NCBI RefSeq assembly: GCF_002013915.1
Contig: NZ_MBTF01000006.1
Coordinates: 1 to 64,000, forward strand
Direction of reading: 5' to 3'
DNA length: 64,000 nt
DNA from: Mucilaginibacter pedocola
Lineage (GTDB): Bacteria > Bacteroidota > Bacteroidia > Sphingobacteriales > Sphingobacteriaceae
The first letter of the stretch is position 1; each line of letters opens with the position of its first letter. The notes beneath the pieces are model-generated. The model was given only the letters and a program-made list of their open reading frames with translations. It had not been told where the DNA came from and made no database searches. This document shows, piece by piece, positions 1 to 64,000 of this stretch. The position numbers and the translations under genes were made by a program.

Positions 1-241
1 CTCCTATGTTTGTTACCAATTAATATAGCTAATAATTTTGTATTGAGTGAAGGAGTATGAGAGCCGATTTGTGCTCAAACAACTCATGAAGTATGTTCTC
101 GCAAAGATACGGCCTCATGCTCTTTTGCCCATTGGAGTTTGAACAGAATGTAAGGCATACTGCATAGCGGTATAGCTTGGATATCCAACCAGGAGACAAA
201 ACGAAGATGGGTTATTCACTTATTAAAATAGATATTAACAG
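1..241 (+). other. Non-coding left flank of the IS110 element (possible guide RNA region)
   Basis: No convincing gene is seen in these bases. Close to the transposase start there is a perfect 12-base palindrome (TTGGATATCCAA, 177-188) and a small hairpin (ATAC...GTAT near 156-173). A TAnnTTTG box points leftward at 102-109. In the IS110 group the region 5' of the recombinase is known to encode a structured bridge RNA that guides target and donor choice; that this stretch does so is inference. The outer end of the element cannot be placed from one copy. Confidence 0.3.
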
Positions 242-1279
242 GTGATGACAAGTGTTTTAAAGCAAGTTGCCGGCATTGATGTGGCACAAAAGGAATTAGT
301 AGTATCGTTAGGCAGGATAGGCAGCTCCCTTGAGAAGGATATTTACGCTTGTAAATCGTTCGCCAATAAAGAATCGGGCTTTAAGGCTATGCTGGTTTGG
401 GTAAGCAAGCATAGCGTAAACACTACCAGCGTAAGGTATGTGATGGAAGCCACCGGCGTTTACCATGAGAAGCTGGCGTACTACCTGTCCGACAACGGTT
501 ACGAGGTTAGCATAGTACTACCCAATAAGATCAGCAACCATATAAGGTCGCTGGATATCAAAACCATTACTGATAAAACTGCTTCAAGAGGCATTTGCGA
601 TTTCGGGCTTGGTACAAAACTGGAGGACTGGCAGCAACCGGAGAAGGGGTTCAAAACATTAAGGCAGTTAACCCGGGAAAGGGGGCAATTGATAGCAGAA
701 CGTACGGTGGCTAAGAACCAGCTGCACGCCGAGCAGGCAGAAGCATACCCTAACGAAAGGAGCGTAGCCAGGCTCAAAGATCGTATCGGGCTGTTCAACA
801 GCCAGGAAAAAGAAGTTAAAGAAGAGATCGATGCCCTGATAAAGCAAGATGCCGAATTGACTAAAAGAGTACGTACTATTACATCTATCCCCGGCGTAGG
901 GTGGCTTACGGCAGTTACCATCCTTGCAGAAACGAATGGCTTCAACCTGATCCGCAATAAAAGGCAACTGGTAGGGTATAGCGGGTTGGATGTAAAAGTT
1001 AAAGACTCGGGCACTTCGGTAAAAAGTAAGCCTCGTATATCCAAACGAGGGAACCGTTATTTACGGAAGGCAATGTATATGCCTGCATTAGCCGCTATAC
1101 GTAGCGACAAGCATTTCAAAGCAGTGTTTGTGAGGTTAGTATCTAAACATGGAATTAAAATGAAAGCGGCGGTAGCGGTGCAGAGGAAGTTATTAGAACT
1201 GGTTTACACCCTTTGGAAAACAGGCGAGAGGTACGACAGCCGCTACCTGCAAGTACAAAGCGAGGAAGCAACCTCATAA
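242..1279 (+). CDS. IS110-family transposase (DEDD recombinase)
   Basis: DNA recombinase of an IS110-type insertion sequence. The N-terminal DEDD (RuvC-like) domain covers about residues 10-165, opening with GIDVAQKEL, where the first Asp lies, then the acidic stretch MEATGVYHEKL and DKTASRGICDFG. The C-terminal transposase-20 domain covers about residues 210-310, with ITSIPGVGWLTA and the RISKRGNRYLRKAMY motif that carries the expected serine region. At about 345 residues the protein is full length and uninterrupted, so the element may be active. The frame opens GTG ATG; ATG at 245 is an equally likely start. It is a lone gene, as usual for this family, and lies 147 bases from the 3' end of gldN. 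No second copy or terminal inverted repeat can be seen in the window. Confidence 0.93.
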   Translation: MMTSVLKQVAGIDVAQKELVVSLGRIGSSLEKDIYACKSFANKESGFKAMLVWVSKHSVNTTSVRYVMEATGVYHEKLAYYLSDNGYEVSIVLPNKISNHIRSLDIKTITDKTASRGICDFGLGTKLEDWQQPEKGFKTLRQLTRERGQLIAERTVAKNQLHAEQAEAYPNERSVARLKDRIGLFNSQEKEVKEEIDALIKQDAELTKRVRTITSIPGVGWLTAVTILAETNGFNLIRNKRQLVGYSGLDVKVKDSGTSVKSKPRISKRGNRYLRKAMYMPALAAIRSDKHFKAVFVRLVSKHGIKMKAAVAVQRKLLELVYTLWKTGERYDSRYLQVQSEEATS

Positions 1280-1284
1280 AATAG

Positions 1285-1318
1285 TTAGGGTGGTTAAAGC
1301 TAAAGCCAACCACCCTAA
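1285..1318 (+). terminator. Hairpin just after the transposase gene
   Basis: A perfect 11-base inverted repeat (TTAGGGTGGTT and AACCACCCTAA) with a 12-base loop lies 5 bases after the transposase stop codon. There is no T-tract behind it, so it may be a weak terminator or a structural part of the right end of the IS. Confidence 0.4.
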
Positions 1319-1426
1319 ACAGGCTGGCATAAAGCCGCCTTAGACAACAAAAGTAAAAAATCATTTGGTAATCAACACAGAATCTTTGCGGTTAAATGAG
1401 TTGGACAGTTAAACGAAGCGGGCGGC

Positions 1427-2650
1427 TTAATACTGCCACAAGCCTAGTTCCCAGCCGCGGAGGTTTGCTTTTTGGCGTTCAGCTTCGTAGAGTTTATCAA
1501 TACCTTTGGCGTAATCGCGGATGCGTTCGTCGCGGTCGTTGCTTTGTTTGATAATGTAGCTGGTGAAGATGCGCTTCATAAACACATCATCAAAGCTCAG
1601 CGCGGTGGCATCGTTGCTGCGGTTCATGGCTTCGCGTGTGGCTAAAATGCTGCGTGCTTCGGGGAAGTAAATCCAAAAGGCGGGCTGAAATTCGGTATTG
1701 CTGATACCTGCTGCTTTAACCTGTATCAGCGGAGCAAGGCCTACTATACGTGGTTCGAAAATGCCACGTTGTTTATCGTACAGCCAATCTTCTTTTATCC
1801 TAAACTTCAATACATTGTCGGGGTTAAAATCGCCGGCAACTACTTTGGAGCCTTTTTTCTCGCCCGTTTTTTTATCGAAGATGTCTACCACCGTGCTATC
1901 GGCAAGGCGGCTAAGCGCTTGTTCAACGGTTAATCGTTTGGTAAACCCATCGCCATTAGGGTCGTCTTTGCTGGGTGTAGGGTCGTAGGCAATAATGTCA
2001 CGCGCTTCAACGGCAGCCAATAACACATCCATCAGCCTCCTTTTTGGCGATGCCAGGTATTGGTTCATCTTTTCGCGCACATCAATTTCGCGCCAAACGC
2101 GTTTGGCAAATATTACATCGGCTTCGCGGGCGCTGGCATAAGGCGTGGTTTTGGTAGAATTGGTAATGTTATTTTTACGATAGTACCCATCCATCGGGCG
2201 TAGGAACGCGGGCTTCACAATAGTAAACTGCCCGGGCGTGCAAACACTGGTGAGGTATTCTTTGCCGTTATAAGAGCGTTCGCTGGTCCAGGTGCCATCG
2301 ATAACAAAAAGCGTGTTTAGCGAGTCGACCATGAAGGTCCCCTTCATTTTTTTGAGGCAAAACTCATATTTACCCGCCTCGCAATCGCAGCTGATACCTT
2401 TGTTTTCTTCAAGCGTAACGGTTTTACCATCAATGCTGCCGGTTAACGCAAAAACAACTTTATGGTTATCAATGGTGCTGAAGGTGGATGTACCGGTGAG
2501 CGTTTTACCGGTTTGTACCAGGTCAATCTCCAGTTTAAACTTTACATCACGGTTGTTTTGGGGCAACTCGCCGAGCCATTTACCGGTAAGGTTTTGCCCG
2601 AAAGATATATGCGTAAACAGGAAAGCGGCTACAAAAAACAGGTATTTCAT
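1427..2650 (-). CDS. gldN: GldN-family protein with an extra N-terminal lipocalin-like domain
   Basis: GldN (PorN) is a periplasmic component that, with GldK, L and M, forms the core of the type IX secretion and gliding machinery. The C-terminal 270 residues match the family: ADVIFAKRVWREIDVREKMN, then MDVLLAAVEARDIIAYD, FRIKEDWLYD and the FWIYFPEAR stretch. Ahead of this lies a beta-rich segment (about residues 18-140, with GKWLGELPQ and repeated TLTGTS/VFALTG strands) that resembles lipocalin-like domains and is not part of ordinary GldN of about 300 residues. The start is put at ATG 2650, which gives a signal peptide ending SFGQ; the frame is open for 21 more codons upstream, but these fall in the rplS terminator. 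No gldKLM genes are nearby, so this may be a paralog with a separate role. Confidence 0.8.
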   Translation of the reverse strand: MKYLFFVAAFLFTHISFGQNLTGKWLGELPQNNRDVKFKLEIDLVQTGKTLTGTSTFSTIDNHKVVFALTGSIDGKTVTLEENKGISCDCEAGKYEFCLKKMKGTFMVDSLNTLFVIDGTWTSERSYNGKEYLTSVCTPGQFTIVKPAFLRPMDGYYRKNNITNSTKTTPYASAREADVIFAKRVWREIDVREKMNQYLASPKRRLMDVLLAAVEARDIIAYDPTPSKDDPNGDGFTKRLTVEQALSRLADSTVVDIFDKKTGEKKGSKVVAGDFNPDNVLKFRIKEDWLYDKQRGIFEPRIVGLAPLIQVKAAGISNTEFQPAFWIYFPEARSILATREAMNRSNDATALSFDDVFMKRIFTSYIIKQSNDRDERIRDYAKGIDKLYEAERQKANLRGWELGLWQY

Positions 2651-2668
2651 TTGCAGGCCAATTTGCAA

Positions 2669-2704
2669 CAAAAAAAGCCTCTCTGCAATATGCAGAAAGG
2701 CCTT
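2669..2704 (-). terminator. Rho-independent terminator of rplS
   Basis: Read on the minus strand, an 11-base stem (GCCTTTCTGCA with TGCAGAGAGGC, one mismatch) is followed by seven Ts. It sits between the rplS stop and the gldN start, so gldN probably has its own promoter or depends on read-through. Confidence 0.85.
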
Positions 2705-2722
2705 AATATACAATTATGTAAA

Positions 2723-3070
2723 TTAAACGCGTTTTGACTTGATACGGGCTGCTTTACCGGTAAGGGCACGCAGGTAGTAAAGTTTAGCGCGGCGAACTTT
2801 ACCAACGCTGTTTACTTCAATTTTATCAATGTTTGGAGAGTTGTATGGGAAAATACGCTCTACACCAATACCGTTTGATACTTTACGTACGGTAAAAGTT
2901 TCGGTGTTACCAACACTGTTGCGTTGTAAAACAACACCTTGGTAAAGCTGTATACGTTCTTTTGCACCCTCTTTAATTTTATAATACACGCTAACAGTGT
3001 CACCGGCTTTAAAAGCGGGGAATTGATTCTTAACTACTGATTGCTCTTCTACAAATTTTACTAAATCCAT
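2723..3070 (-). CDS. rplS: 50S ribosomal protein L19
   Basis: Structural protein of the large ribosomal subunit at the 30S-50S interface. The 115-residue length is normal for the family, and the sequence carries its landmarks: [16 protein letters not shown], the [11 protein letters not shown] strand, [18 protein letters not shown] and the basic end [20 protein letters not shown]. It lies on the same strand as trmD, the usual neighbour, but a sigma factor and a membrane protein gene stand between them. A hairpin-containing A/T-rich leader of about 200 bases precedes it. Confidence 0.98.
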
Positions 3071-3164
3071 GATTTTTAGCCTTTAAAGCGACTTTTAACC
3101 CGTAAAAATCGGAGTGCAATAATAGGGAAATTATTTGAAATAAAAAAGTATGTTTTAAAAATTT

Positions 3165-3193
3165 CCACATTTTGTATTTTATGCACAATGTGG
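3165..3193 (-). other. Leader-region hairpin upstream of rplS
   Basis: A 7-base stem (CCACATT/AATGTGG) with a 15-base loop lies about 95 bases before rplS and is followed, on the minus strand, by AAATTTTT. It could terminate transcripts of the upstream operon or be part of an L19 leader structure. The sequence does not decide between these. Confidence 0.35.
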
Positions 3194-3214
3194 CAGCGGT
3201 TTTTGGTTCATTGA

Positions 3215-3276
3215 GTTGATTCAGAGAGTGGTTTTGAGGCGTTAACTATTAACTGAATCAACCACTCACTACTCAC
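3215..3276. repeat. Intergenic hairpin repeat, GTGAGTGGTTGAATGG type (copy 1)
   Basis: A perfect 10-base inverted repeat (GTTGATTCAG 3215-3224, CTGAATCAAC 3253-3262) flanked by AGTGGTTTTGAGG and CCACTCACTACTCACC words. It shares word composition and layout with the repeat at 4424-4518. Confidence 0.6.
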
Positions 3277-3279
3277 CAA

Positions 3280-3771
3280 TTAACTTCTAACAGATATATT
3301 CTCCGTCATGGCGAAGATAATAAAAGCAGCAATAATGGCCACACTAAGCGCAATAAGTGCGATGTTCCACCAACGGATGCGGATGGTAAAGCTAAACTCG
3401 CGGTACTTGTAACCCTCGCCTGCCTTTTGGGTTTGCACATGGGTAATGGCCAGCAGGTTGATGATAATGCAAATTATTGGCAGAATGAAGAGCACTATCG
3501 GCGCCAAGAAATCAACCACCGGGCTGCTATCGAGGCTGATGATGGTATTGAACATAGCCTCGAACCAGTTACTGTTGGCATGCGAATAGTAATAAACAAA
3601 CACACTCAACAGAAAAAAGCAGGGCAGGGCAACAAGCCATACGCCAACTTTTGCCGAACGGCTGGCGTTCAAAATAGCCATCTTGATAATTTTTTGGTGC
3701 TGCGCCGACGGATCGGCAGCGGGTACTTGCAGGTTTTCCATTTCTTTTAAAAATTCGTTTTTATCTTTCAT
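3280..3771 (-). CDS. Small membrane protein paired with a sigma factor
   Basis: A 163-residue protein with a polar N-terminus of about 40 residues, then three hydrophobic segments (about 41-63, 88-112 and 135-155). It has no signal peptide and no zinc-finger (HxxxCxxC) anti-sigma motif. It lies 42 bases downstream of a sigma-70 family gene on the same strand, the position where membrane anti-sigma factors are usually found. An anti-sigma role is therefore plausible from context only; the sequence itself is not recognised. Confidence 0.6.
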   Translation of the reverse strand: MKDKNEFLKEMENLQVPAADPSAQHQKIIKMAILNASRSAKVGVWLVALPCFFLLSVFVYYYSHANSNWFEAMFNTIISLDSSPVVDFLAPIVLFILPIICIIINLLAITHVQTQKAGEGYKYREFSFTIRIRWWNIALIALSVAIIAAFIIFAMTENISVRS

Positions 3772-3813
3772 TGTTATATCTCTATAATGCCTGAATGTTA
3801 ATTGGTTGCAGTA

Positions 3814-4377
3814 TTAATGCATCATTCGTAATTTTTCCAGCCCGCGCGAGAGGAGCGACTTTACGGTACCTTCGTTTTTATCCAGTATCTGGCTTATTTC
3901 GGTATTGGTTTTTTGTTCAAAATAGCGCAGGGCAATTACTTCCTGGTATTTTACATCAAGCTTAAGCAGGTTTTGGCGAACCTTATTATAGGTTTCCAAA
4001 TGCAGCAATTCTTTTTGGATGATCTCGCGTTCGTCGTCCGCGCGTTGGCGCAGCAGCTTTTCCATGCCGGGCTCCTCCAACAGTTGCTGCAACGATTCGG
4101 GTTGGTACTTTTGCTTGCGGTAATATTGGTTAAGCTCGTTGGTGGCAATGCGGTACAACCATGCCGATAGGCTAACACCCCGCCATTTAAAATTGCCAAT
4201 GTTGAGGTAGGCTTTCAGGAAGGTTTCGGCGGCTATGTCGCTACTCAGGTCGTAGTCGGCAGTGCGGCGGTATATGTAACCGAATATAGGGGCATACCAG
4301 GCATCAAACACTTCACCAAATGCTTCGGGGTTTTCCCGGCATCGTTGTAAAAGTAGTTGTTGCTGTTTGGTATCCAC
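3814..4377 (-). CDS. RNA polymerase sigma factor, sigma-70 family (ECF type)
   Basis: A 187-residue alternative sigma factor that would direct RNA polymerase to a small regulon. Region 2 lies at about residues 20-90 (FGEVFDAWYAPIFGYIYRR, then SDIAAETFLKAYLN and LSAWLYRIATNELNQYYRK). Region 4 lies at about residues 125-185, with ALRYFEQKTNTEISQILDK and the recognition helix EGTVKSLLSRGLEKLR. A charged linker joins them. It is followed by a small membrane protein gene that may control it. The pair sits between trmD and rplS, genes normally close together, so it looks like an insertion into that cluster. Confidence 0.9.
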   Translation of the reverse strand: MDTKQQQLLLQRCRENPEAFGEVFDAWYAPIFGYIYRRTADYDLSSDIAAETFLKAYLNIGNFKWRGVSLSAWLYRIATNELNQYYRKQKYQPESLQQLLEEPGMEKLLRQRADDEREIIQKELLHLETYNKVRQNLLKLDVKYQEVIALRYFEQKTNTEISQILDKNEGTVKSLLSRGLEKLRMMH

Positions 4378-4423
4378 TATAGGGTATAATACAAAAAGCA
4401 GTTTTGGTTGCAGCGCAGTTGCA

Positions 4424-4518
4424 GTGAATGGTTGAATAGGTTAAGTGGTGAGTGGTTGAGTTGCTTATTTAGGCTTTACGAAAAGAACCACTCTCCATTC
4501 ACTCATTCAACCATTCAC
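4424..4518. repeat. Intergenic hairpin repeat, GTGAGTGGTTGAATGG type (copy 2)
   Basis: Perfect 14-base terminal inverted repeats (GTGAATGGTTGAAT 4424-4437, ATTCAACCATTCAC 4505-4518) enclose further GTGGTGAGTGGTTGAG and AACCACTCTCCATTCACTC words. It fills the gap between the sigma factor gene and trmD and resembles 3215-3276. Confidence 0.75.
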
Positions 4519-4524
4519 CAACCG

Positions 4525-5199
4525 CTACTCCAACAAATCAGGCCGGCGCTGTTTGGTACGCTCTATGGCTTGCTCAAAGCGCCATTGTTCTACTTTGGGC
4601 GTATCGCCGCTTAGCAGAATGTCGGGTACTTTGTGGCCATTCCAATCTGCAGGGCGAGTGTAAACCGGTGCATCCAGCAGGTCGTTTTGGAAAGAATCTG
4701 ATAATGCAGATGTCTCATCATTTAATACGCCCGGTATCAACCTAACAACGGCATCTACTAAAACGGCAGCAGGCAATTCGCCGCCCGAGAGTACATAATC
4801 GCCGATAGAGATCTCGCGGGTAACAAAAATATCGCGTATGCGCTGGTCGATGCCTTTATAATGCCCGCAAAGGATAATGATATTGCCTTTGATAGATAGC
4901 TGGTTGGCTATTTTTTGGTTAAGTGTTTCGCCATCGGGGGACATGAAGATGATCTCGTCGTACTCGCGTTCGCTCTTTAGCTTTTCTATGCAGGCCGCAA
5001 AGGGTGGTATAGCCATTACCATGCCGCTGCCGCCACCATATGGGTAATCGTCAACACTTTTTTGTTTGCCGGGGGCGTAGTCGCGCAGGTTATGCACCAC
5101 AATTTCGGCCACACCCTTTTTTTGGGCACGCAGTAAAATAGAGTGGGCAAAAGGGCTTTCCAGCAAGCCGGGCAATACAGAAATGATATCGAAACGCAT
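4525..5199 (-). CDS. trmD: tRNA (guanine-N1)-methyltransferase TrmD
   Basis: Methylates N1 of guanosine 37 next to the anticodon, using S-adenosylmethionine and preventing +1 frameshifting. The 224-residue protein has the SPOUT-fold knot motifs: the [19 protein letters not shown] loop (about residues 40-60), [12 protein letters not shown] (about 110-122) and the [14 protein letters not shown] segment (about 131-145), in which catalytic and SAM contacts lie. The C-terminal [14 protein letters not shown]-like stretch ([14 protein letters not shown]) is also canonical. The gene runs toward rplS, as in other bacteria, though separated from it by two genes. Confidence 0.97.
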
Positions 5200-5216
5200 G
5201 GCGCAAAGATACGGAA

Positions 5217-5262
5217 TTGGCGGATGTGCAAATATGTAGATTTCAGGTGCGCAGATGATGTC
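5217..5262. repeat. GATGTGCA-type word repeat (copy 1)
   Basis: Run of related words (CGGATGTGCAAATATGTAGATTTC, then GTGCGCAGATGATG) immediately upstream of trmD. The same words recur at 7174-7214. Confidence 0.4.
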
Positions 5263-5304
5263 CGTTTCTCCATGTTATTTTCATAAGAAAACGTTCTACG
5301 AGGG

Positions 5305-6165
5305 TCAAGCAAGGGTAGTTTGAATTGGGGCCTTGCTCCGGAAAAACCTCATCGCATAATATATAATGAAGAATACTGTCTGCAATGATACCATCAGGTA
5401 TACCAATGCATCCCAATACTGCAAGCCATATAATACCCAGGTAAATGTTAGTACTAATACCGCGTTAATAAATACACCAAAAGTCATGGCTGTTAGCCGG
5501 GTACTATCGTTAGGTTCTTCTTTTTCTTTGGACGCAATTAGTAAAACTACGAAAGGAAGCAAGGCGATAAAATTATCGGAGAAAGAACTGTAGGGAATAT
5601 CAAATATTATGGCCACCGAAATGAATATAGCAAACAAAAGAATCCCGGTTTTGGCAATAATATTGTACGGCTTGTATGGTAATAAGTTTAATTTAACGGA
5701 ATTGGTTTTATTCGATAACACATAGTAGAAGCGGATAACAAACACAAACAATAACGTGGCGAAATTCAATTCGAAAAGAAAGAAAAACACGCTGTCTGGT
5801 AAAAGCTGTTTTATGCTTTCGGGCATTGCTGATACGATGGCTAATAAACACATACACCCCGCTGTAATAGTGCATACTACAATTACAGACCAATACAAAC
5901 TGTGTAAACGTAGTTGGTGGGTAAGGTTATTCTCGTTTTTTAGCCTTGAGAACCCGATAAGTATTGCGCCCAACACCATCGCGGTAGCGCCTGTCTCGTC
6001 GGTTAGGTTGCTCATTTGATTTGCAAATGGTTTTATGCTCTGGGTGCGCCCTCCGTAATTTAACCACGGAATTACGTATTCGGCAAACTGAACTAATACA
6101 GATAATATTATTCCAGCGGGTAATAGCACCCATCCAATAAATTTAAAATATCGAGGCAATAACAT
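5305..6165 (-). CDS. Multispanning membrane protein of unknown function (paralog A)
   Basis: A 286-residue integral membrane protein with about eight hydrophobic segments and short polar loops. No catalytic or binding motif is recognised. It opens with MLLPRYFKFIGWVLLP and a segment ending EYVIPWL, and the next gene upstream opens the same way (MLLPRICKLIGRILLFP, HFVIPFL). Both contain DETGAT/DEASVT, FSRLKNEN/FSKRKNET and a LHSLYW/LHAFYW motif, so they are tandem paralogs despite low overall identity. The start at 6165 is supported by this shared N-terminus. The function is unknown. Confidence 0.75.
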   Translation of the reverse strand: MLLPRYFKFIGWVLLPAGIILSVLVQFAEYVIPWLNYGGRTQSIKPFANQMSNLTDETGATAMVLGAILIGFSRLKNENNLTHQLRLHSLYWSVIVVCTITAGCMCLLAIVSAMPESIKQLLPDSVFFFLFELNFATLLFVFVIRFYYVLSNKTNSVKLNLLPYKPYNIIAKTGILLFAIFISVAIIFDIPYSSFSDNFIALLPFVVLLIASKEKEEPNDSTRLTAMTFGVFINAVLVLTFTWVLYGLQYWDALVYLMVSLQTVFFIIYYAMRFFRSKAPIQTTLA

Positions 6166-6276
6166 GGTTCAGCTTAGGTTTGGTTAATATAAAAATAGCG
6201 AGCCGTAAAGCTTTCTTTTACAAAGGCATAACGCAAGCCTTAAACATTAAATTATTCGTAGGCCAAAAAATAAGGC

Positions 6277-7155
6277 CTAAACGGTATCCGTTTGCGGAAC
6301 GCCATTTGTAGCCTTATACCGCATCCAATAAAACACTACCAAAAATATCAGCTGGCTGGCTACCACGCTGCTGCCCAGTGCATCGGCATAGTCCCAGCCG
6401 TAAACCAACCAATATACAAGTACAAAAGCTATATAATGTATAAATAAACTTAACTGTGCTGCCTGTAACCGCAGTTTGAATAACTCCGGAGTTTCGTTCG
6501 GTTCTTTGCTGCAAAGCCATAAAGCAATAGCCAATGGGAAAAATGTGAGCAGCACATGGTAGTTGTTATTTGATGCGAAGAAAAGCCCGGTAACCATACC
6601 AATGCCCATGAATATAATGGTGGCGTATTTCCCCGCAAGGTTTAAATAAGGATAAGGCAATAGGTAAAGCTGTTTTAGCGGCAAGCCCTTTAGCGCCCTC
6701 CGCCTGAAGTAGCCAAATATGGGGAAAAAGATAATTATAGGTATGAACACATTGTAGGCCACAAACAGGTTGCTGATCTGGAAAAAGAAATCGAGCCAAC
6801 GAGAAGGGGCATCTATCAGTTCAAAAAAATTGATAATAATAAAATATAAGCCTGTGGATAACCAGGTGATAACGGCCGCCCAATAAAAGGCATGCAGCCT
6901 TGCAGTGGTTGTTAAAGCCGTTTCGTTTTTCCGCTTACTAAAGGCTATCAAAACCAAAACAGCAACCAGCAATGTAACGCTCGCCTCGTCAGAAAAATCG
7001 TAGGTACGGCTCAGGAATATGCCCGCCTCGCCTGCCTGCTTGTGGAAATCTAAAAAAGGAATTACAAAATGGCCGAATTGCACGCAAAAGCACACAAACG
7101 ACACAGGGAACAGTAATATACGGCCTATGAGTTTGCAAATGCGAGGTAGTAACAT
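6277..7155 (-). CDS. Multispanning membrane protein of unknown function (paralog B)
   Basis: A 292-residue integral membrane protein with about eight hydrophobic segments, clearly a sister of the downstream gene: both share the MLLPR start, a first segment ending in an FVIPFL-type motif, a polar loop with D-E-A/T, KRKNE and LHxxYW, a LYLLPYP/LNLLPYK motif near residue 170 and a C-terminal WVLYG/WLVYG motif. The two genes are 111 bases apart and probably cotranscribed. No known family signature is recognised, and nothing in the neighbourhood points to a substrate. Confidence 0.75.
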   Translation of the reverse strand: MLLPRICKLIGRILLFPVSFVCFCVQFGHFVIPFLDFHKQAGEAGIFLSRTYDFSDEASVTLLVAVLVLIAFSKRKNETALTTTARLHAFYWAAVITWLSTGLYFIIINFFELIDAPSRWLDFFFQISNLFVAYNVFIPIIIFFPIFGYFRRRALKGLPLKQLYLLPYPYLNLAGKYATIIFMGIGMVTGLFFASNNNYHVLLTFFPLAIALWLCSKEPNETPELFKLRLQAAQLSLFIHYIAFVLVYWLVYGWDYADALGSSVVASQLIFLVVFYWMRYKATNGVPQTDTV

Positions 7156-7173
7156 TGCCCTAAAGATAGGGAT

Positions 7174-7214
7174 TTAGGATGTGCAGATATGCAAATGTGC
7201 GGATGTGCAGATGA
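7174..7214. repeat. GATGTGCA-type word repeat (copy 2)
   Basis: Direct repetition of GATGTGCAGATATGCAAATG-like words (GATGTGCAGAT occurs twice) in the gap before the membrane protein gene. Related to 5217-5262. Confidence 0.5.
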
Positions 7215-7239
7215 AAAATTTAGCGGGCTTCATGCAACG

Positions 7240-7614
7240 TTATCCGCCATGCTGGTATATCGTCCATACATTGCCGCTTGGGTCGGCAAAGCGGGCTATG
7301 GGGATGCCTGAATCCGGATCGAACGGATCTACTATCGTGCCGCCTGCCGCAACAATTTCTTCCAGTGTTTTTTGTGCGTCATCTACCATGATGGATACCC
7401 GCATGCCCGATGTAGTTACCGGTTCATCAACCTTAAACCACATGCCGCTAACGCCGCCGGTGCCATCATCAAAGTTGGCGTTGCCCTGGTTATCGCTGCG
7501 TATTTCCCAGCCAAAAACTTTTTGGTAGAAAGCTACGGCGGCATCAATATCCAGTGCGGGTATTTCTACATAGCATATTTTGCCATGCCCGAAGATAGGT
7601 TCGTTACTTGCCAT
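7240..7614 (-). CDS. VOC-family (glyoxalase-like) protein
   Basis: A 124-residue single-module vicinal oxygen chelate fold protein. The opening KICYVEIPALDIDAAVAFYQKVFGWE is the typical first beta-alpha-beta unit and the end ARFADPSGNVWTIYQ the typical last strand. VOC proteins usually bind a metal and act in detoxification or ring cleavage; the substrate cannot be told. The first metal position (usually His) is a Tyr/Glu region here, so catalysis is uncertain. It lies 3 bases after another VOC gene and the two form an operon. Confidence 0.85.
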   Translation of the reverse strand: MASNEPIFGHGKICYVEIPALDIDAAVAFYQKVFGWEIRSDNQGNANFDDGTGGVSGMWFKVDEPVTTSGMRVSIMVDDAQKTLEEIVAAGGTIVDPFDPDSGIPIARFADPSGNVWTIYQHGG

Positions 7615-7617
7615 AGG

Positions 7618-8037
7618 TTATATTGCTTGTTGTATTTGCCATATATGCCCAAAAGGGTCTACAATATTTCCCTGGCGGTAACCATAATCGTAATCCTGCA
7701 CGGGTGACGATAATGTTGCCCCCGCAGCTATTGCCTGCGCCACCACCGCATGTACATCATCAACAAATAAGCCTATCTCTACGGTGGTATGCCCTCCTGT
7801 TGCTTCAGGGTCGCGCGCGGTAGAATTTGGGGTTAATTCGTGCAGGTGAAAGTAGGCTTCGCCCAGCATAAATTCTGATACATGTATGCTGTCATCATCA
7901 TTGCCAAACCTGCGTAACTCAACCGCGCCAAAGGCTTTTTCATAAAAGCTTACGTCTGTAGTCCCGTTGGGGATATACAACATGGGCGCAAAGCCGCTTT
8001 TGGGCGGGGTGCCCTGTTTAAATACCTGCACGTTCAT
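7618..8037 (-). CDS. VOC-family protein, PhnB-like
   Basis: A 139-residue vicinal oxygen chelate protein of the PhnB-like branch. It shows FAPMLYIPNGTTDVSFYEKAFGA at the start, VSEFMLGEAYFHLHE in the middle and the closing YRQGNIVDPFGHIWQIQ. PhnB-like proteins often have no assigned enzyme activity. It is the first gene of a two-gene unit with the following VOC gene. Confidence 0.85.
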   Translation of the reverse strand: MNVQVFKQGTPPKSGFAPMLYIPNGTTDVSFYEKAFGAVELRRFGNDDDSIHVSEFMLGEAYFHLHELTPNSTARDPEATGGHTTVEIGLFVDDVHAVVAQAIAAGATLSSPVQDYDYGYRQGNIVDPFGHIWQIQQAI

Positions 8038-8094
8038 AGCCGTTTAATTATTAATTGGTTATGCTAATATAGGTATTTGTAAACAGCTTCTGCC

Positions 8095-9624
8095 TTAATC
8101 AATCTTCTTAAAATCGTAAGGGCCGTATTCCACAAAGTCGGCCACTTTTACACGTACGCCGGATACTTTATTATTGGTAACAAAAAACGGGAAAACGGCT
8201 TTGCCTAATGTTGGGTCGCTAAAGGTTACGTAGAAGCGGTTGCCGCCCAGTGCCTGTAATTTGGCGTACATTTTAGGGTGATGCTCAAAACGCATCTCCA
8301 GTATATTGTCCTCGCCGCGAACTATTTCCATATTGCCGTAAAACTCGTTGTTGTATTTGCCGGTATAATCGCCCAGAGATTTTTGCGGTTTGGGCATAGT
8401 AGCAACGGTATCGCGCAGGCGCTTATCGGCCTGTAGTTCGCGGGCGGCATCGGCTTTATACTCGGCAAGGTATGCGCCGTTATAATTATGGAATTTCTGC
8501 TTAAAGTAAGCATCCATTATATCCCAGCGCAGTGCATCGTAAAAGCCGTTCTTATCGGTATTGGTAAGCACAATTATGCCCAGTTTATCCTGCGGAACTA
8601 AGGTCACTGAGGTTACAAAGCCGTTCACCCCGCCATCGTGCATTATAATACGGTGGTTGCTGTAGTCCTGTATCATCCAGCCCAGGCCATAAAGCACATA
8701 GTTGGTTTCGCCGTTAAGGTGTTTTTCGCTGCCCATAATATCCTGGGGCTCTCGGGTTGCTGCTATAGCGGCTGCGGGAATTACTTGTTTGTTGCCCACC
8801 TTGCCGTTGTCTAATAAGGCCAATACCCACTTGCTCATATCATTTACCGACGAGCTGATGGCGCCGGCAGGTGCCATGCCGTCTAATTGTGCATAAGGTA
8901 TGGCCGTTAGGCGGTTATCAACCAAAGTGTGCGGTACGCTACGGTTAAAGGCTTTTGGCATATCCGCGCTTAGTGCCAGCGTATTCCCCATACCCAGTGG
9001 CGCAAAAATATTTTCTTTCATATAGGCTTCCCATGGCTTGCCTGCTACACGGGGGATAATTTCGCCGGCGGTTAAGAAGGCTGCGTTGGTATAGCCCCAT
9101 GTAGTTCGAAAAGGATACACCAATTTCATTTTACCCAAGCGGCTTATTACTTCGCTACGGCTTAGATTGGTGTTGTAAAAAGTAAAATCGCCCTCGAAAG
9201 TCTCAAAGCCCAGGCGGTGACTCAACAAATCTTTCACTATAGCCAGTTCGGTAGCGGCTTTGTTCTCCAGCTTAAATTCGGGGATGTATTTAGTTACTTT
9301 CTCATCCAGCGAAAGTTTTTTATCGGCCTGCAGCATGGCCAGTGCGGTAGCGGTAAAGGCCTTGGTATTACTGCCTATCATGAACAGGGTATTTTGATCT
9401 ACCTTGTTCATCATCCCCAGCTCTTTTACACCGTAGCCTTTCATTAAAACAATACGCCCATCTTTCACAATACAAACGGCCGCGCCGGGTATGCGCCAGT
9501 TGGTAAGCGCGCGGTTTATATAGCTATCGAGGCTATCGCGGATGAATTTGCTGCGGTCGGCATTTTGGGCTTGGGTGGTAACAAAGGCTAAAAGGCTTGC
9601 GCAAAGCAGGTATATTTTTTTCAT
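8095..9624 (-). CDS. Secreted serine hydrolase, class C beta-lactamase fold, with DUF3471-type C-terminus
   Basis: A 509-residue exported hydrolase of the beta-lactamase/esterase/DD-peptidase superfamily. A signal peptide ends TQAQ at about residue 20. The catalytic motif SxxK is S85-N-T-K88 (in MIGSNTKAF); the YxN motif is Y178-T-N180; and H329-D-G331 stands where KTG/HxG is found in this family. The last 110 residues (LGDYTGKYNNEFYGNMEIV and after) form the beta domain often seen in Bacteroidota relatives. Relatives include esterases, D-aminopeptidases and peptidases; the substrate is unknown. It probably acts in the periplasm. Confidence 0.92.
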   Translation of the reverse strand: MKKIYLLCASLLAFVTTQAQNADRSKFIRDSLDSYINRALTNWRIPGAAVCIVKDGRIVLMKGYGVKELGMMNKVDQNTLFMIGSNTKAFTATALAMLQADKKLSLDEKVTKYIPEFKLENKAATELAIVKDLLSHRLGFETFEGDFTFYNTNLSRSEVISRLGKMKLVYPFRTTWGYTNAAFLTAGEIIPRVAGKPWEAYMKENIFAPLGMGNTLALSADMPKAFNRSVPHTLVDNRLTAIPYAQLDGMAPAGAISSSVNDMSKWVLALLDNGKVGNKQVIPAAAIAATREPQDIMGSEKHLNGETNYVLYGLGWMIQDYSNHRIIMHDGGVNGFVTSVTLVPQDKLGIIVLTNTDKNGFYDALRWDIMDAYFKQKFHNYNGAYLAEYKADAARELQADKRLRDTVATMPKPQKSLGDYTGKYNNEFYGNMEIVRGEDNILEMRFEHHPKMYAKLQALGGNRFYVTFSDPTLGKAVFPFFVTNNKVSGVRVKVADFVEYGPYDFKKID

Positions 9625-9733
9625 TCGGCGTGGTTTTAATTTAAAGGCATTAAAATGCTAATTTAACGCAAAATTTATCAGGGCCGGTACAATTGCTAAA
9701 TTATCGCCGCCCCGCATTCATAAACTATTGACT

Positions 9734-11953
9734 ATGAAAAAATTTAGTTGGAGAGCCCCCGCTCTCGCACTTTCGTTATTGCTGATGGCCGGGCAAGGCG
9801 CATTGGCACAAATACCATCAAGCCATTGGGCTGCCGATGGCTACCAATACTACAAAGCCCAAAGTGGCGAAGTAGTAATGCTTGATGCCCGCGATGCCGC
9901 CAAAAAAACTGTATTATTGAGCAAAGAAATGCTAACGCCGCAAGGCGGAAAGGCTATTACGCCGCGCAACTTCTACTTATCGGCCGATGGCCAAAAGGTA
10001 CTGGTGTATACCAATGCCAAACGTGTATGGCGCTACCCTACCCGCGGCGACTATTGGGTTTACGACCTTACCGCCAAGAAACTAACTAAAATTGGTGCGA
10101 AGTTCCCGGCATCGTCACTGATGTTCGGCAAATTCTCGCCCGATGGTACTAAAGTTGCCTACGTAAGCGGCCACAACATTTATGTAGAAACCCTTGCCGA
10201 TGGCAACATTGCGCAGTTAACCAGCAATGGTACAGATAAGATAATCAACGGTACTTTTGATTGGGTTTACGAGGAAGAGTTTTTCTGCCGCGATGGTTTC
10301 CGTTGGAGCCCTGATAGCAAGCAGATAGCCTATTGGCAAATAGATGCCAGCAATACCAAAAACTATTTGATGCTGAACACAACGGACTCGATATACCCTT
10401 ATATAATACCGGTAGAATACCCTGTTGCCGGCGAAGCGCCGTCGCCATTTAAAATTGGTGTAGTAAGCGTTGCGGGTGGCAGTACAAAATGGATGGATAT
10501 ACCAACCGATGCGGTGCTGCAATCATATGTGCCGCGTATGGAGTGGGCAGCCAACAGCACCGAGCTTATTATTGAGCACATGAACCGTGCGCAAAACCAC
10601 ACCGAAGTAATGTTGATAAACTCTGCGAGCGGCAAGGGCAAAACCATTTACCAGGAAAGCGATGCAGCCTGGATAGATATTTTGCCTGAGTGGGAAGGCA
10701 CTTATTATTATGGTGGCTGGGATTGGTTTAAAAACGGTGCGGATTTTCTGTGGGTGAGCGAGAAAGACGGCTGGCGCCACCTGTACCGCATAAGCCGCGA
10801 CGGCAAAAAGCAAACGCTGATTACCAAAGGCAACTACGATGTAATGCAGATAAACGCTGTTGACGAGAAATCGGGTTATGTATACTTTTCGGCTTCGCCG
10901 GATAATGCTACACAGAAATACCTGTACCGTACCAAATTGGATGGCAGTGGTAAAGCTGAACGCCTGACCCCAATGAACCAACCCGGCACACATAATTACG
11001 ATGTATCGCCAAATGGTAAAGCGGCTACGCATAGCTTCACCAATTATTACTCGCAGGGTGCAAGCGAGGTGGTATCGTTACCGCAGCACAAAACCTTTAG
11101 CGGCGAAGAGCAGGCAGCCAAGGCCATTGCAGCTTCGGCAGATGCTAAAGCAAAATCTAATGTAGAGTTCTTTAAAGTGAAAACAGAAGAAGGCGTAGAG
11201 ATGGACGGCTGGATGCAGAAACCCAACAACTTCGACCCATCAAAAAAATACCCGGTTGTATTATATGTATACGGAGAACCATGGGGACAGAATGTGAGGG
11301 ATGTGTTTGGCGCTACCTATAACTCTTTATACGCAGGTGATATGGCAGCCGATGGCTACATCTACATGTCGATAGATAACCGTGGTACCCCTGTACCCAA
11401 AGGGCGCGAGTGGCGTAAATCTATCTACAAAGGCATTGGTACCCTTAACATCCGCGATCTGGCTTTGGGCACTAAGCAATTGCTGAAAGAACGCAGCTAC
11501 CTCGATACATCGCGCGTGGCTGTTTGGGGCTGGAGCGGCGGCGGTTCATCAACCCTTAACCTGATGTTCCAATATGGCGATATATTTAAAACAGGTATTG
11601 CCGTAGCTGCAGTAGGCAACCAATTCACCTACGATAATATTTACCAGGAACGTTATGCCGGTGTGACGGTGGATGATGCGGGTAAAGCGGCCTATATTAA
11701 AGGCTCGCCTATTACCTACGCCAAAAACCTGAAAGGCAACCTGCTGTACATACATGGCACCGGCGACGATAACGTGCATTACAATAACGCCGAGCAATTG
11801 ATAAACGAACTGGTGAAAAACAACAAACAGTTCCAGCTGATGCTGTACCCTAACCGTACCCACGGTATATCTGAAGGGCCGGGTACTACGCAGCACCTGC
11901 GCACTATGTATACCAATTACCTCAGGGCCAACTGCCCTCCCGGAGCGCGTTAA
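9734..11953 (+). CDS. S9B dipeptidyl peptidase IV-type prolyl peptidase
   Basis: Exported serine peptidase that would remove Xaa-Pro (or similar) dipeptides from peptide N-termini. After a signal peptide ending ALAQ, a beta-propeller (about residues 40-490) contains the DPP-IV signature DWVYEEEF, whose two Glu bind the substrate amino group. The alpha/beta hydrolase domain follows. The catalytic triad is Ser601 in WGWSGGGS (GWSYGG in mammalian DPP-IV), Asp678 in HGTGDDNVH and His710 in RTHGIS; the spacing of 77 and 32 residues fits the family. The start is ATG 9734; the TTG two codons upstream is less likely. A bidirectional terminator lies downstream. Confidence 0.95.
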   Translation: MKKFSWRAPALALSLLLMAGQGALAQIPSSHWAADGYQYYKAQSGEVVMLDARDAAKKTVLLSKEMLTPQGGKAITPRNFYLSADGQKVLVYTNAKRVWRYPTRGDYWVYDLTAKKLTKIGAKFPASSLMFGKFSPDGTKVAYVSGHNIYVETLADGNIAQLTSNGTDKIINGTFDWVYEEEFFCRDGFRWSPDSKQIAYWQIDASNTKNYLMLNTTDSIYPYIIPVEYPVAGEAPSPFKIGVVSVAGGSTKWMDIPTDAVLQSYVPRMEWAANSTELIIEHMNRAQNHTEVMLINSASGKGKTIYQESDAAWIDILPEWEGTYYYGGWDWFKNGADFLWVSEKDGWRHLYRISRDGKKQTLITKGNYDVMQINAVDEKSGYVYFSASPDNATQKYLYRTKLDGSGKAERLTPMNQPGTHNYDVSPNGKAATHSFTNYYSQGASEVVSLPQHKTFSGEEQAAKAIAASADAKAKSNVEFFKVKTEEGVEMDGWMQKPNNFDPSKKYPVVLYVYGEPWGQNVRDVFGATYNSLYAGDMAADGYIYMSIDNRGTPVPKGREWRKSIYKGIGTLNIRDLALGTKQLLKERSYLDTSRVAVWGWSGGGSSTLNLMFQYGDIFKTGIAVAAVGNQFTYDNIYQERYAGVTVDDAGKAAYIKGSPITYAKNLKGNLLYIHGTGDDNVHYNNAEQLINELVKNNKQFQLMLYPNRTHGISEGPGTTQHLRTMYTNYLRANCPPGAR

Positions 11954-12031
11954 CAAGCGTTTGAATATCCAATGTTGAAGTCTCTTACTTCATTATTCGA
12001 AATTCATCATTCAGTGTTCTATATTAAATAG

Positions 12032-12066
12032 AAAACGCCCGAGGCAACAATGCCCCGGGCGTTTTT
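12032..12066. terminator. Bidirectional terminator between convergent genes
   Basis: AAAACGCCCGAGGCA pairs with TGCCCCGGGCGTTTTT around a 4-base loop, with A-tract and T-tract on either side. It serves the S9 peptidase gene and the convergent coiled-coil gene. Confidence 0.85.
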
Positions 12067-12086
12067 ATATTTAAGTCGGTCGTTTT

Positions 12087-12998
12087 TTATTTCAGTGTGA
12101 ATGAGCTTTTACCCATGGTAAAGCCATCAGCATATAAAATAACTGTATAAGTGCCTTTTTGGAAAGGCGAATACTGCCAGTCGATGGTGTAACCGCTGCC
12201 ATCATCTTTAAAATCGATAGCGGTTTTGTAAGTGTATTGCAGGTCTTGCGCATCGGCGCTGAACGTGCCACTATCTGCCGGGGTTATCAGGTTGCCGGTT
12301 GGGTCTATTACACGTACGTAAATATCGTGCAGCCCTTTTTCGGCTACAGTGTTGCCCGCTACAGTAAAGTTTACTTTTATTTTCTGGGTGTTTTTGGCTT
12401 TCTTCTCTTCAACCTCTTTTCCGCTGTTTTTAATTTTGTAAGCCACTACATCGGCGGAGCCAACCTTCAAGGCGGATGCTTCTTTCACCTTGGCATCCAG
12501 TTCAACGGTTTTCTTTTCTAAGTCCGCAGCCTTGGTACTTACTGTGGCCAAATTGGTTTTTAGCGTATCCCGTTCAACGGTAAGGTTGGTGTTTTCCTTC
12601 TTCAGTTCCTCAATATCGGCGGTGTACTTGGTTACAAAATAACGGAGTTGCTTAATGTCTTCCTGCGCGTGCGATAGTTCGGCTTTGGTTAGTTTGCCCT
12701 TGGCCAGTTCGCGCCTCAGTTCTTTAATTTTTGCGCGCAACGAATCGTTTTTGGCCTGCATCTCGGTGGTCATTTTTGCACGGCCCATGTTTACCTGCTC
12801 TATCTGTGCTTCCAGGCTATCCAGTTCGGTTTGCAGGCGGGTTTTCTCGTCGTTTTGGTAAACTATCTTCGTGTCCGATTTATTTTTCTGCATGTACAGG
12901 TATACATCGGTGCCTAACAGAGCCACCACTACCGCAATTAAAAAATAAATAACGTTCGAATTTTTCTTAGGCGGCTGTTGTCCGTATTGGTTTTCCAT
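12087..12998 (-). CDS. Membrane-anchored coiled-coil protein
   Basis: A 303-residue protein with a short Gln/Pro-rich cytoplasmic tail, one transmembrane helix (about residues 16-35), a long heptad-rich coiled coil (about 45-175, rich in Lys/Glu/Leu with TELDSLEAQIEQVN) and a beta-rich C-terminal domain (about 180-303) ending in a GTYTVILYADG strand. The layout suggests a periplasmic coiled coil carrying a small Ig-like domain. Similar proteins recur in Sphingobacteriaceae, but no function is known to me. It stands alone, convergent with the S9 peptidase gene. Confidence 0.75.
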   Translation of the reverse strand: MENQYGQQPPKKNSNVIYFLIAVVVALLGTDVYLYMQKNKSDTKIVYQNDEKTRLQTELDSLEAQIEQVNMGRAKMTTEMQAKNDSLRAKIKELRRELAKGKLTKAELSHAQEDIKQLRYFVTKYTADIEELKKENTNLTVERDTLKTNLATVSTKAADLEKKTVELDAKVKEASALKVGSADVVAYKIKNSGKEVEEKKAKNTQKIKVNFTVAGNTVAEKGLHDIYVRVIDPTGNLITPADSGTFSADAQDLQYTYKTAIDFKDDGSGYTIDWQYSPFQKGTYTVILYADGFTMGKSSFTLK

Positions 12999-13218
12999 CG
13001 TGTTTTCTAATTAAAGTTTGCCGGGTTTAAACAGCTATAAAATCCGGGGTTTTTTCATGGTTGTTAAATAAAAGTAGTACTTTTTTTAATACTACGGTAC
13101 AAAAATCGGTTTAACCACGTAAAATTAACCGCTGCGTTAACAAATTAACAATATGGTTAAAACACAAAATGCTTACAATTATTATATGTTATAATAAATC
13201 TGCTTGCTATCGAGTTTA

Positions 13219-13226
13219 TATCTTTG
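13219..13226 (+). promoter_or_regulatory. Bacteroidota -7 box of the GHL10-type hydrolase gene
   Basis: TATCTTTG fits TAnnTTTG exactly and ends 26 bases before the start codon, giving a leader of about 20 bases. A TTG lies at 13204-13206, closer than the usual 19-21 base spacing, so the upstream element is uncertain. Confidence 0.6.
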
Positions 13227-13252
13227 CACCTTTTAATTAATACTACTGCTTA

Positions 13253-14830
13253 ATGCGTTTATATAAATATCTGTTTGCCACTGTACTTTCGGCCATTGCA
13301 ACCACTGTAACTATTGCGCAAACCGTTACTGAAGCTATCGCGCAAACTGTTGCCGAAGAGGATAGCGTACTGATACAACCCAAACGCGAATTTCGCGCGG
13401 TTTGGATAGCCACCGTAAGCAACCTCGATTGGCCGCAAAACGCCCGCGCTACCGCCGAATTGCAAAAACGCGATCTGCTGAACCAGCTTAATTCGCACCA
13501 GCAAACGGGTATAAATGCCATTATGTTCCAGGTGCGCCCTGCCGCTGATGCCTTTTACGCCAAGAGCCGCGAACCATGGTCAAAATACCTTACCGGCAAA
13601 CAAGGCGATGCGCCCGATTACGACCCGCTGGAATTTGCTATTGACGAGGCCCACAAGCGCAATATGGAACTCCACGCCTGGTTCAACCCTTACCGCGCAA
13701 CCTTCGATGGCAAGTTCAACCTGCTATCGGCCGACCATATAACCCGCACAAAGCCCGAATGGTTTTTTATTTATGAAGGTATAAAGCTTTTTAACCCGGG
13801 TATACCCGAGGTGCGCGAGTATATTGTGCAGGTAGTGCTTGACGTAGTGAAGAACTACGACGTAGATGGCATACATATGGATGACTACTTTTACCCTTAC
13901 CCGGTAAGAGGGCAAGTGATAAACGATGCCGACGCTTTTGCCGAATACGGCGCAGGTTTCAGCAACGTAAAAGACTGGCGACGCGATAACGTGGATAAGC
14001 TGATACACATGCTGGCGGATAGCATTCATAAGTATAAGCCAACTATGAAATTCGGCATTAGCCCGTTTGGTATATGGGCCAACAAAAGCCAGCACCCCGA
14101 TGGTAGCAATACGCACGGTGGTTCATCATACATCGAGAACTTTGCCGACACCCGCAAATGGATGAAGGAAGGCTGGATAGATTATATTTCGCCGCAGATT
14201 TATTGGCAAATTGGTAACCGCGCCGCGGCCTTTGATACCCTGTTGGATTGGTGGAGTAATAACACCTACAACCGCCACCTTTATGTTGGACTTGCACCTT
14301 ACCGCTTTTACGAGGCGCGAAGCCCTGCTTTTAAAAACCCATCCGAAATCCCTAATCAATTAAGGCTGATGCGCGATAACCCGCGGGTGCAGGGTGGTAT
14401 TTATTTCCGCTCGCAAACACTGGTGGCTAATGCCAACCATTTGGCAGATACGCTGAAGCAGGATTTTTATCAGTTCCCGGCATTGCCGCCGCCGATGCTC
14501 TGGCGCGATTCGGTACCGCCTAATGCGCCGCAAAACTTTATTGCCCGTGCCGAAAGGAAAAACATTGTGCTAAAATGGTCGATGCCTTTGCCTGCGGCAG
14601 ATAGCGAACCCGTTTACGGCTACGTAGTTTACCGCTTTACCGAAGGGCAAGCCTTTGACCTGGGTGACCCGGAAAACATTCTGCATATACAGTACAATAC
14701 CGAACCGGTTTATGTGGATACCAACGTACAACCCGGCAAAACCTACTTTTACGTAGTTACCGCGCTGGATAGGATGAAGAACGAAAGTGAACGAACGCCA
14801 ACGGTAGCCGTAAGCTTGCCTGCCTTGTAG
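13253..14830 (+). CDS. Exported glycoside hydrolase-like (GHL10/DUF187) protein with fibronectin-type C-terminus
   Basis: A 525-residue exported protein with an N-terminal signal peptide. The catalytic-type domain (about residues 42-400) starts with the family hallmark REFRAVWIATVSNLDWP and has QVRPAADAFY, WFNPYRA, VDGIHMDDYFYPYP (likely active-site acids) and FGISPFGIWAN, all typical of the family-10 glycosyl-hydrolase-like proteins (YngK type). The last 110 residues (PPNAPQNFIARAERKNIVLKW onward) look like a fibronectin III module. The role is probably in glycan or peptidoglycan-linked sugar hydrolysis; the substrate is unproven. Its stop codon abuts that of the convergent DUF1835 gene. Confidence 0.92.
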   Translation: MRLYKYLFATVLSAIATTVTIAQTVTEAIAQTVAEEDSVLIQPKREFRAVWIATVSNLDWPQNARATAELQKRDLLNQLNSHQQTGINAIMFQVRPAADAFYAKSREPWSKYLTGKQGDAPDYDPLEFAIDEAHKRNMELHAWFNPYRATFDGKFNLLSADHITRTKPEWFFIYEGIKLFNPGIPEVREYIVQVVLDVVKNYDVDGIHMDDYFYPYPVRGQVINDADAFAEYGAGFSNVKDWRRDNVDKLIHMLADSIHKYKPTMKFGISPFGIWANKSQHPDGSNTHGGSSYIENFADTRKWMKEGWIDYISPQIYWQIGNRAAAFDTLLDWWSNNTYNRHLYVGLAPYRFYEARSPAFKNPSEIPNQLRLMRDNPRVQGGIYFRSQTLVANANHLADTLKQDFYQFPALPPPMLWRDSVPPNAPQNFIARAERKNIVLKWSMPLPAADSEPVYGYVVYRFTEGQAFDLGDPENILHIQYNTEPVYVDTNVQPGKTYFYVVTALDRMKNESERTPTVAVSLPAL

Positions 14831-15625
14831 TTATTGTAATTTTACCAGGTTTCTTTCGGTTAGCGTTTGCAGGTAGCCATCCAACTGGCTATCGCCCATG
14901 CCGTATATTTTTTCGGTTTTCCAAAATTGAGGATATATGGTGCTTTTGGTATGGTTGCCGCTTTGGTAAATGTGCAGCAAGATTTGGTGGATATAATTGA
15001 GCCCATCGCTATCCACTTCAAGGCGTTTTACATGAGCTTCCAAGGCGGGTTTCAGGTTATGCATATTGCCCCAAAAGGTTGTTTCGGCAAGCCATGTTTT
15101 TAGTTTTGCCGCGTCGCCTTCCACATATAATTGCCATGCTTCGGCAGCCAACACAAAATCGTATTCGCTCAGGTGAACTCTGATATTATCGAACAGGTAG
15201 TCCATTTCTTCGCCGTTCAATTCGCCCATGCCCATAAAATCAGGCTTATCAGGATACTCAGCGGGGCTTATCAAATATACTTGGGGGGCAGATAAATTGG
15301 TTTGCTGGTTTAGCAGCATCATGGCGCCAAGCAAATTCACCTGGCAATGCAGATCGAACTCGAACCACAGGTTTATTTCTTCGTAAGGTTCGCTCAACTT
15401 TTCCAGCGGGACTATCATGTTGTGGTGATAGCCGTCGGGTGTTTCGCCATAGGTGCGGCTTATCCAACCCGAGCGTAATTGCCAAAATTCTGCTGAAGCA
15501 ATGTTTTGCTTAAGCGGGCCTTCTGATAATACTTCGCGCCATATCATTATATCGCCATCAAGCCCGGCATCGGTAAAACCGGGCAGGGTGGCATCGCCAT
15601 TCAGGATGTGGAGAGTTGAGTTCAT
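14831..15625 (-). CDS. DUF1835-domain protein
   Basis: A 264-residue cytosolic protein. The N-terminus LHILNGDATLPGFTDAGLDGDIMIWREVLSEGP is the signature of DUF1835, whose biochemical role is unknown. The rest is mixed alpha/beta with a C-terminal helical region. It has no signal peptide and no neighbours on its strand. The gene ends directly against the stop codon of the convergent hydrolase gene, with no terminator visible between them. Confidence 0.85.
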   Translation of the reverse strand: MNSTLHILNGDATLPGFTDAGLDGDIMIWREVLSEGPLKQNIASAEFWQLRSGWISRTYGETPDGYHHNMIVPLEKLSEPYEEINLWFEFDLHCQVNLLGAMMLLNQQTNLSAPQVYLISPAEYPDKPDFMGMGELNGEEMDYLFDNIRVHLSEYDFVLAAEAWQLYVEGDAAKLKTWLAETTFWGNMHNLKPALEAHVKRLEVDSDGLNYIHQILLHIYQSGNHTKSTIYPQFWKTEKIYGMGDSQLDGYLQTLTERNLVKLQ

Positions 15626-15780
15626 TTGCAGGTTAATCTAATAGTCCGTGAAAAATGTATCGTTCATCATAATCAACCTCCTAGTTATTCAATAATTTGA
15701 GGTATTCCTCTTTAAAAGGCGTTTTTAGGTGATGTTGTTTTGGGCTTACGACATATCTCACCCCACCATCGGTTTACGAT

Positions 15781-18153
15781 TTACTTCCCTTTCAACGTTT
15801 CTTCAAATAATTTGTAAATACGCTTATACTCATCCGTCCAGCTGCTGGGTTGAACAAAACCATGGTCTTCTACCGGGTACGATGCCAGCTCCCAGTTTTC
15901 TTTATGCAGTTCTATCAGTTTTTGGCTGAGGCGCACAATGTCCTGGTAATTCACATTTTGGTCTACCATGCCGTGCAGCATCAGCAGGCGTCCTTTTAGC
16001 CCGTCGGCAAAGTAAATGGGCGAACTTTGGCGGTATGCCTTATCATCTTCAAATGGTTCATTCAGGATATTGGAGGTATAGCCGTGGTTATAATGTGCCC
16101 AGTCTGTTACCGAGCGGATAGCGCCGCCGGCGGCAAAAACATCGGGCTGGGTAAACAGCGCCATCAGCGTTATAAAACCACCGTACGATCCGCCGTATAA
16201 ACCCACATGTTTGGGGTTCACGCCGTACTTTTCGACCAGGTATTTCACACCGTCGGACTGGTCGGTTAAGTCCTTACCACCCATGTGGCGGTAAATGCCT
16301 GTGCGCATGTCGCGCCCGTAACCCGAACTGGCGGTGTAATCGATATCCATTACCGTGTAGCCATTATCCGCCAGCATATTGTTGAACATGTATTCGCGGA
16401 AGTAGCTGCTCCACCAGTAGTGCACGTTTTGCAGGTACCCTGCCCCATGCACAAATACCACCGCGGGCCTGGCCGGGTCGGGGTTCTTGGGCTGATATAC
16501 GCGGGCATAAACATCGCTTCCGTAGCGGTTTTTAAAGCTGATCACTTCCGGTTCTTTCCATGCGTAGGACTCAAACTCGGCAGTGGTCGACTTAGTAACC
16601 GGCACAGCTTTCGCACCCGGTTTGTTGGCTTGTACGTACAGTTCCCAAGGTTTATTGGAGTATGAATAACGAATGGCCAGCCATTTTTCATCGGGCGACA
16701 GATCTACCTCGTTGCCCCCCTTCATCGAAGTTAGCTTAACCGGCGCGCCGCCAGTTACGGGTATTTTGTAAAAATGCGTAATACCCGGATGCTCGATATT
16801 AGCCGTAAAGTAGAACGTCTTTTTATCATTAGATAAGCGCAAGGTTTGCACCTCCCATTTGCCCGAGGTAAGCTGTTTTTTATCGCCGCTTATTACATCC
16901 ACCACATACAAATGCGAGTAGCTGCTGGCTTCGCTTTGGTAATAGAAGTGCTGGTTATCAATAAAACCTAAAGTGCCATTGGCAAAGAAACCGCCGGTAC
17001 CCGGGCCGCCTATCCAGGCCTCGTCGCGTTGACGATCCAGCAGCGATAGCTTGCCCGAAAAGGCATCCAGTTTCATTATCCAGCGGTCTTTATTATCCTG
17101 CGATTCTACCACCACTACCGCGGTTTTGCCGTCCTCGCTCCATATAACGGAGCCTATATCCACCTTGCGGTCGGCATTTGCCTTTTTGCGGTCTTCCAGT
17201 AGTTTGGGGTAATCTTTCAGGTAATCGGGCAGGTCTTTTATACCCGGAATTTCTTTAGTGGAAATGGCATACACACTATCCCTTTTCTTATCGTACACAT
17301 AACTTACCGACGATGATTGCGGCGCCCCAACCTTGGTGCGGTTCGGTATATCTTCGGTAAAGCCCGAGCCGGTTACATAATTAGGCACTATACCACTGCG
17401 CGCGCCTTCGGCGGCTTGTATCAACCGGTAAGTAACATAGCGTCCGTCGGGGCTTAGCTGTACACCGCTTACACGCTTATCGCCAAAAGCTATCTCCTTT
17501 AATTTCGGCAAAGCCATTTCCGCGCGCTCTGCACTGTCCAGCTTGCGGTTTTTATCCTCCACTTTAATAATATCGAACAACTCCAGTTGCTGTTTCTTCA
17601 GGTAAGTTGTTTGCTGGTTATCGGTACTTTTTTTAGCGGCGTTGCTTGCAGTTTTTACAAAATTGGTTAGCTGCACCAATTCGCCTTTTGCCAGGGTAAG
17701 CTTATATAAGTTATTCTCTTTTGAAAAGAGTACGGCACTTTCGTCAGCAGTAAAAACGGGGATAGCCTCGCGTTCCGTAGTGCTTGTTAGCTGAGTCACT
17801 TTGCCTGTTCGCACATCCGACAGGTAGATATCACCATTCTTCTCAAATGTTTTTAGCGTATGCTTTTTATTCCAGCTGCCGCTTTCGGGTGGCATGCTGC
17901 GCTCTTCTTCCACACCAACTTCCTGTGGTTTAATATTGGTTGGGGTAATGGAGAACAAGGGGCTGCGCTCTGCTGCTTTTGGGTTCCAATCGAAATATAT
18001 CTTCTTGCTGTCGTCGCTCCAGCGGATATCTGATGGCGATGTACCCATCCATTTGGGGTCGCGCATTATTTTTTCTACCGTGAGCGGACCAAGGGTTTGT
18101 GCCGATGCAGCAGCAGATGCCAATAAAAGTATGGGGGTAAAAAATTTCTTCAT
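15781..18153 (-). CDS. S9-family prolyl oligopeptidase, exported
   Basis: A 790-residue exported serine peptidase. The start is placed at ATG 18153 because it gives a clean signal peptide (MKKFFTPILLLASAAASAQ); the frame stays open further upstream but would overlap the divergent gene. A beta-propeller of the DPP-IV N-terminal type (about residues 30-540) precedes an alpha/beta hydrolase domain. The catalytic triad is Ser656 in GGSYGGF, Asp731 in GMVDQNVN and His764 in EDHGF, with normal S9 spacing. It lacks the DWVYEEE signature of the other S9 protein in this window, so it may prefer different substrates. Confidence 0.94.
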   Translation of the reverse strand: MKKFFTPILLLASAAASAQTLGPLTVEKIMRDPKWMGTSPSDIRWSDDSKKIYFDWNPKAAERSPLFSITPTNIKPQEVGVEEERSMPPESGSWNKKHTLKTFEKNGDIYLSDVRTGKVTQLTSTTEREAIPVFTADESAVLFSKENNLYKLTLAKGELVQLTNFVKTASNAAKKSTDNQQTTYLKKQQLELFDIIKVEDKNRKLDSAERAEMALPKLKEIAFGDKRVSGVQLSPDGRYVTYRLIQAAEGARSGIVPNYVTGSGFTEDIPNRTKVGAPQSSSVSYVYDKKRDSVYAISTKEIPGIKDLPDYLKDYPKLLEDRKKANADRKVDIGSVIWSEDGKTAVVVVESQDNKDRWIMKLDAFSGKLSLLDRQRDEAWIGGPGTGGFFANGTLGFIDNQHFYYQSEASSYSHLYVVDVISGDKKQLTSGKWEVQTLRLSNDKKTFYFTANIEHPGITHFYKIPVTGGAPVKLTSMKGGNEVDLSPDEKWLAIRYSYSNKPWELYVQANKPGAKAVPVTKSTTAEFESYAWKEPEVISFKNRYGSDVYARVYQPKNPDPARPAVVFVHGAGYLQNVHYWWSSYFREYMFNNMLADNGYTVMDIDYTASSGYGRDMRTGIYRHMGGKDLTDQSDGVKYLVEKYGVNPKHVGLYGGSYGGFITLMALFTQPDVFAAGGAIRSVTDWAHYNHGYTSNILNEPFEDDKAYRQSSPIYFADGLKGRLLMLHGMVDQNVNYQDIVRLSQKLIELHKENWELASYPVEDHGFVQPSSWTDEYKRIYKLFEETLKGK

Positions 18154-18229
18154 GATGAGATCAGTGGATAAAGCGCCGCAATTTAGCAGTTTAAGTAATA
18201 TTACTAATTTTAGCACACGTATTGTTACA

Positions 18230-18751
18230 ATGGAAGATATCAAAGGCAGCAATTTTACCCTGCGCCACTGGCGCGAAACCGATGCAGTTACCCTGCAGCG
18301 CCTTGCTGATAACCCCAAAATCGCCGCCAACCTGTACGACCGCTTTCCTTCGCCATACTCCTTAGCCGACGCAGAATTTTTTATCGGGTTACACCTTGGC
18401 AAAACACCTGCAATATCGTTGGTGATAGATATAGACGGCGAACTGGCCGGAACTATCGGCATCAATTTCCGAGAGGATGTATTTGCAAAGTCGCCCTTGT
18501 TCGGCTACTGGCTGGGCGAACCTTACTGGGGCCGCGGCATCATGTCGGAAGCCGCGATACTTGCTAAAGACTACGCCTTTACCAATTTTGATATTATTTG
18601 CCTGCAGGCGGGTGTATTCAGTTATAACCCGGCATCAATGAGGGTGTTAGAGAAGGCCGGGTTTGTGAAGCAAGGCATACTGAAAGCCGGAGTGTACAAA
18701 CTGGGGCAGGTTATTGATGAGCATATTTATATGGCTTACCCGCCCAAATAA
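18230..18751 (+). CDS. GNAT-family N-acetyltransferase (RimJ/RimL-like)
   Basis: A 173-residue acetyl-CoA-dependent acetyltransferase of the RimJ/RimL branch. It begins FTLRHWRETDAVTLQRLADN, has the acceptor-site strand VIDIDGELAGTIGINF, the acetyl-CoA loop GYWLGEPYWGRGIMSEA (Q/RxxGxA-like) and the closing NPASMRVLEKAGFVKQG. The start at ATG 18230 removes an N-terminal extension that would overlap the divergent S9 gene. The substrate may be a protein N-terminus or a small amine. Confidence 0.9.
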   Translation: MEDIKGSNFTLRHWRETDAVTLQRLADNPKIAANLYDRFPSPYSLADAEFFIGLHLGKTPAISLVIDIDGELAGTIGINFREDVFAKSPLFGYWLGEPYWGRGIMSEAAILAKDYAFTNFDIICLQAGVFSYNPASMRVLEKAGFVKQGILKAGVYKLGQVIDEHIYMAYPPK

Positions 18752-19528
18752 CTATTGCTGCTTTGCTGTAGGCGCATGCCCGAACATCTTTTTAAAGGCT
18801 ACTGAAAAATGCGATAAACTTTCGAAGCCTAATTGAAGGTAAATATTACTCGGGTTCTTGCCTTCGGTATTTATATTAAAGTAAGCTTCCTGTAAACGTT
18901 TCCTGGTTAGCCAACGGCCCGGCGAATCGTTGAATATTTCCTGGAAATCGCGCTTGAATGCTGAGAGGCTGCGCCCTGTTAGATAGGCAAAGCGGCTCAT
19001 GCTCACATTAAAGTTAAAGTGCCGGTTCATGAAAGCCTCGAGGTTTATCTTTTCGGGCGGGGCAAAATCGAATAAAAGCCCACCGATATAGGGGTTGGTT
19101 TTCAGCAGGATGATGAGCAATTCTTCATACTTCAGATCTTCAAAAGCCTCATCTAATTGCATCACTTCTGTTTGGTATGGCTTTATAGATGCCATAAAGT
19201 TTTGCAATAATTCGCTGCCTTCTATCGCAACGAAAGCGCCCTCGGTTTTAGCCCTCGTAACAACCGGCTTATATTTAGTTTGAAAAGAGCGTAGGAAAGG
19301 TTCATCAAAGCAAAATAACACCGGGTCGAAACCTTCCGCGCTATCTGCTACAGCAAATTTAGCGAGGCTATTTTTACGCACTATGCAGCTATCGCCTGCA
19401 GACAAAACCCGGGTATTGCGGCCATCAAAAAAGCTTACCCCGCCCTGCCTGATGTATACGAACACGTGGTCGGGAATGAACTGCTCGCGCAGGATGTTGG
19501 CCTGTGTTTCTTTTGCTATCGCTCTCAT
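18752..19528 (-). CDS. AraC-family transcriptional regulator
   Basis: A 258-residue regulator with an AraC-type sensing half (residues 1-150, cupin-like strands HVFVYIRQGGVSFFDG) and a C-terminal double helix-turn-helix (about 165-255), with MSRFAYLTGRSLSAFKRDF and the second motif GFESLSHFSVAFKKMFGHAP. It is the second gene of a unit behind an SDR reductase gene, overlapping it by 4 bases. It may therefore control that reductase. Its stop abuts the stop of the convergent GNAT gene. Confidence 0.93.
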   Translation of the reverse strand: MRAIAKETQANILREQFIPDHVFVYIRQGGVSFFDGRNTRVLSAGDSCIVRKNSLAKFAVADSAEGFDPVLFCFDEPFLRSFQTKYKPVVTRAKTEGAFVAIEGSELLQNFMASIKPYQTEVMQLDEAFEDLKYEELLIILLKTNPYIGGLLFDFAPPEKINLEAFMNRHFNFNVSMSRFAYLTGRSLSAFKRDFQEIFNDSPGRWLTRKRLQEAYFNINTEGKNPSNIYLQLGFESLSHFSVAFKKMFGHAPTAKQQ

Positions 19529-20562
19529 TTAATAATTCCGTATTGGGCCATGCTGTCCACCGCCGCTAAAATAGCTTCCTCCAGCGTTGCCCGCGGTTGC
19601 CAGCCCAAAATGTTTTTGGCCTTTGCATTACTCACATTCCTGTTCATGCGGATGAACACCGCACCTTCGCTTGCCCGGGCGTTAAACAGTGATGCTAATT
19701 TAATAACCCAGGCGGGAATTACCTTGTTTGGTATTTTGCCGGCAATGGCGGGGCGGTTAGCTTTTGTAAAAGTGGCTATCTCCGGCATACTGATTTGCCC
19801 GTCGGCGGTGGCAATAAAGCGTTGGCCATTTGCCGCCGGGGTTATCATGGCACGGATATGCAACTCGGCCACATCGCGTACGTCAACAATATTCAGAGGG
19901 ATATCCGGGATGGCCTTCATGCTGCCATCGAACATATTGCTGATGATATGGAAGCTGCCCGAAACATGCCCGTTGAGCGATGGGCCTAAAATAGCTACAG
20001 GGTTTATGGTAGCAAACTCCAACCCTGCGCCTTCGCGTTTTATAAATTCCCAGGCCGCCCGCTCGGCAAGCGTTTTGGATTTTTCGTAGACCGATAGCCC
20101 GCGCAGGTTAGTGTCGGTCCAGTCCTCTTCGGTGGTGAGCCTGTTTTTATCGGTTTGGCTAAAACCAACCGCACCAAAATTTGATGTCATAACCACGCGT
20201 TTCACACTGGCTTGCTTAGCAAATTTCAGTACGCGGCGTGTCCCCTCAAGTGCCGGGCGAATGGCTTCCTCTTCGTTTTTGGGCTGATGGAAGAAGACAG
20301 GCGAGGCTACACTCAATACATACTTGCAGCCTTTCATGGCTTCGGCCCAACCGGCGTCGTTGGTCAGCTCGGCTTCGGCAAAGGCTAATGCATTTATATT
20401 GGTGATGCCCTGCGCTTTTAGTGTATCTATGAGTTTTGTTTTACTGTTTAAACTGCGCACGGTGGTACGCACAGGGTAGCCTTGTTGCAGCAATTGCAAA
20501 ATAATATGCATGCCCACAAAACCGGTGCCGCCGGTAACCAATACGGTTTCTGTATTTTCCAT
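19525..20562 (-). CDS. NAD(P)-dependent short-chain reductase of the dihydroflavonol reductase type
   Basis: A 345-residue extended SDR enzyme. The Rossmann motif is GGTGFVGMHI (about residues 11-20) and the catalytic YxxxK is YEKSK. The PVRTTVRSLNSK stretch and the RVVMTSNFGAVG segment are those of dihydroflavonol-4-reductase-like oxidoreductases, which reduce ketones or aldehydes on small metabolites. The actual substrate is unknown. The gene is followed with a 4-base overlap by an AraC regulator. Confidence 0.92.
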   Translation of the reverse strand: MENTETVLVTGGTGFVGMHIILQLLQQGYPVRTTVRSLNSKTKLIDTLKAQGITNINALAFAEAELTNDAGWAEAMKGCKYVLSVASPVFFHQPKNEEEAIRPALEGTRRVLKFAKQASVKRVVMTSNFGAVGFSQTDKNRLTTEEDWTDTNLRGLSVYEKSKTLAERAAWEFIKREGAGLEFATINPVAILGPSLNGHVSGSFHIISNMFDGSMKAIPDIPLNIVDVRDVAELHIRAMITPAANGQRFIATADGQISMPEIATFTKANRPAIAGKIPNKVIPAWVIKLASLFNARASEGAVFIRMNRNVSNAKAKNILGWQPRATLEEAILAAVDSMAQYGIIK

Positions 20563-20671
20563 AATTGTAGTATCAAATTTATTAATACCACAAAGGTCGT
20601 GGGTTACGATGCCGGAAGGTTTATTGAAAAGCCCGTATCTACTTTATCCAGAAGCCCAAATTTGTACTGGT

Positions 20672-21295
20672 TTAGTATATCTTTCTATAGATCTCTTTAA
20701 CCGCTTCGCCGGGATCCAACGACAAGTTAATGGCAGACGATACCGCAATGCCATAAACGCCCGCCGCCAGCAATGGCTCTACATCGGTTATTTGGATGCC
20801 GCCAACGGCTATAACCGGGATATCGATAGGATGCTTTTGCAATTCGCGGTAGCCGCCGTAACCCAACAGAGGTTTAATATTGGGTTTGGTATCGGTATGG
20901 GCAAAGGGGCCGTAGCCGCAATAATCAATCACGCCAGAGTTTTGCAAGCGTAACAAGGCTTCTACATTTGTTGCCGACGCACCAAGGGTTTTATCATCAT
21001 CAATCACGGCACGGATGGCGGCAAAGTCGGCATCAAGGTCCTCTATATGTACACCCTGCGCATCTACCTTATCCAGCAGATGGTAGTGGTTAGCGAGTAT
21101 CAGTGTTGCGCCCCAATCATCGCAGATGGCAGCGATTTGGTTTATCTCGTCAATAAGCTCCTCATCGCCTTTACTCATGCAACGGTATTGCAGCCAGTTT
21201 GCACCGGCCTCGCAAGCGATCTGTGCTTGTTCTGCATGGCTGCGGTGCGGCAGATCCTGCGTGAGGTAATGGAATTTGGAGATGTATTTGCGCAT
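20672..21295 (-). CDS. thiE: Thiamine phosphate synthase (ThiE/TenI family)
   Basis: A 207-residue TIM-barrel enzyme that couples HMP-pyrophosphate and the thiazole phosphate to thiamine phosphate. The family elements are ANWLQYRCMSKGDEEL, LILANHYHL (usually INDxxxLA), DAQGVHIED, the GYGPFAHTDTKPN loop and IPVIAVGGI. The GVHLGQ motif is altered to GVHIED, so function as ThiE is probable rather than certain. It is not part of the riboswitch-controlled thiamine transport operon about 3.5 kb away. A large word repeat separates it from the phosphatase gene upstream. Confidence 0.85.
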   Translation of the reverse strand: MRKYISKFHYLTQDLPHRSHAEQAQIACEAGANWLQYRCMSKGDEELIDEINQIAAICDDWGATLILANHYHLLDKVDAQGVHIEDLDADFAAIRAVIDDDKTLGASATNVEALLRLQNSGVIDYCGYGPFAHTDTKPNIKPLLGYGGYRELQKHPIDIPVIAVGGIQITDVEPLLAAGVYGIAVSSAINLSLDPGEAVKEIYRKIY

Positions 21296-21297
21296 AA

Positions 21298-21463
21298 TGA
21301 TAGTCCGTAAGTCCGATGTCGGAAAGTCCGAAAGTCCAATGTCGGAAAGTCCGAAAGATAAGAAGAAGTCGGGATGCCCGAATGTATAAAAGTCCGAAAG
21401 ATAGGTCGCTAAACACGATTCTTCTTTCGGACTTCCTGACTTTCCGTCTTTCGGACTAAGATC
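21298..21463. repeat. AAGTCCGAAAGTC word-repeat element (copy 1)
   Basis: About 165 bases made of reiterated GTCCGAAAGTC / GTCGGAAAGTC words on the left and the complementary CTTTCGGACT words on the right, so the whole can fold into a long imperfect hairpin. It fills the gap between the phosphatase stop codon and thiE. Related stretches lie at 40082-40160 and 55501-55690. Confidence 0.7.
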
Positions 21464-23116
21464 TTATTTCAATACCTCGCCAATGGCATCGCCAATGCTG
21501 CCGCTTGGGGCTTGTATATGCAGCAGGGCGGCGATGGTTGCGGCAATATCGGTCATATGCGTCTCGCGTACCAGGCTGCCATGTTTAATGCCCCAGCCCA
21601 TAAATACCAATGGGATGTGCGCATCGTATGGGTTCCAGGTGCCGTGGGTAGTGCCTGTACCTCCGTGGCCGCCGTAGAAGCCCGGTTTTAAAACTATTTG
21701 CACGGTACCGCTGCGCTCAACATTGTAACCGTTGGTAATACGGGTACGCAGATCTTCGGGGATGTTGGCGGCTTGTACGCGTTGCATATCAACCACAAAG
21801 GCTACGCCCGCTTGCTTTTGCAAATACTGTATGCTTTCCGCTTTTATAGCATCTTCGCTTAAGCCTTCTTTTTTAATGGCAGCGTTGTTATAGTTAACCT
21901 GGTAGTTACCCAAATTTAGCACCAGGTTTTTCACTTTGAATTTCTCTTCCAGCAAAGCATTCAACCCGGTGCGTGCGGCCGACTCGTCAAAGTAACCTGC
22001 CGGGATATTGTGGTCTATCAAAAAGTTGGGGTTGTGGGCTGCGCCATGGTCGGCAGTTAAAAATACGGTGTAGTTGCCTTTACCCACTTTAGCGTCAAGG
22101 TAAGCGAAGAAAGCACTTATGTCTTTATCCAGACGCAGGTAGGTATCTTCTACCTCTACCGAGTTTGGGCCAAATTGGTGGCCGATATAATCGGTTGATG
22201 AAAGGCTCACGGCAAGGAAATCGGTCAGTTGGCCGCCACCTAAATGCTCATTCTCTACGGCAGCTTTTGCCAGGTCGAGCGTTAAGGTATTACCATAAGG
22301 CGTGCTGCGGATCATGCCCACGCGGCCTTTATACAATTCAGATGTTTTTACCGGGAATACAGGAGCTTCCGCGCCGCCAAACTTACCTTCGTATTTCGGG
22401 CTGTTATCGTCCGCGCTTTGTACGTAGGTGTTTATAGGGTAAAGGGTGTTCCAATCCTGTTTCAAGTATTTCTCCGCATTTTTTTGTGCATTGAAAGCAG
22501 TAACCCAGGCAGGCAGGGCATTCATGTAATAAGTACTGGTTATCCAGTTGCCGCTGGCATCATCAAACCAGTAAGCTGCATTGGCAGCGTGGCCAGCAGG
22601 GAGGATACCTCCGCGGTCTTTCAGTGCGATACCAATAACTTTCGAACGGAAGTTGGTAGCCAGTTTCAGCTCATCGGTAATGGTGCTTGCCTGCAAGTTA
22701 CGGGGCGACATTTTACCCGCTGCCGAAACTGCACCAACGCTGGTAACCGTGCTATCATCAGTGCAATACATCGACTTGCCGGTGGCTTGTATGGTAAAAT
22801 CGTTACCTGCAATGCCATGTATAGCCGGTACCGAACCAGTGTAAACGGTAGAGTGGCCAATGGCGGTTACTGTTGGTATATAAGGGATCAGCGTATTCTC
22901 GCAGGTGAAACCTTCGTTCAGCATGCGCTTAAAGCCGCCGGCTTGGTAGCGGTCGTAATAACGGTAAAGGTAATCCCAACGCATTTGATCTACCACTATA
23001 CCAACCACCAGTTTGGGACGTGGCAGGGCAGTTGCAGCAACAGTAGTTTTTTTATTTTGAGCAGATGCGCCGGTAGCAAGCAGCAACGCGGCTAATATCA
23101 AGGGCCTTATTTTCAT
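21464..23116 (-). CDS. PafA-type alkaline phosphatase superfamily phosphohydrolase
   Basis: A 550-residue exported phosphomonoesterase. ATG 23116 gives a signal peptide ending ASAQ. The active-site residues can be placed by comparison with PafA: a metal-binding Asp in VVDQM (D43), the Thr nucleophile in IPTVTAIGHS (T82 or T84), Asn in IAGNDF (N105), Lys/Arg in ALKDRGG (K166, R168), then SSTDYIGHQ, TADHGAAH and GTTHG, which supply further metal ligands. These match the PafA phosphate-contact set (Thr79, Asn100, Lys162 and Arg164 in the Elizabethkingia enzyme), so broad phosphate-ester hydrolysis in the periplasm is likely. Confidence 0.92.
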   Translation of the reverse strand: MKIRPLILAALLLATGASAQNKKTTVAATALPRPKLVVGIVVDQMRWDYLYRYYDRYQAGGFKRMLNEGFTCENTLIPYIPTVTAIGHSTVYTGSVPAIHGIAGNDFTIQATGKSMYCTDDSTVTSVGAVSAAGKMSPRNLQASTITDELKLATNFRSKVIGIALKDRGGILPAGHAANAAYWFDDASGNWITSTYYMNALPAWVTAFNAQKNAEKYLKQDWNTLYPINTYVQSADDNSPKYEGKFGGAEAPVFPVKTSELYKGRVGMIRSTPYGNTLTLDLAKAAVENEHLGGGQLTDFLAVSLSSTDYIGHQFGPNSVEVEDTYLRLDKDISAFFAYLDAKVGKGNYTVFLTADHGAAHNPNFLIDHNIPAGYFDESAARTGLNALLEEKFKVKNLVLNLGNYQVNYNNAAIKKEGLSEDAIKAESIQYLQKQAGVAFVVDMQRVQAANIPEDLRTRITNGYNVERSGTVQIVLKPGFYGGHGGTGTTHGTWNPYDAHIPLVFMGWGIKHGSLVRETHMTDIAATIAALLHIQAPSGSIGDAIGEVLK

Positions 23117-23208
23117 GCTAAAAAGTAATTTTAATGCGCAAATATGGGCATTGCCCGCCACTTTTGATGTGATATTTGCGTTACGTAAAGGTTAAAATAC
23201 TTGCCCTA

Positions 23209-24498
23209 CTATTTCATCAGCCCGTTAAAAATGGTTTTGGCCATCAATTCGCTGCCCACATCGCCGGGGTGCTTACGGTCGGGCGACATAATATCATCAT
23301 ATATAGATTGCTCGCTGAAATGCGGGAAAACCTTAGCAAAATCAATGTACGCCGCCTTGTTTTTTAATGCCAGTTTAAAAAGCGCGTCGGCATAGTTGCC
23401 AATGTTGTACGTCCTCGGGTCTTCGTTTTCATAAAGCGTTTCTGGCGGGCACATGATCATAATATCGCAATTGGGCTGTATGTGGCGCAGCCTGTCAATA
23501 ATATGCTGCACATTTACGGCCATATCTGCCGGCTTTACGTTAAAATCCATCTCGTTAGTGCCGAACATAATTAATGCGCCCTTAGGGTTCAATAGTTTTA
23601 TCGACTGCTCCCACAGGCCGTTGTTAGCAAAATAGTCGGCAGTGGTGCCGCTGCTCCCAACCTTGTGCATATTGAGAATATCGCCGGTGCGGCGGGCCAG
23701 TACGCCGCAAAATACCTGCCCTTCTTTAAGTGCTTCTATCTCCATGCTAATGTTATCGCCTTCGTTCTCTACATTTACTACTACGCTGCCGATATCCTCC
23801 GCAGCGTTTTCTTCGCTTACCACCGTCCAGGCGCCGCCATTTACACGGTACCTGAAATTGCCTGCGTTGGAGTGCCGTTCGTAAATAATGGTCATGGTGC
23901 TCAGTTGCACTAACGATTGAGCAGTTATTACTGCGTTGGGCGTATTACTGGTTACATTGCCGCAGGGGCCGTAATAATTGCTCTGCGCGGGGTCCCAAAG
24001 TAAGGGGTCGTAATCAAAGGTGAGCTCGTTCAGGTCCATCGATGCATCTATCGAATACATGCCTGTTGGGTCCCAACGCCCAAAGCTATCGTAGCCGGGC
24101 CCGCCATCGTTAAAACCATTGCTAAGCAACTTACCACGCAGCCTCCAGCTGTAAAAGTTCCCTTGTGTGTACGAGTCGCCAATTAGTAGCATATCATAAG
24201 CGCCTGTTTTGCTGGACTTGTATGCTTGCCAGTTTATCAGCCTGTTAAAATTGGCAGTGGCGGGAGTTATGGTATCTTTTATAACAGTATCGGTGTTACC
24301 CGTAACGGGCGGCGGGGTGGTAGGCGTGGTATCGGTTTTGGTAGTATCGGTTGGCGTGGTTATTACCGGCTTTTCGGGGAATACCGGGGCATCCAGTTTA
24401 CAGCTTTGAAAAAACGAAAAAGCTATTGCAATTACGAAACCGCACGACAGGAAACGGACGCGAAGCTTCCGCTTGGGCTTAGGGGTAGAGTAGATCAT
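23209..24498 (-). CDS. SGNH/GDSL hydrolase lipoprotein
   Basis: A 429-residue lipoprotein: a basic N-terminus, hydrophobic stretch and lipobox FFQSC (Cys near residue 33), then a Pro/Thr-rich linker. The SGNH blocks are LLIGDSYTQGN (nucleophile Ser, about residue 107), MFGTNEMD and, near the C-terminus, DRKHPGDVG with the catalytic Asp/His. A beta-sandwich-like insert (about residues 180-290) lies between blocks I and III. It is probably an esterase acting on acylated glycans at the cell surface. Confidence 0.88.
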   Translation of the reverse strand: MIYSTPKPKRKLRVRFLSCGFVIAIAFSFFQSCKLDAPVFPEKPVITTPTDTTKTDTTPTTPPPVTGNTDTVIKDTITPATANFNRLINWQAYKSSKTGAYDMLLIGDSYTQGNFYSWRLRGKLLSNGFNDGGPGYDSFGRWDPTGMYSIDASMDLNELTFDYDPLLWDPAQSNYYGPCGNVTSNTPNAVITAQSLVQLSTMTIIYERHSNAGNFRYRVNGGAWTVVSEENAAEDIGSVVVNVENEGDNISMEIEALKEGQVFCGVLARRTGDILNMHKVGSSGTTADYFANNGLWEQSIKLLNPKGALIMFGTNEMDFNVKPADMAVNVQHIIDRLRHIQPNCDIMIMCPPETLYENEDPRTYNIGNYADALFKLALKNKAAYIDFAKVFPHFSEQSIYDDIMSPDRKHPGDVGSELMAKTIFNGLMK

Positions 24499-24613
24499 TT
24501 TATTAGGGGCTTATGCAACACAAAACAACTGTATTACACACAGATAAAAATACATAAAAGCCATACCCCAGCCGTGCGTGCAACAAGAATGTTACAACCT
24601 GCAACCCTTATAA

Positions 24614-25717
24614 TTACTCCATGAAAGTTAATAAAGCATGCTGGCCGGCGGTATGCAGATCGCGCCAAACGCGATTGATCTCCGTATCGGGCGATGCGGC
24701 AAGCAATCCGCAGTAAGGGTATAGCGCATCTACACTTTCGCGCGCGGTTTTGGCAAGCAACCGGCTCGTAAAACTTACTTGTTTTAAGAGGGCGGCATCG
24801 GTAGGTTTTAGCCATGAAGCCTCAACAGCTCTAAAGAATTGCTTCCTTATACCGTTAAGCTCCTCAACAGCATCCGCAAGAGCCTTATCCATAACGGCCA
24901 CGTTGGCCGCATTTACTCTGCGAATGTTAGTTGCTTTGTGGGCAAACGCAGGTACGCAAAGGTCCATAAAATGCACGGCCATGCCCGATAGATTTGCCGC
25001 AAGGGTAGCTTCTGCCAGTTGCAAAAATGGGTAAGTATATAGCTGCTCGTTAATAACAGTAGCATGGGCATCTATTTTAAAGCAGCGGCTTTTATCTACC
25101 AAAAGCTCTTTCACCTCATAAGCATCGCTGCCTGTAGCTATCATGCCCATGTACTTCCAGCCGGGTAAAAGGTTTACATCGGCTCTGTCGAGTATGAAGG
25201 GTAATATGAGCTGCGCACCGTCATCCCCGAAAACAGGTTCTCCGTTATGAGTAATAACACAATTGACAGTTATGTGTGTAGCATGATGCACACCGCTGGC
25301 GTATTTCCAGCTGCCGTTAATAATGTAGCCCTCGCCGCTTATTTCGGCGGTACCGGTTGCTGCGCCACTGCCCGCTATGCAGGCGCGGGCATCAGCATAT
25401 ACCTGCCGGGCAATATCGGGTTGCAAAAACCCACCGAACCAACCCGCACCGCAGCATAAGGTAACCACCCAACCCAGGCTGCCATCGGCCCAGGCTAATG
25501 CTTCCTCCATTAATACGGCCTGTGGCAGTGGAGCTTGCAAGCCGCCATAAACCGCAGGCGATAACAAGTTGAACCATTTTTGTTGATACACCAATTCTAA
25601 CTGCGCCGGGTGCAATTTGCCCAGCTTTTCGGCATCTGCCGCATACTTGCGTATAGTTTCTACCCAGTCGGCCTGCAACTGTGCGGAGGGATGGGGTATG
25701 GTTTCTATGTCAGGCAT
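24614..25717 (-). CDS. Acyl-CoA dehydrogenase-fold flavoprotein, possibly a group D monooxygenase
   Basis: A 367-residue FAD/FMN protein with the three-domain acyl-CoA dehydrogenase fold. ATG 25717 fits and leaves the gene overlapping pnuT by 8 bases. The middle domain (GYIINGSWKYASG) is typical of the fold. The end, with EINRVWRDLHTAGQHALL, resembles flavin monooxygenases of the HsaA/DszC/HpaB type more than true acyl-CoA dehydrogenases. The substrate is unknown. Its place as the last gene behind a TPP riboswitch, thiamine receptor and PnuT suggests a link to thiamine or its breakdown products, by context only. Confidence 0.75.
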   Translation of the reverse strand: MPDIETIPHPSAQLQADWVETIRKYAADAEKLGKLHPAQLELVYQQKWFNLLSPAVYGGLQAPLPQAVLMEEALAWADGSLGWVVTLCCGAGWFGGFLQPDIARQVYADARACIAGSGAATGTAEISGEGYIINGSWKYASGVHHATHITVNCVITHNGEPVFGDDGAQLILPFILDRADVNLLPGWKYMGMIATGSDAYEVKELLVDKSRCFKIDAHATVINEQLYTYPFLQLAEATLAANLSGMAVHFMDLCVPAFAHKATNIRRVNAANVAVMDKALADAVEELNGIRKQFFRAVEASWLKPTDAALLKQVSFTSRLLAKTARESVDALYPYCGLLAASPDTEINRVWRDLHTAGQHALLTFME

Positions 25718-26330
25718 CCTGGTTTGATAAACGTTCGTTGATGATGATCTTGCGCCAATCGTAATAACCAAAAATGGCCACGATGAATAAAATGAGGGTA
25801 AGCACGGCGAACATCGCCAGGTCTTTATGGTAAAGCAGTGGAATAGCGAAAAGGTTACTGATGTTCAGCAACACCCAGTTTTCAATTTTACGCCGTGCCA
25901 GCAGCCACATACCCGCCCATGCCGTTGATGATACCCAGGCATCCCACAGCGGCACTGTCGACTGGGTGAAACTCACCAGCAGCCAATACAAAAGCCCCCA
26001 ACCCGCAAAAACAATAAGCAAAGTGGTTATCCATTCGCGCCGGTTGGCATAAGCTACTTTTACGGGTGGTTGGCCGCGCTTTTTTATCCAGTGGTACCAG
26101 CCGTATACACTCATCACCACATAATAGCCATTCAGCAGGCATTCGGCGTAAAGGGCTACTTTCAGTAACAGGTAAACCGAAATTAAAGTGGCGGCTATAC
26201 CTGTTGGGTATAGCCACACTTTGTTTGCCCGCGCCAGCAATACTTCGGCAACGCCTAATATTACGGCTGCCCATTCCAGCCAGGTGGTAGCTTTTAGCTG
26301 CTCTAAAAAAAGAGCTATCCAATGCTGCAT
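25710..26330 (-). CDS. pnuT: Thiamine transporter, PnuC/PnuT family
   Basis: A 206-residue inner-membrane protein with about seven transmembrane segments. The family motif near the C-terminus, ENWVLLNISNLFAIPLLY, matches the WxxxNxxxI ligand-site region of PnuC-like facilitators, and SVYGWYHWIKK matches the second hallmark. Control by a TPP riboswitch two genes upstream indicates thiamine, not nicotinamide riboside, as substrate (PnuT). It starts 3 bases after the TonB receptor stop, so the two are translated from one message; receptor and facilitator would import thiamine across both membranes. Confidence 0.9.
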   Translation of the reverse strand: MQHWIALFLEQLKATTWLEWAAVILGVAEVLLARANKVWLYPTGIAATLISVYLLLKVALYAECLLNGYYVVMSVYGWYHWIKKRGQPPVKVAYANRREWITTLLIVFAGWGLLYWLLVSFTQSTVPLWDAWVSSTAWAGMWLLARRKIENWVLLNISNLFAIPLLYHKDLAMFAVLTLILFIVAIFGYYDWRKIIINERLSNQDA

Positions 26331-26333
26331 GGC

Positions 26334-28778
26334 TTAAAAGCTTAAACTAACCGAAGCCATAAAGTTGCGCGTGGCCTGCGGGAAGTAATAGTTGTAGTTT
26401 ACTACCTGCCCGCCCTCGATATCCGGATAGGTAGCACCATTGGCCTCGTACTTTTTGTTGAATACGTTATTCACCTGCAGCCCCAGCCCAATATTTTTCA
26501 CCGAGCGTACGCTGAAGTTGTACCGAACCCTTACATCACTCACAAAGTAGCTTTTCAGCAACCTATCAGTAACGTAAGCGTTATTGCCCGATACCGGGAA
26601 GCCTACCGGGTTGGTGTTTGATGTATTATCTAAATACTGCTGACCAATGTATTTGCTGATGAAGGCTATCTCGCCGCCTTTAATTGGCGTAAGGCTCAAC
26701 TCGCTTGAGCCAATGAACGAAGGCGAAAAGGCGATATTAGTTTTCTTCAACAGGATGAAGGCCTGGCTGCCGTCATCGTAATTGTTCAGGAACTGGCCGT
26801 AGTTCTTAATTTTATTACTGCTGATGGTTGCCGTAGCTGCCCAGCTTAGCGCTTTGGTAATTTTCAGTCGGCCATCCAGCTCAATACCCGTGCGGTAGCT
26901 ATCCTTTACATTGCTTCGTATTTGCGCACCAACATCGTTAAGCGAACCTGTTAATATCAACTGGTTTTTATATAGCATATAAAACAGGTTAATGCCTCCG
27001 CGGAATGCAGATGTAGCAACGCGATAACCCGCTTCAAAATCTTTCAGGTTCTCTGCTTTAGGGCGGCTGGCAGGTGTACTGTTTGTGTAATCGTCGCGGT
27101 TGGGTTCGCGATTGCCTACGGCGAAGGATGCATACACATTATTCTGCCCGTCGAACTCGTAGGTAACGCCCACTTTAGGATTGAAGAAATTGAGCGTAGC
27201 GTTCTGCTGAATGTTGTTCAAATTCCTGTCGAACCCTAAGAACGAGTAGTAAATTCGGCGGTACTGCATATCGGCAAATACGGTGGTATTACCGGTTTTC
27301 AACTCGCCACGGCCAAAGATGTTGAAATCGTTCTTGGTTGCATCGTCGCGGTAGTACTCGTAGTTCGGCGGTATACCGGCGCTCTCGCGGGTGTAAATAA
27401 TATTACCAAAGTGCGCGCCTTTATAGCGGTTGTACGCGCCACCGAGGGTGAAATTCAGGTTATCTTGCGGCAGGTATTTCAAGGCATAAGTAACGCCATA
27501 AAAATCGTTATCCAGCCAACGGCGGCGGGCTAAGTCGGTATTGGTGATGGTGGTGCCGCCTATTACAACAGGGGTTAAGCCGTAATCCTCTACGCTGGCA
27601 TCCGCTTTATACTCTTCGTAATAGCCTTTGCCTTTGGTGTAGTGCAGGGCACCACTGAAAGATACTTTGTCGGATAGTTTTTGGTCGTAAAGTAATTGGT
27701 AGTGGTTTTGCAGGTAATCGTCTACCTGGTCTTTATAAAAGCTGCCATCGGGCAGTATGCCCAGCTCGTTGTAAGTGCGGTTGTTTGGCAGGCTGTTATC
27801 GCTGATGATATAGTCGGGCACGCCGTTCCAGGCCTGGTAGGTGCGCTCGTAGCCCGAGAACACATTCGCACGCAAGGTGCTGTTTTTGCCGTAATAAGCA
27901 CCGCTCACAAAAAACGACTTCAGTTGCGACGATGCCCTGTCGATGTATCCATCGGATTTGATACGCGATAACCTTCCATCCACACTAAAGTGGCCACCTA
28001 ACAAACCTGTACCCAGGTTAATGGTGTTTTTTACCGAATTGAACGAACCCATAGAATTACTGATATCGGCATAACCTGTATCTCGCCTGGTTGTGGTTTG
28101 AATGTTGATACTCCCGCCGAACGCACCTGCGCCATTGGTAGACGTACCCACGCCGCGTTGCACCTGTATGTTGTTTACCGATGAAGCGATATCCGGCAGG
28201 TCGACAAAGAACGAACCCTGGCTTTCCGAATCGTTGTACGGGATGCCGTTAATGGTTACGTTCACCCGGCTGCCGTCACTTCCGCGTATGCGGATGCCGG
28301 TGTAGCCAATGCCCGCGCCTGCATCAGAAGTAGTTACTACCGATGGGGTTTGGTTAAGCAGGTAAGGCAGATCCTGCCCGAAGTTGTTCTTCTCCAAATC
28401 CTTTTTGCTCAGGTTGGTAAAGGCCGTTGGCGAGTTGCGGCCCGCACGGGTGGCGGTAACCACCACTTCTTCGGCACTGAAAACACCGTTGGCAAGTGTT
28501 AAATTGATAGTTTGGCTGCTGTTTAGTGCAACCGTTTTTGTTAATAGCTGGTAGCCCACATAACTGGCTTGCAGCGTGTAATTGCCTGCGGGCAGGTTGG
28601 TTAAATTGTAATTGCCATTAACATCGGCTTGTGCGCCACGGTTTAATTTGATGATACTGATGCTTGCGCCGGGCAGTACTTCGCCGGACTGGTTGATGAT
28701 TTTTCCGCTGATGGAAAATTGTGCCGATGCCACATACGGCAACAGCAGGGCGATAAGCGCCGCTAATAAATTTTTCAA
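26334..28778 (-). CDS. TonB-dependent thiamine receptor (Omr1-like)
   Basis: An 814-residue outer-membrane receptor. After a signal peptide ending ASAQ, residues about 21-95 form a CarboxypepD_reg-like domain (FSISGKIINQSGEVLPGAS), residues about 110-225 the plug (NNFGQDLPYLLNQTPSVV and GIRIRGSDGSRVNVTINGIPYN), and the rest a 22-strand barrel ending in the aromatic SVSLSF. Substrate assignment rests on the upstream TPP riboswitch and the downstream PnuT; this matches the thiamin-regulated receptor described in Bacteroidota. Repression by thiamine pyrophosphate is expected. Confidence 0.93.
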   Translation of the reverse strand: MKNLLAALIALLLPYVASAQFSISGKIINQSGEVLPGASISIIKLNRGAQADVNGNYNLTNLPAGNYTLQASYVGYQLLTKTVALNSSQTINLTLANGVFSAEEVVVTATRAGRNSPTAFTNLSKKDLEKNNFGQDLPYLLNQTPSVVTTSDAGAGIGYTGIRIRGSDGSRVNVTINGIPYNDSESQGSFFVDLPDIASSVNNIQVQRGVGTSTNGAGAFGGSINIQTTTRRDTGYADISNSMGSFNSVKNTINLGTGLLGGHFSVDGRLSRIKSDGYIDRASSQLKSFFVSGAYYGKNSTLRANVFSGYERTYQAWNGVPDYIISDNSLPNNRTYNELGILPDGSFYKDQVDDYLQNHYQLLYDQKLSDKVSFSGALHYTKGKGYYEEYKADASVEDYGLTPVVIGGTTITNTDLARRRWLDNDFYGVTYALKYLPQDNLNFTLGGAYNRYKGAHFGNIIYTRESAGIPPNYEYYRDDATKNDFNIFGRGELKTGNTTVFADMQYRRIYYSFLGFDRNLNNIQQNATLNFFNPKVGVTYEFDGQNNVYASFAVGNREPNRDDYTNSTPASRPKAENLKDFEAGYRVATSAFRGGINLFYMLYKNQLILTGSLNDVGAQIRSNVKDSYRTGIELDGRLKITKALSWAATATISSNKIKNYGQFLNNYDDGSQAFILLKKTNIAFSPSFIGSSELSLTPIKGGEIAFISKYIGQQYLDNTSNTNPVGFPVSGNNAYVTDRLLKSYFVSDVRVRYNFSVRSVKNIGLGLQVNNVFNKKYEANGATYPDIEGGQVVNYNYYFPQATRNFMASVSLSF

Positions 28779-28850
28779 AATTGTTGAACAAAAATGAGTT
28801 AAACCATCTGCCGCCAGGGTAAAGCGTCAGTACACTTAACTTGTTACCTC

Positions 28851-29046
28851 TCCCTACGCCGGCATTACCCGGATCAGGTGCATGTTTTTTGGAGTTGAGA
28901 GTTGATGTTTAAAGCTTAAGCTATCGCTTTTGACTTTTTACTTCTAACTTTTGACTTTGCAAAACAATGGGTTTGATCTCAGCCTGTCTTTCAGTTTGGT
29001 AGAAACAACCTGCAGTTTATTTCTATTGGCCAAAGCAAGGCACCCC
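28851..29046 (-). promoter_or_regulatory. TPP riboswitch with a long insertion in the J2-4 junction
   Basis: On the minus strand the conserved pieces come in order: GGGGTGCC (29046-29039), GGCTGAGA (28984-28977), ACCC (28972-28969), ACCTGATC (28879-28872) and GGTAATGCCGGCGTAGGGA down to 28851. Two distances are odd. P3 is 54 bases (about 12 in E. coli thiM), which is common, but about 89 bases stand between ACCC and ACCTGATC, where about 5 are normal. The inserted part consists of AAGTCAAAAGTT/AAGTAAAAAGTC words, a small AGCTTAAGCT palindrome and CAACTCTCAACTCC. The riboswitch precedes the TonB receptor start by 72 bases. Confidence 0.9.
28887..28960 (-). repeat. AAGTCAAAAGTAAAAAGTC word repeat inside the riboswitch
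   Basis: A run of related A-rich words read on the minus strand as AAAGTCAAAAGTTAGAAG, TAAAAAGTCAAAAGC, then ATCAACTCTCAACTCC. It has the look of the other dispersed word repeats of this window, but I see no second copy of this exact type here. Confidence 0.5.
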
Positions 29047-29061
29047 TTGAGAATTATAGGG

Positions 29062-29093
29062 CAAATATATTGTTTTTGTTATGGGAATAACAA
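29062..29093 (-). promoter_or_regulatory. Promoter of the thiamine uptake operon
   Basis: On the minus strand TATATTTG (29069-29062) fits TAnnTTTG, and a TTG (29093-29091) precedes it by 21 bases. The predicted transcript begins around 29057, just ahead of the riboswitch P1 stem. Confidence 0.65.
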
Positions 29094-29143
29094 TATCAAC
29101 TAACATATATTACAATATCGGCATCCCGAGGTGTTAATATTAT

Positions 29144-29151
29144 TAGCTTTG
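29144..29151 (+). promoter_or_regulatory. Possible -7 box of the acyltransferase gene
   Basis: TAGCTTTG fits TAnnTTTG exactly but ends only 6 bases before the chosen start codon, which would give a leader of one or two bases. No TTG is seen at the usual distance upstream, so this is uncertain. Confidence 0.35.
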
Positions 29152-29157
29152 GTGTGC

Positions 29158-30192
29158 ATGGCAACCATTAAACAGCTCGACCAGGGGCGCAACAACAACT
29201 TCGACCTTCTCAGATTCATGGCCGCCGTAATGGTTATCTTTTCGCACAGCTACTTAGTTGCGGGCACATTTGAGCAGGAGCCATTGGCCACAGCCATCGG
29301 CTTTATGGACTTTGGAGCCTTGGGTGTGCGCGTATTTTTTGTTATTAGCGGCTTCCTCATTACCAAAAGCATGTTCAGGCAGCCAACCCTGGGCAGTTTT
29401 GTGTTGGCAAGGGCGTTGCGCATATTCCCGGGGTTGTTAATAGCAGCGGTATTGTGCGCTTTTATTATAGGTCCGCTTTGCACTACGCTTAGTTTAGCAG
29501 ATTATTTTGCCAACAGCCGTGTATACGATTTTGCCTGGAGGCTGTTCACGGTGCATAACCTCAACAATACCCTCCCCGGCGTATTTGAAACATTGCCCTA
29601 TAAAGCGCAGGTAAATGGCTCGTTGTGGACATTGGCTGCCGAGCTTTTGTTCTATGTGGCGGTTTTGTTGTTAGGCATTATCATTGTAATATTCCGCCGG
29701 CAATTCCGGCTATTAGCGGGTGCATTTCCGGCTATACTTTTAGTGGCGGCTTTCTTTTGGGGAATAGTGTATGCCCCCTGGTATATGGATTTTGTATGGG
29801 CCTGGGCAGTTTTGTTTCTGCTTGGCGGGTTGGCTTATCTTTTTTCCGGCAGAATCATTATTAATATACCCGTCGCAATTGGTATGCTTGTTATTACTGC
29901 CTTGCTTTTCCATTACCGGTCGCCGTTGCTTATTAGTTCTTTTAACATAACCCTCGCCTATGGCATTTTCGTATTTGCTTATCACCCCAAATTACAGGTA
30001 GGCTGGTTCCACAAGTTGGGCGATTACTCTTACGGGCTTTACATCTATGCCTTCCCCATACAACAATTCCTCAAACTGAAGTTTCCATTGTGGAGTGCCG
30101 CGCTTAACTTCGGTACTTCGTTTTTACTCACGCTTATATTGGCTATCGTATCCTGGTATTTTATTGAGAAGCCCATGCTTAAATTAAAATGA
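29158..30192 (+). CDS. Acyltransferase 3 family membrane protein (OafA-like)
   Basis: A 344-residue membrane acyltransferase of the type that O-acetylates surface polysaccharides, lipids or peptidoglycan. The first helix region NFDLLRFMAAVMVIFSHSY carries the conserved R and the H of the family active site; GVRVFFVISGFLI is the second hallmark. About ten transmembrane helices follow, ending near WYFIEKPMLK. ATG 29158 is preferred over an upstream GTG because family members begin close to this point and a -7 box would otherwise lie inside the gene. No glycan gene cluster is adjacent. Confidence 0.92.
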   Translation: MATIKQLDQGRNNNFDLLRFMAAVMVIFSHSYLVAGTFEQEPLATAIGFMDFGALGVRVFFVISGFLITKSMFRQPTLGSFVLARALRIFPGLLIAAVLCAFIIGPLCTTLSLADYFANSRVYDFAWRLFTVHNLNNTLPGVFETLPYKAQVNGSLWTLAAELLFYVAVLLLGIIIVIFRRQFRLLAGAFPAILLVAAFFWGIVYAPWYMDFVWAWAVLFLLGGLAYLFSGRIIINIPVAIGMLVITALLFHYRSPLLISSFNITLAYGIFVFAYHPKLQVGWFHKLGDYSYGLYIYAFPIQQFLKLKFPLWSAALNFGTSFLLTLILAIVSWYFIEKPMLKLK

Positions 30193-30350
30193 AGCCAAGC
30201 CCCAAAACGGCTTAGTAGTAAATAAATTTACAACAACCCTTTCATATGTTTTAGGCCCTGCCGGACACCGTTCAGGTATATAATCGGCCGTTTATGTAAA
30301 CTTCTTTACGCTCAATTACCATATCGCATAGCTGGTATGTCAAAAAAATG

Positions 30351-30358
30351 TACTTTTG
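30351..30358 (+). promoter_or_regulatory. -7 box of aspS
   Basis: TACTTTTG fits TAnnTTTG and lies 21 bases before the start codon. AAAGGAATT just before the ATG may help ribosome binding. No clear TTG is seen at the usual upstream spacing. Confidence 0.55.
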
Positions 30359-30379
30359 CAGACTTTTTAAAAAGGAATT

Positions 30380-32128
30380 ATGCTTAGAACACACACCTGC
30401 GGGCAATTAAATATCAGCAATTTAGGGGAAACTGTTACCCTTTGCGGATGGGTTCAAAAATCGCGCGATTTGGGCGGTACTACTTTTATTGACGTACGCG
30501 ACCGCTACGGCCTTACCCAGCTTGTTTTTAACACCGATACTGATGCGCAACTGCGCGATGCCGGCCGCGAACTGGGCCGCGAATTTGTGATAAAGGTAAC
30601 CGGCAAGGTGGTTGAACGTTCTAACAAAAACACCAAAATTGCTACCGGCGAAATTGAGATTACAGTTACCGAACTGGAAGTTTTGAACGCCGCTAAAATA
30701 CCTCCGTTCCTGATCGAAGACGAAACCGATGGTGGCGAGGAACTGCGCGCGAAATACCGCTACCTGGATCTGCGCCGTAACCCTATCCGTAACAACCTGG
30801 TGCTTCGCCACAAAATGGCGCAGGAGATACGCCGCTATTTATCAGATCTTGATTTTATCGAGGTGGAAACCCCGGTTCTGATCAAATCGACCCCGGAAGG
30901 TGCGCGCGACTTTGTAGTACCAAGCCGCATGAACCCGGGCGAGTTTTACGCTTTGCCGCAGTCGCCGCAAACCTTTAAGCAATTGTTGATGGTGAGTGGT
31001 TTCGACCGTTACTTCCAGATCGTAAAATGCTTCCGCGATGAAGACCTGCGTGCCGACCGCCAGCCGGAGTTTACACAGATAGACTGCGAGCTATCGTTCA
31101 TTACCCAGGAAGATATCCTGAACATATTTGAAGGCTTAACCCGTCACTTGTTCCGCAACGTAAAAGGCTTGGAACTTGGCGATTTCCCACGCATGCAATA
31201 TGCTGATGCCATGCGTTTATACGGTTCGGATAAACCCGACACCCGCTTTGGGATGCAGTTTGTTGAACTGAACGATGTGGTAAAAGGCAAAGGCTTCGGC
31301 GTTTTCGATAATGCTGAACTGGTTGTAGGTATCAACGCAAAAGGTTGCGCCAACTATACCCGTAAACAATTGGATGAACTGACCGAGTGGTTGAAACGCC
31401 CGCAGGTTGGTGCAACAGGTTTGATCTATGCCCGCCATAATGAGGATGGTACCATCAAATCATCGGTAGATAAATTTTACAACGAAGAAGAACTGGCGAA
31501 ATGGAGCGCTGCTTTTGAAACCGAAAAAGGCGACTTGATACTGATACTGGCCGGCCAAACCGATAAAGTGCGCAAACAACTGAACGAACTGCGTTTAGAA
31601 GTAGGCAGCCGCTTAGGCCTTCGCGATAAAAATAAATTCTCGCCACTGTGGGTGCTTGATTTCCCGCTGCTGGAGTGGGACGAAGAAACCGAGCGTTACC
31701 ACGCTATGCACCACCCCTTTACTTCGCCAAAACCTGAGGACATCGCCCTGTTGGATACCGACCCTAAGAACGTACGCGCCAATGCTTACGACTTAGTAAT
31801 AAACGGTACCGAAATTGGCGGCGGCAGTATCCGTATTCACGATAGAGAATTGCAGGCCCTGATGTTCAAGCACCTTGGTTTCTCTAAAGAAGAAGCGCAG
31901 AAACAATTTGGCTTTTTGATGGATGCCTTTGAATATGGTGCACCTCCGCATGGAGGTATTGCTTTCGGGTTTGATAGGTTGGCATCGATTTTCGCCGGAC
32001 TGGATTCTATCCGCGATGTGATCGCTTTCCCTAAAAACAATTCGGGCCGCGATGTGATGATCGACTCACCATCAACCATTGCCGAAGCGCAAATGACTGA
32101 GTTAAAAATTAAAACAACTGTAGCATAA
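30380..32128 (+). CDS. aspS: Aspartyl-tRNA synthetase
   Basis: Class II enzyme that charges tRNA-Asp with aspartate. The 582-residue length is that of the bacterial type with its inserted GAD domain. Visible parts are the N-terminal OB fold ([24 protein letters not shown]), class II motif 2 around [18 protein letters not shown], the flipping-loop region [12 protein letters not shown] and motif 3 ([15 protein letters not shown]). It has its own promoter and is followed after 26 bases by an FKBP lipoprotein gene, which may be read from the same transcript. Confidence 0.98.
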
Positions 32129-32154
32129 TAGCGGCTTTTGCCGTTACCTGTGAT

Positions 32155-32625
32155 ATGAAAAGATACTTATTGATCATTAGTTTATTGGCTATCGGTTTGT
32201 CGGCTTGTAAAAAAGACAAGACAGTTAGTGTAGAAGAGCAGGCAAATATTGACGACAAAGCAATTCAGGCTTACCTTGCCGCTAACCCAAGCATAACGGC
32301 AACTAAAGACCCATCCGGCGTTTATTATCAAAACATTACACCCGGCACGGGGAGCAATCCTACTGCGGCGTCTACAGTATCTGTTAACTACGTTGGCAAA
32401 TTGCTGTCGGGTTCCCAGTTTGACTCCGGCACTTATACCACCGGCTTAGCTGCAGGCAGCCAGGTTATTGAAGGCTGGAAAATAGGTTTGTTGCACGCGA
32501 AAAAGGATGGCAGAATACTGCTGATAATACCGTCGCGCTACGGATATGGTCCATCCGGTTCGGGCCCTATTCCGGCAAACGCGGTAATTACATTTACCAT
32601 AGATGTATTAAGTATTACCAACTAA
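32155..32625 (+). CDS. FKBP-type peptidyl-prolyl isomerase lipoprotein
   Basis: A 156-residue lipoprotein with lipobox LSACKKDK (Cys near residue 18) and one FKBP domain (about 60-156). The core motifs are VSVNYVGKLLSGSQFDSG, VIEGWKIGLLHAKKDGR (the usual GVIxGW loop) and LIIPSRYGYGPSGSGPIPANAVITF. It should catalyse cis-trans isomerisation of proline bonds in exported proteins. It follows aspS closely and ends at a strong terminator. Confidence 0.95.
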   Translation: MKRYLLIISLLAIGLSACKKDKTVSVEEQANIDDKAIQAYLAANPSITATKDPSGVYYQNITPGTGSNPTAASTVSVNYVGKLLSGSQFDSGTYTTGLAAGSQVIEGWKIGLLHAKKDGRILLIIPSRYGYGPSGSGPIPANAVITFTIDVLSITN

Positions 32626-32647
32626 TAGTTTATACTTTAAATAATTA

Positions 32648-32679
32648 AGAGCGCTATATAACCTATAGCGCTCTTTTTG
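32648..32679 (+). terminator. Rho-independent terminator after the FKBP gene
   Basis: An 11-base perfect stem (AGAGCGCTATA with TATAGCGCTCT), a 5-base loop and a TTTTT tract. Confidence 0.9.
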
Positions 32680-32971
32680 TTTTAGGGGCCTACTATACCA
32701 ATACGCTACAACCCAACAACCCTACCATATCGAAATTTCATTTAAGTTAACTACTGTATCAAAACAAGGTTAACACAACTTAACATATTTTAAATTTTAA
32801 AAATTATAAACTATTGATAATTAATATATTATAGTTTAAAGAATTAACGATGGCAAAAGCTCAAATTTTTCGCATTGGTTAACAACCCTCCATTTATGCG
32901 AGTTAAGCACTTCGGCGAATATTTTATACGGCAAATAATTATATTTAGAAAAATTACCAAAGCCATAGCCA
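32680..32971. other. A/T-rich gap, no gene seen
   Basis: About 290 bases, strongly A/T-rich from 32740 to 32870, with several TTAAC words (GTTAACTAC, GGTTAACAC, ACTTAAC). No open frame of protein-like composition and no exact TAnnTTTG box is seen. A near match, TATATTTA, lies about 30 bases before the amidohydrolase start and may be its promoter. Confidence 0.4.
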
Positions 32972-34279
32972 ATGAAAAAGTTTTTACCTTTTGTATTCAC
33001 CGCCATTTCATTAGCCGCATCGGCTCAAAACAACTCCTCCAATAAAATTATCAGCAATAAAGCCGATGCCCTAAAGGATAAAATTATTGCCTGGCGGCGC
33101 GATTTCCACGAGCACCCCGAGCTGGGCAACCGAGAAGTACGCACGGCAGATATTATTGCAAAACATTTAAAATCGTTGGGGATAGAGGTGCAAACGGGTG
33201 TGGCTACAACCGGCGTAGTGGGCATACTCAAAGGCGGCAAGCCGGGCCCCGTAGTGGGGTTACGTGCCGATATGGATGCATTGCCTGTTACCGAGCGCGT
33301 GAATATTCCCTTTGCATCAAAAGTAAAAGCGCAGTATAATGGCAACGAAGTTGGCGTAATGCATGCCTGCGGTCACGATTCGCACATGGCCATAATGATG
33401 GCGGTTGCCGAGGTATTGGCCGGCATGAAGAAAGATTTGCATGGCACCGTAAAATTCCTGTTCCAACCGGCAGAAGAAGGCGCACCAGCAGGAGAAAAGG
33501 GCGGAGCAGAGCAGATGATAGCCGAAGGTGCTTTGGAGAACCCTAAGGTTGATGTGGTATTCGGCTTGCACATCAACTCGCAAACCGAAGTGGGTAAAAT
33601 TGTTTACCGCCCGGGCGGTACTATGGCCGGTGTAAGCGATATGCAGATAACTGTGAAAGGCCGCTCGGCACATGGGGCTTACCCCTGGAGCAGTATTGAC
33701 CCGGTAGTGGTATCGGCACAAATTATCAGCAGCCTGCAAAGCATCGTTAGCCGCAACGTAAACGTGACCGAAAACCCTGCCGTGGTAACCGTTGGCGTTA
33801 TACAGGGTGGCTCACGTTTCAATATCATCCCCGAAAGCGTAAAAATGCAGGGCACAATACGCTACTTTACCGAATACGATGAAAAGTTGGTTACCGATAA
33901 CGTACGCCGCATTGCCACCAAAACAGCCGAAGCCTATGGCGCTACCGCCGAGGTATTAATACCCTACAGCAACCATTACCCGGTTACCTTTAACGATGTT
34001 GATTTAACGGCCAAAATGCTGCCATCGCTGCAAGCCGCAGCCGGTAAAGAAAATGTACTGTTACGCCCGCCGGTTACAGGTGCCGAAGATTTTAGTTTCT
34101 TCCAGCAGAAAGTGCCTGGGCTATTTTTCTTTTTGGGAGGGATGCCCAAAGGCGGCAGTCCGCTTACCGCTCCATCGCACCACACGCCAGATTTTTATTT
34201 GGATGAAAGCGGCTTTACACTTGGTGTGAAAGCACTTTGTGATTTAACGCTGGATTATATGGCGGGGAAAGGGAAATAG
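32972..34279 (+). CDS. M20-family amidohydrolase, exported
   Basis: A 435-residue zinc-dependent amidohydrolase of the M20D type (hippurate or N-acyl amino acid hydrolase, IAA-amino acid hydrolase relatives). A signal peptide ends ASAQ. The domain begins IIAWRRDFHEHPELGNRE, and metal ligands are in MHACGHDSHMA (residues 130-140), PAEEGAPAG, FGLHIN and GAEDFSFF. The lid domain (about 215-330) contains MQITVKGRSAHGAYPW. The signal peptide is unusual for cytosolic relatives but common in Bacteroidota. It probably releases amino acids from N-acyl or short peptide substrates in the periplasm. Confidence 0.94.
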   Translation: MKKFLPFVFTAISLAASAQNNSSNKIISNKADALKDKIIAWRRDFHEHPELGNREVRTADIIAKHLKSLGIEVQTGVATTGVVGILKGGKPGPVVGLRADMDALPVTERVNIPFASKVKAQYNGNEVGVMHACGHDSHMAIMMAVAEVLAGMKKDLHGTVKFLFQPAEEGAPAGEKGGAEQMIAEGALENPKVDVVFGLHINSQTEVGKIVYRPGGTMAGVSDMQITVKGRSAHGAYPWSSIDPVVVSAQIISSLQSIVSRNVNVTENPAVVTVGVIQGGSRFNIIPESVKMQGTIRYFTEYDEKLVTDNVRRIATKTAEAYGATAEVLIPYSNHYPVTFNDVDLTAKMLPSLQAAAGKENVLLRPPVTGAEDFSFFQQKVPGLFFFLGGMPKGGSPLTAPSHHTPDFYLDESGFTLGVKALCDLTLDYMAGKGK

Positions 34280-34293
34280 TTTTAAAATAAACA

Positions 34294-34315
34294 GGCAGGT
34301 TTTAGCCTGCCCATT
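34294..34315. terminator. Terminator between convergent genes
   Basis: GGCAGG and CCTGCC form a short stem with a 6-base loop, followed by CATTTTG. It lies between the amidohydrolase gene and the convergent lipoprotein gene. Confidence 0.6.
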
Positions 34316-34327
34316 TTGTCGCGGTGT

Positions 34328-34996
34328 CTACTTCTGCCCTGCTATAACATCTTCGCCCGGCACTTTGCTGTAGGCATACTCTATTACAATAATCTCGTTA
34401 GTAGCAGTATCGTGGCTTAAACGCAGCCAGCCGAAGTGCGGTTCACCGTTCATTTTGAGAGCAAAGCCGAGGTATTTGTCCTGCTTGTTTTTCCACAGGC
34501 CTTCCAGATCGGTTTGGGCATTGGTGGTTACCACGCTCATGATAAAGGCCTTTTGCTGTAGCGCTGTAAACGCTACCTGGTTGGCCTCGGTAGGCTCTAT
34601 TACCTCATCCTTATTAAATGGGTATGCCCATTGCGCGTTGATCACCTGCTCAGGCCCTTTCTGAATGAAAAATTTATTGCCCGATGTGCTTTTGGTATAA
34701 CCCGATAAGTATAAATGCTGCTTACCATCGTGGAAGATGAGCGTCCCGCTGAAGCTTAGGTCTACAGTGCCATCGTTATTGGCATCTAAAAAAATGTGCT
34801 TGTTATAGCCTAAGCGCAAATTCAGCGTGCGGTAAACCATGTTTTCTGACGATGGCTGGGTTACGCCTGTTACCGGGGCAGCTTCAACCGGGTCGGGTTG
34901 TATTATAACCTGTGAGTTATCGGGTTTGTTATTATCCTTTTTGCAGGCCTGCGCAAACAACAGTACGCATGCGCCTAATAGTAAAAACTTTTTCAT
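34328..34996 (-). CDS. Hypothetical lipoprotein
   Basis: A 222-residue predicted lipoprotein with lipobox FAQACKKD (Cys near residue 18), a short Pro/Val-rich linker and a beta-rich body. The phrase YNKHIFLDANNDGTVDLSFSG resembles calcium-binding-like DxNxDGxxD loops and could bind a metal. The FGWLRLS motif near the C-terminus (residues about 195-202) recurs in Bacteroidota extracellular proteins. No function is recognised. It stands alone. Confidence 0.75.
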   Translation of the reverse strand: MKKFLLLGACVLLFAQACKKDNNKPDNSQVIIQPDPVEAAPVTGVTQPSSENMVYRTLNLRLGYNKHIFLDANNDGTVDLSFSGTLIFHDGKQHLYLSGYTKSTSGNKFFIQKGPEQVINAQWAYPFNKDEVIEPTEANQVAFTALQQKAFIMSVVTTNAQTDLEGLWKNKQDKYLGFALKMNGEPHFGWLRLSHDTATNEIIVIEYAYSKVPGEDVIAGQK

Positions 34997-35073
34997 AGTA
35001 ACGGCATGACGGGTAAAAATGTCGTGGTGTTACAATGTTCTTGAGTTTTAATGAGATTTAAAAAGCGACGAAA

Positions 35074-35453
35074 TTTAACCGCAGAGGCCGCAGAGTTTTA
35101 CGCAGAGGTTCACAGAGCCTATATTGTGGTTAAGTTTTGAGCACAGCCACGAAAAAGTCGGCTATAAAAGTCTCTTGAAAAGTTTGCAAGGCTCTATGTG
35201 TGTCTCTGCGGTTTTCCCTCTGTGCGCTCTGTGGTTAAATAGCCACCCAAATTAGTCCCTACGTTTAACCGCAGAGGACGCAGAGTTTTACACAGAGGTC
35301 TGCAGAGCCTATATTGTGGTTAAGTTTTGAGCACAGCCACGAAAAAGTCGGCTATAAAAGTCTCTTGAAAAGTTTGCAAGGCTCTATGTGTGTCTCTGCG
35401 GTTTTCCCTCTGGGTGCTCTGTGGTTAAATAGCCACCAAAATTAGTCCCTACG
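35074..35453. repeat. Tandem duplication of a 190-base hairpin repeat (CCGCAGAGG type)
   Basis: Two units of 190 bases (35074-35263 and 35264-35453) differ at only a few positions. Each opens with TTTAACCGCAGAGGnCGCAGAG and closes with CTCTGTGGTTAAATAGCCACC plus ATTAGTCCCTACG, so the unit ends are inverted. The second unit runs 12 bases into the zinc peptidase gene, covering its last codons and stop; those bases are repeated at the end of the first unit. Confidence 0.9.
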
Positions 35454-36173
35454 ATTACCCACCAAGAACGATGCGTAATACACCAGCGTAGCCAGCGAAC
35501 CAAGGGCGGCTACCACATACGTCATGGCGGCCCACCAAAGGGCATCTTTTGCCTGGCTATGCTCTTTACTGGTTTGCATAATGTTGTAATTATTGTTCAA
35601 CCAGGCCAATGCACGGTTGCTGGCATCAAACTCTACAGGCAGGGTAACAAAACTGAACAGCGTTACCAGCGCGAGTGCGCCAACGCCAATGGCCAATACA
35701 AAGGTAGAGTGCGCAAATATCAGCAGCATTATGCCTATCATAATAGCTACCTGGGTTATCCGCGAAGCAATGTTCACTACAGGCACCAGCGACGAACGCA
35801 AGCCCAGCCAGCCATAAGCTTTGGCGTGTTGCACGGCGTGCCCGCATTCGTGTGCGGCAACGGCGGCAGCGGCCACGCTACGGCTGTGGTAAACATCGGG
35901 GCTAAGGTTAACGGTTTTATCGGCGGGGTTGTAGTGGTCGGTTAGTTGGCCTTCTACAGATATTACGCGTACATCGTAAATACCGTTATCGCGCAGCATC
36001 TTTTCGGCAACCTCGCGGCCCGAGAGGCCCGACAGCAGCGGCATCTGCGCGTACTCGTTAAACTTACTCCTGAAACGCGCCTGAACTAAAAAGCTCACCA
36101 GCGCAATACCGGCCATCAGCAGCCAGGCCGAGCCGGTGGGTATAAATGTAAATATCATCGACAAGTGGTACAT
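35442..36173 (-). CDS. Neutral zinc metallopeptidase, YugP type
   Basis: A 243-residue membrane metallopeptidase. After a first transmembrane helix (about residues 12-30), a cytosolic or periplasmic domain contains the zinc motif AAHECGHAVQHAKAY (HExxH, about residues 108-113), preceded by LTDHYNPADKTVNLSPDVY as in the YugP (Zn_peptidase_2) family. Further helices lie at about 135-185 and 215-235. The start may be ATG 36173 or ATG 36158. Its last codons and stop lie inside a repeat copy, so the C-terminal tail NRRD is partly repeat-encoded. The role of the family is unknown. Confidence 0.88.
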   Translation of the reverse strand: MYHLSMIFTFIPTGSAWLLMAGIALVSFLVQARFRSKFNEYAQMPLLSGLSGREVAEKMLRDNGIYDVRVISVEGQLTDHYNPADKTVNLSPDVYHSRSVAAAAVAAHECGHAVQHAKAYGWLGLRSSLVPVVNIASRITQVAIMIGIMLLIFAHSTFVLAIGVGALALVTLFSFVTLPVEFDASNRALAWLNNNYNIMQTSKEHSQAKDALWWAAMTYVVAALGSLATLVYYASFLVGNRRD

Positions 36174-36253
36174 GTTTATATGGTTTTATATGAAACGGCT
36201 ATTTCAAAAAGCATTCCAATTGCGGGGGAACGCTTCGGTAAAGGAGGGCTGAT

Positions 36254-37420
36254 ATGATAACGTTTTTACTACATTTGAGTTTGGAACAAAATTTTTCATA
36301 CTGGGAGCGCACCGCCTTTATAAATAATGCCGATGTAATTATCATTGGCAGCGGCATTGTAGGACTAAGCGCTGCCCTGCACCTGAAAACCCGCGAACCC
36401 CAGCTAAAGGTACTGGTGCTCGAACGTGGCTTCCTCCCCAGCGGCGCAAGTACCAAAAACGCGGGATTTGCCTGTTTTGGAACCGTTTCCGAGCAATTAT
36501 CCTATTTATCCGACTCTTCGGAAGAGGAAGTTGCCCGCCTGGTGAACTACAAATGGCGGGGCTTACAAAGGCTGAGGCAAAACCTGGGCGATGATAATAT
36601 TGATTACCACCAGCATGGCGGTTACGAATTGTTTATGCAGGCCGAAGAACAGCACGCCGACGAATGCATTGAAAAGATCGGCTATCTCAACACCCTGTTA
36701 AAAAACGCCATCAGCGGGCATGACATTTATTCAGTAGCGAATGAAAAAATTGCAGCTTTTGGCTTTAGCAAAGTAAGCCGAATGATATACAATCCCTTTG
36801 AGGGGCAGATACATACCGGCAAAATGATGCGCGCACTGCTGCATAAATGTTATGAGAAAGATGTAATGGTTTTGAACGGATGTAGTATTAACCGCGTTGC
36901 ACAGGCCGATAACCACATCCGTCTAAGTACTTCTCAGGGCGAGTTCAAATGCGGCAAAGTGATATTAGCCACTAATGCCTTCGCTAACCAACTATTCCCC
37001 GAATTAAAAGTGGTTCCTGGCCGGGGGCAGGTATTGGTTACTAAACCCATTCCCGGCTTAAAACTGCAGGGTACCTATCATTTCAACGAGGGGTACTACT
37101 ATTTCCGGAATATTGACGACCGGGTGTTGTTCGGCGGCGGCCGCAACCTTGATTTTACCGCCGAAGAAACCGCAGCGTTCGGGCATACCGATGCTGTGAA
37201 ACAAAGCCTCATCACGTATCTTAACGAAGTTATCCTCCCCGGGCAAAATGCCGAGGTCGACTACTGGTGGAGCGGCATTATGGGTTTTGGCGAAGGCAGC
37301 GGCCCTATAGTAAAACAAGTTGAGCCTAACATATTTTGCGCCGTACGCTGCAACGGTATGGGGGTTGCCATGGGCAGTTTGGTGGGTGAAGAAGTAGCTG
37401 AGTTGTTGCTGGAAAGCTAA
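36254..37420 (+). CDS. FAD-dependent amino acid oxidase-type oxidoreductase
   Basis: A 388-residue flavoenzyme of the DAO family. The Rossmann fold motif VIIIGSGIVGLSAALHL lies at about residues 27-45, and LERGFLPSGASTKNAGFACFG carries the second FAD contact. The C-terminal SGIMGFGEGSGPIVKQV is the family end motif. The substrate (probably an amine or amino acid) is unknown. The start is doubtful: a TAnnTTTG box (TACATTTG, 36270-36277) lies inside the N-terminus, and relatives usually begin close to the FSYWER stretch, so a TTG near 36281 may be the real start. Confidence 0.85.
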   Translation: MITFLLHLSLEQNFSYWERTAFINNADVIIIGSGIVGLSAALHLKTREPQLKVLVLERGFLPSGASTKNAGFACFGTVSEQLSYLSDSSEEEVARLVNYKWRGLQRLRQNLGDDNIDYHQHGGYELFMQAEEQHADECIEKIGYLNTLLKNAISGHDIYSVANEKIAAFGFSKVSRMIYNPFEGQIHTGKMMRALLHKCYEKDVMVLNGCSINRVAQADNHIRLSTSQGEFKCGKVILATNAFANQLFPELKVVPGRGQVLVTKPIPGLKLQGTYHFNEGYYYFRNIDDRVLFGGGRNLDFTAEETAAFGHTDAVKQSLITYLNEVILPGQNAEVDYWWSGIMGFGEGSGPIVKQVEPNIFCAVRCNGMGVAMGSLVGEEVAELLLES

Positions 37421-37439
37421 GCTTCGTGGACTGTATTAT

Positions 37440-38100
37440 TGAGGGGGCTACGCTGTAGCCAAAATGCACTTTTACTGTTTCTACAAACACGGTGCTCCTA
37501 CCGGAGCGCAAAGCCCAAACATACGTTGAGGCAATAATTAGCCGGCAAAACGGCTACAGGGTAGCCACGCGTTTGTAGAAATGCAATAAATTAATTTTGG
37601 CCTCGTTAGGCGCCTCCTTTCGCGTACAATGCCGTTAAGTTAAGCCTTCCGCTACCCCATTAGGGATAAAAGCTTTGTAGAAAATCCCGCCCCTAAGTTT
37701 GGAGTGCCGTAGGTACTCAACAAATCGGGTTCAACACCTAACGGCGTTTTATTTTTTTACTGCCTTTTTCTGTAGCCAAAATGCGCTTTGGATACCGTGC
37801 AGGGAGATCGTTTTTAAAACATACGCCGCAGTTTGGCTAAAGCCTGCGCAATCCCAACACCAAACCGTCCCATAAATGGGGACGACAATTAAGCTTGAAA
37901 AGTTGAATTCATTGCCGTTCGGCTTCAGCCAACGGTTTATGAGTTAACAAACGACGGCTTCAGCCAAATTTGAAGTAGCGATAATTTTCAAAGCGATTGC
38001 TCTCGGCTACAGTGTAGCCACGTGTTTGTAGAAATAGGATGAACTAATTTGAGGCTCCGTAGGTGCCTCCTTTCGCAAACATTGCCCGATGCGACTTTTC
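37440..38100. repeat. Intergenic block of GGCTACnnnGTAGCC / CTCCGTAGGTGCC repeats
   Basis: No gene is seen in the 690 bases between the oxidoreductase and helicase genes. Two 83-base direct copies (37552-37634 and 38004-38086) share CGGCTACAGnGTAGCCACG, GTTTGTAGAAAT, a palindrome of the type GGCTCCGTAGGTGCC, then CTCCTTTCGC. Partial copies occur at 37446-37470, 37484-37512 and 37770-37790. Between them lie GGAGTGCCGTAGGTACTC and two ACGGCTTCAGCCAA-type palindromes. Confidence 0.8.
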
Positions 38101-38113
38101 ACGCACAAACACA

Positions 38114-40699
38114 TTAAAACCCTCTTTTCCTGTTCCCTCCAATTCTTCTTGGCCTCGGTGACGGCTCGGGCACATCATCTTCATCGGCACCGTAGCGGCG
38201 GGCCATTTTGGCAATGCGTTCTTCCAGCGTTTCGGTAGTGAGTTTTTCGCGGCCAAGGCTGTCAACCATTATCGGGAAGGCAAATGGCGTAGGGCGTTCA
38301 ATGGTTTTTAAAACGATGCTTTGGGTTTGTATGCGCTGCAAAGCTGCCCGTAGCCTGAACTCTTCCAACTGAAAAGCCAGTGCTTCGTTATAGGCCTGCC
38401 GCACCAATAGGTTATCCGGCTCGTACTCCTGGAAAACCTCGAACAGCAACGATGTAGATGCCTGCAAGTGCTTGTTTTTTACCTGCTGCCCGGGATAGCC
38501 TGTAAACACCAGCCCACCAATGTGGGCAATATCCCTGAAACGGCGGCGTGCCATTTCGTTCGAGTTCAGGCTGTTTTGGATGTCTTCGATCAGGTTATTG
38601 ATAGAGAAGAAGTCTGCATCCTCTAAAGCCTGCTCAATAGGGATATCTTCATCCGTCAGCAGTTCAAATCCATAATCATTCATGGCGATGGAGAAACTTG
38701 CCGGTTTTATTTTGGAGATACGGAAGGCCAGCAAACTTGCCATCCCCTCGTGCACCAATCGCCCCTCAAAAGGATAGAACAGCAAGTGGTGCCCCTCGCG
38801 CGATTTGAAAGACTCTATTAAAAACTCATGGCTCTGCGGCAGGTGCGATAAGCGCGATTGCAGATCGAACAAGGGCTTCAGGGCTTTTACCTCAATATCT
38901 TCTTCACGACCGTGCGCTACCTCATCCAGCTTATCACGAAAAACAGCTGATAACTGCGACGACAACGGCATTCTTCCCCCCGCCCAGCTCGGTATCATCC
39001 CCTTGGTTTTGGTCGATTTTTTTACGTAAGCGGTCATCTCCTTTATTTTGATGAACTCCAGGCTTCGCCCGGCAAACCAAAAGGTATCACCGGGTTTCAG
39101 TTTCGATATAAAACCTTCTTCCAGCGTGCCCAGGCTGCCGCCGCTGAGCCATTTCACGCGGATGCTCAGCTCGCTGGTAATGGTGCCTATACTAAGGCGG
39201 TGTCGCATAGCCACGCGGCGATTATTCACTTTAAACAAACCGTTTTCTACCTCTACCTTCAAAAACTCATCGTACTGCGCAAGGGTTTTGCCACCGTTGG
39301 TAATAAAATCTAACAGCTGGTTAAACTCATCGCGCCGCAAGTCGGCAAAGGCAAAGGTGCTTTTCACCTCTTTGAATAATTCATCCGCCCTGAAGCCCTC
39401 TGATACCGCCAGCGTAACCATGTATTGTATCAGCACATCCATAGTAAGCAGCATAGGGTCGCGGCTTTCGAAAACGCCGTTTTGTATGGCTTGTTTTAAT
39501 GCCGCACCTTCCAATAATTCCAGCGAATGTGTAGGTACAAAATAGGCTTTAGAGATGGCACCGGGGTGGTGGCCGCTCCGCCCGGCACGCTGCATAAAAC
39601 GGGCAACACCTTTTGGGCTGCCTACCTGCACCACGGTATCTACCGGTCGAAAATCTACACCCAAATCAAGGCTAGATGTACAAACCACAACCTTCAGCGC
39701 TTCGGCGTGCAGGGCAGCCTCTACCCAATTGCGCAGTTCGTTATCCAGCGAGCCGTGGTGCATGGCCATTATCCCCGCATACTCAGGGTAATTATCAATA
39801 ATGGCATGGTACCATATCTCTGCCTGCGAGCGGGTATTGGTAAAGATGAGCGTGGTTTTGCTTTTGGATACTATCTCCATCACCTGCGGCAGCAGCTTAA
39901 CGCCTATATGCCCCGCCCAGGAGTAGTTCTCGATATTCGGCGGAATAACCGATTCAATCTGCAGCCGCTTGCTGATATTCGCCCGCACCATGCGTATCTG
40001 CTCCGCCGGAAAATCGTTACCCAACAGCACTTCGGCAGCTTGCTCCAGGTTGCCTATAGTGGCGGAGATACCCCAGACTTTAAGTTTGAAGTCTGAAGTT
40101 TGGAGTCTGAAGTTTGGAGTCTCGCCGCTTTCGACTTGAGGCTTCCGACTTAAGACTTTCAATTTACTTAAACCTAACTCCACCTGTACACCGCGTTTGG
40201 TGCCCAGTAGTTCGTGCCATTCGTCGCATACTAAAACCTGCAGACCGGCAAATACTTTGGGGTATTCTTTTTGGGCGAGCATGAGGTGCAAGCTTTCGGG
40301 GGTGGTGAGCAAAACCTCGGGCAGTTTGCGTTTCAGGGCAGCCTTTTCTGCTGCGGAGGTATCGCCGGTGCGGGTCATTACACGCCAGGGTAGCCCTATC
40401 TCGTCGCAAACCTCCTGCATGGCCTTACGGATATCGTTAGTTAGTGCGCGCAGCGGCGTTATCCAAAGCATCAGCAAGCCGTTGTTACTTTTGGTTTGGT
40501 AATTATCCGGGTGCTTATTGATGTAATCAGCCAAAAAAGGCAGGAACAAAGCAAACGTTTTGCCACTACCGGTTGGGGCATTCAACAGGCCCGAAAAGCC
40601 CGCAAGGTAGGCTTCCTCCATCTCCTTTTGAAAGGGGAACTGTTTCCAAGCCTTTTGCTTATACCATTGCTGTATTACCTGTTGCCCCTTTGTTGCCAT
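38114..40699 (-). CDS. Ligase-associated DEXH-box helicase (Lhr-like)
   Basis: An 861-residue ATP-dependent helicase of the Lhr family, of the kind that usually sits with an ATP-dependent DNA ligase and a nuclease in DNA-damage repair. ATG 40699 is preferred; the frame opens 7 codons earlier. Motifs: Walker A NAPTGSGKT (about 40-48), Ia TPLRALTND, II CDEWHELL (159-162), III ISATIG (about 211-216), IV-VI with TLIFTNTRSQAE, VVCTSSLDLGVDF and QRAGRSGHHPG. A winged-helix and the Lhr C-terminal core follow. About 25 residues (180-207) between motif II and III are encoded by an AAGTCTGAAGT word repeat and look like an in-frame insertion. The ligase and nuclease partners are not in the window. Confidence 0.9.
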   Translation of the reverse strand: MATKGQQVIQQWYKQKAWKQFPFQKEMEEAYLAGFSGLLNAPTGSGKTFALFLPFLADYINKHPDNYQTKSNNGLLMLWITPLRALTNDIRKAMQEVCDEIGLPWRVMTRTGDTSAAEKAALKRKLPEVLLTTPESLHLMLAQKEYPKVFAGLQVLVCDEWHELLGTKRGVQVELGLSKLKVLSRKPQVESGETPNFRLQTSDFKLKVWGISATIGNLEQAAEVLLGNDFPAEQIRMVRANISKRLQIESVIPPNIENYSWAGHIGVKLLPQVMEIVSKSKTTLIFTNTRSQAEIWYHAIIDNYPEYAGIMAMHHGSLDNELRNWVEAALHAEALKVVVCTSSLDLGVDFRPVDTVVQVGSPKGVARFMQRAGRSGHHPGAISKAYFVPTHSLELLEGAALKQAIQNGVFESRDPMLLTMDVLIQYMVTLAVSEGFRADELFKEVKSTFAFADLRRDEFNQLLDFITNGGKTLAQYDEFLKVEVENGLFKVNNRRVAMRHRLSIGTITSELSIRVKWLSGGSLGTLEEGFISKLKPGDTFWFAGRSLEFIKIKEMTAYVKKSTKTKGMIPSWAGGRMPLSSQLSAVFRDKLDEVAHGREEDIEVKALKPLFDLQSRLSHLPQSHEFLIESFKSREGHHLLFYPFEGRLVHEGMASLLAFRISKIKPASFSIAMNDYGFELLTDEDIPIEQALEDADFFSINNLIEDIQNSLNSNEMARRRFRDIAHIGGLVFTGYPGQQVKNKHLQASTSLLFEVFQEYEPDNLLVRQAYNEALAFQLEEFRLRAALQRIQTQSIVLKTIERPTPFAFPIMVDSLGREKLTTETLEERIAKMARRYGADEDDVPEPSPRPRRIGGNRKRGF
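40082..40160. repeat. AAGTCCGAAAGTC word-repeat element inside the helicase gene (copy 2)
   Basis: About 79 bases made of AAGTTTGAAGTCTGAAG words on the left and CGACTTAAGACTTTC on the right. The 13-mer ACTTAAGACTTTC also occurs at 55670-55682 in the intergenic copy. The element keeps the helicase frame open. Confidence 0.7.
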
Positions 40700-40840
40700 T
40701 GCCCATAATATACAATGCAAATTGTAATAAGTTGCAATAGCTTCAAAACTCTACGCTTTATTTTATGCAGCACAAAACCCGAGCCCAACAAAAGCAACGT
40801 ATGTTAGTTATAGTATATAACCAACCATAAATAACTTGAT

Positions 40841-41458
40841 ATGAAGGCTTACGTGCGTTTGATGATATTTTTTGCCATAGTGCTTATAGCTGCCTGCAAG
40901 CAAAAAGGTAACGGAACAAGCGATGCAGCTGACACAGCAGATGCACCCGACCTTCCCGACACTACCGAAGTACGCGCCATCCCTGCTGAGCAATTGATAA
41001 AACCCGGCGAAAGCATTGGCAAGATTAGGGTGGGAGAAGCTTTAGATTCGGTGATACTGGTGCTGGGCAAACCCGACACAGGCGATGCAGCCATGGGCAG
41101 CCAACTAAGCACATGGTATGCCAACCATGATACCACCGGTTATCAAACCAGCGTATTCAGCCACCGCAATATGGGCGGTAAGGACGAGAACAAGAGCCAT
41201 ATTAAGAAGATACTTGTCACCTCGCCATGGTTTAAAACTGCCGAGTACATCAGCACCGGCAACAACATGAAGGATATTGGTAAGTACTATAAATTAAAAG
41301 AGGGAAACAGCTACAAAGACAAAAACGAGCAAACCATTAAAACATACTCCGATATTGCCCGGGGTATCTCTTTTGAGATCGATGGCGCCGGCGAATGCGT
41401 GAGCATACTGGTACACCAGCCTAATTCAACGGCGGATACTTATTTGAATATGCATTAA
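40841..41458 (+). CDS. Hypothetical lipoprotein
   Basis: A 205-residue predicted lipoprotein: lipobox LIAACKQK (Cys near residue 19), an Asp/Ala-rich linker (about 22-45) and a globular part from PGESIGKIRVGEALDSVILVLGKPD onward. That segment resembles the repeated alpha-beta unit seen in BamE/SmpA-like or beta-lactamase inhibitor-like folds (G-x-I-x-x-G, V-x-x-x-L-G-x-P-D). No function is recognised. It is divergent from the helicase gene and stands alone. Confidence 0.75.
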   Translation: MKAYVRLMIFFAIVLIAACKQKGNGTSDAADTADAPDLPDTTEVRAIPAEQLIKPGESIGKIRVGEALDSVILVLGKPDTGDAAMGSQLSTWYANHDTTGYQTSVFSHRNMGGKDENKSHIKKILVTSPWFKTAEYISTGNNMKDIGKYYKLKEGNSYKDKNEQTIKTYSDIARGISFEIDGAGECVSILVHQPNSTADTYLNMH

Positions 41459-41487
41459 TGTGTTTGTGGCTATTCCTTGTTCTTTAT

Positions 41488-41590
41488 TTAACCGCAAAGG
41501 GCGCAAAGTTTTCGCAAAGGAGCACAAAGCCCGGCATATTAAAAAAGAGGCATTTACCTTGTTTTTTTCTTTGCGGCTTTGCGTGAAATG
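41488..41590. repeat. Hairpin repeat, CGCAAAGG type
   Basis: Begins TTAACCGCAAAGGGCGCAAAG and ends CTTTGCGGCTTTGCG, so the ends are inverted. Same family as 35074-35453 and 57240-57403. Confidence 0.7.
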
Positions 41591-41602
41591 ACTTTCTAAC
41601 AC

Positions 41603-41632
41603 AAAAAATGCCCGGCTACTCACCGGGCATTT
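41603..41632 (-). terminator. Terminator of the M16 peptidase gene
   Basis: A 10-base stem (AAATGCCCGG/CCGGGCATTT) with a 7-base loop; on the minus strand six Ts follow. It also faces the convergent lipoprotein gene. Confidence 0.85.
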
Positions 41633-41652
41633 ACATTCTTAATCCGTCGAAT

Positions 41653-44514
41653 TTACTTTTTCTCCGGCATCAATATCAATTTGATGAGGTTGCTGGTGTT
41701 TAAGTATTTCGTAGCCGTTGCTTTGGTGCTTTCTACGGTTATTTGTTCCAGGTTGCTTACGTGTTTCAGTATGTCGGCAGCGTTTTCGCCATTTTGCGAT
41801 GAACCGCCAAGGTAGCCTGCCCAAAATACATTCTCTTTTAACTGCACCTGGGTAGAGCGTGCTTCCTCGGCTACAAACTTTTGTATATCGGTAGCGGTTG
41901 CGCCGTTCAGCTTCAGTTTGCTTATTTCGTCCATGGTGGCGGCAATAAGCTTATCAACATTAGCGCTGCTGCAGGTAAAGTAAATGGTTACGGTATACCT
42001 GCCTGCCGGTATTTTGTTGTAAGTTATACGTACACCGGGTGAGTAAACGCCACTTTCCTGTTCGCGCAGGCGCTCGGTAAGTTTTATGTTCATCACCTCT
42101 TCCAAGGCATCCATCTGTATGTTGTTGGCTTCGCCATATTGGTAATCTCCACTGAACAGCATCTGTACCGAACTCTTATCATCCTGCCCTTTGTATACAG
42201 TTTTGGTTAACTGGCCTGCAGGTGGGTATATCTTCAGGTCGCGGTATGTTTCTTTTTTGCGGGTAGATGGCAACGACCCCAAATATGCCTCGATGTAAGG
42301 TTTAATTACGCCAACATCAAAATTACCTACAAAGGTGAAAGTAAAGCCGCTGGCATCGGCAAACCTGTCTTTAAAAAAGCTATAGGCCTTATCTAAAGTG
42401 GCTGCATTGAGGTTTGGCAATGTGGTAACCATAGCGCGCATGTTGTAGTTGCCCAATACTGCCGAAACCGTATCCTGGTAAACGCTCGACGGGTCTAAGC
42501 CACGGTTAGTCAGTATCGATCGTGTTTGGCTGATGTTGCCTTTCCAAATATCTTCATCCTTACGCGGCTGGGTAAAGTACAGGTAAATAAGCTGCATGGC
42601 GGTTTCAAAATCGCGCGGTGAGGCGCTGGCGCTTATGCCCTGCGTAGCATCTGCTATATACGGGCTCACGTTCACGTTTTTACCTGCCAGCATTTTCTCC
42701 AATTGTCCCTGGTTAAAATCGGCAATACCGCTACCGCCAATAATTGGCGCTGCCAGGTTAGCCGAAGTAAAATCGGCATCGCTGGCCAGCGATGTACCGC
42801 CAAAACTATAGCCGTTTATCAGTATCTGATCGTTTTTAAACTGCGTAGGTTTTAGTATTGCGGTAAGTCCGTTTTCCAGAACAAGCGTGGTAGTACCAAT
42901 AGCCTCATCGGTTGTTTCGCTGGCTATTTTGCCCGGTGTGGGTAACTTTTCCATCAGCGGCCTAATGGTAACGTTATCCACATAAGCCGTAACGCCGGCA
43001 CCGGCGGTATTTACCCAGGTTAAAAGTGTTTTTTCGTCGGGCAGTTTATCCTTGTCTTTTTCGGGGCCTTCAACAATTATAACGCGGTTTTGTTCGGTAA
43101 TCACCTGGGCAGCCATGGCGTTCATATCGGCAGTGCCAATTTTATTAATGTTGCTTGCAATAAAATTGTACTCGAAATCGATACCCGGGATAGCTTCGCC
43201 GGTAATAAAGTGCTGGCTATACTGGCGCACAAAATTTGCCGAGTTGGTTTTATCGCGTTCGTTAAAGGCGTTTTGCATTTGCACAAGCGTAGCTTGCTTG
43301 GCACGTTCTAACTCGGTTAACGTAAAACCAAATTTGCGTGCGCGCTCGGTTTCGCCAACCAGGGTTTTAACAGCATTTTGCAGGTCGCCGGGTTTGGCAA
43401 CCACTACTGCCGAGAAAGCATCCTGCTTGGCCACCAATGCTGAGTAGCTGGCCCTGGCATACAAAAATGGTGGATCGGGCTTGCGCTGCAACTCGTCTAA
43501 ACGCTGGCTCATCATGTAGTTGAACAGGTTTACACGTACATCGTGCATATAATCTGTAGTAGTTTTCACTACTCTTGCCGGGTGCTTAACCACAATTTGC
43601 GCAAGTGTGTATGGGAACTCAGCATCGGTAGCGATCTTCACTACAGTACCGGGTGCTGCAGGCACGTTATATATTGCCCTTGGTTTTTCACCGGCAGGGT
43701 TAGTAAGCCCCGAAAATTTGTTTTTTATCAGTTCTTCAACCGTCTTCACATCAAAATCACCCACGGCAATTACCGCCTGCAAATCGGGGCGGTACCAATC
43801 GTGGTAGAAGCTTTTAATGGTAGCGGCATCAAAGGTTTTCAATACACTCTCCTGCCCAATAGGTAAGCGCGATGCATAGCGCGAGTTGTTCAGCAACACA
43901 GGCAGGGTTTGCAGGCTTAAACGCTCTTGCGCGTTTTTACCGCGCAGGCGTTGCTCTTCCAGCACCACGCCACGCTCTTTATCAAGCTCACTTTGGTCGA
44001 AGGTTACATAGCCGGCCCAGTTAGCCAAAATGTTGAAGCCATTTTTGAATACTTCGGCGCTATCAGTCGGTAATGGCAGTTGGTATATGGTTTCGTCGAA
44101 AGATGTACGCGCATTTAGATCGGCACCAAAACGTACGCCCGATTTTTGCAGGTAATTTACCAATTCGTTCTTCGGGAAATCGCGCGTGCCGTTAAAGGCC
44201 ATGTGCTCGGTAAAGTGGGCAAGCCCTTGCTGGGCATCGGTTTCCAGTATAGAGCCGGCTTTTACTACCAAGTAAAGCTCGGCGCGGTTTTTTGGTTGCT
44301 CGTTGTGGCGTATGTAATAGGTAAGGCCGTTGGGCAGTTTACCTATGAGTACATCCTGATCGGTTGGTAACACGGTTGGCTTTACCACCGGTACAGCGGC
44401 AACAGGTTTGCTTTTTGGCGAAGGCGTGGGTTTTCTTTTAACCTGGGCAATGCTGCTTGTTGCAGCAACCGCAACAACTGCCAGGGTAACAGAAAAGTGT
44501 TTACTAAGGTTCAT
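41653..44514 (-). CDS. M16-family zinc peptidase (pitrilysin type), exported
   Basis: A 953-residue periplasmic metallopeptidase. A signal peptide ends SIAQ (about residue 24), then a Lys/Pro-rich linker. The first M16 unit carries the inverted zinc motif H100-x-x-E103-H104 in LAHFTEHMAFNGT and the distal Glu in DKERGVVLEEQRLR. A second, non-catalytic M16 pair occupies about residues 500-950, giving the usual four-domain clam shell in a single chain. It probably degrades short peptides. It is monocistronic, with its own terminator. Confidence 0.94.
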   Translation of the reverse strand: MNLSKHFSVTLAVVAVAATSSIAQVKRKPTPSPKSKPVAAVPVVKPTVLPTDQDVLIGKLPNGLTYYIRHNEQPKNRAELYLVVKAGSILETDAQQGLAHFTEHMAFNGTRDFPKNELVNYLQKSGVRFGADLNARTSFDETIYQLPLPTDSAEVFKNGFNILANWAGYVTFDQSELDKERGVVLEEQRLRGKNAQERLSLQTLPVLLNNSRYASRLPIGQESVLKTFDAATIKSFYHDWYRPDLQAVIAVGDFDVKTVEELIKNKFSGLTNPAGEKPRAIYNVPAAPGTVVKIATDAEFPYTLAQIVVKHPARVVKTTTDYMHDVRVNLFNYMMSQRLDELQRKPDPPFLYARASYSALVAKQDAFSAVVVAKPGDLQNAVKTLVGETERARKFGFTLTELERAKQATLVQMQNAFNERDKTNSANFVRQYSQHFITGEAIPGIDFEYNFIASNINKIGTADMNAMAAQVITEQNRVIIVEGPEKDKDKLPDEKTLLTWVNTAGAGVTAYVDNVTIRPLMEKLPTPGKIASETTDEAIGTTTLVLENGLTAILKPTQFKNDQILINGYSFGGTSLASDADFTSANLAAPIIGGSGIADFNQGQLEKMLAGKNVNVSPYIADATQGISASASPRDFETAMQLIYLYFTQPRKDEDIWKGNISQTRSILTNRGLDPSSVYQDTVSAVLGNYNMRAMVTTLPNLNAATLDKAYSFFKDRFADASGFTFTFVGNFDVGVIKPYIEAYLGSLPSTRKKETYRDLKIYPPAGQLTKTVYKGQDDKSSVQMLFSGDYQYGEANNIQMDALEEVMNIKLTERLREQESGVYSPGVRITYNKIPAGRYTVTIYFTCSSANVDKLIAATMDEISKLKLNGATATDIQKFVAEEARSTQVQLKENVFWAGYLGGSSQNGENAADILKHVSNLEQITVESTKATATKYLNTSNLIKLILMPEKK

Positions 44515-44720
44515 AAATCAATTAAGAATGAGAATGCTAAGATGCGAAACGAAAAATGGCTTTACAAATGGTTTTGAGCCTAAATACACTAAGCTTAAAC
44601 CCAAGCCGCACGATTTAACATTTTTTAACAAAACAAAAACAAGCAGGGCACAAAAGCTTAACATAGCTTTGCCAAAGCATAATTTAACAAATTGAATTAG
44701 GCACCAACCGTTTAATAATA

Positions 44721-44728
44721 TAAATTTG
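44721..44728 (+). promoter_or_regulatory. -7 box of the symporter cassette
   Basis: TAAATTTG fits TAnnTTTG and ends 26 bases before ATG 44755, giving a leader of about 20 bases. This spacing supports that ATG over the upstream alternative GTG at 44731, which would lie almost at the transcript start. Confidence 0.55.
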
Positions 44729-44754
44729 CGGTGAAACATTTAATAACGAATACC

Positions 44755-44940
44755 ATGTCGCATCACGAAGAAGAAAAAAACTTTGATTACATATTTTACC
44801 TGGTTGCCCTTATCAGCGGCGTATTTGTAGGCGCTATAGTTGACCGTGGCTTTATCTGGATACCTGTAGGTGGCGTTTTCGGCTTGCTTACTGCTGCTGT
44901 ATTCATCAAATTCCTCGTAAGAGGCCGTGAAGAGGTATAG
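44755..44940 (+). CDS. Small two-helix membrane protein ahead of a sodium symporter
   Basis: A 61-residue protein with a charged N-terminus (SHHEEEKNFDY) and two hydrophobic segments (about 12-28 and 33-52), ending VRGREEV. It resembles small AtpZ/AtpI-like two-helix proteins only in layout. It is the first gene of a three-gene cassette: its end overlaps the next small gene by 14 bases. Function unknown; the tight coupling suggests a role in assembling or regulating the symporter. Confidence 0.7.
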   Translation: MSHHEEEKNFDYIFYLVALISGVFVGAIVDRGFIWIPVGGVFGLLTAAVFIKFLVRGREEV

Positions 44941-45052
44941 CGAAAGCCTCCCGTCATTCATAAAAAACTGGAACCAGTTTTACGGCATTGTGCTTGTATG
45001 GCTGGTTTTTTTAATTATTGTATTTTCGCTCATTACCAATTATTTTGAATGA
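44927..45052 (+). CDS. 41-residue single-helix membrane protein overlapping the symporter start
   Basis: An open frame of 41 codons starting with GTG and ending in TGA that overlaps the next start (ATGA). It encodes KRYSESLPSFIKNWNQF followed by a 20-residue hydrophobic segment and the polar end TNYFE: a single-pass membrane microprotein. The frame overlaps the preceding gene by 14 bases and the symporter by 4, so translation coupling along the three genes is expected. The composition (Trp/Tyr at the membrane edge, Lys/Arg before the helix) is protein-like. Unrecognised beyond this. Confidence 0.7.
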   Translation: MKRYSESLPSFIKNWNQFYGIVLVWLVFLIIVFSLITNYFE

Positions 45053-46743
45053 GCCTTACCGACTGGATAGTTCTTGCCGGCACCTTGCTGGCCATAGTTA
45101 TTTATGGCGTTTTTAAAAGCGGCGCCAATAAAAATATCGACGAGTACCTGGGCAGCCGTTCGTTGCCCTGGTACCACGTTGGGCTATCGGTAATGGCCAC
45201 GCAGGCCAGCGCCATCACTTTTCTTTCGGCACCCGGGCAGGCGTATACCGATGGGATGCGCTTTGTGCAGTTCTATTTCGGGCTGCCGCTGGCCACTATA
45301 GTGCTTTGCGTAACATTTGTGCCCATCTTCCACAAACTGAAGGTTTACACGGCCTATGAGTTTTTAGAAAGCAGGTTCGACCTGAAGACCCGCACGCTCA
45401 CATCGCTGCTGTTCCTTATACAACGCGGGCTATCTACCGGTATCACTATTTACGCTCCTTCTATTATCCTGTCGGGTATATTGCATATCAATACTACCTA
45501 CACCACTTTATTTATAGGCGGGCTGGTGTTGTTTTACACCGTTTATGGGGGCGCCAAGGCGGTATCGTACACCCAGCTACTACAAATGAGCATTATTTTT
45601 GGCGGGATGTTTTTGGCGGGCGCTTTTGTAGTGATGCTGATGCCGGGGGATGTCGGCTTTATTAAGTCGATAAAGCTCGCGGGTAATTTGGGTAAGATGA
45701 ATGTTATCGACTGGAAATTTGACCCCAATAACCGCTACAATATCTGGAGCGGCATCATCGGCGGTTTCTTTTTACAATTGGCCTATTTCGGTACCGACCA
45801 AAGCCAGGTTGGCCGATACCTTACCGGCAGCTCGGTAGAGCAAAGCCGGCTGGGGCTCATTATGAACGGGCTGTTGAAAATACCCATGCAGTTTATGATA
45901 CTGCTGGTTGGCGTGCTGGTTTTCAGCTTTTACCAGTTTAACCAGCCACCTGTTTTTTTTAACAACTACGAGGTTGAGCAAGTAAAGCAGAGCAATTATG
46001 CGCCGCAGTTTAACAAACTGGAAGCCGATTATAACAAAACCTTCGATAAACGAAAAGCCAAAGCCAACGAACTTGCCAAAGCTATAGACGGCCACGATGC
46101 TACAAAAATAAGCCGTGCCAAAACTGAACTGATGGGTCTTAACAAAGCCGCCGGGCAGATACGTAACGACGCCATTGCCGTTATAAAACAAAACAACAGC
46201 AAAGCCAATACGGATGACACCAACTACGTATTCCTCACCTTTGTTACGCAGTATTTGCCGCAAGGGTTAATCGGTTTGCTGATAGCCGTTATATTTTTAG
46301 CCTCCATGGGCTCCACCGCAAGCGGGCTAAACTCGCTGGCATCAACTACCGCGGTAGATATTTATAAGCGCATTGTTAACCCCAACGCGTCCGATAAAAG
46401 CTATGTAAACGCATCGCGCGTGGCAACTATATTTTGGGGGCTGTTTTGTATTGGCATGGCGCTGTATGCAGGTAAAATTGGCAACCTGCTGGAAGCCGTT
46501 AACCTGCTTGGCTCGTATATTTATGGCACAGTGCTTGGCGTTTTTGTTGTGGCCTTCTTCTTCAAAAAAATAAAGGGCACGCCTGTTTTTGTTGCGGCGG
46601 TACTTAGCGAGGCTATTATTTGTTACATGGGCTATAAAAACACGGTGGCTTATTTATGGCTAAACCCCATAGGTTGTTTTATGGTGATCATATTGGCGGC
46701 TATAATTAACCTGTTTATGAAGCCTAAACCACAAACGGCCTAA
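45049..46743 (+). CDS. Sodium:solute symporter (SLC5/SSS family)
   Basis: A 564-residue inner-membrane symporter with about 13-14 transmembrane helices. SSS features are DEYLGSRSLPWYHVGLSVMATQASAITFLSAPGQ near the N-terminus (helix 1 with sodium-site residues), GGAKAVSYTQLLQM, the FLQLAYFGTDQSQVGRY stretch and MGSTASGLNSLASTTAVD, the hallmark late helix. A hydrophilic insert of about 90 residues (about 305-395), rich in Lys/Ala and predicted helical, interrupts the membrane part. The substrate (sugar, sialic acid, vitamin or amino acid) cannot be told. Coupled by ATGA overlap to the preceding microprotein gene. Confidence 0.94.
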   Translation: MSLTDWIVLAGTLLAIVIYGVFKSGANKNIDEYLGSRSLPWYHVGLSVMATQASAITFLSAPGQAYTDGMRFVQFYFGLPLATIVLCVTFVPIFHKLKVYTAYEFLESRFDLKTRTLTSLLFLIQRGLSTGITIYAPSIILSGILHINTTYTTLFIGGLVLFYTVYGGAKAVSYTQLLQMSIIFGGMFLAGAFVVMLMPGDVGFIKSIKLAGNLGKMNVIDWKFDPNNRYNIWSGIIGGFFLQLAYFGTDQSQVGRYLTGSSVEQSRLGLIMNGLLKIPMQFMILLVGVLVFSFYQFNQPPVFFNNYEVEQVKQSNYAPQFNKLEADYNKTFDKRKAKANELAKAIDGHDATKISRAKTELMGLNKAAGQIRNDAIAVIKQNNSKANTDDTNYVFLTFVTQYLPQGLIGLLIAVIFLASMGSTASGLNSLASTTAVDIYKRIVNPNASDKSYVNASRVATIFWGLFCIGMALYAGKIGNLLEAVNLLGSYIYGTVLGVFVVAFFFKKIKGTPVFVAAVLSEAIICYMGYKNTVAYLWLNPIGCFMVIILAAIINLFMKPKPQTA

Positions 46744-46748
46744 AACAA

Positions 46749-46770
46749 AAAAGGCGCGAAGTATCGCGCC
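46749..46770 (-). terminator. Terminator between convergent genes
   Basis: GGCGCGA/TCGCGCC stem with a 4-base loop; a run of six Ts follows on the minus strand. It mainly serves the DUF2911 gene. Confidence 0.75.
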
Positions 46771-46796
46771 TCTATAAAGATCAATCTTTTATTCTC

Positions 46797-47651
46797 TTAA
46801 TTTTTAGCCTGGTTAATTACCGCCTCATTCAATCGAACGTACTCATCATCATTGGTCGCAAGGGCAATTTTAACACCTTCCTGGGCGGTAGCTATGGCTT
46901 TTGCCTTATCACCCATTTTTAACTGGATACGGGCTTTCCATAATTTATACCAGGGGCCATTGGGCTCCATTTGCTCGGCCTCTAAGGCCCATTTCATGGC
47001 CAGGTTAAGGTCCTTATCGTTTTCGTAAAAGTATTGTATGGCATTAAAGTAAGGGCGCTTAGCTTTATCGCCCAGCATTAATTTTTCGATGTTGGCAGTA
47101 ATTTGCGCATCGTCATCGGTTTGCATATGGATAGGCACAGCGGTGTGGTCCCAAACAATATACAAGTCGGTAGATTTGGTGGTAGAGTTTGCAAACTGCA
47201 TGGTAAGCGATTCACGTTTCTCATCAACCGGGCGCGACTTTACTTTGAAACGCAGCAGGTCGTCTTCCTGTTTGTAGCTATACGCACCCCATTGCCTTGC
47301 GGTTTTGTTCAGGATGATGGTCCACTCGTTTTCTTCGGGAATGCTGAACAGTGCGTAGGTACCGGCGGGTACTTTGTTGCCTTCTACAATTACATTTTCG
47401 GTAAACGTAATGGTTGTTGCAGCATTTGCACCCGTACGCCAAACCTGGCCAAACGGGTTTATGCCACCGAATATTTTGCGGCCTTTTACGTTGGGGCGGG
47501 AGTATGTAAGGGTTATTTTACCAAGGCCAAAATCCTGTATAATGGTTTGCGTAGAGCTGGCTTCGGGTATACGGAGTTCCTGTGCAAGGCTGCTGAAAGA
47601 AGTAAAACAGGCAAGCAAAATTGCACAAAGGCAACAATAGGCGTTCTTCAT
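46797..47651 (-). CDS. DUF2911-domain exported protein with TPR-like C-terminus
   Basis: A 284-residue exported protein with a signal peptide ending SLAQ (about 24). The DUF2911 domain (about 30-175) shows TLTYSRPNVKGRKIFGG, GQVWRTGANAATTITF and VPAGTYALFSIP, and is a beta-rich fold of unknown function. The C-terminal 100 residues are helical with AMKWALEAEQMEPNGPWYKLWKARI, resembling one to two TPR units. It is probably periplasmic. Downstream of it a hairpin terminator separates it from the convergent symporter gene. Confidence 0.88.
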   Translation of the reverse strand: MKNAYCCLCAILLACFTSFSSLAQELRIPEASSTQTIIQDFGLGKITLTYSRPNVKGRKIFGGINPFGQVWRTGANAATTITFTENVIVEGNKVPAGTYALFSIPEENEWTIILNKTARQWGAYSYKQEDDLLRFKVKSRPVDEKRESLTMQFANSTTKSTDLYIVWDHTAVPIHMQTDDDAQITANIEKLMLGDKAKRPYFNAIQYFYENDKDLNLAMKWALEAEQMEPNGPWYKLWKARIQLKMGDKAKAIATAQEGVKIALATNDDEYVRLNEAVINQAKN

Positions 47652-47776
47652 TAGTGGCTTAATTTAAACACTAAGGTAACAATTGTTGTATGAATTTTAA
47701 ATGAAATGAATTTTGCGACAGTGTAGTGCAATACAGTAAAAGTAATACAAATGGGAGGGCATCTTCTTTCAAAAAC

Positions 47777-47821
47777 ATTATTAGTTCAACTCTCCACAAT
47801 GGGCGTTTGAACTAATAATGC
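47777..47821. repeat. Perfect 14-base inverted repeat
   Basis: CATTATTAGTTCAA (47777-47790) and TTGAACTAATAATG (47808-47821) around a 17-base loop. No T-tract follows on either strand. It lies between the DUF2911 gene and the broken PLD gene. Confidence 0.7.
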
Positions 47822-47884
47822 CTATTCTTAAATCGCTCCTATATTTTTCCAACTGTTAGTATCAAAAGCTATTAACACCGCGCA

Positions 47885-49582
47885 CTACCCCGAAATAAAA
47901 TACTCCCTTCGTTTCGATTTGTAGCTTTGCCGGTTAAAATGCGACGCGATCCAAGAATTGTCAGGTTTTAAATAGCCGGCATCAGGGTTGTTTTTGTTAT
48001 TCTCTGTAAGTTTTTTGAAAATGTAGCGGGCATAATGATGGTCAAATATCCTCATAAATTCGCCAAAATAAATATCTGCCACTCGCGTATCTCCTCGTAT
48101 AACCAGCATATTTTCATCGTTGATCCGCTGAGATGGCCTACTGAAGTTGGCTGAACCAGTAACTACTATCGGGTCTTCGCTTAGGGGGTCTATGAGCATA
48201 AACTTATTATGAATATAATCGTTTACGTTAAGTGGGTTATCCCGCTCTTCCCGAAAATTGAATAGTGATTTCTTGCCAAAGTGTCCTCCTGCAGCAAAAA
48301 GCACATCGTTGTCCTGGCCAATAATTTCATTTTTGCCAAGGTCGTCATCCTTTACGATATAACGCAACACATCATTTTGTTTTTGTATTACCTTTTGAAA
48401 CACTTCGTCGATATTAAAGGCGAAAGTTATACACATTAATTTTTTTGCACTGTCCATCAAATCGGCGTACCATTGAAGGGTTGTATTATCGTCGTCTTCG
48501 TCCCTTGCACTGAATACCGGAAAAATCGAATTCCTATCCGGTAATCCTTTAGGTATGGGTGAATCTGCTTGGTTAAGTGCCCTTATTTTCCTTGAAGGGA
48601 TGTTTTCTGAAAGATGTTTCCAATATTTCAAGTATGATCGAGCTATATCACTGTCCCATACAATATGGCCAACATTCGATTGTCCAAAAATCCCCCCCGC
48701 TGAAATATTTGTCGACCCGGTCCATACTGCAACTGGTTCATCCTTATGTAATAGCACTATAAATTTATTATGCCTTATACCTTCTGAAACAGTTCTTTTT
48801 ATAACCGCTTTTATTTTGTCGAGGCCGGCAGCTTCGATAGTTTCCAAGCTACTCACCTTATAACTACTTTCGGCATCATATACTATTTTCACATCAGCCC
48901 CGGCTTCGGCACTTTTCGCAAATGCAACAGCTACGGGGAGGTAATGAAATTCATACAAGGCAGCCCTAAGGGAGTATTCTTCACTCTTTGCCAATGCAAT
49001 GAAGCCGGTTAAAGCTTCGAATAAGCCTCGTGAAAGCCATACCATCTCTTTTGAAAAGGGCTCATTTTCATCAGGAGGCGCATTGCCGAATTCCCTTGCA
49101 TAGGCCTGAGAACCAATAACTCCGCGATTAAAGAAAATATCATGGCCTTTTTTATTATCAATAGAATTGCCTTCCGCTTCCATTTCTAACTCCGTATTTA
49201 TCGCAATTTCAAGAGAATTCTCATCATCAAGTTTCATAAACTTTACCGTGCCGTAAGCAGGAACTATTCGAAATGAATAATGATGATTTGCTTTAGCTGT
49301 ATAATCACACCATTGAAACGATTGTATCGGGTGGTCTGAAGTATTAACAGGAGTACCCGGCGCAAGGCCTACGTCCTTATTTTTAAATCGTTTGATACCT
49401 TTCATCCAGTAGCGCTCGGTAGGTACGCCATTTTTATACTCAGTTCGCTCGATTTAGAAACCAAGCAAATTATCGGTATTTACCTGATTAGGCGTTAAAA
49501 AGTCCCAAGCAAGGACTACAACATAAGTGCCGGCATACGCGCGCCCCTTTAACATCGCGTTGGTAATTAATTGTGATCTCAT
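47885..49582 (-). pseudogene. Phospholipase D-like protein gene with an in-frame stop codon
   Basis: The largest intact frame (from ATG 49405) encodes 506 residues with two PLD units: HNKFIVLLHKDE followed by GSTNIS (first HxK), and YIHNKFMLIDP followed by GSANFSRP (second). These act in phosphodiester cleavage or as nuclease. Reading upstream in the same frame shows the rest of the protein: ATG 49582, RAYAGTYVVVLAWDFLTPNQ, NLLGF, then a TAA at 49456-49454, then IERTEYKNGVPTERYWMKG in frame with ATG 49405. The protein looks continuous across the stop, so a recent nonsense mutation or a sequencing error is likely; re-initiation at 49405 could still give the catalytic part. Codon use is more A/T-rich than in neighbouring genes, a hint of transfer. 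Confidence 0.7.
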
Positions 49583-49976
49583 AAGGTTTTAAATTTGCCT
49601 GTTAAGTTACTCAACATTTTCTTTGATTTAGCAAATAATTTTTTATAACATATTAATTTTCTGCGATTTAAATACTTATCAAACTTTATTTCGCAAAATG
49701 ACTGCTACAGGAATCAAAATTACTTGTCACCATAAAAAATAAAAGCCCCCCAGACTTGCTCCGGGGGACTTTCAACCTAAACCTTATCACAATTAACCGG
49801 CAGAGTCGCCGGTCCGTGAAGTATATTACAAATACTATACCAAAATAAAATAAATGTTTAACCGTATTTTATTTGTTACTTAACATGCTGTATTTGCAGT
49901 ATTGACAGCCTTGCTTAGTGTAATTTTTACAGTTAATGTCAGTGGTGTCAGCAAAAACGTCCACACTTGTACACAA
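49583..49976. other. A/T-rich gap with hairpins, no gene seen
   Basis: Nearly 400 bases between the PLD gene and the anti-sigma gene, without a protein-like frame. It holds the terminator at 49732-49772 and a second small hairpin, CCGGC/GCCGG (near 49797-49812), both on the 3' side of the anti-sigma gene. The rest is A/T-rich sequence without recognised features. Confidence 0.5.
49732..49772 (-). terminator. Terminator of the sigma/anti-sigma operon
   Basis: On the minus strand AAAGTCCCCCGG pairs with CTGGGGGGCTTT (with wobble pairs) around a short loop, followed by TATTTTTTA. It lies about 200 bases past the anti-sigma stop. Confidence 0.75.
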
Positions 49977-50486
49977 TTAGTGTTGCTTAACGTCTCGTTT
50001 TCTACGCAAATAAGCATCAAACAAAAATAATCCCATTACCACATCAAAAAACAGGAAACCTTTTACAATGCTTCCCGAGAAGAAACTTTTTACGTGCGTG
50101 GCATCTAACTGCTGGGGTATTTTAACATCAAAAGTGGTATTTCCGCCCCGCACCGTCCAATCCATACTACCGAAGGCAACGCCCAGCAGCACCAGTATCG
50201 AGACGATGAAAAATGCAGCTATACCCCATATGATACGCTTGTTGATAGTTGCTTTAAGCGGTTGCATGGCATTTTCGGTACGGATGCTTTCCATCACATT
50301 GTAGGTAAACGCCATAGATGGCTCGTCCAGTTCCATCGTGCCGAACTCTTCGTTCAGCTTTAGCAGCTCAGCGTACTTTAAGCTATAAGCTTCATCCTGT
50401 GCTATGAGCTTTGTAATGGCCTGCTCCTCGGCGGGTGTGCAGGTGCCATCAATATAACTCCAAAGTTGTTCTTCCATGTGGTTCAT
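49977..50486 (-). CDS. Putative membrane anti-sigma factor
   Basis: A 169-residue single- or double-pass membrane protein. The N-terminal 80 residues (EEQLWSYIDGTCTPAEEQAITKLIAQDEAY) have the helical pattern of cytosolic anti-sigma domains, without the zinc-binding Cys/His set. Hydrophobic segments lie at about 82-105 and 140-157. It overlaps the ECF sigma gene by 4 bases, the usual arrangement. It should hold that sigma factor inactive at the membrane until a signal releases it. Confidence 0.8.
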   Translation of the reverse strand: MNHMEEQLWSYIDGTCTPAEEQAITKLIAQDEAYSLKYAELLKLNEEFGTMELDEPSMAFTYNVMESIRTENAMQPLKATINKRIIWGIAAFFIVSILVLLGVAFGSMDWTVRGGNTTFDVKIPQQLDATHVKSFFSGSIVKGFLFFDVVMGLFLFDAYLRRKRDVKQH

Positions 50487-51070
50487 ATCAACTCCTTAAC
50501 TTCGTGTTTTAAATTGCGCTCCAGCTTTTCTTTCAAACGCTGGCGTGCCCTAAATAGTTTCACCTTTACGGTGTTGGCTTCCATACCCAATGTTTGGGCA
50601 ATTTCTTCCAAACTCTGCTCGCCTTTGTAAAATAAAGTTATTACGGCGGCATCGTCGGGCAGCAACTGCTCAATAGCCTGGTTTAGGTAAAACGACCTCG
50701 ATTTGTTCTCGATGTTGTGCGCATCGTAGGCGCTGGGTTTACCCTCTATCTGTATATAGCCTTCATCATCGTCTATAGATGAAGTATCCACGCGCTTCTT
50801 TCTCAAGAATGTCATGGAAGTTGTATACACTATGCTATACAGCCAAGTACTGAATTTGCTCTGCTGCTGAAAGCTTGCCAAATTGCGGTAAGCCTTCACA
50901 AAGCAATCCTGCGCTATCTCCTCGGCATCTTCGCGGGTCTTTGCAAAACGCATGGCCAGTGTAAACACAAAGCGCTGGTGCCGTTTAACCAGATCGGCAT
51001 AGGCCGCCTGGTTACCCGCCAATGTTTGCTCTATCAATTCTATATCCGAAAGCTTGCTTTGCATATACAA
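50483..51070 (-). CDS. ECF RNA polymerase sigma factor (RpoE-like)
   Basis: A 195-residue ECF sigma factor. Region 2 at about residues 20-90 carries LVKRHQRFVFTLAMRFAKTREDAEEIAQDCFVKAYRNL and FSTWLYSIVYTTSMTFLRKK; region 4 at about 125-185 carries LFYKGEQSLEEIAQTLGMEANTVKVKLFRARQRLKEKL. It is coupled with the following anti-sigma gene. An AATTTACGATTTTAGATTTTCG word repeat lies upstream. Its regulon is unknown; -24 and -10-like ECF sites were not sought genome-wide. Confidence 0.93.
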   Translation of the reverse strand: MYMQSKLSDIELIEQTLAGNQAAYADLVKRHQRFVFTLAMRFAKTREDAEEIAQDCFVKAYRNLASFQQQSKFSTWLYSIVYTTSMTFLRKKRVDTSSIDDDEGYIQIEGKPSAYDAHNIENKSRSFYLNQAIEQLLPDDAAVITLFYKGEQSLEEIAQTLGMEANTVKVKLFRARQRLKEKLERNLKHEVKELI

Positions 51071-51108
51071 CCTCTCTGACTACACGATGGAAGCTTAGGT
51101 TACACTCT

Positions 51109-51142
51109 AATTTACGATTTTAGATTTTCGAATTACGATTTG
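51109..51142. repeat. TTTACGATTTTAGATTT word repeat
   Basis: A short run, AATTTACGATTTTAG followed by ATTTTCGAATTACGATTT, of closely related words in the gap between the ECF sigma gene and arsC. It has the same short-word character as the longer repeats elsewhere. Confidence 0.45.
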
Positions 51143-51187
51143 TATAAATGTACCTCTATTTGAATTGCTTAGCAAAGGAAAAAAAGG

Positions 51188-51607
51188 CTAACCCTTCAGG
51201 TTGTTGTTCACAAAGTTTTGGATGTATTGGCGTATCAGCTCGCGCACGGCGCGGAATTGTTCCATCACCTGTTCTTCGGTACCTTGTGCCTTGGCCGGGT
51301 CGGGGAAGTTGTAGTGTAATTTAACTGCCCGCGTGGGGAAGTAAGGGCAGCTTTCTTTGGCGTTGTCGCAAACGGTTATTACAAAATCGAAATCGACACC
51401 GAGGTATTCGTTCACATTGTTGGAGGTGTGTGAGGAAATATCGATGCCGTCACGCTTCATGATCTCGATGGCGCGCGGGTTAACGCCATGGGTTTCTATA
51501 CCCGCGCTGTAAATGTTGGCTATGTTGCCTGCAAAGTATTTTAAATAACCCTCGGCAATTTGGCTGCGGCAGCTATTGCCGGTGCATAGTACCAGTATAT
51601 TTTTCAT
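51188..51607 (-). CDS. arsC: Arsenate reductase ArsC, thioredoxin-coupled (LMW phosphatase fold)
   Basis: A 139-residue arsenate reductase. The phosphatase-like P-loop is VLCTGNSCRSQ (first Cys near residue 8), and the redox pair is in ITVCDNAKESCPYFP. The AGIETHGVNPRAIEIMKRDGID stretch is typical. It reduces arsenate to arsenite using a dithiol relay with thioredoxin. It is the last gene of the arsenic operon, 9 bases after a small membrane protein gene. Confidence 0.95.
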   Translation of the reverse strand: MKNILVLCTGNSCRSQIAEGYLKYFAGNIANIYSAGIETHGVNPRAIEIMKRDGIDISSHTSNNVNEYLGVDFDFVITVCDNAKESCPYFPTRAVKLHYNFPDPAKAQGTEEQVMEQFRAVRELIRQYIQNFVNNNLKG

Positions 51608-51615
51608 GTAAAGCT

Positions 51616-51786
51616 TTATACAAATAACCAGATGATGTTAATGATGCAAAACTTGGCATCCCAGCCAAATAATAATTGAAGTATGAGTACCGAAGTTGTT
51701 ATGATCAGCGGTTTACGGTATTGATAACCTTTAGTACGCAGCCAGGCCGAAGCGTGGCCGGCACCGTTAAGTGAAGCATTTTTCAT
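51616..51786 (-). CDS. 56-residue membrane protein in the arsenic operon
   Basis: A 56-codon frame that fits between arsM (stop ends 3 bases before its ATG) and arsC (start 9 bases after its stop). It encodes MKNASLNGAGHASAWLRTKG, a basic YQYRKP stretch and a hydrophobic C-terminal half of about 28 residues that could span the membrane once, with one Cys (near residue 47). The spacing to both neighbours is that of a cotranscribed gene. It is shorter than usual annotation limits and is not a family I recognise. A role in arsenic handling is inference from position only. Confidence 0.65.
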   Translation of the reverse strand: MKNASLNGAGHASAWLRTKGYQYRKPLIITTSVLILQLLFGWDAKFCIINIIWLFV

Positions 51787-51788
51787 TA

Positions 51789-52607
51789 TTATACTATTGG
51801 CTTTTCGGCAAATACGGTTACGCTGAATATTCCTGTACTACCTGCCTTAAAGCTTTCCAGCTCCGGTATATCCAGGTATTTGTTCAGGATATCATCGGGT
51901 ATTACAATAACCTTTTCTTTCTGGATGGTTATACCCTTAAAACCATTGTTGGTTATCAGCTGCAGGTAAGCATCTTTCTGAATAGCACCCGCAACGCAGC
52001 CGGCGTACATTTCGGCATCTTGGCGCAAGGCATCAGGCAGGGCGCCAACCAATACAATGTCAGATATACTGAAGTGTCCGCCGGGCTTTAATACACGGTA
52101 GATCTCTTTTAACACTGCATCTTTATTGGGCACCAGGTTTAATACGCAGTTGCTAACAATTACATCTGCCATATCAGATGCTACGGGCATTTCTTCTATA
52201 TCGCCCCGGCGGAACTCCACATTATCAAAGCCCAATTTTGCGGCATTTGCAATGGCTTTTTCTATCATAGCGGGCGTAAAGTCGATACCGATAACCTTAC
52301 CTGTTTCGCCGGTTTCGGCGCGGGCTATAAAGCAATCGTTGCCTGCACCGCTGCCAAGGTCTATCACCACATCGCCTTTTTTTATTTGTGCGAATTGCGT
52401 GGGCAGCCCGCAGCCCAGGCCAAGGTCGGCATCCGGGTTATAACCTTGCATTTCGGTGTAATCGTCGCTCATGATATTATACACCTCGGTTGAGCAGCCA
52501 CCCGCGCCGCAGCACGATGCCTGGTTGGTTTCTTTATCCTGCAAAGCAATGCTGCTATACTTCTGCCTTACAATTTCTTTTAGTTTGTCGTTAGCTTCCA
52601 TATTCAT
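51789..52607 (-). CDS. arsM: Arsenite methyltransferase ArsM
   Basis: A 272-residue SAM-dependent methyltransferase that methylates As(III), leading to volatile or less bound forms. The SAM motif is VIDLGSGAGND, followed by GKVIGIDFTPAMIEKA. Arsenic-binding cysteines are candidates at SCCGAGGC (residues 32, 33 and 38), in LGLGCGLPT (about 66) and in YAGCVAGAI (about 190). The gene is preceded by a palindromic site like that in front of arsR. The frame opens at ATG 52607; ATG 52601 is an alternative. It is cotranscribed with the downstream small gene and arsC. Confidence 0.93.
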   Translation of the reverse strand: MNMEANDKLKEIVRQKYSSIALQDKETNQASCCGAGGCSTEVYNIMSDDYTEMQGYNPDADLGLGCGLPTQFAQIKKGDVVIDLGSGAGNDCFIARAETGETGKVIGIDFTPAMIEKAIANAAKLGFDNVEFRRGDIEEMPVASDMADVIVSNCVLNLVPNKDAVLKEIYRVLKPGGHFSISDIVLVGALPDALRQDAEMYAGCVAGAIQKDAYLQLITNNGFKGITIQKEKVIVIPDDILNKYLDIPELESFKAGSTGIFSVTVFAEKPIV

Positions 52608-52621
52608 TGTAATATTACGAT
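52606..52621 (-). promoter_or_regulatory. Palindromic site upstream of arsM (candidate ArsR operator 2)
   Basis: ATTGTAATATTACGAT on the plus strand, with a perfect 10-base core GTAATATTAC. It matches the arsR promoter site in 14 of 16 positions. It overlaps the arsM start codon. Confidence 0.6.
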
Positions 52622-52639
52622 TGATTTGTGTAAAAAATT

Positions 52640-52969
52640 TTAACAGCAGGTATTACTTACTTTATACGATGCGAAAAGCTTATTTAACTCGTTTTGCAAT
52701 GCTGCCCATGCCTTTGGTTCAATACAGTAGCAAACGCTTACCCCTTCAATAGTGCCCTGTATCAACCCTACTTTTTTTAGTTCTTTTAAGTGCTGCGATA
52801 TGGTAGCCTGCGCCAGGCCCAACTCCAAAACCAGGTCGCCGCAAATACAGGCATTAGCTTTTATCAGTTCCTGCAAAATGGCAATGCGGGCAGGGTGTGC
52901 AATGGCCTTTAATTGGTTGGCCAGTGTGTTCTGCTCTTCGGTATATATTTCTGATTTAGTAACGCCCAT
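52640..52969 (-). CDS. arsR: ArsR-family metalloregulator
   Basis: A 109-residue winged-helix repressor. The core is FA-type IAHPARIAILQELIKANACICGDL, with a Cys pair (C41, C43 approximately) where arsenic binds in ArsR (CVCDL in others), then ATISQHLKELKKVGLIQG and a C-terminal CC. It should release its operator when arsenite binds, so arsM, the small gene and arsC are expressed. The start codon lies 6 bases from the first palindromic site, which overlaps the promoter. Confidence 0.92.
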   Translation of the reverse strand: MGVTKSEIYTEEQNTLANQLKAIAHPARIAILQELIKANACICGDLVLELGLAQATISQHLKELKKVGLIQGTIEGVSVCYCIEPKAWAALQNELNKLFASYKVSNTCC

Positions 52970-52975
52970 ATATCT

Positions 52976-52991
52976 ATCGCAATATTACGAT
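52976..52991 (-). promoter_or_regulatory. Palindromic site at the arsR promoter (candidate ArsR operator 1)
   Basis: ATCGCAATATTACGAT is a near-perfect palindrome (ATCGYAATATTRCGAT). It overlaps the predicted -7 box (TAATATTG on the minus strand, 52987-52980), which has TTG 18 bases upstream (53008-53006), so a bound repressor would block the polymerase. Confidence 0.65.
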
Positions 52992-53008
52992 TAATATTTT
53001 AAATGCAA
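52980..53008 (-). promoter_or_regulatory. Predicted promoter of the arsenic operon
   Basis: Minus-strand TTG-N18-TAATATTG, close to the Bacteroidota TTG-N19-TAnnTTTG pattern with one mismatch. The leader would be only about 5 to 10 bases. Confidence 0.5.
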
Positions 53009-53039
53009 GGGTAAAAGTCGCTTAAAATAAATAACAGGC

Positions 53040-53174
53040 TTATTCTTCTGAGGATCGCATGCGCTGGGACGCGCGCAAAGCAGCTTTCTTCGCGTTTTTA
53101 TCCGCTTCAAGCTTTCTAACCAGCTCCAACACGCGCTGCGAAGGGTTTTTGATATGTAATACTTTGGAAGCCAT
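53040..53174 (-). CDS. Small conserved-looking cytosolic protein
   Basis: A 44-residue protein, MASKVLHIKNPSQRVLELVR followed by a basic helical tail (KLEADKNAKKAALRASQRM). ATG 53174 is chosen because the upstream 16 codons look unrelated. The N-terminal phrase with a helix rich in Leu/Lys has the look of small conserved Bacteroidota proteins, but I cannot name a function. It lies alone upstream of arsR on the same strand. Confidence 0.55.
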   Translation of the reverse strand: MASKVLHIKNPSQRVLELVRKLEADKNAKKAALRASQRMRSSEE

Positions 53175-53349
53175 TGCAATATAAAGATAGCATTCGATAG
53201 AGTAACACAAAGTCAGCAGCAAAGAAATATTCCGAAATTATTTTCACTCAGGGTGTAACCTGATCAAAAAACGTGTGGTCATAGCTTACAAATACACCGT
53301 GGTGGTGGTTTTGAAAACAAAAATTACACACTTATAAATTTAAAATATC

Positions 53350-53724
53350 ATGGAAACCGCAAACTTAGGCATACTGGCAGGCATCATTGCCATTATAAGC
53401 TTCTTCGCTACCATATTTGGTGGCATCTATTTAAGCCGTCGCGAAAAATTAGCGATGATAGAAAGAGGGATGGACCCTCGCAGCTACAAACCGCAACCTG
53501 CTCCTTATCAGAATTTAAAATGGGGTTTACTGCTGGTAGGCGCAGGCCTTGGGTTGTTCCTGGCCTTCTTGCTCGACCGCACCGTATTTGCCGGCGCAAA
53601 CCGTTATGAAGACGGGGAGAATGCGGCCATCTACTTTGCTTTAGTAGCTATCTTCGGTGGCCTGGGCCTGGTTCTTTCTTACCGCATCGAGAAGAAAGAG
53701 CTCTACACTAACGAAAAAGAATAA
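53350..53724 (+). CDS. DUF6249-type small membrane protein
   Basis: A 124-residue protein with three hydrophobic segments (about 7-28, 58-76 and 92-110). The hydrophilic phrase SRREKLAMIERGMDPRSYK after the first helix is the mark of the DUF6249 type common in Bacteroidota, where MIERGMDP is strongly conserved. Function unknown. It ends just before a bidirectional terminator. Confidence 0.82.
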   Translation: METANLGILAGIIAIISFFATIFGGIYLSRREKLAMIERGMDPRSYKPQPAPYQNLKWGLLLVGAGLGLFLAFLLDRTVFAGANRYEDGENAAIYFALVAIFGGLGLVLSYRIEKKELYTNEKE

Positions 53725-53750
53725 GCCCGCGCAAAACCTTTACAAAACAC

Positions 53751-53777
53751 AAATGCCCCGAAATTTTCGGGGCATTT
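53751..53777. terminator. Bidirectional terminator
   Basis: AAATGCCCCGAAA and TTTTCGGGGCATTT form a long near-perfect stem, with T and A tracts at the ends. It lies between the DUF6249 gene and the convergent DinB gene. Confidence 0.85.
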
Positions 53778-53782
53778 GTTGT

Positions 53783-54298
53783 TTATAAATATCTTTCCTT
53801 CAATATCCGCAGGTGGTGCAATTCGTGCCCGGCTGCCATGTAAACCAGTGCGCGGACGGTAATAGGGTTGTCGTTAGATGTACCCCAGTTGTTTATCTGC
53901 GCTTCGGTTAAATTACGGAATACATACAGGTTAGATAAGCGGGTGATCTTAAATTCGTCTGCAAGGTCCTTTAAGCTACGGCTGTTGTAATCGGTGCCGT
54001 TCACGTAGGTATCCTGGTCGAAGCCCGGCAATACGGCAGGCTCGCGCGATATGCAAAAGGCACGGAAGGCAAATACCCTTTCGGTATCTATGATGTGGCC
54101 CAACACTTCTTTAATGGTCCACTTCCCTTCGGCGTAAGCATACAGCGCTTTCTCTTCAGGCAGGTTGGTAAACAACTCGTAGGTGTCAGTAAGCGAATCG
54201 GTTAATAACTGCATTACATCAGCACCATCGGGTACCATGTTTACATACGTACCGGCAAATACCGGGTACTCGTTAGGTTGCGGGCGTGCTATCATCAT
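53783..54298 (-). CDS. DinB-superfamily protein
   Basis: A 171-residue four-helix-bundle protein of the DinB/YfiT-like superfamily. The landmark is WTIKEVLGHIIDTERVFAFRAF, and the histidines of the metal site are at GHIIDTER and near the C-terminus in GHELHHL. Such proteins include thiol-dependent transferases and hydrolases; the actual function is unknown. It begins inside the last 26 bases of the histidine kinase gene, so the two are cotranscribed. Confidence 0.88.
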   Translation of the reverse strand: MMIARPQPNEYPVFAGTYVNMVPDGADVMQLLTDSLTDTYELFTNLPEEKALYAYAEGKWTIKEVLGHIIDTERVFAFRAFCISREPAVLPGFDQDTYVNGTDYNSRSLKDLADEFKITRLSNLYVFRNLTEAQINNWGTSNDNPITVRALVYMAAGHELHHLRILKERYL

Positions 54299-55493
54299 TT
54301 AAACTTTTTAATACTATCCTAAAGGTGGTGCCTTTTCCCACTTCCGAGTCGCGCACAAATATCTGCCCGTTGTGGTAATTATTTATCATACGCTTGGTGA
54401 GCGATAGGCCTAAACCCCAGCCCCTTTTGCGCGTAGTGTACCCCGGCTGAAACACGGTTTCGAACTTAGAACGGGGGATACCTTTGCCCGTATCCGACAC
54501 ATCTATAAAAACCTGTTTTTTGGCGCGGTTGCCGCTAATGTTTACCTTAATGCTCCCCGTGCCGTCAATCGCGTTAACGGCATTCTTTAGCAAATTCTCC
54601 AACACCCAATCAAACAGGGGTACATTCAGCCCGGCGAATAATGCCTGGTTGCCCGTAAGCTCAAAACTGATCTTGTCGCTCACGCGTACTTTAAAGTAGT
54701 CTACAAAATCTTTCACCACATCGTACACAGGCTGGGTTTCCAGTTTGGGTACCGAACCTATCTTGGAGAAACGGTCGGCCACTATCTCCAGCCTTTTTAC
54801 GTCGTTCTCCATCTCCGCCATCAGCGGGTCGTTTTCGGCGTCGAACTTATCTTTTATCAGTTCTATCCAGGCCATCAGCGATGATATAGGTGTACCCAAC
54901 TGGTGTGCGGTTTCTTTAGCAAGCCCCACCCAAACCTGGTTCTGTTCCGATTTGCGCGAGGAGCTGAAGGCCGTATACGCCACCATTAAAAATATAGCGA
55001 TAACGGTAAGCTGTATATACGGGAATATCTTTAACTGCGTAAGCAGGGGCGAGTCTTTATAGTAAACGAACCAAGGTTCCTTCAGTACCGTAAGCTGTAT
55101 AGGTTCGTGCTGGCTTTTCATGTATTCCAGCTCCTGCTTAAAATATTCAGGGTCGTATTTCTGGTGTTTTTCCTTTAGTTCGGCTTCGTCTAATTTAATG
55201 AAGGTTTTAGTGGTATCGAGCCCACGGGTAAGCTGAAACTCGCCTTTAGAATCCACCACCAAAGCCGGCACCACCGAGCTATCGCGAACGGCCAGTACAT
55301 AGTTCAGGAAGTCGTTATCGTCCGACGATAGCATCTGCCGCATACTCATGGCCCATACCTGTGCGCGGGTACGCTCAGATTTGGCAATGTTTTTTACAAG
55401 ATAGCTGGTATATAGCAACGAACCACTGGCAATAACTACCGCAAATGCAAGCAGCGAATATTTCCATCGGCGTTTTTGTTGGTATGGATTCAT
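54273..55493 (-). CDS. Sensor histidine kinase
   Basis: A 406-residue membrane kinase. Transmembrane helices at about 13-33 and 156-175 enclose a periplasmic sensor part of about 120 residues of unknown type. The phosphorylated His is H197 in AKETAHQLGTPISSL; the N box is VLENLLKNAVNAIDG, and the ATP-lid glycines are DTGKGIP and KRGWGLGLSLTKRMI. No response regulator gene is adjacent, so it is an orphan in this window. A word-repeat element lies directly upstream. Confidence 0.93.
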   Translation of the reverse strand: MNPYQQKRRWKYSLLAFAVVIASGSLLYTSYLVKNIAKSERTRAQVWAMSMRQMLSSDDNDFLNYVLAVRDSSVVPALVVDSKGEFQLTRGLDTTKTFIKLDEAELKEKHQKYDPEYFKQELEYMKSQHEPIQLTVLKEPWFVYYKDSPLLTQLKIFPYIQLTVIAIFLMVAYTAFSSSRKSEQNQVWVGLAKETAHQLGTPISSLMAWIELIKDKFDAENDPLMAEMENDVKRLEIVADRFSKIGSVPKLETQPVYDVVKDFVDYFKVRVSDKISFELTGNQALFAGLNVPLFDWVLENLLKNAVNAIDGTGSIKVNISGNRAKKQVFIDVSDTGKGIPRSKFETVFQPGYTTRKRGWGLGLSLTKRMINNYHNGQIFVRDSEVGKGTTFRIVLKSLNDDSTPAT

Positions 55494-55500
55494 TTTTTAA

Positions 55501-55690
55501 AGTCGGAGGTCCGAAGTCGGTAAGTCCGAAGAAGCGGCAAAGTACGTAAAATGTTTTTATTTGAGAGTCCGAAGTCGGTAAGTTGGGAAAGTCCGAAAGA
55601 TGAATAGTGTCGTATTCCTGTCCTTTCTTTGGGCTTTCGGACCGCGGACTTTCCGACTTCTGACTTCCCACTTAAGACTTTCCGACTTAA
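55501..55690. repeat. AAGTCCGAAAGTC word-repeat element (copy 3)
   Basis: About 190 bases with GTCCGAAGTCGGTAAG words on the left and CTTTCGGACC/CGACTTAAGACTTTCC words on the right, the complementary arrangement seen in 21298-21463. It fills the space between the kinase and gltX promoters. Confidence 0.7.
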
Positions 55691-55694
55691 AACT

Positions 55695-55702
55695 TATCTT
55701 TG
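55695..55702 (+). promoter_or_regulatory. -7 box of gltX
   Basis: TATCTTTG fits TAnnTTTG exactly and ends 7 bases before ATG 55710, so the leader would be two or three bases or absent. It supports this start rather than an extended frame through the word repeat. Confidence 0.5.
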
Positions 55703-55709
55703 CCCCACT

Positions 55710-57230
55710 ATGCCTGAAAAGAAAGTAAGAGTCCGTTTTGCGCCGAGCCCTACCGGTGGTTTACACCTGGGTGGTGTGCGTACCGTTTTGTTTAACTACC
55801 TGTTCGCCAAACAGCATGGCGGCGATTTTGTGCTGCGTATTGAAGATACCGACCAAACCCGTTACGTAGAGGGCGCCGAAAAATATATTAACGATTGCCT
55901 TGCCTGGTGCGGGCTGATACCTGATGAAAGCCCGGCAAAAGGTGGCCAGTATGCCCCCTACCGCCAAACCGAACGCAAACCCATATACCGCGAATACGCA
56001 GAGCGCCTGGTAGCCCAGGGTCACGCTTATTATGCTTTTGATACGCCCGAAGAACTGGATGCTAAACGCAAAGAGATACCAAACTTTCAGTACGGGCATG
56101 CGCACCGTAGCACATTGCGTAATTCGCTGAGCCTGCCGTTGAGCGAAGTAGAAACCTTGCTGCATAATGGTACGCCGCACGTTATCCGTATAAAAATGCC
56201 GGAAAACGAAACAGTGAGCTTTACCGATATGATACGCGGGCACGTGAGCTTTGACACCGCGCAGGTTGACGATAAAGTATTACTGAAGGCAGACGGTATG
56301 CCTACCTACCACTTAGCCGTGGTGGTCGACGACTATTTAATGAAAATAACCCACGCTTTCCGCGGCGAAGAATGGCTGCCATCGGCACCGGTACATTTGC
56401 TGCTTTGGGAGTATTTGGGCTGGAAGGCCGATATGCCGCAATGGGCACACTTGCCGCTGATATTAAAACCCGACGGGCACGGCAAGCTAAGCAAGCGCGA
56501 TGGCGCGCGCCTGGGTTTCCCGGTGTTCGCCATGAATTGGTACGATGCCAAAAACGATGAGCTTACCCCGGGTTTCCGCGAGTTGGGCTTCTTGCCCGGC
56601 GCATTTGTAAACCTGCTGGCCATGCTGGGCTGGAACGATGGCACCGACCAGGAAATATTTACGCTGGATGAACTGGTAGAGAAATTCTCGATAGACCGCG
56701 TGAGCAAGGCCGGCGCTAAATTCGATTTCGAAAAAGCCAAATGGTACAATGCCGAGTGGATAAAACGCTCACCGGCCGAAAGCCTGAAAGTAAAAGTAGC
56801 CGAGGTATTAACCGCCAACGGCATCACTATAAATAAAGAAGCATACCTGCTGAAGATAATTGATATGGTGAAAGACCGCTGCATAATGGTAGCTGATTTT
56901 TACCAGCAGGCCGGTTACTTCTTCCGCGCACCGTTAGAGTACGATGTAAACTCGGTGAAACCTAAATGGACAGATGTTAAGACGGATTTCTTCATCGAAC
57001 TAAAAGAAGTATTCAGCAACACCGATACTTTTGAACCAGCCGAACTGGAAGCTAAATTCAAAGCCCTTGCCGAAGCAAAAGGATTAAAAATTGGCGATGT
57101 AATGTTGCCTTTCCGTATTATGCTGGTAGGTGGTAAGTTTGGCCCGCATGTGTTTGATATAGCAGCCTTATTAGGCGAGGCAGAGACTTTAAAAAGGATA
57201 GATTTGGCGCTGGCGGTGTTTACCGCTTAA
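55710..57230 (+). CDS. gltX: Glutamyl-tRNA synthetase
   Basis: A 506-residue class I synthetase charging tRNA-Glu. The HIGH-type motif is in FAPSPTGGLHLGGVRT and the KMSKS-type motif in HGKLSKRDGARLGFP. LRIEDTDQTR and the anticodon-binding C-terminal region are normal. The frame is open for 27 codons further upstream, but these are made by the word repeat and do not belong to the protein. It is monocistronic. Confidence 0.97.
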   Translation: MPEKKVRVRFAPSPTGGLHLGGVRTVLFNYLFAKQHGGDFVLRIEDTDQTRYVEGAEKYINDCLAWCGLIPDESPAKGGQYAPYRQTERKPIYREYAERLVAQGHAYYAFDTPEELDAKRKEIPNFQYGHAHRSTLRNSLSLPLSEVETLLHNGTPHVIRIKMPENETVSFTDMIRGHVSFDTAQVDDKVLLKADGMPTYHLAVVVDDYLMKITHAFRGEEWLPSAPVHLLLWEYLGWKADMPQWAHLPLILKPDGHGKLSKRDGARLGFPVFAMNWYDAKNDELTPGFRELGFLPGAFVNLLAMLGWNDGTDQEIFTLDELVEKFSIDRVSKAGAKFDFEKAKWYNAEWIKRSPAESLKVKVAEVLTANGITINKEAYLLKIIDMVKDRCIMVADFYQQAGYFFRAPLEYDVNSVKPKWTDVKTDFFIELKEVFSNTDTFEPAELEAKFKALAEAKGLKIGDVMLPFRIMLVGGKFGPHVFDIAALLGEAETLKRIDLALAVFTA

Positions 57231-57239
57231 GGTGGCTAA

Positions 57240-57403
57240 TTAACCGCAAAGGCCGCAGAGAAAAAATGCAAAGAAGCGCAAAGCTTTGCAAACTTATTAT
57301 AAGGCAAAACTTTTCTTCTTTGCGTCTTAAGGTGGTGAGTGTTAAAAACTTTGCGCTTCTTTGCGCTAACCGACATGCAAATCCTCTGCGTACTTTGCGG
57401 TAA
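57240..57403. repeat. Hairpin repeat, CGCAAAGG type
   Basis: Opens TTAACCGCAAAGGCCGCAGAG and closes with CTCTGCGTACTTTGCGGTAA, inverted ends. Inside are AAGAAGCGCAAAGCTTTGC and its complement CTTTGCGCTTCTTTGCGC. Same family as 35074-35453 and 41488-41590. It fills the gap between gltX and the convergent GNAT gene. Confidence 0.75.
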
Positions 57404-57427
57404 ACAACGAATTATAAAGGCGGAAAT

Positions 57428-57922
57428 TTAAAGGCTCTTCCGCATCACATAATCGTTCATCCAATAATCCCCTATCGGGATATCCTCCTCATAAACCACC
57501 TCGAAGCCCATTTTTTCGTAGAAAGTTTTGGCCTTGTTGTAGCGGTTCACGTTAAGGTCTAAAGTATGTTTGCCGGCCTCGCGGGTTTTATCGGCAACGG
57601 CGTTTATTAGTATTTTGCCATAGCCTTTGCCCTGGGTTACGGGCAGGCAATATAATTTGTGTAGTTTGTATATCTCAGCGTCTTCTTCGCGTGGCGAGTA
57701 GGCTGCAAAGGCAACCGGTTTGCCCCCTTCCTCCAGCAATAAAAAGGTTTGCTCGTTATTCACGATCTGACCGGTAATTTTATCGCGCGAGTAAATGGTG
57801 CTCAGCATATATTCTACCTGCTCTTTACCCACTAAATGCTCGTAGGTTGGCCACCAGGTAGCTTCGGCTATCTGCAAAATGGTATCAACATCGGCTATGG
57901 TTGCCTCTCTTATGGTATACAT
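57428..57922 (-). CDS. GNAT-family N-acetyltransferase
   Basis: A 164-residue acetyltransferase. It starts YTIREATIADVDTILQIAEATWW, has the acetyl-CoA loop PVTQGKGYGKILINAVADK and ends NRYNKAKTFYEKMGFEVVYEED. This resembles spermidine/spermine-type or ribosomal-alanine-type acetyltransferases; the acceptor is unknown. It is the third gene of an operon behind an ABC exporter and probably expressed with it. Confidence 0.92.
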   Translation of the reverse strand: MYTIREATIADVDTILQIAEATWWPTYEHLVGKEQVEYMLSTIYSRDKITGQIVNNEQTFLLLEEGGKPVAFAAYSPREEDAEIYKLHKLYCLPVTQGKGYGKILINAVADKTREAGKHTLDLNVNRYNKAKTFYEKMGFEVVYEEDIPIGDYWMNDYVMRKSL

Positions 57923-57931
57923 GCAGCAATA

Positions 57932-58675
57932 TTAATGATTTTCTTCCGGGTCGATAACCGGTGCCGAAGAAACGGTTTGCCCCACACCGAAGTACTCTTC
58001 CAGTTCGCTTAGGGTTGATGAGTTGGTAGCTATATCTTTAATAATAACGCCTTTCTCCATCAGCAAAATGCGGTCGCACACATCGGTAACGTGGTTAAGG
58101 TCGTGGCTTGATACTATGGTTGCTACACCGTGATTTTTGTTCTCTGCCTTCAGGATATTCTTCAGGCGGAACTGTGTGCTTGGGTCTATGTTAGCGAAGG
58201 GTTCATCCAGCATCAGCAATGTTGGCTTTTGCAGCAGGCAAGCGGCAACACCTACTTTACATTGGTTACCCTTGCTCAGGTCGCGGATGTATTTGCCTTT
58301 TTTGAGTATTTCGCCATTGAAAAAATCGTTCAACCCCAATAAGGTTTCGTCCACCTGCGCCTTATTCTTTCCATGCAAACCGCCGATAAAATAAAAGTAT
58401 TCTTCGGGGGTGAGGTAATCTATCAAAAAGCCTTCATCAAGGTAGGCCGCGGTGTAGTCTTTCCAGGCTTCGGCACCGGCTACGTTAGCGCCGTTTGATA
58501 ATACTTCGCCGCTTTCGGGGCGTATCAGGTCCAATATCATCCTGAACAGCGTGGTTTTACCTGCGCCGTTGTTGCCTACCAGGCCAATGCTTTCGCCTTT
58601 TTTTATCTCCAGTTGCGGCACGTTTACTACGGTAACGCCGGCATAAACTTTCTTGAGGTTTTTTATCTCTATCAT
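57932..58675 (-). CDS. ABC transporter ATP-binding protein
   Basis: A 247-residue ATPase subunit. Walker A is GLVGNNGAGKTTLF (about residues 34-43), the signature is LSKGNQCKVGVA (a variant of LSGGQ), Walker B LLMLDEPFANID and the switch His is in VSSHDLNHV. It overlaps nearly the DUF5687 gene (1 base gap), which supplies the membrane part. The variant signature is found in the DUF5687-linked group. Confidence 0.95.
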   Translation of the reverse strand: MIEIKNLKKVYAGVTVVNVPQLEIKKGESIGLVGNNGAGKTTLFRMILDLIRPESGEVLSNGANVAGAEAWKDYTAAYLDEGFLIDYLTPEEYFYFIGGLHGKNKAQVDETLLGLNDFFNGEILKKGKYIRDLSKGNQCKVGVAACLLQKPTLLMLDEPFANIDPSTQFRLKNILKAENKNHGVATIVSSHDLNHVTDVCDRILLMEKGVIIKDIATNSSTLSELEEYFGVGQTVSSAPVIDPEENH

Positions 58676-58676
58676 C

Positions 58677-60152
58677 TTATTTATTTCTGAAGCCCTCGGC
58701 TATTTTAAATCGTTTTGAATTGAAATCGGCTTCCAGTTTGTTTATCCAGAAGTTACGGGTTAGGATAAATATTACCGCCACAACGGCCAGCGCTGCAAAA
58801 CCGGCATCGGCCATGCCGAAGAGTTTAAACGGCCAATAAACCACATAGGGCAAAATCAGCAGCGGGAACGATAGCAGTAATTGCGTAGCGCCCACGCCTT
58901 CCCAATTGAAGGACGCTCCTTTCGATAGGTCGATACGTTTATAATTGCGGTTGGCGAAAAAGAGCACGATGGTTGTATTTACGCCGAGGTTCCAGAGGTA
59001 CATAATAAAATGTATCATCACCACGCGCCAGCCAAAGTATACGTAAGGCGTTGTAAGGATAAAGGCGGCTGTTGATACCAGCGTGAACAGCAGGTATTTG
59101 GCTTTCAAAAAGTCCTTAAAATTTACCTTGCTCACCAGTATACCATCAAAATGCCCGGCCTGCCAGCTGAACATAAACTGCCCGTAGCTGATGATGAAAA
59201 TCCCCGTCATAAACATGCCCACAAACACCTTCATACTTTCGCCGTAAACTTTTTGGGTGTAGAATATCAGCCCGTAGCATAAAAAGAAAAGCCCCATAAT
59301 GAGCGCCGAGCGGGGGCGCTTGTTGCGCAGGATGAGTTTTATTTCGTTAGCTACCAAATCGCCTATGTGGCCAAAGCGGCCAAGCAATGGTATCTCGGTA
59401 CTGCTTTTATATGCCGATGCCTTGCGCGAACCCAATTCTTCGAGGTAGAGGTTGCCTTTTAAATAAACAAAGTTGAGGTAGAACATCGCTCCACCTAAAA
59501 TTATGGGGAGCAACACCAGGTAAGGCTTGGTTAATAGTGCCCCGAAAAAAAGGTACGATAAGTTGCGGATAGAATAAAAATGCCACAGGTAATCGCCGCA
59601 GCAAATAAGGGTTAATATAGCGCCGGCCATCAGGAATATCCACCCGTTAAGGTTGGCTTTGCGCTTGATGTACATAGCCAGGTAGTTGTTAAATACCGAC
59701 AAGGCCAGTATCGCAACAAAAAACGCCAAAGCCGCCACAAAGCCCGATGCTGCTAATATTTTGGTAAAAATAAAGGGCGAGAACAGGATGATGGGCCAAA
59801 GGTTGAAGAAGGAAAGCAAAGCCGTCAGGGCCAAATAGCCTACTACACTATTGCGCTTTACAGGCAAATGCAGGTAAGGCTGCACCTTCAGCGTGGGTAG
59901 TTCCTGCAGTTGCATACGCATGAGCAAGTCGAACAGGAAATAGACGAGGATGATGCCGCAGAATACAACCGTGGTATCTTCATTCGGGGAAACCTTCTCT
60001 AATATCAACCCTAAAAAGATTCCCAGCGCCACCACATACGACAATAAAATGAGGATAAGCACCCCCATTATGGCCTTTACCGCTATGGTTTTGCCGGTGT
60101 TTTTTGAGCGCCAGAATGCTTTGAGCTCATGGCTAAAGAAGGTTGATATCAT
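58677..60152 (-). CDS. DUF5687 membrane protein (ABC exporter permease)
   Basis: A 491-residue integral membrane protein with about 12 hydrophobic segments. The N-terminal FFSHELKAFWRSKNTGK and the RMQLQELPTLKVQPYLHLPVKR stretch are marks of the DUF5687 family, whose members pair with an ATPase gene. It is the first gene of the unit with the ATPase and a GNAT gene. The exported substrate is unknown; it may be a lipid or toxin-like compound as in related ABC-2 exporters. Confidence 0.9.
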   Translation of the reverse strand: MISTFFSHELKAFWRSKNTGKTIAVKAIMGVLILILLSYVVALGIFLGLILEKVSPNEDTTVVFCGIILVYFLFDLLMRMQLQELPTLKVQPYLHLPVKRNSVVGYLALTALLSFFNLWPIILFSPFIFTKILAASGFVAALAFFVAILALSVFNNYLAMYIKRKANLNGWIFLMAGAILTLICCGDYLWHFYSIRNLSYLFFGALLTKPYLVLLPIILGGAMFYLNFVYLKGNLYLEELGSRKASAYKSSTEIPLLGRFGHIGDLVANEIKLILRNKRPRSALIMGLFFLCYGLIFYTQKVYGESMKVFVGMFMTGIFIISYGQFMFSWQAGHFDGILVSKVNFKDFLKAKYLLFTLVSTAAFILTTPYVYFGWRVVMIHFIMYLWNLGVNTTIVLFFANRNYKRIDLSKGASFNWEGVGATQLLLSFPLLILPYVVYWPFKLFGMADAGFAALAVVAVIFILTRNFWINKLEADFNSKRFKIAEGFRNK

Positions 60153-60241
60153 AGCTGAATTATTGTGCGGTTAGTGCGTACAGGCACCCCGATTGCGGGA
60201 ACGGAAAAATAGCCTTTTTAAACTATCGAGACAAGCATTAA

Positions 60242-61522
60242 CTAATAATTATACCGCGTGCCCCAAAGCCGTTTCAGTTTCTCTTTCGACTCGTTTTCTT
60301 TCGGGTTGTTACCGGGTTCGTAAATTTTTGTACCGCGGAGGGCTTCGGGCAGAAAGTCCTGGTCGGTAAAGTTGCCCTCGTAGCTGTGTGCGTACTTATA
60401 ATCTTTACCGTAGCCTATGTTCTTCATCAGCTTGGTGGGGGCGTTGCGCAGGTGCAGCGGTACGGGCAGGTCGCCGGTTTGTTTTACCAAAGCAAGGGCA
60501 GCACCAATGGCCGTAGTTGCCGAATTACTTTTTGCCGAGGTAGCCAAATAAATTACCGTTTGCGAGAGGATCAATTGGGACTCGGGCATACCGATCACTT
60601 GTATGGCGTTAAAGCAGCTTTGCGCCAGCAGCAGTGCATTGGGGTTTGCATTACCAATATCTTCTGATGCCAGGATGAGCATGCGGCGGGCAATAAACAA
60701 AGGGTCTTCTCCACCGGCTATCATGCGGGCAAGCCAGTAAACGGCGCCATTAGGGTCGCTGCCGCGCATGGATTTGATAAAGGCCGAAATGATATCGTAA
60801 TGCTGTTCGCCGGTTTTATCGTACAGCGCCATATTTTGCTGCACATGCTGCAGCACCACCTCATTCGTCAATTCGATATCTTTCGTGTCGAAAGCGTTTA
60901 TCAGCAGTTCGAATATATTCAGCAGTTTACGCGCATCGCCACCACTTAGGCGCAGCAAAGCTTCATGTTCTTTTATGCTGATGTTCTTTTCTTTCAGCAC
61001 CACATCTTCCTTTTGGGCTTTTTCGAGCAGGCCCAACAAGTCATCTTCCGATAGATGCTGCAAAATATACACCTGGCAGCGTGAAAGTAACGCGGAGATG
61101 ACCTCGAAGGACGGGTTTTCGGTAGTAGCGCCTATTAGTGTAACAATACCGCGTTCTACTGCCCCCAGTAATGAATCCTGCTGCGATTTGGAAAAGCGGT
61201 GTATCTCGTCGATAAACAGAATGGGTAATACATCGCCCTGCCTTTTCATGATAGAGGCTTTCTCTATTACCTCGCGCACATCCTTCACGCCCGAATTAAT
61301 GGCACTTAACGAAAAGAAAGGCCGAGAAAGCGACTGCGAAATAATATAGGCCAGTGTGGTTTTACCAACACCCGGCGGCCCCCAAAACAACATAGATGGG
61401 AGCGTGCCGCCCTCAATAGCCTTGCGCAATACCGCGCCGGGCCCAACCAAATGTTTTTGCCCAACATAATCGTCCAACGATTTAGGGCGCATGCGTTCGG
61501 CTAATGGCGGGAGGTTGTTCAT
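60242..61522 (-). CDS. rarA: Replication-associated recombination protein A (RarA/MgsA)
   Basis: A 426-residue AAA+ ATPase that acts at stalled replication forks with clamp loader-like activity. It begins MRPKSLDDYVGQKHLVG, with Walker A LFWGPPGVGKTTLA (about residues 44-56), Walker B ILFIDEIHRFSKSQQDSLL and the sensor TTENPSFEVISALLSR. The C-terminal part has the RarA tetramerisation region (ALRGTKIYEPGNNPKENESK). It is a single gene next to a toxin-antitoxin pair. Confidence 0.96.
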   Translation of the reverse strand: MNNLPPLAERMRPKSLDDYVGQKHLVGPGAVLRKAIEGGTLPSMLFWGPPGVGKTTLAYIISQSLSRPFFSLSAINSGVKDVREVIEKASIMKRQGDVLPILFIDEIHRFSKSQQDSLLGAVERGIVTLIGATTENPSFEVISALLSRCQVYILQHLSEDDLLGLLEKAQKEDVVLKEKNISIKEHEALLRLSGGDARKLLNIFELLINAFDTKDIELTNEVVLQHVQQNMALYDKTGEQHYDIISAFIKSMRGSDPNGAVYWLARMIAGGEDPLFIARRMLILASEDIGNANPNALLLAQSCFNAIQVIGMPESQLILSQTVIYLATSAKSNSATTAIGAALALVKQTGDLPVPLHLRNAPTKLMKNIGYGKDYKYAHSYEGNFTDQDFLPEALRGTKIYEPGNNPKENESKEKLKRLWGTRYNY

Positions 61523-61608
61523 AAATGTAAATTTCGGGAATTTAGAAATAAAATCCTAAATTTATTAGCAAACGGGGCGGCTCGCTTCAAATAATACAAT
61601 AGAAGCGT

Positions 61609-61941
61609 TTACAAAAGCCCGGCGTCTTTGAGTAGTTGTTGCAAAAGCTTATCCGCTATGTCTGCCTGTTCGGATTTATCGTAAATTGAGATGAGGGTGA
61701 TCTGCTCATTTATAACTTTAACGCAAGTGATGACTCTTGAGCCACCGGATTTGCCTTTACCCTTTGAGCTAATCTTCATCCTTACCTTATAACAATCCTT
61801 ACCTAACCCGTCTCCCTGAAAAGGGTCATCAGATAAACTATTGATCAGCTGTAAAAGGTCTAATTTAATAGAGGGGTATTTTTTTGCGAGCGCCTTCAAC
61901 TCCCTGTCGAAGTTTGGAAGGGTAGTAATTTTAAAGCTCAT
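61609..61941 (-). CDS. RelE/ParE-superfamily toxin
   Basis: A 110-residue basic protein with the RelE-type fold: MSFKITTLPNFDRELKALAK at the start, a middle DDPFQGDGLGKDCYKVRMKIS strand pair, GGSRVITCVKVINEQITLISIYDK, and a helical end. RelE toxins cleave mRNA on the ribosome; ParE members inhibit gyrase. Active-site residues cannot be assigned. ATG 61941 is chosen because it overlaps the antitoxin stop by 11 bases, as typical for such pairs. It is expressed second, after the antitoxin. Confidence 0.85.
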   Translation of the reverse strand: MSFKITTLPNFDRELKALAKKYPSIKLDLLQLINSLSDDPFQGDGLGKDCYKVRMKISSKGKGKSGGSRVITCVKVINEQITLISIYDKSEQADIADKLLQQLLKDAGLL

Positions 61942-62164
61942 CCAGCAATTCTTGTATTGGCCGGGCCTTAAGTTTACCGGCTTCTGCAAGCTTCAACTCT
62001 TCAAAACCTTGCTTTACATTTTCCCATACTTCCTTTTGCTCAGAGTTGAGCTGTTCTTCAGGTTTGGTGGCCGGCTCAACTACTTTCACAAAATTGAGCG
62101 ACTGCATCAATTTCATAAAAAAGGGAAATTTCTTTTCGGGAACGCTTATGGTAACCTGTTTCAT
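61931..62164 (-). CDS. Antitoxin partner of the RelE/ParE toxin
   Basis: A 77-residue protein starting MKQVTISVPEKKFPFFMKLM, with a beta strand that resembles ribbon-helix-helix or Phd-like N-termini, then acidic and charged helices (EEQLNSEQKEVWENVKQGFEELK) expected to wrap the toxin. ATG 62164 is chosen; the frame is open for 77 more codons upstream with no protein-like content. It lies ahead of the toxin and probably represses the pair. Confidence 0.8.
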   Translation of the reverse strand: MKQVTISVPEKKFPFFMKLMQSLNFVKVVEPATKPEEQLNSEQKEVWENVKQGFEELKLAEAGKLKARPIQELLDEL

Positions 62165-62236
62165 TTCTGAAGAATTAAAGCCTATTACAAATATAATAAA
62201 CAAATTGCATTGTATAATATTGTACCATTCTGTAAA

Positions 62237-62908
62237 ATGCCACACACTTTCACCCATTCCACCTACCACTCCATTTGCGACGAACTCGGCAAAATGGACG
62301 CGGACTTCGCTACCGTTATTCAAAACCATGGCTACCCACCCATGTGGACGCGGCCGAATACTTTTGAAACTTTGGTGCATATTATCCTGGAGCAACAGGT
62401 GTCGCTGGCATCGGCACTATCGGCATTGAATAAGCTACGCGAACGCATACAGGAAGTGACACCCGCGCGAGTACTGTTACTCACCGATACCGAGCTGCGC
62501 GAATGTTATTTCAGCAGGCAGAAAACCGCTTATGTGCGCTATTTAGCGGAGGCTATTGTTAGCGGACAAATAAACCTCGAAGCGTTTGAACAAATGGAAG
62601 ATGAGGATATCCGCCGCGAGCTTTGCGCCCTTAAAGGCATAGGCAACTGGACGGTGGATGTGTACCTGATGTTCGTACTGCAACACTCGGATATTCTACC
62701 ACTCGGTGACCTTGCCATTGTTAATGCCATTAAACGGTTGAAAGGCTTACCTAAAGAAACCACAAAAGAGGAACTGTTAATTGCAGGCGAGCAATGGAAA
62801 CCTTACCGCACGGTGGCCAGTATGTTATTGTGGCAACATTATTTATCGAGCGCGAAGCCCCCCAGCCCCCTGAAGGGGGAGCCCTTGAAAAACAAGAAGG
62901 CTCGATGA
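62237..62908 (+). CDS. DNA-3-methyladenine glycosylase-like protein (HhH-GPD)
   Basis: A 223-residue base-excision repair glycosylase of the AlkA type. The HhH-GPD region (about residues 100-190) carries CALKGIGNWTVDVYLM with the hairpin and the catalytic Asp in PLGDLAIVNAIKR. FETLVHIILEQQVSLASA is the first helix hallmark. ATG 62237 gives a compact protein; the frame is open nine codons earlier. The last about 17 residues (AKPPSPLKGEPLKNKKAR) are encoded by a repeat and replace a normal end. It is divergent from the toxin-antitoxin pair. Confidence 0.88.
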   Translation: MPHTFTHSTYHSICDELGKMDADFATVIQNHGYPPMWTRPNTFETLVHIILEQQVSLASALSALNKLRERIQEVTPARVLLLTDTELRECYFSRQKTAYVRYLAEAIVSGQINLEAFEQMEDEDIRRELCALKGIGNWTVDVYLMFVLQHSDILPLGDLAIVNAIKRLKGLPKETTKEELLIAGEQWKPYRTVASMLLWQHYLSSAKPPSPLKGEPLKNKKAR

Positions 62909-62961
62909 GTTTTTCACCGAGCCTTCTAAATTCTGCTCCCCCTTCAGGGGGCCGGGGGGCT
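62856..62961. repeat. Inverted repeat, GCCCCCTGAAGGGGG type, at two gene ends
   Basis: Two 27-base arms (62856-62882 and 62935-62961) match with one difference. Each arm is itself partly palindromic around CCCCCTGAAGGGGG. The enclosed 52 bases hold a hairpin AGAAGGCTCG...CGAGCCTTCT (62895-62904 and 62918-62927), which may terminate transcription. The left arm codes for the tail of the glycosylase and the right arm ends in the stop codon of cphA. Confidence 0.85.
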
Positions 62962-64000
62962 AAACGTTAAACGTGCCGTTTCGTTCCTGTTCCATGTAGT
63001 TTTGTACGGTTTCTATTGCGTTATCTACCACATCGCTAAGTGCGGTAATGAATGTTCCCGGTTTGGCCAAGCTCATGGCGTGTTTAATAGCGTCTATTTC
63101 TTTGGTTACAATTTCAAAGCCCTTATCCGGATCCACCGATTTAATACCCTCGATCAAGAGGCTTAAAATATTCTCTTCGGTGCGGCCGCGCAGGTGTTTT
63201 TCCTGGCGGAGGATAATATAGTCGAACATTTCTGCAGCTATTTTGCCCAGCTCTCGGATATCCTCGTCGCGCCTGTCGCCCGTGCCGGCAACAATACCTA
63301 TCTTCAGCGGCGAATCTATGTGGCTCAGGAACTCCTTGATACCATTGTACCCGTCCGGGTTATGCGCAAAATCTATCATGAAGCGGAAATCCTTGAACTC
63401 GAAAATGTTCATCCTGCCTGGTGTTTGCGCCGCCGACGGTATAAAGGTTTCCAGCGATATTTTTATATCCTCAGTTTTAAAGCCCTGTAAAAATGCTGCA
63501 AGGGTAGCCGCCAAAACGTTATCTATCATAAAGGCAACCGTACCGCCAAAGGTTAGCGGAATAAGTATGGTACGCTGTACGCGTATCTTCCAATCCCCTT
63601 TTTGTATAGTGATAAAACCGTTCTCGTGTATACAGGCAATGCCGCCTTTTTTGCAATGCGCTTTTATTACCGGGTTGTTATCTGTGCGGCTAAAGTAGGC
63701 TACGTTGCAATCGGCTTTTTTACCTATGTCCACGCAATGCTTATTATCGGCATTCAGCACCACCCACCCGTCTTTTTTTACCGACCGGGCCACTACGCTT
63801 TTTACACGGGCAAGGTCGTCAAGCGTGTGTATGTCTGATAAGCCGAGGTGGTCTTCCTGTATATTGGTGATCACGCCAATATCGCAGGTGCTAAAACCAA
63901 GGCCCGAACGTAAAATACCACCGCGGGCAGTTTCCAGCACGGCAAATTCTACTGTTGGGTCTTTCAATATAAATTCGCTGCTTACAGGGCCGGTTGTATC
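62960..64000 (-). CDS. cphA: Cyanophycin synthetase, C-terminal part (runs off the window)
   Basis: The visible 346 residues are the Mur-ligase-like half of cyanophycin synthetase, which builds the storage polymer of aspartate and arginine. VEFAVLETARGGILRSGLGF is a family hallmark, TNIQEDHLG and LNADNKHC (nucleotide-site region) follow, and the C-terminal domain has FAHNPDGYNGIKEF and GTGDRRDEDIRELG. The gene continues past the right edge; codons run in frame to base 64000 (DTTGPVSSEFI precedes the segment). Its stop is TAG at 62962-62960 and lies inside the repeat arm. Confidence 0.93.
   Translation of the reverse strand, partial: DTTGPVSSEFILKDPTVEFAVLETARGGILRSGLGFSTCDIGVITNIQEDHLGLSDIHTLDDLARVKSVVARSVKKDGWVVLNADNKHCVDIGKKADCNVAYFSRTDNNPVIKAHCKKGGIACIHENGFITIQKGDWKIRVQRTILIPLTFGGTVAFMIDNVLAATLAAFLQGFKTEDIKISLETFIPSAAQTPGRMNIFEFKDFRFMIDFAHNPDGYNGIKEFLSHIDSPLKIGIVAGTGDRRDEDIRELGKIAAEMFDYIILRQEKHLRGRTEENILSLLIEGIKSVDPDKGFEIVTKEIDAIKHAMSLAKPGTFITALSDVVDNAIETVQNYMEQERNGTFNV

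Follow-up and report, generated by a model that had tools for sequence, protein, structure and literature searches.

The Rickettsia palindromic elements (RPE; Ogata et al. 2000, 2002) are palindromic repeats of about 150 bp which, in the portion of PMC10969869 available to us, are described as lying in frame in unrelated genes, where they add a peptide to the protein, and as occurring between genes too. Heptameric repeats are described in Xanthomonas and Nostoc, alongside the STRR heptanucleotides of cyanobacteria, and the available sections of PMC4692102 report such heptamers to be under-represented in coding regions and to lie mostly on one strand. A similar-looking intergenic sequence of Nostoc, ttgtcagttgtcagttgtca, is listed with 44 copies in an excerpt of PMC2408588. 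The locus described here is a helicase gene of Mucilaginibacter pedocola with an insert that is a heptad inverted repeat at the level of DNA, filtered for an open reading frame.

We analysed a 64,000-nt stretch of the M. pedocola genome, referred to below as the window. It contains a gene for a ligase-associated DEXH-box (Lhr-like) helicase (38114–40720, minus strand), which encodes 868 aa from a TTG codon; residue 8 is encoded by an in-frame ATG, and matches to orthologues mostly begin there, at about query residue 7–8. With 1086 bits against TIGR04121 (ligase-associated DEXH helicase; cut-off 850) the protein belongs to this family. It contains the Pfam domains DEAD, Helicase_C, WH_Lhr and DEAD_assoc, and Mycobacterium smegmatis Lhr (5v9x) is its closest solved structure by both sequence and fold. 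The translation places motif II (DEWH) at residues 166–169 (40214–40225, minus) and the SAT motif (ISAT) at residues 218–221 (40058–40069, minus). Between them runs a variable linker, VQVELG...WG, of 40 aa (residues 178–217; 40070–40189, minus), which includes a 78-nt word-repeat core of inverted heptads (40079–40156, minus; residues 189–214) with a lag-7 identity of 0.65 (z = 7.3 against codon shuffles). One arm (40082–40123) consists, on the plus strand, of three 14-nt copies of AAGTTTGRAGTCTG, or six heptads, and is the downstream arm of the mRNA seen as its reverse complement; the other (40133–40158, minus) reads AAGTCTT AAGTCGG AAGCCTC AAGTC on the coding strand. The original prediction, made from the sequence alone, was right about the coordinates and words of this site, with AAGTTTG/AAGTCTG heptads at 40082–40123 and reverse-complement words up to 40158. 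It had also assigned about 25 word-encoded residues to positions 180–207; the words are there, the core they encode corresponds to residues 189–214 of the 868-residue frame, and the net extra length of the linker is 19 residues (40 aa compared with 21 in most distant orthologues).

The site stands out from the rest of the window. A search for the word pattern with up to three mismatches gave 10 matches against 0.27 expected, six of them at the helicase site. When the window was scanned at lags 5–11 and 13–15, the same site had the top periodicity score, 35/49 at lag 14 and 33 at lag 7, the latter value being equalled by an AT-rich stretch at 32774–32853; ten shuffles of the window produced no lag-7 region above the threshold. 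An Rfam scan of positions 37000–42000 returned two sub-threshold chance matches, neither of them at the insert. The predicted fold of the insert is weak as DNA (z = −1.5) and clearer as RNA (z = −3.6). On that DNA score we rejected the idea that the helicase insert functions as a strong DNA hairpin.

Two intergenic inverted word elements in the window had been proposed as relatives of the insert. The element at 55501–55690 (unstranded) is built of mixed 7- and 8-nt units and does have a 13-mer in common with the helicase insert (ACTTAAGACTTTC), a match length that none of 492 random 190-base windows reaches. The link to the element at 21298–21463 (unstranded) turned out to be looser, as the two have no run of 10 or more bases in common. 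This element consists largely of 8-nt units (AAGTCCGA/AAGTCGGA), has a periodicity peak at lag 8 and forms a strong hairpin (DNA fold z = −5.9), and represents a related family.

An orthologue of the helicase was detected in 143 of 149 genomes searched, the remaining six having none at the threshold used. Of 142 loci fetched, 141 were read; a C-terminal fragment (G097) and a locus at a contig end (L176) fall outside this set. The named relatives in the survey are Mucilaginibacter. Among the 141 Mucilaginibacter genomes the slot between motif II and the SAT motif ranges from 21 to 221 aa, and in only four is it 24 aa or shorter. In 27 distant orthologues (L260–L286, from Cytophagales, Saprospiraceae, Balneolaceae, Chitinophagaceae and other groups) the linker is 21 aa in 21 cases and 21–37 aa overall, as expected if the word repeat is an in-frame insertion; the residues encoded by the M. 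pedocola insert, whose presence in distant genera would have spoken against an insertion, were looked for in these orthologues and are absent. Twelve other Sphingobacteriaceae and close relatives (L239–L245, L247, L248, L250, L255 and L258) have linkers of 25–59 aa, and words are visible in several of them, for example in L255 and L258. One of the twelve, the metagenome-assembled L241, has a stop codon within the linker. The original picture of a single peculiar insertion of one strain's element does not hold, since nearly all Mucilaginibacter orthologues are filled, most of them with another word.

The periodicity of the inserts was measured in 127 sequences, leaving out 10 inserts that contain a nuclease and 4 with a core shorter than 36 nt. 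Identity at lags 7, 14, 21 and 28 was 0.50, 0.47, 0.43 and 0.35, respectively, against a codon-shuffle level of about 0.26 (lag-7 z = 62), and the lag-7 period was individually significant in 113 of the 127 inserts. Inverted pairs of 6-mers numbered 1802 in the inserts and 207 in the shuffles, so that the terminal inverted repeats characteristic of MITEs are present. In the 37 inserts with AAGTC-type words, counts of AGTC in the two halves were 102 (5') and 2 (3'), and those of its complement 3 and 126. As the word length of 7 is no multiple of 3, the heptad pattern cannot stem from selection at the protein level. Stop triplets fall into the three codon phases as 0, 241 and 294 in 131 inserts, which indicates that the open frame is strictly kept.

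Alternatively, the insert could be a protein module with a function, in which selection acts on the residues and the repeats are incidental. The frame is kept in all 141 loci read, and a polar loop of low complexity so close to the catalytic core could influence the enzyme's activity. We nevertheless consider this very unlikely, as the 7-nt period runs across codon boundaries and is still seen at lags 14 and 28, the residues differ wholly between close relatives, and distant orthologues do without the insert. An AlphaFold2 model of the helicase (mean pLDDT 76.9, from 33 sequences) likewise assigns the insert no structure. In the model the insert lies in the stretch linking a helix to the SAT strand, where residues 187–202 of the model (add 8 for the 868-aa numbering) have pLDDT values under 50; this low-confidence loop agrees with the added loop that had been predicted. 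An assembly or binning artefact is hardly credible: many of the genomes are drafts or metagenome-assembled and repeats assemble poorly, but the inserts are also found in single-contig genomes and in named isolates, the frame is kept throughout, and record sets obtained independently for the same contigs agree.

The words themselves change rapidly. A simple pattern rule divided the 141 inserts into AAGTC-type (A, 37), GGCAGTT-type (B, 34), GGAGAGG hairpin-type (12), GCGG/GCACC-type (11), CACTCAC-type (C, 10), nuclease-bearing (10), ATCTCC-type (4), GACTAT-type (3) and short (2) classes, with 18 unclassified inserts that were omitted from the tree count. On a helicase tree built without the insert, the 123 remaining rows require at least 59 class changes, compared with a mean of 73 and a lowest value of 64 in 300 label shuffles, which points to some inheritance and yet to very fast turnover. 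The nearest relatives of M. pedocola, 92–94% identical in protein sequence, carry CACTCAC, CACTCAC and GGCAGTT words. The genomes G125 and G126 have flanks that are 94.5 and 95.5% identical and unrelated inserts, an 81-nt AAGTC array in one and a 138-nt GGTTCGG array in the other; G125 and G023 have an insert in common, at 92.6%. The two arms of an insert usually bear one word (34 of 34 B-type inserts by a crude test). Some inserts, L006, L019, L093 and L132 among them, are hybrids of two words, with arms that differ, a form that insertion of whole elements does not predict.

These patterns bear on the possibility that a single ancient inverted array has evolved in place, by slippage, template switching from arm to arm and gene conversion by copies elsewhere in the genome, with no new insertion. 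Such a history would fit a slot that is filled in nearly all orthologues, it predicts through arm-to-arm correction that arms match, and it accommodates the hybrids. The exchange of a whole insert between G125 and G126, from 81 to 138 nt within flanks about 95% identical and with no intermediate, is difficult to reconcile with it, as is the replacement of arrays at the same site by CTCTCC/GGAGAGG hairpins and nuclease inserts. We therefore regard evolution in place as a serious but unlikely explanation.

Inserts could also travel from one genome to another with helicase alleles exchanged horizontally between species. Synonymous codons for Leu and Lys just 5' of the insert track the word, with 9.7 vs 0.5 independent pairs for Leu (median p = 0.006) and 8.1 vs 0.4 for Lys, in line with such exchange. 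The association is gone at a Leu codon 15 nt further upstream (3.6 vs 5.0 pairs), so either the exchanged tract is short or the last codons are part of the element, and relatives have similar flanks with different inserts; allele exchange thus appears improbable. Long co-conversion tracts are likewise not supported, given the same loss of association with the word at the upstream Leu codon. The residues LK flank the slot in filled and short orthologues alike, and consequently no target-site duplication can be read from them.

Ten helicase inserts of 172–221 aa include an in-frame DUF559 domain (PF04480; E-values in the three that were scanned, 1e-34 to 1e-36) and are bounded by CTCTCC/GGAGAGG-type hairpin sequence. 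All ten contain PDF..(I/V)E(V/I)DG.YH, which we take to be the likely nuclease motif, and no splicing domain appeared in the three scanned against Pfam. The ten DUF559 domains form one clade (100/100), apart from in-frame DUF559 domains in an IcmF-like CoA mutase (17 rows; L191, a truncated locus and the one row scanned, scores marginally below the IcmF cut-off) and in leucyl-tRNA synthetase (L193). Their hosts are scattered on the helicase tree (8 changes, shuffled mean 9.7). One nuclease clade per site with scattered hosts is what would be expected of a homing-like element, or of repeated loss.

The words found in the helicase also occur elsewhere in the same genome in 37 of 37 A-type, 34 of 34 B-type and 10 of 10 C-type cases. 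Genomes bearing a given word in the helicase have more matches to it than other genomes, with medians of 36 vs 3 for A, 25 vs 6 for B and 54.5 vs 8 for C; these are counts of overlapping matches, not of elements. In 52 of the 71 A- or B-type genomes the helicase's own word is the commoner of A and B, with two ties. After pairing of independent lineages the association had the same direction and was not significant (A, 6.1 vs 2.5 pairs, median p = 0.34; B, 8.0 vs 1.3, p = 0.065; C, 4.0 vs 0.8, p = 0.375). M. pedocola itself has 85 overlapping matches to the AAGTC pattern, compared with 8 to the reversed control, and 124 to GGCAGTT, though its helicase bears AAGTC. For CACTCAC, a word nearly identical to its own reversal, the reversed-pattern control is a poor one, and its counts are high in many genomes. 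Words resident in the same genome are the likely donor of the helicase insert.

It is conceivable that a RAYT (Y1) transposase mobilises such words as REP/REPIN-type elements. Their layout, in which a loop is flanked by two inverted copies, resembles that of REP doublets, and the M. pedocola genome contains four Y1_Tnp genes. The AAGTC, GGCAGTT and CACTCAC words are absent from all four Y1 loci of this genome (3.2–3.3 kb each), and other palindromes adjoin the gene at three of them, which makes RAYT an improbable agent. In a search for transposons that covered the Y1 type only, we found no transposase for the word arrays.

Other genes of the same genome proved to have such inserts too. Among 41 AAGTC elements of M. 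pedocola that we examined, 16 span an open frame of at least 150 aa; several of these precede a start codon and five lie clearly inside a protein. The five are lysA, mnmE and recN (NCBIfam assignments), a DUF6371 protein, which bears GGCAGTT words as well, and an acidic low-complexity protein (L301) with no family match. For the first three we sampled the best-scoring 30 loci each, and 28 (lysA), 29 (mnmE) and 20 (recN) could be read, the rest failing the motif patterns. The lysA slot ranges from 13 to 37 aa with a 7-nt period (lag-7 z = 16.5 in 15 sequences) and several words by eye, and shows the same word rotation as the helicase. Occupancy is variable and the words are of 8 nt in mnmE and recN. 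The mnmE slot, which lies between what we take to be the NKxD and SAK motifs, is 16–18 aa long in 14 of the 29 loci and up to 50 aa in the others, with an 8-nt period (lag-8 z = 17 in 15 sequences). The recN slot measures 6–34 aa (lag-8 z = 10.7 in 12 sequences) and can also hold an alternative insert of PQPPKGG type.

A repeat at the level of DNA, a slot filled in most Mucilaginibacter and short in distant orthologues, rotation of words, a frame filter and further slots in other genes are established, and they lead us to propose, with a probability of about 0.72, that 7-nt word-repeat DNA resident in the genome enters the loop between motif II and SAT time and again, in frame, the loop acting as a permissive slot. 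Resident arrays would be copied or transposed into the loop or would replace an array already there, later arrays taking the place of earlier ones. Selection would mainly maintain an open frame and a soluble, flexible loop, with frame-breaking copies being removed, and the helicase presumably works with any of the inserts. A further and more speculative idea, to which we give limited credence, is that an active, undescribed process swaps whole arrays in fixed slots of housekeeping genes, with the DUF559 nuclease as a possible driver at the helicase slot. The nuclease would cut unfilled slots, repair would copy in any array at hand, and any array would then protect the gene from further cutting. 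If active swapping does take place, the genome keeps recasting parts of its proteins out of its own stock of repeat words.

Under the permissive-slot proposal, proteins would gain raw sequence material from repeat DNA within short spans of time, the need for an open frame being the filter that can be seen. The helicase slot, read in about 140 genomes, amounts to a replicated natural experiment, in which the same loop holds many unrelated inserts and close relatives differ. It allows one to ask how small bacterial repeats spread and what replaces one by another, as well as how much unselected sequence an enzyme can bear near its catalytic core. It also calls for caution, as alignments and family models that extend across such loops compare unrelated DNA.

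In the accessible literature on heptanucleotide and palindromic repeats, DUF559, the helicase, Mucilaginibacter and Bacteroidetes, subscription papers being outside its scope, we recognised no account of word-repeat slots. The Mucilaginibacter slots can nonetheless be set beside several known systems. Homing endonucleases and inteins invite comparison with the ten nuclease inserts at the helicase site. The likeness to homing endonucleases lies in an in-frame, nuclease-fold DUF559 domain that forms one clade by site in scattered hosts; unlike an intein, the nuclease appears from its sequence to stay part of the helicase, bounded by CTCTCC/GGAGAGG hairpins. REP/REPIN elements with RAYT, as far as the available parts of PMC3116915, PMC2817692 and PMC3733652 describe them, are likewise short inverted elements in many copies per genome, but they are not word arrays, and the Y1 loci of M. 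pedocola carry other palindromes. The arrays resemble STRR in being degenerate tandem 7-nt words with many copies per genome, as the identities at successive multiples of 7 and the excess over the reversed control show. They differ from the heptamers of PMC4692102, as portrayed in the sections available, in forming inverted pairs and in lying in frame in housekeeping genes. With RPE they share a palindromic repeat in frame in unrelated genes, namely the helicase, lysA, mnmE, recN and the DUF6371 protein. An RPE family, going by the part of the account at hand, is defined by shared sequence, whereas a Mucilaginibacter slot holds unrelated arrays that match words elsewhere in that genome, and these arrays are built of tandemly repeated words of 7 or 8 nt and have inverted arms. 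By architecture we would liken the slots to both RPE and the cyanobacterial heptanucleotide repeats and file them under neither; set beside RPE on that basis, they may best be viewed as a variant of the in-frame selfish repeats that RPE exemplify.

Word repeats within coding sequence were also found in other proteins of this genome. The DUF6371 protein at locus L296 (1137-2369) holds two word families within a single gene, with AAGTC-type words on the N-terminal side of the domain and GGCAGTT-type words inside the domain-matched stretch. At L301 (1107-2402), AAGTC heptads encode several SEVES(L/P)xSE segments of an acidic low-complexity protein. The recN genes of relatives (L355, L360 and other loci) carry an alternative in-frame insert, reading PQPPKGG, at the position of the slot that holds AAGTC octads in this genome, and this insert is apparently another palindrome family.

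The DUF559 nuclease domain lies in frame within an IcmF-like fused CoA mutase (L191, L192, L195-L197, L203 and others; the host protein was scanned in L191) and within a leucyl-tRNA synthetase (L193, also scanned). In both hosts the domain is bordered by LTPALSKGEG and LSFGEDLGEA peptides, whose underlying DNA reads as CTCTCC/GGAGAGG hairpins. There are additional DUF559 matches with open frames of ~350-470 aa.

The lag scan of the window detected further short periodic stretches (7-, 8- or 15-nt) at 7157-7224, 11980-12038, 27666-27730 and 28883-28965. The stretches at 11980-12038 and 28883-28965 do not lie within open frames of at least 200 aa, and the latter reads as inverted AAAGTCA-like words. 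A long perfect tandem array of the AAGTCCG heptad, with at least 25 units, is present in a relative (G010, C9:289550-289729).

Y1 transposase genes of this genome adjoin their own palindromes at L377 (1985-2357), L378 (1964-2213) and L379 (1308-1961), an example palindrome being TAGCGATGGGTTTGAAACCCATCGCTA. These genes and their palindromes look like REP/RAYT pairs.
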